From assembly GCF_009711165.2 (NCBI RefSeq), contig NZ_WMID02000051.1, positions 1 to 22,885 of the forward strand: a stretch of 22,885 nucleotides of DNA. Direction: 5' to 3'. This document shows, in pieces, positions 1 through 22,885 of this stretch (position 1 is its first letter; each line of letters opens with the position of its first letter). Below the pieces are notes generated by a model. It worked only from the letters and a program-made list of their open reading frames with translations, did no database searches and had not been told where the DNA came from. Both the position numbers and the translations under genes were made by a program. Source of the stretch: Flavobacterium sp. MC2016-06. Lineage in GTDB: Bacteria > Bacteroidota > Bacteroidia > Flavobacteriales > Flavobacteriaceae.

Positions 1-78
1 ATAACTCATAACTCATAACTCATAACTCATAACTCATAACTCATAACTCATAACTCATAACTCATAACTCATAACTCA
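1..78. repeat. Heptanucleotide tandem array, unit AACTCAT
   Basis: Ten perfect copies of AACTCAT lie at 3-72, with partial copies at 1-2 and 73-78, so the array probably continues outside the window. On the minus strand the unit reads ATGAGTT. It overlaps the 3' end of the acetyltransferase gene. A degenerate form of the same heptamer, in the opposite orientation, occurs at 17347-17388. Seven-base units are not a multiple of three in phase with one codon, so length changes would not preserve frame except in threes. Direct observation. Confidence 0.97.
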
Positions 79-581
79 AGAACCATTGTAGTTATTGGTG
101 CAAATTCTTCAACAATTTCAGGATAATCAAGATTGTATATATCCGTTTGAATGAAACCTGATTTTTCATAAAGAAATTTTGCAGGACTACATTCCATAAC
201 CTTTAACCAAAGAATCGAACGTTTTTTTTCCTTAGCAAAAGAAATTACAAAGTCCATAACAATTTTACCAATTCCTTTTCCAATTCCTTCTTTCAAAAGA
301 TAGAGCTTATCTAGTTCCAAACATTCAGATGCAGGATAAGGCTCGATTACATCTTCTATCATTTTGAAATATCCTACAGCCTTGTTGTCATCATAAATTA
401 AAAAATAAAAAACACCAGAGTTAGAAAGTTCTTTCTCAAAAGTTTCTTTTTTATAGAATTGGTTTAAATACCATGTTCCTTTATCGTGCCATAAATATTG
501 ATATGTATCGTTATAAGATTGTATTGCAATTTGATGTAATAAATCAAGGTCGTTTAGTTCACATTTTTGGATAGTAACCAA
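69..581 (-). CDS. GNAT-family N-acetyltransferase
   Basis: A 170-residue cytoplasmic protein of typical GNAT length. The acetyl-CoA-binding motif A is visible around residues 88-112: LELDKLYL, then a glycine-rich turn (GIGKGIGK) and a helix. The C-terminal FLYEKSGF motif of the family follows at about 135-142. Such enzymes move acetyl groups from acetyl-CoA to amines; the acceptor cannot be predicted. The start is TTG at 581-579: an in-frame stop lies seven codons upstream, and the next ATG would remove the N-terminal GNAT region. The last Leu codon and the TGA stop fall inside the AACTCAT array, so the gene's end was probably made or reshaped by the repeat. It has no obvious operon partner; the next gene upstream ends at 718 behind a terminator. 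Confidence 0.85.
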   Translation of the reverse strand: MVTIQKCELNDLDLLHQIAIQSYNDTYQYLWHDKGTWYLNQFYKKETFEKELSNSGVFYFLIYDDNKAVGYFKMIEDVIEPYPASECLELDKLYLLKEGIGKGIGKIVMDFVISFAKEKKRSILWLKVMECSPAKFLYEKSGFIQTDIYNLDYPEIVEEFAPITTMVLEL

Positions 582-641
582 TTGTCTTTTTATTAAAGGT
601 TATTAAATAAGAATGTAAAATTAGAATAATATACTTGCTTA

Positions 642-684
642 AAATTAAAAAGCGACTAAAGAATTTTAGTTCTTTAATCGCTTT
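642..684 (-). terminator. Terminator of the receptor-phosphatase operon
   Basis: A 15-bp stem (arms 649-663 and 670-684, one C-A mismatch, six-base loop) is followed on the minus strand by a T-rich tract (TTTTTAATTTT). It lies 34 bases past the phosphatase stop codon, as expected for a Rho-independent terminator. The rest of 582-717 shows nothing else recognisable. Confidence 0.8.
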
Positions 685-717
685 AACACAAAAATGAATT
701 GTAATAAAAAATAAGTT

Positions 718-1533
718 TTATGCGGTGTATTTTTTTCTTAGAATAGCAATTTCTTTTGGACCAATTCCTATTTCCTGCTGTAAAAAGTTTTCAATGCTTC
801 CGTATTGTTTTTTAAGACCATCAAAAAAAGAACGAATAAGTTCTGGTCTTAACGCCATTTCTTTTTCTACTTGTTCTTCGGTTAAACCGCTCATTTTGGC
901 AAGAGGCGCCATCATTCCTTTATTCATTTTACGCAGATAAATATTAGAAGCTACATAATCTGCTTCAATCGTTTCTTGCGGCACATTCAAAATATATAAA
1001 AATAGTGCTGTTGCCATTCCTGTACGATCTCTACCACCTGTACAATGGTACATTATAGCTTCTTTTTTGTCTAATGTCAGCAATTTTATAAATAACGGAC
1101 GAAATCTGTCGCCACTGTATTTTACGGCATCTACACCATAAAACTTTTCAAGGAAATTTCCTTCTTTCAAAAATTTAACCATTTGTGCAGGATTCGGCAA
1201 GCTATCACTTCCTGCTGGGCTAAGTGTATAATCTGAATTTTTAGGAAGGCGATCTGGCGCTGCAGCAGCTTCGGCAACACCTCTAAAATCTACTATTGTA
1301 TGAATTCCTTTTTTGTCTAATAAAGCAACATCTTCATCTGTAAGTTTATTGATTGCGGCACTTCTGTATACTTTATCCCAAAGTACTTGTTTTCCGTCAT
1401 TGGTTTTATAACCGCCGACATCTCTAAAGTTTAAAGCTCCTTTTACAGGTACTAATCTTTTTATGCTGTCTGTAAGCTGGCCGTATGAAACCATTGATCC
1501 TAATATTGCCATTGTAATAATTATTTTTTTCAT
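718..1533 (-). CDS. Exported tyrosine-phosphatase-family protein (Y_phosphatase3 type)
   Basis: A 271-residue protein with a Sec signal peptide at residues 1-19 (ends SYGQ), so probably periplasmic. It has the family's N-terminal NFRDVGG motif (35-41) and the phosphatase P-loop HCTGGRDRTG at 163-172, giving the C-x5-R catalytic signature with nucleophile Cys164 and Arg170. This loop resembles HCxxGKDRT of the MptpB/LipA group, whose members remove phosphate from phosphotyrosine and phosphoinositides, but with Arg in place of the Lys. It starts 32 bases after the TonB-dependent receptor ends, so the two are probably one operon. I infer that it dephosphorylates the imported ligand or another phosphate ester in the periplasm; a role in protein dephosphorylation is the alternative. 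Confidence 0.88.
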   Translation of the reverse strand: MKKIIITMAILGSMVSYGQLTDSIKRLVPVKGALNFRDVGGYKTNDGKQVLWDKVYRSAAINKLTDEDVALLDKKGIHTIVDFRGVAEAAAAPDRLPKNSDYTLSPAGSDSLPNPAQMVKFLKEGNFLEKFYGVDAVKYSGDRFRPLFIKLLTLDKKEAIMYHCTGGRDRTGMATALFLYILNVPQETIEADYVASNIYLRKMNKGMMAPLAKMSGLTEEQVEKEMALRPELIRSFFDGLKKQYGSIENFLQQEIGIGPKEIAILRKKYTA

Positions 1534-1565
1534 TTTTATTTATTAAATTAATAGGTTAGTTTTTT

Positions 1566-4469
1566 TTAGAAAATATCGTAACGTAAACCAGCTTGTCCGC
1601 GGCTTCCATACCATTCTTGCGAAGTAACACGGCGTTTATCATTCCCCATGTACATTTTTACAGGCGAGTCGCTTAAATTATTTAATTCAATAAAAACTTT
1701 AAGTCTTTTACTCACACTTACTGTTGCAGAAGCATCTATAGTAAAGTTAGAATCTGTCCAGATATAATAATCAGGACCTAATTGCTGGTTAATAGTTTCT
1801 ACAGAATTGCCGCGGTAATTACCAGCTAAACGAACCATTACACCATTTCTTTCGTAGAAAAGAATAGCATTAAATAAGTTTTTAGATTGATTAGGTAAAC
1901 CTGTTTTATCATTAACAACAGTAGTACCGCTGATACGAGGAACTTCCGTTTTTGAATCAATAAATGTATAATTGAATTCTACTCCAAAACCACTCCAGAA
2001 ACCATTAAGAAAATCGAATCTTTTGTTGATTCCTGCTTCAAAACCGTATAAAGAAGCTTTGTTTAAGTTTTTAGCCTGAGTAACTAGATAATCACTTCCA
2101 TCGATATTCTGCATATTTACATCGGTAAATACCACATCAGTAATGTTTTTATAAAAAGCACCGCCAGACAATAATCCAACATTATCAAAGAAATATTCTC
2201 CCATAAGATCGTAGTTATTACTAAAGGTTGGTTTTAAGTCAGGATTACCTTGTGTAATAGTCATTGGCGAAGAAGTTGTATTGGTAGAACTTCCCGGTGT
2301 CATGTCGCCAAAATTCGGACGTACAAATGTGCGTGTATATGCAGCGCGAAGATTTGACTTGTCGCTCAACTTGTATTTTACATGAAGCATTGGTAGAAAT
2401 GAATTGTAATTATTCTCTACTAGAGAAGGACTTAATGTTATTACAGCTGGTGTTCCAGAAGTTGTAGCTTTAGTACCATTTAAGGACATATTGGTATACT
2501 CATTACGTAATCCTCCAGTAATTTTTAAATTATCTGTGGCATCTATTTCTGCCATTGCATAACCCGCAATTACACTTTCATCACCCGTGTAAAGAGCCGT
2601 TGCATTGGTTTTTGAAGTAAAATCCATAATTCCGTTTGCCGTTTGAAAAGACTGACCGAACATCGTAAACAATTGATCTTTTGTCAACGGATTTACAATA
2701 AATTGACTGAAATCACCATTCATGTTTCCAAAAAACTTAGATCCATTTGGGAAATTCGTAGTCTGTAAAGCAGATAACGGAACTAGAGCAGGAGAGTTTG
2801 GCACTCCAACAGCTGCACCAGGCAAGTACACAAAATTAGATCCATAAGTACTTGTTCTGTCTTTGTGACGGTATTTTGCACCAAATTTAAAATTTACCTT
2901 AGAGCTGGCTTCAACTTTAAGATTAAGCTGTCCAATTTGATCTCTTTCACTATTGTCTAATTGCGCAATAACCAATTGGCTTAATAATAGCTTACTAGGA
3001 TCCATTACTTCACTTGAATTTGTAAGTCCAGTTTCAAAATGATCTACAGTGCCGCCAACTCCATTTGGAGAATCAAAACTCCAATAACGTTTTCCATCGC
3101 TTGAAAGATCATTAAAACCGCCTGTAATTTTTTGACGGAAAGTAGCAATAGGAAGTCCTTTGTTACCAGAAGTTGGAGGAGTATCTAAATAATATTCAGA
3201 TTTATGATTGCTGTAACTCCAGTCTAGTTTAAATTTTTGGTTTAATTGATGTTCTCCGCCAACTTCAAAGCCATTTAAAGCTGTTTGGTAATGAGAATAC
3301 CTGTAATTGTATTGAAAACGAGTGTTGGTATAATCAATATATGATTCATAAACAGGACGAACGTCATCAAATTTATTTACCATTCCTCTAAAGAATATTT
3401 TATCAGAAGGCGTAATTTTATATTCTGCACCAACATTTAATCCTTTAGTTTCACGTTCACCCATATAACGTTTAAAAAGTACTGTATTAAGTGATTTTTT
3501 TTGCTCTACAACAGTTGCACCCGTATTGTAAGTTGCTTCAAAAGCATCAGAACCCCATTGTCTGCTCCACACAGCTCCTGAAACAATAATACCAAGTTTG
3601 TTGTTAAAAAATCGATCGCCGTATACTAGAGAAGCATTATAAGTTCCGTTTTCACTAAAAGTATTGTAACCTCCAGCTGCACTCATATTCAGCGTACGTT
3701 TTGTTGGCGCAGTACGAGTAATAAAATTAATAGAGCCGCCAATTGCATCACCTTCCATGTCTGGTGTAATGGCTTTGGCTACTTGTACATATTGAATCAT
3801 TTCTGAAGGTACTGCATCTAGAACAGAAGAACGATTCCCCATAACATTTGAACTCGGTAAACGATTTCCATTAAATAGAGTAGAAGTCCATGCAAAAGGC
3901 GTTCCTCTTACCGTAGCCTGATCTGCTTCACCATGATAACGTGCTACAGCCACACCTTGCATGCGCTGTACCGCTTCGGCAGCATTACGGTCGGGTAATT
4001 TACCAATAGCATCTGCCGCCATAACATCCATAATAGCAAGTGAGTTTTTCTTAATGCTGTATGCTTTTGCCTGCGATGGTGCCATTGTACCTTTTACTAC
4101 AATTTCTTTCAGCGCACTGGTCTCGTCTGGCCCCATGTGAATTAAACCAATATCATTTATACCTTTTACAAGAGTTAAAGTAATGGATTTGGTCTCAAAG
4201 CCTAAATAGCTGATTTCAATAGTAACTTCACCAATTTCTGGAGCTGTTAAGGTAAAAGCACCTTCTAAATCTGAAATAGTTGAATTTGAAAATGTTTTGC
4301 CGGCAATGTTGGCTGTTGGTAAGGTGCCAGCATCACTTGTAACAATTCCTTTAATGGTTTGAGCCTTTACAGTTGTAAAAGATCCTGCCGAAAATAGAAC
4401 AACTAAAAGTATTTTTTTAAATACCTGTTCTTGTTTAAACCAAGATTTTGAAGTAATTTTTAATAACAT
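1566..4469 (-). CDS. TonB-dependent receptor with CarboxypepD_reg-like N-terminal domain
   Basis: An outer-membrane active transporter of 967 residues from the ATG at 4469. An upstream in-frame TTG (4490) would add seven residues, but the ATG gives a more normal signal peptide ending KAQ at 35-37. Domains in order: signal peptide; a beta-sandwich CarboxypepD_reg-like domain at about 38-110 (KGIVTSDAG...SYLGFETKSI); a plug at about 135-260, containing RMQGVAVARYHGEADQ and the conserved GDAIGGSINFITRT; and a 22-strand-type beta barrel ending in the outer-membrane signature ...LRYDIF with terminal Phe. The plug and NPDLKP-type motifs resemble the TIGR01782 group of receptors, often linked to carbohydrate uptake. 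There is no adjacent SusD-like partner. It is transcribed divergently from the AraC-type regulator and upstream of the phosphatase gene, so substrate-specific control by that regulator is plausible. The ligand is unknown. Confidence 0.95.
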   Translation of the reverse strand: MLLKITSKSWFKQEQVFKKILLVVLFSAGSFTTVKAQTIKGIVTSDAGTLPTANIAGKTFSNSTISDLEGAFTLTAPEIGEVTIEISYLGFETKSITLTLVKGINDIGLIHMGPDETSALKEIVVKGTMAPSQAKAYSIKKNSLAIMDVMAADAIGKLPDRNAAEAVQRMQGVAVARYHGEADQATVRGTPFAWTSTLFNGNRLPSSNVMGNRSSVLDAVPSEMIQYVQVAKAITPDMEGDAIGGSINFITRTAPTKRTLNMSAAGGYNTFSENGTYNASLVYGDRFFNNKLGIIVSGAVWSRQWGSDAFEATYNTGATVVEQKKSLNTVLFKRYMGERETKGLNVGAEYKITPSDKIFFRGMVNKFDDVRPVYESYIDYTNTRFQYNYRYSHYQTALNGFEVGGEHQLNQKFKLDWSYSNHKSEYYLDTPPTSGNKGLPIATFRQKITGGFNDLSSDGKRYWSFDSPNGVGGTVDHFETGLTNSSEVMDPSKLLLSQLVIAQLDNSERDQIGQLNLKVEASSKVNFKFGAKYRHKDRTSTYGSNFVYLPGAAVGVPNSPALVPLSALQTTNFPNGSKFFGNMNGDFSQFIVNPLTKDQLFTMFGQSFQTANGIMDFTSKTNATALYTGDESVIAGYAMAEIDATDNLKITGGLRNEYTNMSLNGTKATTSGTPAVITLSPSLVENNYNSFLPMLHVKYKLSDKSNLRAAYTRTFVRPNFGDMTPGSSTNTTSSPMTITQGNPDLKPTFSNNYDLMGEYFFDNVGLLSGGAFYKNITDVVFTDVNMQNIDGSDYLVTQAKNLNKASLYGFEAGINKRFDFLNGFWSGFGVEFNYTFIDSKTEVPRISGTTVVNDKTGLPNQSKNLFNAILFYERNGVMVRLAGNYRGNSVETINQQLGPDYYIWTDSNFTIDASATVSVSKRLKVFIELNNLSDSPVKMYMGNDKRRVTSQEWYGSRGQAGLRYDIF

Positions 4470-4487
4470 TTCTTTATAGTTTTTTTG

Positions 4488-4515
4488 CAAAGATTGTTAC
4501 GAATCAAGCATCAAA
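4488..4515 (-). promoter_or_regulatory. Candidate Bacteroidota promoter for the receptor operon
   Basis: On the minus strand, TTTG (4512-4515) is separated by 16 bases from AATCTTTG (4488-4495), close to the Bacteroidota pattern TTTG then TAnnTTTG with one mismatch in the -7 box. The implied leader before the ATG at 4469 is short. The divergent gap 4470-4688 also holds a perfect small palindrome, ATTGATAATCAAT at 4578-4590, which could be an operator. Both are pattern matches only. Confidence 0.35.
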
Positions 4516-4688
4516 ACGACTTTGTTAAACTAGAACTACTTCGGCAGCGTGTCAATCTTTTTGTTTTGTATTAAAGTATTGATAATCAATGAAATTTAGG
4601 TTGTTATTAAATTGTTATGAATCATTTTTTTCGCAATTAGTAAACATTAAATTAACAGTTGTACGGTACATTAGCACAAAGATTTAAG

Positions 4689-5933
4689 ATGAAATACATA
4701 ATTGTTATTGGAATATTTCAGGCACTTCTGGCCGCAGCATTACTTTTAAGAAACAAGTACAGAACCAATGCAGATGACTTACTTATTTCATTGGTAATTT
4801 GTATAGGAGTGCATCTTAGTATAAAGTTTTTCATTTTTACATTTGTGCAGGATCGCGAAGTACTTAAAAACATGATTACCTGCGTAGGTTTCTGTTATAT
4901 ACCTTTATTATATCTGTATGCCTTAAAAACAATTTATCCAAAATTTGTGCCTGCTTCAAAATGGTATATTTTTATCCCGTTTTTCATAAGTGCAATAGGA
5001 TATTTTACTACAGGCTGTGTTTTAGCGATTGCTTCATCAAAAGGATATTCGGTTTTATATTGGTACAATACAATTTGTTATTTTTCGATGATACCGTTTG
5101 ATATCATTTACTGCTTTGTAATTATTTCGCTTGCGCTGAAAAAACTGCCAGAAAAGATCCATGAAAGAAAACTAATTATTCAGGTTGCATCTATCTTTTT
5201 GTTTTTAAGTTTATTGAGTATTTTGTTTTTAACGATTAACTCGTTTATTTTTTCTTTTAATTATTTAAACCGAAGCATTAGTTACGCATTTCTGGTAGTA
5301 GTTGTAATAAGAGTCATTACCTATAAGTATGCTGTTTTTACAGATCCTCTAAGTCAAAGTTCTAACACAGAAATGTTAGTATTTGATGGAAATTACAGCA
5401 GTGAAGTTATAGTTAATGATGAACCAAAGACGGAAATAAAAAGTAATCTTTTATTAGATACACTTCAAGAAGAAAACACAATAACAGCCTCTGAAGATCC
5501 GATTTTAAAACCTCAAAAACGTAAAGAACTTTTAAGCGACAGCCAAATGTTTAAAATAGTACTGAAACTTGAGGAGGCAATGAAAATAGAACGTTATTAT
5601 AGAGACAGTGAATTAACGCTTGATAAACTTTCAAATCTTACCAGTTTAAATAAATATCATATCAGCGAAACCTTAAATCATTTTGTAAACAAACCTTTTT
5701 ACACTTTTGTAAATGAATACAGAATACAATATGTAAAAGATAAAATAAAGTATTCTTCAGAAAAAAACAGCAGTATCAACATTTTGGAGTTAGCTTATGA
5801 ATCTGGATTTAATTCTAAGTCGTCATTTAATAGATATTTTAAAGAAATAACCTCATACACCCCTACAGAATACATTAGTTTGATTTCTAGAGATGTAAAT
5901 TCTACCGATATTGATCAACTTATTATAGTTTAA
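4689..5933 (+). CDS. Membrane-anchored AraC-family transcriptional regulator
   Basis: 414 residues from the ATG at 4689. A TTG ten codons upstream is possible, but the ATG starts directly at the first membrane helix. The N-terminal half has about seven hydrophobic helices (roughly residues 2-20, 31-53, 60-80, 95-117, 128-149, 166-188, 195-212). A linker of about 80 residues follows, and then an AraC/XylS helix-turn-helix pair at roughly 290-405, with LTLDKLSNLTSLNKYHISE and the second-helix signature ELAYESGFNSKSSFNRYFKE. The layout (7TM sensor fused to an AraC DNA-binding domain) suggests sensing in or near the membrane and direct promoter control. It sits between the divergent receptor operon and xylA 179 bases downstream, both plausible targets. 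The ligand is unknown. Confidence 0.9.
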   Translation: MKYIIVIGIFQALLAAALLLRNKYRTNADDLLISLVICIGVHLSIKFFIFTFVQDREVLKNMITCVGFCYIPLLYLYALKTIYPKFVPASKWYIFIPFFISAIGYFTTGCVLAIASSKGYSVLYWYNTICYFSMIPFDIIYCFVIISLALKKLPEKIHERKLIIQVASIFLFLSLLSILFLTINSFIFSFNYLNRSISYAFLVVVVIRVITYKYAVFTDPLSQSSNTEMLVFDGNYSSEVIVNDEPKTEIKSNLLLDTLQEENTITASEDPILKPQKRKELLSDSQMFKIVLKLEEAMKIERYYRDSELTLDKLSNLTSLNKYHISETLNHFVNKPFYTFVNEYRIQYVKDKIKYSSEKNSSINILELAYESGFNSKSSFNRYFKEITSYTPTEYISLISRDVNSTDIDQLIIV

Positions 5934-5967
5934 AATCTGTTATCATAACTGTATTATTTTTCTTATA

Positions 5968-6058
5968 TTTGAATGTCATATTAAAAGTATATTGTAACAA
6001 ATTGACTTTTAAAGTTTATTTTTAATGTCAATTTTAACTTTTCTTATGGTCATTCAAA
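5968..6058. promoter_or_regulatory. Nested inverted repeats upstream of xylA
   Basis: Two inverted repeats share nearly the same centre. The outer arms are TTTGAATG (5968-5975) and CATTCAAA (6051-6058); the inner arms are AAATTGAC (5999-6006) and GTCAATTT (6027-6034). The right outer arm abuts the candidate xylA promoter, so they could be operator half-sites for a regulator such as the neighbouring AraC protein. The region is AT-rich and eight-base arms can arise by chance. A TAnnTTTG match (TATATTTG, 5964-5971) overlaps the left arm. Confidence 0.3.
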
Positions 6059-6061
6059 CTA

Positions 6062-6069
6062 TATCTTTG
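6062..6069 (+). promoter_or_regulatory. Candidate -7 box of the xylA promoter
   Basis: TATCTTTG matches the Bacteroidota -7 consensus TAnnTTTG exactly and lies 43 bases before the xylA ATG. No convincing -33 TTTG is seen at the expected spacing, so the promoter may depend on an activator. A purine-rich AAAGGA stretch ends two bases before the ATG. Confidence 0.45.
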
Positions 6070-6112
6070 CCCTTTTTTAATAATGGAAAAAGATTAATAC
6101 ATAGAAAGGAAG

Positions 6113-7438
6113 ATGATTGTTTTAGGAGATGTAGAATACTACAAAGGAATTGGTAAGATTGAGTATGAAGGAAAGGAATCTGATAATCCGTTAGCGTTTA
6201 GATACTATAACCCAGATCAGATTGTTGCCGGTAAAACAATGCGAGAACATTTTAAATTTGCTATTTCGTACTGGTACAGCTTTGGAGGAAATGGTTCGGA
6301 TCTTTTTGGTGATGCTACGCAGCATTTTGCTTGGAACGAAATGAGAGAACCTATTTTAGCAGCAAAGGCTAGAGCAGATGCAGCATTTGAATTTATTAGT
6401 AAAATGGGTTTTGATTATTTTTGTTTTCACGATTATGATTTGGTTCAAGAAGGAAAAAATTTTGGACAATCAGAATTACGTTTAGTTACTATGACAGAGT
6501 ATATAAACAAAAAAATATCAAATTCGGGAATCAAAGTGCTTTGGGGATCTTCAAACTGTGTTTCAAATCCACGCTACATGAATGGAGCAGCTACAAATCC
6601 AGATTTTAAAGTAGTAGCCAGAGCAGCAGGACAAGTAAAGTTGGCCTTAGACGCAACTATTGCTTTAAAAGTAGAAAATTATGTTTTTTGGGGCGGGAGA
6701 GAAGGATATATGACTTTGCTTAATACCGATATGAAACGAGAACTCGATCATATGGGACAATTTCTAATTCAGGCGAGAGATTATGGCAGATCACAAGGTT
6801 TTAAAGGAAACTTTTTAATTGAACCAAAACCTATGGAACCTTTAAAACACCAATACGATTTTGATTGTGCAACTGCTATTGGTTTTTTACGCGAATACGG
6901 TTTAGAGAAAGATTTTAAAATAAACATTGAAGTGAACCATGCTACATTGGCACAGCACACTTTTCAGCATGAACTTGAAGTTGCAGCGCAATCTGGAATG
7001 TTAGGAAGCATTGATGCCAATAGAGGAGATTATCAAAATGGCTGGGACACTTCTCAGTTTCCAAATAATGTGCAAGAAATTACAGAAGCGATGCTTATTT
7101 TTCTTAAATCTGGCGGACTTCAAGGCGGTGGTGTAAATTTTGATGCCAAAATAAGAAGAAGCTCCACAGATATGGAAGATATTTTTATTGCTCATATTGG
7201 CGGTGCAGATACTTTTGCAAGAGCTTTGTTAGCAGCAGAAAAAATTATTACATCTTCACCTTACGAATCTTTAAGACAGCAGCGTTACAGTTCTTTTGAT
7301 ACTGGAAGTGGAAAAGAATTTGAAGAGGGCAAATTAAATTTTAATGATTTGTATGCTATTGCAAAAGAGAATGATGAAATAGAATTACAAAGTGGTAAAC
7401 AAGAACTTTTTGAAAGTATTCTTAATCGATACTTATAA
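6113..7438 (+). CDS. xylA: Xylose isomerase homologue with altered active-site residues
   Basis: 441 residues, normal length for class II xylose isomerases, which interconvert D-xylose and D-xylulose in the cytoplasm with two divalent metals. Most landmarks are present: FCFHDYD with catalytic His106 and Asp109; FWGGREGY with Trp193; IEPKP with Glu237 and Lys239; EVNHATLA with Glu273 and His276; DANRGD with Asp301; Asp312; and NFDAK with Asp344. Two normally conserved positions differ. GWDTDQFP reads GWDTSQFP, so the second Asp of the metal-2 site (E. coli Asp309 equivalent) is Ser314. The usual YWHTF reads YWYSF, with Tyr55 in place of His. The rest aligns closely with Bacteroidota XylA. No xylulokinase gene is adjacent. 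It may have changed activity, metal use or substrate, or be impaired; the reading frame is intact. It ends at a strong terminator shared with the convergent gene. Confidence 0.92.
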   Translation: MIVLGDVEYYKGIGKIEYEGKESDNPLAFRYYNPDQIVAGKTMREHFKFAISYWYSFGGNGSDLFGDATQHFAWNEMREPILAAKARADAAFEFISKMGFDYFCFHDYDLVQEGKNFGQSELRLVTMTEYINKKISNSGIKVLWGSSNCVSNPRYMNGAATNPDFKVVARAAGQVKLALDATIALKVENYVFWGGREGYMTLLNTDMKRELDHMGQFLIQARDYGRSQGFKGNFLIEPKPMEPLKHQYDFDCATAIGFLREYGLEKDFKINIEVNHATLAQHTFQHELEVAAQSGMLGSIDANRGDYQNGWDTSQFPNNVQEITEAMLIFLKSGGLQGGGVNFDAKIRRSSTDMEDIFIAHIGGADTFARALLAAEKIITSSPYESLRQQRYSSFDTGSGKEFEEGKLNFNDLYAIAKENDEIELQSGKQELFESILNRYL

Positions 7439-7465
7439 CAAAGCACTATAGTTTAGAATTTTATC

Positions 7466-7510
7466 AAAAAAGGAATTTTCGGTTTAAGAAACTGAAAATT
7501 CCTTTTTTTT
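7466..7510. terminator. Bidirectional terminator between xylA and the convergent gene
   Basis: A perfect 15-bp stem (arms 7466-7480 and 7494-7508) with a 13-base loop has an A-run on the left and eight T on the right, so it works as a Rho-independent terminator in both directions. It overlaps the stop codon of the convergent gene by two bases. Confidence 0.9.
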
Positions 7511-8063
7511 ATTCTTTATGTTTAGGTTTGAATTTTCGGCTGATTCCTATTCCAATTAAAAAACTATCATAAGCATTCCATCTAAAATCATAACACGCAG
7601 AAAGTCCAAGTTCCCAGTTTTCTGTTATTTCGGTTCCCCATTCGTAACCAACACGATTTAAGAAAAGATTTTCTTCTTTAGCAAACTCAGCACCTACACC
7701 AAAAAGGAAACTACTGTGTTTGGTAGCTTTATAAATACCAACTGCTGCAGGCGCTATTGGTGAACTTCTTTCTAAAGTTTCATCTTCTTCTGTTAAATCT
7801 GCTTTAACCACAAAATCTTCAACAATTATATCGGTATGCAGACCAATTGCCCATTTATTAGACAGCCAATAATCATAATCAAGCGACCATGCGGGTATAG
7901 AAAGCCATTTTGAGCCAGAATCTTTAACGCCTTGTGAAACATTAACATGACTTAAAGCTAAGGAAATACGATGCGTTCCTTTTTCGCTTTCTTCCGTTTT
8001 CTCTTCTTGAGCAAAAATCCCCGTGTTCCATAAAAGGAGTATAAGTAAAGTTATTTTATTCAT
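7509..8063 (-). CDS. Predicted small outer-membrane beta-barrel protein
   Basis: 184 residues with a clear signal peptide (residues 1-19, ends IFAQ). The mature part is a series of short alternating hydrophobic/polar segments rich in Trp, Tyr and Gly (for example WSLDYDYWLSNKWAIGLHT, SSFLFGVGAEFA, WELGLSACYDF, FLIGIGISRKF). This is the pattern of an eight-strand outer-membrane barrel, but the C-terminus is a charged KPKHKE tail rather than a terminal aromatic. I do not recognise a named family. It is a single gene convergent with xylA, with a gene-free region upstream, and no function can be assigned. It could be a surface-exposed or periplasmic beta protein instead. Confidence 0.7.
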   Translation of the reverse strand: MNKITLLILLLWNTGIFAQEEKTEESEKGTHRISLALSHVNVSQGVKDSGSKWLSIPAWSLDYDYWLSNKWAIGLHTDIIVEDFVVKADLTEEDETLERSSPIAPAAVGIYKATKHSSFLFGVGAEFAKEENLFLNRVGYEWGTEITENWELGLSACYDFRWNAYDSFLIGIGISRKFKPKHKE

Positions 8064-8291
8064 AGCGGTGCATTTATAAGTTCTTTGAATAATTTATCGT
8101 TTCAAACTTGTCATGATTCAAGAATAAAAAGTCTGAAAATAATGACAGTTTAAAATTAAACCACCTTTATTATTTAATCTTATTTTTTTAAAGCAAATAG
8201 GTTTCATTTCATAATCTGCAACAAGAAAAACTGAAGAAATAAGAAAATAGAATGATGATAATTAAAAGTCCAGCCATTGGTGTATTTTTTT

Positions 8292-8436
8292 TAACACATA
8301 GAAACATAGATTTTTTTTTATTAAATAGAGTGTAAAAAAGAAATACATTTCTTTCACATAGCTAGCTGGCTATGTATTTTTTTAATAAGTGAAACGCCTT
8401 TTTTTGAGTTTACAAAATTTATGTTTCTATGTGTTA
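8292..8436. repeat. Palindromic element of about 145 bp, possibly MITE-like
   Basis: Perfect 17-bp terminal inverted repeats (8292-8308 and 8420-8436, TAACACATAGAAACATA) bound the element. Inside is a second hairpin with arms ACATAGC (8356-8362) and GCTATGT (8369-8375), flanked by TTTCAC and GTGAAA. It has no ORF. Together with the next terminator it accounts for most structure in the gene-free stretch 8064-8532; in 8064-8291 I see nothing recognisable. It may be a dispersed non-coding repeat, but the window has only one copy. Confidence 0.75.
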
Positions 8437-8463
8437 CAATAAATTATTGCTGTCACTTAAAAC

Positions 8464-8502
8464 AAAAAGGAGAAAAAACCACAAGATTTTTTCTCCTTTT
8501 TT
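8464..8502. terminator. Terminator at the end of the eight-gene run
   Basis: The stem AAAAAGGAGAAAAAA pairs with TTTTTTCTCCTTTTT around the loop CCACAAG. On the minus strand it lies about 30 bases past the last gene of the run and is followed by a T tract; it is symmetrical enough to work both ways. Confidence 0.82.
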
Positions 8503-8532
8503 AAATTGAATTAAAACTTAACCTAAAACTTT

Positions 8533-9504
8533 TTAATTATTAATTTTTTCCTCTGAATTATCTATTGGAGTATTTGGATCGTGCATTATCATTTTTGCAA
8601 TATCAATTTTGCGCATAAATACTACGCCTTGTTTTTCTTTTGCATATTTTATAAATTCTTCCATTGCTCTAGTTATCGCTGGCGTTCCTCCAATTCTGTC
8701 GTGCAGACTAATAGACATCATGCGGCGTTTTGTTGCACCTTCTTCATACAATTGATCAAATTCCATTTTTAATTGCGTTAAAAACTGGTCAGGACTCCAA
8801 TGTCTTCCTTCGATGTTTAAAATATCGTTGTTACGAAGTGTATAAGGCATTACAACAAAATTCTTTCCATTTACTTTTGTAATAAAAGGTTCATCGCGGC
8901 TCAAATCATCAATATGATAAACGTAACCCAATTGCTGTAAAACTTTTAAAGTATTTGGACTTCTGCGCAGCCAATTGGCATTATAACCCACTGATTTTTG
9001 CCCTGTAATTTTTTCCACAGCATCAGTTCCCGCTTTTACAAACTGAAGTTCCTGATCGTAATTCATCTTGTATTGATCGTCCCAAACCATTCCATGAGCT
9101 GCAATCTCGTGTCCGCCAGCTGCAATAGCTCTCGCAACTTCAGGATATTTTTCGGCCGCCGCACCAACAACATGAGAAGTTACTTTGATGTCATATTTTT
9201 TCCATAAATCCAGCATACGGTAAATACCTTCTTTGGCTCCATATCGATACCAGCTATCTACTACAGGATCTGGCTGACCTTCGGGCAAAGTTATTTTTGG
9301 AAAAGGACTATCTGCTCCCGCTGGCTGTGCTCCCGATTCAAATTGCATTGATACCGAAATAACAAGTTGTGCTCCATTTGGCCAATGGCTTTTTGAAGCT
9401 GTATTTTTGGCTTCCGAACTTGTCTCTTTTTCTTTTGAATTAGTACAGGCTGTTAATAAGGATAAAAAGAGCATGCTAACCAGTACTTTTTTAATTGTTT
9501 TCAT
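8533..9504 (-). CDS. Lipoprotein of the polysaccharide deacetylase / PuuE-like allantoinase family
   Basis: 323 residues with a lipoprotein signal (LLTAC, Cys20), so probably membrane-anchored. The NodB-type fold runs from about 45 to 310. It lacks the usual TFDDG motif: the first strand reads VISVSMQFESGAQ with Glu56, as in PuuE-type proteins. Other PuuE-like landmarks are GGHEIAAHG (His132, His137), RRSPNT at 180-185, and PYTLRNND at 220-227. PuuE is described as a metal-independent allantoinase, while relatives deacetylate glycans, so the reaction could be hydrolysis of a cyclic amide or a deacetylation. It is the last gene of the run, after an 82-base gap containing a hairpin, so it may be less or separately expressed. 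The presence of a YtcJ-type amidohydrolase in the run favours amide chemistry, which is inference. Confidence 0.85.
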   Translation of the reverse strand: MKTIKKVLVSMLFLSLLTACTNSKEKETSSEAKNTASKSHWPNGAQLVISVSMQFESGAQPAGADSPFPKITLPEGQPDPVVDSWYRYGAKEGIYRMLDLWKKYDIKVTSHVVGAAAEKYPEVARAIAAGGHEIAAHGMVWDDQYKMNYDQELQFVKAGTDAVEKITGQKSVGYNANWLRRSPNTLKVLQQLGYVYHIDDLSRDEPFITKVNGKNFVVMPYTLRNNDILNIEGRHWSPDQFLTQLKMEFDQLYEEGATKRRMMSISLHDRIGGTPAITRAMEEFIKYAKEKQGVVFMRKIDIAKMIMHDPNTPIDNSEEKINN

Positions 9505-9545
9505 AATTAATTTTTTTAAATTTATACAAATGAAAATCTAGCTCT

Positions 9546-9577
9546 TACCTGAAATCTTTACACAGTTCTTTCAGGTA
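9546..9577 (-). other. Intercistronic hairpin
   Basis: Nine-base perfect arms TACCTGAAA (9546-9554) and TTTCAGGTA (9569-9577) enclose a 14-base loop between the SnoaL-like gene and the deacetylase-type gene. No T-run follows on the minus strand, so an mRNA processing or stabilising structure fits better than a terminator. Confidence 0.5.
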
Positions 9578-9586
9578 GACCTTTGG

Positions 9587-10069
9587 CTATTTCTCAAAAG
9601 CCTTCTCTAGAATTGGAGTTTGTTCGTAGAGGCAGAATTTGGTTATAAGGCCATTTTCTACTTTAAAGTGTATTGCAACTAACATTGAAAAACTTTTACC
9701 GCTAGATTTGAACTCCCTTCCTAGAACTAAAAAAACAGCAGCTTCATTTCCATCAACCATAAAACTTTCGGGTTTTACGACATCTTTTCCTTCATTAAAA
9801 TAAGAAAATAATGTTTTAAAAACGGCTGGAATTTCAGATCTTTTAGTGCGCTTTCCTGTCCATGGGAATTTTTTTGATTCGAAAATATACCAGTCCACAT
9901 TTTCTGCTACAACGCTTGCTATTCTTTCAGGGTCTTTTTCATCAAAATATTTAAAGAAAGTCTCTACTGTTTTTCTAGTCTGGTTCTTTATATCTTCTGG
10001 TGTCTGAGCAGTTTGGGCACTTATTAAATTGAAAATCAACAATAGTCCCAAAATAAATATCTTTTTCAT
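9587..10069 (-). CDS. Exported SnoaL/NTF2-like protein
   Basis: 160 residues with a signal peptide (1-19, ends ISAQ). The mature part has the cone-shaped NTF2-like pattern: a long N-terminal helix (TRKTVETFFKYFDEKDPERI), then VDWYIF...PWTGKRTKRSEIPAVFKTLFSYF, then three to four long beta strands ending KFCLYEQTPILEKAF. It fits SnoaL-like proteins, which may be small hydrolases, isomerases or binding proteins for hydrophobic molecules. No catalytic residue can be assigned with confidence. It follows the porin gene by 30 bases in the run, so it acts in the same, probably periplasmic, process. A ligand-binding role is as likely as an enzymatic one. Confidence 0.8.
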   Translation of the reverse strand: MKKIFILGLLLIFNLISAQTAQTPEDIKNQTRKTVETFFKYFDEKDPERIASVVAENVDWYIFESKKFPWTGKRTKRSEIPAVFKTLFSYFNEGKDVVKPESFMVDGNEAAVFLVLGREFKSSGKSFSMLVAIHFKVENGLITKFCLYEQTPILEKAFEK

Positions 10070-10099
10070 AATGGATAATTTAAGAATTAATAATTTGTT

Positions 10100-11467
10100 T
10101 TAAAATTTAACCTGCATCGTTACACCTGTAAAAAACATATTTTTTCCCGCTCCAGAAGCTTTAAGAAAATCGCCTGCCTGAAACCAAGTTGCTTCTACAC
10201 GAAAATAAAGATATTGATTTGGCTGATAGATAATTTCACTTTCCAGCTGTTTACCAATTTCTTTTTCGTCTGTAGTATCTCCAGGATAAATTAGAGCCGT
10301 ATTTGGCGCATATATTCCATCTTGGCTGCTGTATCTCCAAAACATATCATAATCAATTACCCATTCGAGATTTTTGGCTAATTCAAAATTTAATGAAGGA
10401 TGAAAGTCAACAAGATTGGACGGACCAATTACCGAAGCTAAACCAAAATAAGCACCTCGCGGAAACAATGGATTAAATGTTCCTAAAGTAGTATCGCCTT
10501 TTGTTTTATCACCGCTGATAAGTTCGAATTTAAAACCAAGTTCAGGATGTAAAAAAACCGATGTAAATCTGTAACCGGCATTGATAGAAGCAGTCCAAGC
10601 CTTGATATCTTTAGAAGCAACATTACCAAATTGATATAAAGCTTCGCCATCGTATCGCCAGTTTCCAAATTTTCCCCAAATTCTTGTGCCTACAGAATGT
10701 CGTTGCTCTAATCCTTTTGCATCATCAAAATTGGCGTTTGCTCTTTTATAACCTAGATAATATAGATCGATATTTCGTAGAAAAGGAACTTTATTAATTA
10801 CGAAATAACTTCCCCAAAATTGTCTTTTTTGATTCGAATAATCATCAAAAATGCCATCTTGCGCCACTACGTAATGACTGTAAAAAGCATCAGCATGATA
10901 ATTTCCAAAATTCATTAATGCTTTTACGGCATCAAAAGACTGGCGATTATTTGGCCCATCACGTACGGCAACCAAACGCTGAGAACCGTAATTCAGTTCT
11001 TGTCTTCCAGCTCTAAAAGTCAGCTGACTGTTTTTGTCTGATAAAACATTAATGTCAATAAAACCCTGATGTACTTCAAGCGGGTCGCTTTCTACGGGAC
11101 TTGGATCAATTCTTCCGCTGGCATTACTGCTTTGTAATTGTAAAAAAGCCCGAAAGTATTTGCTCGCGTGAAAATCGGCGTGAAGTAACAAACGGTTTAA
11201 GATGTAACCGTCATTATCAACAGGATCGTCTCCCCATTTTTCGTTTTTTGCATAAAAATATTGATACCGAATCTCTCCTCCAAAACTTAAGTATGTTTTC
11301 CCCGAGGAGGAGAGCGGCATGTATTTTAGGGTTTTATACCAGTTGTTTTTTGTTGTATCTTTTTGTAAAACTGAATAATTTTCGTCAAAACGCATCGATT
11401 TAAAATCTGGGTAGGATTGCGCATGAAGGCCAAAAGAGATGATAAATAATAAAATAATTTTTTTCAT
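10100..11467 (-). CDS. Outer-membrane porin of the Alginate_exp family
   Basis: 455 residues with a signal peptide ending near LHAQS (1-18). The body is a beta barrel with alternating aromatic strands. The segment GRQELNYGSQRLVAVRDGPN followed by NRQSFDAVK (about residues 158-187) is highly typical of the Alginate_exp group (AlgE-like outer-membrane channels). Despite the family name, most members sit in clusters for small organic acids or aromatics rather than alginate, and no alginate gene is present here. The ATG lies two bases after the stop of the metallo-beta-lactamase-fold gene, so translation is probably coupled. I infer that it lets the run's substrate cross the outer membrane. The terminal sequence VTMQVKF ends in Phe, as expected for barrel assembly. 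Confidence 0.9.
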   Translation of the reverse strand: MKKIILLFIISFGLHAQSYPDFKSMRFDENYSVLQKDTTKNNWYKTLKYMPLSSSGKTYLSFGGEIRYQYFYAKNEKWGDDPVDNDGYILNRLLLHADFHASKYFRAFLQLQSSNASGRIDPSPVESDPLEVHQGFIDINVLSDKNSQLTFRAGRQELNYGSQRLVAVRDGPNNRQSFDAVKALMNFGNYHADAFYSHYVVAQDGIFDDYSNQKRQFWGSYFVINKVPFLRNIDLYYLGYKRANANFDDAKGLEQRHSVGTRIWGKFGNWRYDGEALYQFGNVASKDIKAWTASINAGYRFTSVFLHPELGFKFELISGDKTKGDTTLGTFNPLFPRGAYFGLASVIGPSNLVDFHPSLNFELAKNLEWVIDYDMFWRYSSQDGIYAPNTALIYPGDTTDEKEIGKQLESEIIYQPNQYLYFRVEATWFQAGDFLKASGAGKNMFFTGVTMQVKF

Positions 11468-11469
11468 GG

Positions 11470-12492
11470 CTATTTGCCTAAACTGTTTTTCTTGATATCG
11501 TTGTAAGCATTTGGAAGATTGAAATTGTAATGAAGCCAGTTAAAAAGAACATAACCTTTATCAAATTCTTTCATTGTAATCGTCGCTTTTGCCTGTTCTA
11601 AAGTTTCTCCTTTTTTAACAGCATCTTCTACATTTTGCTTTAAAGCATTTACATAATCAATGGTGAATTTTATGCCTGCTTTATTGGTAATTCGGCCATG
11701 ACCAGGAACTACAACATCATTGTCGCCAATCATATCATAAATTTTTTGAAGGTTTTTAACGGGTTCTAGAAAATAACCGTCAAATAACCACGGAATTGCT
11801 GGACTTTCGGCAATAAAAGGATTTCCTGCCCACAATACATTTTTGTCACTATCTTTAAGATAAACAAACAAATCTGCTGGAGACTGCGCTGTTCCTGTAT
11901 TGATGATTTCTACAATTTTACCACCACCCAAATCTAGTTTTATACTTTGGTTTAAAGCAATTGTAAGATCTGCGGGACGATAAACACTTTGCTCGATCCC
12001 GCGATCCTTTCCAAAAAGCATAATCATAAACTGTTTGATATTCTCGTAATTTTTAGAGAGATTTTCTTTGCAGAATTCATTTTGAATTAAAACTGTTTCT
12101 TTCGGAAGTAAATAATTTCCGAAACAGTGATCACCGTGATCGCTTGTGTTTACAGCATAAATAATAGGTTTTGGCGTTACTGAACGAATTAATTTTAATA
12201 ATTGATCATACAATCTTTTATTCAGCATGGTTTCGATTAATAAAACGCCTTTATCGCCTACAATGAATCCTGCTGATGTTGCCTGTGGAATTCCTTTTGC
12301 AGTTTCTGTTTCGGTTGTTGAAGGTGAAACCGCGTAAACATTAGCCGAAATTTTATGCAATTGAAGTGTTACTTTATTAGCATCCCAAATAGGAACTTCG
12401 GGCGGTAACGGAAATTGAGCGTGCATTTGCTGTGCCGAAAAAAAGGCAATTATAAACAGCAAAGCGACTAGAATATTTTTATGATTTTTCAT
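11470..12492 (-). CDS. Exported metallo-beta-lactamase-fold protein with incomplete metal motif
   Basis: 340 residues; signal peptide 1-25 (ends MHAQ), so periplasmic. The MBL fold runs from about 45 to 270 with a helical C-terminal tail. The canonical HxHxDH motif reads SDHGDH at 117-122, so the first His is Ser117. The usual GHTxGD region reads GTAQSPAD (200-207) with no His, and the bridging Asp after the LxxG strand is Asn224 (WAGNPF). His119, Asp121, His122 and the final VPGHGR His265 remain. This could keep one metal (Asp121/His122/His265) and lose the other. Some MBL-fold subgroups have a similar non-canonical HGDH motif, so it may be a distinct hydrolase rather than a dead enzyme. Genes before and after belong to the same run; upstream is a 202-base gap filled with repeats, downstream the porin gene overlaps closely. 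Confidence 0.87.
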   Translation of the reverse strand: MKNHKNILVALLFIIAFFSAQQMHAQFPLPPEVPIWDANKVTLQLHKISANVYAVSPSTTETETAKGIPQATSAGFIVGDKGVLLIETMLNKRLYDQLLKLIRSVTPKPIIYAVNTSDHGDHCFGNYLLPKETVLIQNEFCKENLSKNYENIKQFMIMLFGKDRGIEQSVYRPADLTIALNQSIKLDLGGGKIVEIINTGTAQSPADLFVYLKDSDKNVLWAGNPFIAESPAIPWLFDGYFLEPVKNLQKIYDMIGDNDVVVPGHGRITNKAGIKFTIDYVNALKQNVEDAVKKGETLEQAKATITMKEFDKGYVLFNWLHYNFNLPNAYNDIKKNSLGK

Positions 12493-12510
12493 GATTATTT
12501 TTTTATGATT

Positions 12511-12680
12511 TTTTCACGCAGATTAAACAGATTAAGCGGATTTTTTAAAAGCTTATATTTTTTTATCTGCCTAATCTGCTAAATCTGCGTGAAAACTTTT
12601 AATTTTTTGACAAGGATTGAACGTTTCGTAAGAACAAAAAATCCGTTTTTATCCGCTCAATCCGCGTCATCCGTGTGCAA
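12511..12680. repeat. Dispersed-repeat block inside the run
   Basis: This block fills the 202-base gap between the amidohydrolase and MBL-fold genes. Its left part is an imperfect inverted repeat of about 30 bases (12511-12541 and 12562-12594) built from TTTTCACGCAGATT-type sequence. The right part (12639-12680) has four ATCCG words at 9-10-base steps. The AAATCTGCGTG core also occurs in the array at 17521-17760. No promoter consensus or T-tailed terminator is clear, so transcription may read through. Confidence 0.8.
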
Positions 12681-12694
12681 TCTTTTTTAGTTTT

Positions 12695-14458
12695 TTATTT
12701 CTGATATCCTCCAAAATATTTCACTGGAGACCAATCTGGAATTACAGCTGGGATTTCTGGACTCAACTGTTTGTATTCCGCGGAAGCGTAAACAATTTTA
12801 CCATTTACAATTGTCATAACCGATTCGATGTTTCGAACGTCATCTGTTTTAATAGAAAAATAATCATCAGATAAAATTGCCATATCGGCATACATTCCTT
12901 TTGCAAGTTTTCCTTTTACTTTTTCTTCGCCAGAAAACCATGCGCTTCCAGAAGTGTACAATTGCAGTGCTGTAAATTTATTTAAAGTCTGATCTTCTGG
13001 CCAGAACTGCATACCACCAATTGTTTTTCCGGTAAGCAGCCAATGCAGTGACATCCAAGGATTGAAAGTTGAAATACGTGTTGCATCTGTTCCAGCACCA
13101 ACAGGAATCCCCATAGAAAGCATTTTTTTGATAGGAGGTAACTGTGTTTTTGGAGTTCCGTATAGTTTGGTGTACAATTCGCCTTGATAATACATTCTAA
13201 ATTGTACTGCAATTCCGCCTCCAAGTTTTTTTACACGTTCTAGTTCTGGATTGGTAATGGTTTCGGCATGGTCAAAAAACCAGCGTAAACCATTAAACGG
13301 AGTTTCTTTGTTTACTTTTTCAAAAACATTAAGCATTCTGTCAATCGATTCGCCGTAAGTAGCGTGAAGACGAAAAGGCCATCTGTTTTTGACTAATAAT
13401 CTGATAATTGGTTCTAAATCAGATTCCATTTCATCAGATAAAACAATTCTTGGTTCTAAGAAATTTTCAAAATCTGCAGCCGAAGCTACTATATTTTCTC
13501 CAGCACCTTCTTCGACATAACCGTTTGGAATAATAAGATTATCATTTTTATTGACTTGAGTTTCTGCAACCCATTTCTCATAATCGGCTAATTCTTTTCC
13601 TTTTTGCTGTGCGAATAAATAATACGAAATACGAAGACTCAATTTATTCTGCTTTGCCAAATCTAATGAAGTAACATAATCAGCAGGATAATTTTGACTT
13701 CCGCCGGCAGCGTCAATAATACTAGTAAGCCCGAAACGATTTAGTTCATGATTGTACTGTATTGTACTGTTGATTCTTTCTTCGGGAGTAAGTTTTGTTG
13801 TTAATCCCATCGTCATATAAATCGCTTTTGGAGTTTCTTTGGCATACATTAAACCAGTCAAATTTCCGTTAGTATCCTGCTCCAAAAGACTTCCTTCGTA
13901 TTTAGTATCTTTGGTATAACCCAAAACTTCGATTCCTTTTTTATTAAGGAAAGCTTTCCCATACAAATACGTTATAAATACAGGTTTATCTGGAACTGCA
14001 GCATTGATTTCTTCGATTGTTGGCTGTCTTTTTTCTTCAAACTGAAATTCGTTCCAGCCGCCAATTACTTTAATCCAAACGCCGTCTGGAGTTCTAGCAG
14101 CTTGTTCTTTTAGCATTTCCATAGCGCGTTTTAAGGTTTTTACACCGTCCCAGCGCAATTCAGAATTATAATTTAAGCCTTCGCGAATAACATGCATGTG
14201 ACTGTCATTAAGTCCTGGAATTACTGTTTTTCCTTTGGCATCTACTAATTTAGTTTCGGGAGATTTAAAAGCAGCGAGAATGTTTTTGTCGCTTCCTGTT
14301 TCCAGAACAATTCCGTTTTTCATGGCAATTGCTTCAACAAATTCGTTTTGTTTCTGCATGGTAGCAATTTTGCCATTATAAATAATCAAATCTGCTTTTT
14401 GCTGTGCCTTTGCTAAAAAAAGGACAAAGAAGAATGATAGTATGAATACTTTTTTCAT
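12695..14458 (-). CDS. Exported YtcJ-type amidohydrolase (Amidohydro_3)
   Basis: 587 residues with a signal peptide (1-19, ends AKAQ), placing a usually cytoplasmic fold in the periplasm. The small beta domain (KADLIIYNGKIATM) leads to the first metal motif PGLNDSHMHV (His87, His89). Later landmarks are RLHATYGE (His364), FFDHAET (His397) and GAGTDATR (Asp458), and then the C-terminal return of the beta domain (KGMYADMAILS...IVNGKIVY). YtcJ relatives include N-substituted formamide deformylase; the family hydrolyses amide or related C-N bonds. Around residues 311-320 the sequence is PNGYVEEGAG, where many relatives have a Lys in a VK...DG motif; I could not align this rigorously. It starts 20 bases after the SDR gene. 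Substrate unknown; an N-acyl or formamide-like compound is a reasonable guess. Confidence 0.9.
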   Translation of the reverse strand: MKKVFILSFFFVLFLAKAQQKADLIIYNGKIATMQKQNEFVEAIAMKNGIVLETGSDKNILAAFKSPETKLVDAKGKTVIPGLNDSHMHVIREGLNYNSELRWDGVKTLKRAMEMLKEQAARTPDGVWIKVIGGWNEFQFEEKRQPTIEEINAAVPDKPVFITYLYGKAFLNKKGIEVLGYTKDTKYEGSLLEQDTNGNLTGLMYAKETPKAIYMTMGLTTKLTPEERINSTIQYNHELNRFGLTSIIDAAGGSQNYPADYVTSLDLAKQNKLSLRISYYLFAQQKGKELADYEKWVAETQVNKNDNLIIPNGYVEEGAGENIVASAADFENFLEPRIVLSDEMESDLEPIIRLLVKNRWPFRLHATYGESIDRMLNVFEKVNKETPFNGLRWFFDHAETITNPELERVKKLGGGIAVQFRMYYQGELYTKLYGTPKTQLPPIKKMLSMGIPVGAGTDATRISTFNPWMSLHWLLTGKTIGGMQFWPEDQTLNKFTALQLYTSGSAWFSGEEKVKGKLAKGMYADMAILSDDYFSIKTDDVRNIESVMTIVNGKIVYASAEYKQLSPEIPAVIPDWSPVKYFGGYQK

Positions 14459-14478
14459 GGTATTAAATTTGAATTTTC

Positions 14479-15321
14479 TTAGGTAGTGTAATCGGTTGAT
14501 AATGTGATTTCTTTGTTTTGTTCAATTCCTGAACTTAACATTTCAACTTTATAATTGGCATATTGAAGTGCATCTGAACCTAATAATAAACGTAACGGTG
14601 GTTCTGCCAATAAAGCTGTTTTTATAATAGTAGATGCTACTTTAATTGGATCTCCAATTTGATTTCCTGGAATATCGTGTTGATGTTTGCGTCTTATTTC
14701 TGTAAGTTCTGTATAAGCATCAATTGTATTTTTTGGGCTGATAACAGATTCGACACTTAAAAATCCAGTGCGAATATATCCTGGCTCAATTACAATTACT
14801 TTTAATCCAAAAGGCTTTACTTCCTGATCTAAAGCCTCAGATAATGCTTCGACTGCAAATTTGGTAGCGCAGTAAATTCCCCAGCCAGCGCCGGCGATTA
14901 ATCCAAAAACAGAAGAAAGATTAATAATTGTTCCCGATTTTTCTTTTCTCATAAAAGGTAAAACCGCTCGAGTAACATGTAATAATCCGAAAACATTAAT
15001 ATCAAAATTTGCCTGAACTTCACTTGCCGACGATTCTTCAATACCTCCAACTATACCATAACCTGCATTATTGATTAGAAAATCTATTTTGCCAAAATGG
15101 TTAATGCCTTCGTTTACTGCTTTATTTACACTTTCTTCATTGGTAATATCCATATCAAGCGCAAGAAGATGTGCCGAATCGATATTCAAAGCCTTTTTAA
15201 GTTTCTCGCTGTTTCTTGTAACAGCAATTACATTATTTTCGTTTTGGAGTAATTGTTTTACCAATTCTAAACCGATGCCTTGAGAGGCACCGGTAATAAA
15301 CCATGTTTTAGAAGTTTTCAT
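14479..15321 (-). CDS. Short-chain dehydrogenase/reductase (classical SDR)
   Basis: 280 residues without a signal peptide, so cytoplasmic. The Rossmann nucleotide-binding motif TGASQGIG is at 10-17; DMDIT at 56-60 contacts the adenine ring in the family; NNAG is at 84-87; INLSS with the catalytic Ser is at about 133-137; and YCATK gives Tyr150 and Lys154. Arg36 after the second strand (VTRN) suggests NADP(H) preference, a weak inference. It reduces or oxidises an alcohol/carbonyl group; the substrate is not predictable. It begins nine bases after the preceding lipoprotein gene, so it is tightly coupled within the run and probably handles the product after import. Confidence 0.92.
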   Translation of the reverse strand: MKTSKTWFITGASQGIGLELVKQLLQNENNVIAVTRNSEKLKKALNIDSAHLLALDMDITNEESVNKAVNEGINHFGKIDFLINNAGYGIVGGIEESSASEVQANFDINVFGLLHVTRAVLPFMRKEKSGTIINLSSVFGLIAGAGWGIYCATKFAVEALSEALDQEVKPFGLKVIVIEPGYIRTGFLSVESVISPKNTIDAYTELTEIRRKHQHDIPGNQIGDPIKVASTIIKTALLAEPPLRLLLGSDALQYANYKVEMLSSGIEQNKEITLSTDYTT

Positions 15322-15330
15322 GACTGTTAT

Positions 15331-16350
15331 TTATTTAGATAGAAAGAATGCAAGTAAATCTTTTTGTACCTGCGCAGTATTCTCTTGAACAAGCCAGTGT
15401 CCTGATCCTGCAATTTTAGATTCTGTTACGTTTTCGGCAACTAGTTTTGAGTGATCTTTAAGGAATGCTGCTGCAAAATATTCGCCGCCCATTGCTAATA
15501 ATGGCATTTTTAATTTTTTCTTCATCAAAATTAAATTGTCTTTTCCATCCTGATCAAATGCACCAAACCATTTAAAAGCAGAAGTTGTACCGCCTTCAAC
15601 AGCATAAGCTCTAATAAATTCTGTTGTTTCTTCAGCAGTAAATGGATCTTTTACGTGCCCAACAACTGGCCAGAAATTAGTTAAGAATTCTTTTTCTTTT
15701 CCTTTCACAATATCACCAGAAGCTGGCCAAGCAAAGAAACCAAACCACCATGCAGATCCTTTTACATTAGACCAAACTGGTTCAATTCCAGGTAAAAGAG
15801 CATCCATTAATGCAATTTTGGTTACACCTTCACCGTATTGTGCGGCGTATGCATAAGCGACCATAAGTCCGATATCATGCCCAGCCAAATTGATTTTTTT
15901 ATACCCAAGCTGATTTACAAGCTCGTGAATATCTGATGCCATTGTTTTTTTGTCATAACCGCCTTCTGGTTTGTCAGACTCGCCAACACCTCTTAAATCG
16001 GGAGCGATTATGGTAAAATGTTTAGAAAGTTCTGGTAAAAGTCTGTTCCACATGTACCAGTTTTGTCCAAAACCGTGTACTAATACTAACGGATCTCCTT
16101 TTCCGCCAATAACGTAGTGAATTTTGATTCCGTTTACGGTTGCAGTTGCATGTTTAAAATTTGCTGGTGGGTTTGCTGGAGCGACCGATGCAGCTTCAGT
16201 TTCTGCAGGTTTAGTTTCTGCTGCAGGAGTAGTTTCGTCTGCTTTTTTATTGCATGAAACTAAAGTCAATAATAAAAGTCCAAAAGCTAAAAAACAATAT
16301 ACTTTGTTTTTGAAATTTAAAAGTGCGGGATAAAATAAAAGGGTTTTCAT
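15331..16350 (-). CDS. Epoxide-hydrolase-like alpha/beta hydrolase lipoprotein
   Basis: 339 residues. A lipobox (TLVSC, Cys33) is followed by a low-complexity Ala/Glu/Pro/Thr linker (about 36-62) that would hold the enzyme off the membrane. The hydrolase domain has HGFGQ at 92-96 (oxyanion hole) and the nucleophile elbow GHDIG with Asp159 instead of Ser, plus the catalytic His318 in GSGHW. An Asp nucleophile marks the epoxide hydrolase / haloalkane or haloacid dehalogenase branch of the fold; the Trp-rich cap (about 192-215) fits that group. The two cap tyrosines of epoxide hydrolases could not be placed with certainty, so dehalogenase activity cannot be ruled out. Second gene of the run, 40 bases after the first. 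Confidence 0.9.
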   Translation of the reverse strand: MKTLLFYPALLNFKNKVYCFLAFGLLLLTLVSCNKKADETTPAAETKPAETEAASVAPANPPANFKHATATVNGIKIHYVIGGKGDPLVLVHGFGQNWYMWNRLLPELSKHFTIIAPDLRGVGESDKPEGGYDKKTMASDIHELVNQLGYKKINLAGHDIGLMVAYAYAAQYGEGVTKIALMDALLPGIEPVWSNVKGSAWWFGFFAWPASGDIVKGKEKEFLTNFWPVVGHVKDPFTAEETTEFIRAYAVEGGTTSAFKWFGAFDQDGKDNLILMKKKLKMPLLAMGGEYFAAAFLKDHSKLVAENVTESKIAGSGHWLVQENTAQVQKDLLAFFLSK

Positions 16351-16390
16351 AATGTAAAAATTTAATTAATTGATTTAATACTATAATTGG

Positions 16391-17191
16391 TTATTGTAAA
16401 CTTTGTGTTGGTAATTTGGAAATCCAGTCTTGTATGTAAACTGCAATTTCCTGCCAGCCGGGCTGATTTAAAACAAAATGATTTCGTTCTGGAAAAACCT
16501 TGAAATCGGTAATAGAATTTTTGTCTGAGTATTTTTTGTAGTTCGAATAATTCAGAGATTCGGGAATAGTATGATCTGTTGAACCTGCAATGAGTAATAA
16601 AGGTTTGTGAGGAAGTTTAAAATCTACTTTTGCTACTGAAGTTATGGTGTCGCGAACAATTAATTTAGATTCTGGAATTGCAGATTCGCAGTATGCTTTG
16701 TCCTGCCATTCTTCTGGCATTCCGTTGGTAAAAGCATATTGCCATTGACTAAAACTCATTAAGAATGTTTTTTTAGTCGAAGTAAAAAATCCAAGCGGTC
16801 CCCAGCCAGCTTTTAAGAAAGAGAATTTAAAAGTCATAATGCCTTGCGGAGGAACAGAATGTACAGCAATTGCAGATGCAGCTAGATTGCGCTGTAAAAG
16901 AATTTGCGCTATTAAACCCCCAATAGAATGGCCAATAATTATAGGTTTGTGAGGAAGTTTTTTTGCGATATCTTCAAAATATGCAATTAACTCTGCTAAT
17001 CGCATGCTGGCTACCTGTGGATCAGGATGGCGCTGGCGAAGAACTTCTGCCGGAGCATCTTTATAAGGCCATGCGGGAGCAAGTGTTTTAAATCCTTTGT
17101 TTTCGAAAAAGGTTTTCCATTCGTTCCAGCAATTATTGCTTACAAATGCACCTGTAATAAAAAGAATGGTAGTCGGGTTTTCAGTTAGCAT
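16391..17191 (-). CDS. Alpha/beta hydrolase (serine nucleophile), first gene of the run
   Basis: 266 residues, no signal peptide, so cytoplasmic. The fold starts with the strand TTILFITGAF; the nucleophile elbow is GHSIGG with Ser89; the catalytic Asp is probably Asp206 (AGSTDHTIP) and the His is His238 (ERNHFVL). This is an esterase/lipase-like triad, unlike the Asp nucleophile of the next gene. The reaction is ester, thioester or lactone hydrolysis; substrate unknown. It is the first gene after the putative sigma-54 promoter, with a leader of roughly 65 bases. Confidence 0.9.
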   Translation of the reverse strand: MLTENPTTILFITGAFVSNNCWNEWKTFFENKGFKTLAPAWPYKDAPAEVLRQRHPDPQVASMRLAELIAYFEDIAKKLPHKPIIIGHSIGGLIAQILLQRNLAASAIAVHSVPPQGIMTFKFSFLKAGWGPLGFFTSTKKTFLMSFSQWQYAFTNGMPEEWQDKAYCESAIPESKLIVRDTITSVAKVDFKLPHKPLLLIAGSTDHTIPESLNYSNYKKYSDKNSITDFKVFPERNHFVLNQPGWQEIAVYIQDWISKLPTQSLQ

Positions 17192-17267
17192 AATAAACGT
17201 TTTATTGTTATGCCAAACTATTTACTAAAACCAGACCTTTTTGTTAAGTTATTGATTATTAGTATTT

Positions 17268-17284
17268 TGAATAAGTTGTGCCAG
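17268..17284 (-). promoter_or_regulatory. Candidate sigma-54 (-24/-12) promoter of the eight-gene run
   Basis: On the minus strand the site reads CTGGCACAACTTATTCA. The -24 part TGGCAC is perfect. At the required 10-base spacing from GG the -12 dinucleotide is TC rather than GC; overall 14 of 17 positions fit YTGGCACGNNNNTTGCW. No good TAnnTTTG box was found between it and the first gene. The neighbouring operon encodes a sigma-54 activator, which supports the reading. Confidence 0.5.
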
Positions 17285-17299
17285 TTTTTGAACAACTAT

Positions 17300-17319
17300 A
17301 TTTCGTCGATAAACGAAAT
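17300..17319. promoter_or_regulatory. Inverted repeat upstream of the -24 element
   Basis: Arms ATTTCGT (17300-17306) and ACGAAAT (17313-17319) around CGATAA begin 15 bases upstream of the putative -24/-12 site. A related ATATCGTTT lies at 17332-17340. The half ATTTCGTCG differs by one base from ATATCGTCG in the palindrome upstream of the kinase gene (22301-22309). It is a candidate activator-binding site; inference. Confidence 0.35.
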
Positions 17320-17346
17320 TGAAGAGACTGAATATCGTTTTTTTTT

Positions 17347-17388
17347 GAGTTATGAGTTATGAATTATGAGTTTTGAGTTGTGAGCTAT
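17347..17388. repeat. Degenerate heptamer array, unit GAGTTAT
   Basis: Six consecutive seven-base units (GAGTTAT, GAGTTAT, GAATTAT, GAGTTTT, GAGTTGT, GAGCTAT). The unit is the reverse complement, rotated, of the AACTCAT array at 1-78, so the same heptamer family occurs twice about 17 kb apart in opposite orientation; this copy has decayed. Confidence 0.85.
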
Positions 17389-17430
17389 GGGTACGAACTG
17401 TGTTTTTTTCTTTACTCATTATACTCAATC

Positions 17431-17521
17431 TTGTCATTCTGAGGTACGAAGAATCTTCGATGCAAAATCGACAAAGATTGCGGAGTTACTTGCGAAGATT
17501 CTTCGTACCTCAGAATGACAA
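17431..17521. repeat. Perfect 29-bp inverted repeat
   Basis: Arms 17431-17459 and 17493-17521 are exact reverse complements (left arm begins TTGTCATTCTGAGGTACGAA). They enclose 33 bases. TGTCATTCTGAG-type sequence is, to my knowledge, a common dispersed repeat in Bacteroidota. The right arm is also the first unit of the tandem array that follows. Confidence 0.93.
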
Positions 17522-17807
17522 TACTGTGAAAAAAATCTGCGAAAATCTGCTTAATTCGCTAAATCTGCGTGCTAAAACTTTGTAGAGTTACTTGTGAAGA
17601 TTCTTCGTTCATCAGAATGACAATACTGCGAAAATCTGCTTTATCCGCTAAATCTGCGTGCTAAAACTTTGTAGAGTTACTTGCGAAGATTCTTCGTTCC
17701 TCAGAATGACAATACTGCGAAAAAATCTGCTTAATCCGTTAAATCTGCGTGCTAAAACTTTGTGGAATTACTTGTGAAGATTCTTCGACTTCGCTCAGAA
17801 TGACAAG
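17483..17807. repeat. Imperfect tandem array of ~90-102-bp units
   Basis: The block GAAGATTCTTCG...CAGAATGACAA recurs with starts at 17493, 17595, 17684 and 17775 (spacings 102, 89 and 91). The sequence between copies repeats too (CTGCGAAAA, CGCTAAATCTGCGTGC, TAAAACTTTGT). The last copy carries a variant GACTTCGCTCAGAATG. There is no credible ORF; any short frame here reads through repeats. Confidence 0.9.
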
Positions 17808-17832
17808 CTTTACGTATAAACTTCGGGTGTTT

Positions 17833-17865
17833 AACTTTGTCAAAGTTTAAAACTTTGACAAAGTT
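17833..17865. repeat. Double palindrome of AACTTTG/CAAAGTT
   Basis: Arms 17833-17848 and 17850-17865 are perfect 16-bp reverse complements with one base between them, and each arm is itself palindromic (AACTTTG T CAAAGTT). It could form one long hairpin or two small ones. There is no T-run placing it as the response-regulator terminator. Confidence 0.9.
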
Positions 17866-17958
17866 TCTCGTACTGCTAAAACTTCCTAGATATTTCCTTC
17901 TGCAAAAATTAATGACAAACAAGCCATATCTCAGTTAAGTATTTTTAACTTATCAGTT

Positions 17959-17990
17959 TTGGAATTTGGAATTTAAAAAATTGGAATTTA
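17959..17990. repeat. Short GGAATTT heptamer repeats
   Basis: GGAATTT occurs three times (17961, 17968 and 17983), the first two in direct tandem, just after the 3' end of the response-regulator gene. This is a third seven-base family in the window. The remaining gene-free parts of 17389-17993 show nothing else that I recognise. Confidence 0.7.
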
Positions 17991-17993
17991 ATT

Positions 17994-19949
17994 CTAAAAG
18001 TGGCTTCTCTTTATTCCAAGTTTCTGCATTCTTGAAGCAAGTGTAGTAGGAGGAAGCCCTAAAATTTCAGACGCTCCGCCGGCACCTCTAATTCTTCCAT
18101 TGCATTTTTCGAGAACATTAATAATATGTTCTCTTTCGTTTTCTTGAATGGTTTTAAAATACCATTCTGTAGACGTATTGTTTATTTTGATTTCATCAAA
18201 AGCAGGCAGTGGAATATGTTCAATAGTATCGGTTTTTGCCAAAAGAATACTTCTTTCTATAAGATTTTCGAGTTCTCGAATATTCCCAGGCCATTGATAA
18301 GATAAAAGACTTTTTAAGGCACTTTCTGATATCTCACTTACATTTTTACCAATTTTATCACTGTAAATAGCAATAAAATGTCGCGCAAGAAGACCAATAT
18401 CTTCTTTTCGTTCTCGTAAAGGCGGTAATTGTATCGGAAATACATTTAATCTGTAATATAAATCAAGACGGAAACGGCCTTCAGCAACTTCTTTCTCCAA
18501 AGTACAATTTGTCGCAGCAATTATCCTTACATTTACTTTTATGGGAATATTTCCTCCAACGCGTTCAATTTCTTTTTCCTGAATAGCGCGAAGCAGTTTG
18601 GCCTGCATTTCAAGAGGCATATCGCCAATTTCGTCTAGAAATAAAGTTCCGTTATTGGCTTGTTCAAATTTACCTATTCGTCTTTCTGTAGCGCCGGTAA
18701 AAGATCCTTTTTCGTGCCCAAATAATTCAGATTCAATCAAACTAGGGGGAAGGGCAGAACAGTTAATTTTGACAAAAGGGTGCTTATTTCTTGGTGAAAG
18801 CTGTTGAATGCTAGTCGCAATACTTTCTTTTCCAGTACCGCTTTCTCCCGTAATTAATACCGTTGTGTCTGCTGGCGCGACCTGAATGATATGATCGAAG
18901 AGTTTTAACAATGTAGGGCTTTTTCCAACAATTCCTTCAAAACCAAATTTCTGTGTATTTTTTTCTGTTGTAATGTTTTTAAAAATTACTTCTTTTTGAT
19001 TTGATTTTTTCTCACGACTTAAAATATTCTCAATTGCATAAATCAAAGGTTCTTGAAGTCTTTCGCATAAGCTCAGATCGCTTTTGTTGTAAATATTAGA
19101 CTGCCTGCTAAAAAAGGATAAATAAAAACCGCCATTATCATTAATCTTCAAAGGAACTGGTAATATGAGATTTGATTTCATATTCATGCAGTTAGCAATT
19201 AATTTTTTTATGGGAAATTTTTCACAGACTTTAATAAAATCCTGATCATTATAAAATACAAATTTGTTTTCAGATTCGATTTTACTTTTGCGTTGCAATT
19301 CTTTGATCTCAGATTCTTTTAATGCTGTTATATTTTGTAATTCTTCCATTCCAATTTTCTGATACTCATGCAGACCTGTTCTTGAGTAACCTATTGCTTT
19401 GTATGGTACATTTTCATTTGTTGCAAAAACGCCCATCACCAAATCAAAAGAAATAAGAGATTGCAATGCAGTAGTAATATTCAACACACGATCATCCCAT
19501 GTTCCGTTTTTTTCAACCATTACTTTTAGTTGTTTCTGAAACAATTGTTCTTTTCTAATAGATGATTCAAGTCCGTGCTGCTGATGGTATTCTGCAATTT
19601 CAATTGTTATCAGTAAATCTTTTTCTCGAAACGGCTTAACTAAAAATCCATACGGATGTGTAGATTTGGCTTTGTTGAGTACTTCTTCATTTGAGTTAGC
19701 AGAAAGATAAATAAAAGGAATGTTGTCTTCCTTGAGAATTTCAGCAAGGTCAATACCTGTTTCTTTCCCCGAAAGGAAAATGTCTAATAAGACTAATTCT
19801 GGTCTTTCCTGCGCAATATAATATTTAGCATCTGTTACTGATCTCGCCATTCCGGTAATAGAATGTCCAGCTTTTTTTAGCATCAATCGTAAGTGATTGG
19901 CTTCTATAAATTGATCTTCAACAATGAGAATTTTTAGAGACTTTCCCAT
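17994..19949 (-). CDS. Sigma-54-activating response regulator, FhlA-like C-terminus
   Basis: 651 residues, 18 bases after the kinase gene. Receiver domain 1-125: Glu11/Asp12, phosphoacceptor Asp56, Ser83, Lys105. A middle region of about 145-310 looks GAF-like. The AAA+ domain is at 337-575: Walker A GESGTGKE at 368-375; sigma-54 contact loop GSFTGA at 415-420 in place of the usual GAFTGA; Walker [11 protein letters not shown] at 434-443; arginine-finger region [10 protein letters not shown]. The C-terminal Fis-type helix-turn-helix at 605-648 ([30 protein letters not shown]) closely resembles the FhlA end. Known role of the family: ATP-driven opening of sigma-54 promoters. I infer that the kinase next door phosphorylates it and that its target is the eight-gene run. 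A receiver added to a GAF-AAA-Fis body combines NtrC-like and FhlA-like inputs. Confidence 0.94.
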
Positions 19950-19967
19950 AATTATATGTTTATTTTA

Positions 19968-22217
<2,250 letters not shown>

Positions 22218-22295
22218 CTTCTGTTAATTAAACTGGCATACGAAGATATTGATTAAAAATGCAGTTAATTTAAAAATGCTCAATTTTGATTGGCA

Positions 22296-22307
22296 ACGAT
22301 ATATCGT
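22296..22307. promoter_or_regulatory. 12-bp palindrome upstream of the kinase operon
   Basis: ACGATATATCGT is a perfect palindrome about 80 bases upstream of the kinase ATG, extended to the right by CGTTT. Its right half ATATCGTCG resembles ATTTCGTCG upstream of the eight-gene run, so it may be a shared binding site of the response regulator. Confidence 0.35.
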
Positions 22308-22447
22308 CGTTTGGATTTTTTTATTAAAAAATTTTGCTGATTCGAAAAATTTTAAAAAATAAGAAAATTACTTCGAATCCTAAGTATAGATAAAGATTCG
22401 GGCTTCTAAGTGCTAAAATTTAATAGAATTATATTCAATTTTAAGAA

Positions 22448-22476
22448 ACTCATAAATATTTGTGAGTATTTTTTTT
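22448..22476 (+). terminator. Terminator-like hairpin before the small gene
   Basis: ACTCATAAATATTTGTGAGT (22448-22467) folds into a hairpin and is followed by a run of T. No gene ends before it on the plus strand in 22218-22447, so it may end an unrecognised small RNA or antisense transcript, or insulate the next gene. It is almost identical to the hairpin at 22702-22721. Confidence 0.6.
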
Positions 22477-22509
22477 ACAGAAATAGTTTTTTTTAACCAC
22501 TTGATGTCG

Positions 22510-22517
22510 TATGTTTG
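22510..22517 (+). promoter_or_regulatory. -7 box of the 34-codon gene
   Basis: TATGTTTG fits TAnnTTTG exactly, 23 bases before the ATG. At the -33 position there is only a T-run (around 22487-22494), so the upstream element is weak. Confidence 0.5.
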
Positions 22518-22540
22518 TCTAACCCCCAAATACTTAACCA

Positions 22541-22645
22541 ATGGAAATATTAAAGTTTTTACTTTGTTTTTATTTTATTTCTTTTGTGTTTATTGCAATC
22601 TCTGTTCTAAACGCAGAAGAGTATGATGATTTTGAAGAACATTAA
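22541..22645 (+). CDS. 34-residue membrane or secreted small protein, unrecognised
   Basis: The ATG opens a 34-codon frame, too short for routine gene calling, ending in TAA at 22643-22645. The product begins MEILK, has a hydrophobic helix at residues 6-23 (FLLCFYFISFVFIAISVL), and ends in a strongly acidic tail (NAEEYDDFEEH). It could be a single-pass membrane protein with an acidic outer or inner tail, or a signal-peptide-like precursor cut after LNA to free a nine-residue acidic peptide. It has its own -7 box 23 bases upstream and a strong terminator about 50 bases downstream, which supports a real transcription unit. The ribosome-binding region is weak, as is usual in this phylum. I know no family for it. 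Confidence 0.55.
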   Translation: MEILKFLLCFYFISFVFIAISVLNAEEYDDFEEH

Positions 22646-22694
22646 TTGAGGCCGTTAATCAAGCTCAATTAATTCAAAATTTAGGTTTTAAATT

Positions 22695-22731
22695 AAAAAA
22701 CACTCATAATTTATTGTGAGTGTTTTTTTTT
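22695..22731. terminator. Terminator of the 34-codon gene
   Basis: A perfect 12-bp stem (22695-22706 with 22717-22728) with a 10-base loop and a T tail of about nine bases. The left A-run means it could also work on the minus strand. Confidence 0.85.
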
Positions 22732-22774
22732 ATTTTCGAAACAACCAAGTATAGTTGCGTTTAGACAAAAAAAA

Positions 22775-22822
22775 AGATTTTAGATTTTTAGAAATTCTTG
22801 AATTTCTAAAAATCTAAAATCT
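22775..22822. repeat. 22-bp perfect hairpin at the head of a heptamer array
   Basis: Arms 22775-22796 and 22801-22822 are exact reverse complements around CTTG. The right arm contains the first two AAAATCT units of the array that follows, and the left arm contains the inverse, AGATTTT. The tandem array therefore starts from inside a palindrome. Confidence 0.95.
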
Positions 22823-22885
22823 AAAATCTAAAATCTAAAATCTAAAATCTAAAATCTAAAATCTAAAATCTAAAATCTAAAATCT
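22809..22885. repeat. Heptanucleotide tandem array, unit AAAATCT
   Basis: Eleven perfect copies with unit ends every seven bases from 22815 to 22885; the array runs off the end of the window, so the true copy number is unknown. Same unit length as the AACTCAT array at the other end of the window but a different sequence. Confidence 0.97.

Follow-up and report, generated by a model that had tools for sequence, protein, structure and literature searches.

A conserved hydrolase-porin operon of Flavobacterium with a predicted sigma-54 promoter and an adjacent kinase-regulator pair

In the AtoSC and ZraSR systems, a regulator with receiver, AAA+ and Fis domains and an adjacent sensor kinase control a neighbouring operon. 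Chlorothalonil dehalogenase (Chd) from Pseudomonas sp. CTN-3 (PDB 6uxu) is an MBL-fold enzyme that dehalogenates a toxic fungicide. Cif, the namesake of the Cif-like epoxide hydrolases, is exported; according to PMC8244358, its operon also contains morB, epoxides induce this operon by way of CifR, and HGXP is a motif of epoxide hydrolases. Here, a locus with likenesses to each of these is described from Flavobacterium sp. MC2016-06, in a stretch of 22,885 nucleotides (the window). The titles and opening abstract lines listed by searches of an open-access library, which lacks most subscription journals, contained no description of this gene set or its operator; for sigma-54 and RpoN in Bacteroidetes and Flavobacterium, the library yielded a single paper, which its listing places on a different topic.

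The ORF listing of the window contains eight co-oriented ORFs, named A to H, between 17191 and 8533 on the minus strand. These are real genes, and together with those for the adjacent kinase, K, and sigma-54 regulator, R, they make up a conserved unit. The families assigned by the initial annotation agree with Pfam, which gives two alpha/beta hydrolases, an SDR, Amidohydro_3, Lactamase_B, Alginate_exp, SnoaL_2 and Polysacc_deac_1. Likewise, the export signals it placed on six of the eight products were recovered, six N-termini resembling Sec or lipoprotein signals when judged by eye. Conservation of gene order beyond the strain had been set beforehand as a test of the unit, and the order is kept in related loci: R-A-B-D-E-F occurs uninterrupted and in the same order in 19 of 28, and the window differs from these solely by an inserted SDR gene, C. 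Two loci fetched later, L135 from the same genus and L136 from another family, keep A-B-D-E-F-G-H with K and R adjacent. The ortholog set leaves out the named D homologues L017 to L083, whose D is 50–62% identical and none of which shows A or E; the exception, L020, is an ortholog on the same contig as L085 and was counted once. The position of the SDR gene varies among the 28 loci, as do G, H and the downstream genes, and genes for an old yellow enzyme (OYE), an isochorismatase-like protein and an SDR are recurrent add-ons. A terminator-like hairpin after H (8464..8501, minus strand; 17 pairs, T-rich tail) is the likely end of the A-H operon, although such sites are not enriched over the whole region (7 versus 6.6 in shuffles).

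Gene E (11470..12492, minus strand) encodes an exported MBL-fold protein of the Chd kind (6uxu, 233 bits). The best fold match of its model was also 6uxu, with TM scores of 0.82/0.92 (0.92 on the target) and 40% identity. In the alignment, the catalytic zinc ligands of Chd, D116, H117, N216 and H257, correspond to D121, H122, N224 and H265 of E; the first three are each present in 26 of 26 sequences and H265 in 25 of 26, with one gapped. Unlike Chd, E lacks the structural zinc residues, having N148 and N151 (the former invariant) at H143 and D146, and it belongs to a conserved, regulated operon. In fold, identity and zinc ligands, E is closest to chlorothalonil dehalogenase, and any dehalogenase activity is putative. 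A protein search recovered 748 relatives of E at 1e-30; among the best 120, the functional names, where given, were MBL-fold, metallo-beta-lactamase or glyoxylase-like hydrolase.

Gene B (15331..16350, minus strand) encodes a lipoprotein alpha/beta hydrolase with the lipobox LVSC, assigned by eye. Its best solved relative is Cif-like 1 (196 bits), and the closest solved structures are 7jqx, from the Cif-like epoxide hydrolases, and 7clz/6kxh, deposited as a 'putative hydrolase', which we take to be the epoxide hydrolase Alp1U; all have an Asp-acid-His triad in common with B. Asp159, previously named as the nucleophile, does occupy that position and is invariant, occurring in all 35 sequences of the alignment when duplicates are counted, and the triad residues D159, D183 and H318 are each found in 32 of 32. 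At the positions of the His-Tyr ring-opening pair, B has Trp202 and Phe262, each likewise in 32 of 32, and HGFG stands in place of HGXP in all 35 aligned sequences. B was therefore rejected as an epoxide hydrolase, and its epoxide chemistry is doubtful because the ring-opening pair is missing. Motifs of fluoroacetate and haloalkane dehalogenases were not seen in B when compared by eye. B shares export with Cif itself, and the OYE gene added at some loci recalls morB in the cif operon; in contrast, the regulator is a TetR repressor in cif and a two-component sigma-54 pair here.

The remaining genes all lie on the minus strand. Gene A (16391..17191) encodes a cytoplasmic alpha/beta hydrolase (Pfam Abhydrolase_6) with the triad Ser89-Asp206-His238, conserved in 29 of 29 aligned sequences (duplicates included), which upholds the earlier choice of Ser89 as nucleophile. 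Its fold model, of low confidence (pLDDT 64), weakly matched the folds of esterases and of monoacylglycerol lipase (TM about 0.6), and the low confidence means that it gives no indication of a substrate. Gene C (14479..15321; Pfam adh_short) is the SDR, and an SDR between B and D was found only in the window among the gene orders of the 28 loci. The exported YtcJ-type amidohydrolase D (12695..14458; Pfam Amidohydro_3) retains HxH, GTDA and other motif residues in 30 of 30 sequences, duplicates included. Gene F (10100..11467) encodes an Alginate_exp outer-membrane porin (PF13372, 238 bits) for which sequence and profile searches found no solved relative, and G (9587..10069) encodes an exported SnoaL-like protein (Pfam SnoaL_2) present in 11 of the 28 loci. 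H (8533..9504), present in 19 of the 28, is a lipoprotein with a polysaccharide deacetylase fold (3cl6, 158 bits). The description of H as PuuE-like holds loosely, but H is rejected as a true PuuE allantoinase, scoring 171.9 bits against an equivalog cut-off of 424.6.

Upstream of A lie genes R (17994..19949) and K (19968..22217), both on the minus strand. They had been read as a sigma-54 activator and a TPR kinase, and Pfam concurs, giving R a receiver, a sigma-54 AAA+ domain and a Fis HTH, and K TPRs with HisKA_2/HATPase. The AAA+ domain is complete (PF00158, 241 bits), and its L1 loop reads GSFTGA, the consensus in sigma-54 activators being GAFTGA. R is present within 24 of 28 fetched stretches and absent from the fetched stretch in four; kinase families f7 and f15 occur in 19 and three of the 28 loci, respectively. 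The genome also carries a gene for RpoN (PF04552, 175 bits, C21). The arrangement differs from AtoSC/ZraSR in its TPR HisKA_2 kinase, its palindrome ACGATATATCGT, its spacing of about 69 nt and its target genes.

Sigma-54 promoters have the consensus GG at −24 and GC at −12, with ten bases between. The predicted −24/−12 promoter of A-H is AGGTCTGGTTTTAGT (17224..17238, minus strand), a GG-N10-GT element with a column conservation of 0.93, from which transcription is predicted to start near 17212. GG-N10-G stands at a near-constant distance from the operator in 25 of 26 orthologous promoters; at −12, however, the window and most orthologs have GT instead of GC, a full GC being found among the orthologs only in L096 and L097. 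The −24 element proposed initially, TGGCAC (17278..17283, minus strand), was discarded: a GC ten bases on is lacking, only three of the 26 regions upstream of orthologs contain it, and these at two separate places, and its mean column conservation is 0.43, versus 0.93 for 17238-17224. The associated start near 17257 loses its support in favour of the one near 17212. Another candidate −24, TTTGGCAT (17217-17210), was also rejected, as transcription would start at the ATG and no −12 partner is present. Consensus scans for sigma-70 promoters gave no enrichment over shuffles.

Ahead of the promoter are two operator boxes on the minus strand, with the cores ACGATATTCAGT (box 1, 17327..17338; conservation 0.90) and, 32 bp downstream, ACGAAATATAGT (box 2, 17295..17306; conservation 0.91). 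Upstream of K lies the operator palindrome CGACGATATATCGTTG (22294..22309, minus strand; first base 92 nt before the start codon), a copy of the palindrome CAACGATATATCGTTG with one mismatch; the operator is common to the promoters of the A operon and K. The operator core starts 67–71 nt ahead of GG-N10-G in 25 of the 26 promoters of orthologs and in 13 of the 14 of paralogs, many of which are close relatives and so not independent; the shuffled control gave a mean of 0.10 of 14. The palindromes are candidate sites for an activator, lying upstream at a near-constant distance. Three sites were seen after the spacing rule was set. One of them, the third paralogous operator, L134, was located by its palindrome alone and fits the rule strictly. 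The other two are narrow misses by eye: L135 has GG-N11-G and L136 has TG-N10-GT, the latter with an exact 16-mer palindrome whose core is 120 nt before the A start. Scanning the same 28 loci from which the consensus had been derived, with zero to two mismatches, gave 33 palindrome copies, all outside ORFs, whereas each shuffled pass gave 0.67 on average; L014 had none at up to two mismatches. Across 198 Flavobacterium genomes, the exact 16-mer was found in 11 (reversed-pattern control, two): at K of this cluster in eight, before a short K-like ORF in one and inside unrelated ORFs in two. With one mismatch allowed, the short operator pattern was not enriched in the strain's own genome (29 matches versus 56 for the reversed control).

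Paralogous YtcJ/DoxX/isochorismatase/Dps-like clusters were found in Flavobacterium, in L100 and others among L114-L133. These clusters have a K'-R' pair (34% and 62% in L100), the same operator core and spacing, a D paralog (about 52%) and often an F paralog. They differ in their operator arms (TTTACG...CGTAAA versus CAACG...CGTTG here), in a Tyr/Phe in the HTH where R has a small residue, and in their other enzymes. In one genome, the rule pointed to an unlinked paralogous site ahead of a MaoC/hydrolase/MsrA run.

The proposal that a sigma-54 operon lies under the adjacent kinase-activator pair is well supported by gene order, the shared operator and the near-constant spacing. The membrane TPR kinase K would sense a signal and phosphorylate R, which would bind the paired palindromic operators, first base about 69 nt upstream of the promoter GG, and make RpoN polymerase transcribe A-H from the −24/−12 promoter. 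The copy of the operator ahead of K, next to a promoter of the primary-sigma type, may provide feedback on K-R. Porin F would admit a small organic molecule, and the products would act mostly in the envelope, where exported B, D, E, G and H would hydrolyse the molecule in or on the periplasm; A and C would finish its breakdown in the cytoplasm. The probable task of the operon is to remove, or make use of, a small organic compound that is reactive; uptake and breakdown of a small organic compound, as first suggested, is possible. Most likely, the operon would serve to clear a reactive electrophile resembling an epoxide, a quinone or a haloarene. We consider it on balance probable that the operon is switched on by its own K-R pair via RpoN, with removal of an electrophile in the envelope as its likeliest role. 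Detoxification is favoured over nutrient catabolism by analogy, because the relatives include chlorothalonil dehalogenase, Cif-like hydrolases and, at some loci, old yellow enzyme, and because of the paralogous clusters.

The same circuit might instead serve catabolism, with a nutrient (an ester, amide, lactone or allantoin-like compound) entering via F and being hydrolysed as a carbon or nitrogen source. The porin and several exported hydrolases would suit this role, as would H and D, which resemble amide hydrolases, and sigma-54 activators often serve nutrient use. However, Pfam finds no assimilation enzyme among the eight genes, and no inner-membrane transporter, CoA ligase or ring-cleavage enzyme; G and H are missing from many loci, the closest solved relative of E acts on a fungicide, and the recurrent add-ons also speak against catabolism, which we regard as a possible but weaker reading. 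That the genes are merely chance neighbours, unrelated hydrolases hitchhiking without forming a functional unit, would agree with the variable SDR position and the variation in G, H and the downstream genes. This is very improbable and is refuted by the conservation beyond the strain: the core order is kept in 19 of 28 loci and the two later ones, the rearranged cores of L013 (Mucilaginibacter) and L015 (Dyadobacter) still have the palindrome, and, in two broad genome samples that overlap, the four genomes with A are also those with E, at a threshold of at least 72%.

A further alternative concerns the promoter. The primary sigma factor could transcribe the A operon, with R repressing or modulating it and GG-N10-G being a conserved but unrelated leader sequence. 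The GT at −12 and the strict-spacing breaks in L135 and L136 speak for this. The Bacteroidota −7 box has the consensus TAnnTTTG; the most conserved block, TTTGGCATAAC (1.00), slightly resembles it, and at 20 of 23 sites, mostly ahead of K, the palindrome has a TAnnTT(C/T)G box after it. Against this, the spacing recurs in paralogous promoters, of which those that fit are separated from the start codon by 78 to 474 nt and in some cases carry a complete GG-N10-GC (e.g. TTGGCATTTTGTTAGCA in L100), and R has an intact sigma-54 AAA+ domain. Transcription by the primary sigma factor is unlikely, and sigma-54 control by K-R is retained as the preferred account.

The likely operator and promoter of this locus, and the spacing between them, can be read directly from the DNA and yield a rule that predicts further targets. 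More speculatively, a Bacteroidota family of dedicated TPR-kinase/sigma-54 pairs may control envelope hydrolase-porin operons that detoxify natural epoxide- or haloarene-like antimicrobials, every pair using a palindrome variant of its own whose distance to the promoter is nearly fixed. In that case, the operon would be a natural setting for the chlorothalonil-dehalogenase fold and for a hydrolase with Trp/Phe replacing the epoxide-opening pair. Because this relative of a pesticide dehalogenase belongs to a bacterial operon that is both conserved and regulated, its natural function becomes open to testing.

The window corresponds to contig C51 in a genome of 6.17 Mb, with Flavobacterium as the nearest named relatives. 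The eight genes of the predicted operon lie on the minus strand from 17191 to 8533. From first to last, the genes encode an alpha/beta hydrolase (A), a lipoprotein alpha/beta hydrolase (B), an SDR (C), a YtcJ-type amidohydrolase (D), an MBL-fold protein (E), an Alginate_exp porin (F), a SnoaL-like protein (G) and a PuuE-like protein (H). After H comes a hairpin of 17 pairs that ends in a T-rich tail (8501-8464). Upstream of the operon, side by side, are R, a regulator with receiver, sigma-54 AAA+ and Fis HTH domains, and K, a TPR and HisKA_2 kinase. Palindromic repeat elements lie in the long R-A gap (three copies of an 89-nt palindromic repeat at 17537-17805, within a repeat region at 17473-17805) and D-E gap (an inverted repeat, 31 nt long and similar in sequence, at 12511-12595). 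By eye, the PuuE-like protein of the window carries a lipoprotein-like signal instead of the twin-arginine-like N-terminus seen in two later fetched loci, L135 (16692-17648) and L136 (16156-17115), both on the reverse strand.

The co-oriented run with its adjoining K-R pair, as described in the initial annotation, is kept beyond this strain. Matches to D (E <= 1e-100) were found in 41 of 199 genomes of the genus, 17 of which (own genome included) form a separate group with D at least 81% identical. A set of 28 loci was assembled from the window, the 16 other genomes and 13 named loci (L004-L016, D at least 73%), less two duplicates; L020 (same contig as L085) and the duplicates L092 and L098 were excluded. 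R-A-B-D-E-F is consecutive in 19 of the 28 and A-B-D-E-F in 21; the window has the former order with C inserted. The fetched stretches hold R in 24 cases, A in 27, B in 28, E in 26 and F in 27, and the variable genes H in 19, G in 11, an SDR in 10, and an old yellow enzyme (OYE) and an isochorismatase-like gene (family named by eye) in six each. L013 and L014 of Mucilaginibacter and L015 of Dyadobacter have rearranged orders in which R is divergent from A. Genes and operators are also kept in L135 and L136. E is rare (4/395 genomes of the phylum), and the same four are the only ones among 296 genomes of the order with A at 72% or more; a fifth matches A at 47% only. A second B copy stands in a B2-SDR-TetR run in L012 (1645-4032), L094 and L096, and an SDR-TetR pair adjoins K-R in L136 (3565-4970); both arrangements recall TetR control of cif-type genes. 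Relatives of D at 58-62% occur in Duganella, Massilia and other Betaproteobacteria (L017-L019, L021-L024, L076), in loci from which A, E and F are absent; D may have passed from one phylum to another.

Versions of one palindrome precede both A and K. With 0-2 mismatches, CAACGAWATWTCGTTG occurs 33 times in the 28 loci (558,298 bases), never within an ORF, against 0.67 copies per shuffled pass; since this consensus was drawn from the same loci, a genus scan and L136 are fairer tests. In that scan the exact 16-mer was found in 11 of 198 genomes (reversed pattern, two): eight times at K of the cluster, twice inside unrelated ORFs and once in G254 (L111:9180-9876), where a K-like ORF of 198 aa starts 100 nt further on. 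The fetched G254 stretch holds no R and no operon near this ORF, possibly a decayed remnant. The shorter core ACGAWATNTMGTTG has three exact sites in the own genome, before A, before K and inside an unrelated ORF, and with one mismatch it is not enriched there (29 matches versus 56 for the reversed control). Co-occurrence suggests that R is the protein binding the palindrome.

In 25 of 26 orthologous promoters, five of the six divergent ones among them (shuffled mean 0.13), the GG of a GG-N10-G element lies 67-71 nt downstream of the operator core, counted from the core's first base. The single exception, L015, appears to fit if its second box is used. Later fetches broke the rule with GG-N11-G (L135) and TG-N10-GT (L136), the strict fit being found in one of three sites first seen after it was drawn. 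Averaged over 20 close loci, column conservation reaches 0.90-0.91 in the two operator boxes upstream of A, 0.93 in AGGTCTGGTTTTAGT, 1.00 in TTTGGCATAAC and 0.69 in the spacer. The TGGCAC (17283-17278) originally proposed as the -24 element scores 0.43 and recurs in only 3/26 upstream regions, at two differing positions, and is abandoned here. RpoN is encoded in the own genome; linkage, palindrome specificity, spacing and RpoN support the predicted regulatory circuit. At 20 of 23 sites the palindrome is followed by a TAnnTT(C/T)G box, which resembles the Bacteroidota primary-sigma -7 box, so K-R is probably transcribed by the primary sigma factor with feedback from R.

Paralogous systems share this promoter design. 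Nineteen palindromes were found in 27 paralogous loci; two were dropped for lying in ORFs and three for lacking a plus-strand gene within 500 nt. The ortholog-type spacing holds in 13 of the 14 retained (shuffled mean 0.10, maximum 2 of 14), counts that are non-independent, several loci being closely related; the core-to-ATG distance ranges from 78 to 474 nt. L100, with TTGGCATTTTGTTAGCA, is one of those whose promoter matches the consensus in full. The paralogous operator TTTACGAWATWYCGTAAA has three own-genome sites with at most one mismatch (control 0), the third of which (L134:9604) is unlinked, has GG-N10-G at +70 and precedes MaoC, hydrolase and MsrA genes. Operators of the paralogous kinase/sigma-54 regulator systems (L100, several of L114-L133) have the arms TTTACG...CGTAAA, with unchanged promoter spacing, and precede CPO-like hydrolase, isochorismatase-like, ferritin-like and YtcJ genes. 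In the R-type HTH (17994-18143 in the window) the residue after TL is small (A/N/G/S) in 26 of 27 proteins and Ile in one; in the paralogous class it is Tyr or Phe (14/14). This residue is a candidate for specificity towards the two arm types.

Among the enzymes, E has the clearest assignment. Its best sequence match is the chlorothalonil dehalogenase Chd (233 bits; next match 34), which is also the best fold match of its model (pLDDT 79; TM 0.82/0.92, 40% identity). The catalytic zinc ligands of Chd, as identified in PMC12784990, correspond to D121, H122, N224 (each 26/26) and H265 (25/26) of E, whereas the structural-zinc residues are not retained. A carries a Ser-Asp-His triad; its model is weak (pLDDT 64) and reaches a TM of no more than about 0.6 with esterase-type folds. 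In D the motif residues are retained. The best solved relatives of B are proteins like the epoxide hydrolase Cif, then 7clz and 6kxh, 'putative hydrolase' entries that we take to be Alp1U. An Alp1U mutant changed at two positions like Trp202 and Phe262 of B reportedly remains active. According to PMC8244358, a His-Tyr pair is the defining feature of Cif-like enzymes, and HGXP that of epoxide hydrolases. In B, by contrast, Trp202 and Phe262 replace the pair (32/32) and HGFG stands instead of HGXP (35/35, duplicates included). B is thus a relative of unpredicted chemistry.

No description of the gene set, operator or spacing was found in open-access titles and abstract starts, and any function given to the cluster is a proposal. 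Catabolism is a less favoured alternative to detoxification. Three observations lean towards the latter: reactive compounds are the substrates of the closest characterised relatives; additional genes of the OYE, SDR and isochorismatase-like kinds turn up repeatedly; and paralogous clusters hold genes for pirin, DoxX, ferritin-like and MsrA proteins and for an MhqD-like esterase (155.8 bits, below the cut-off of 325), the operator being shown for only part of these clusters.
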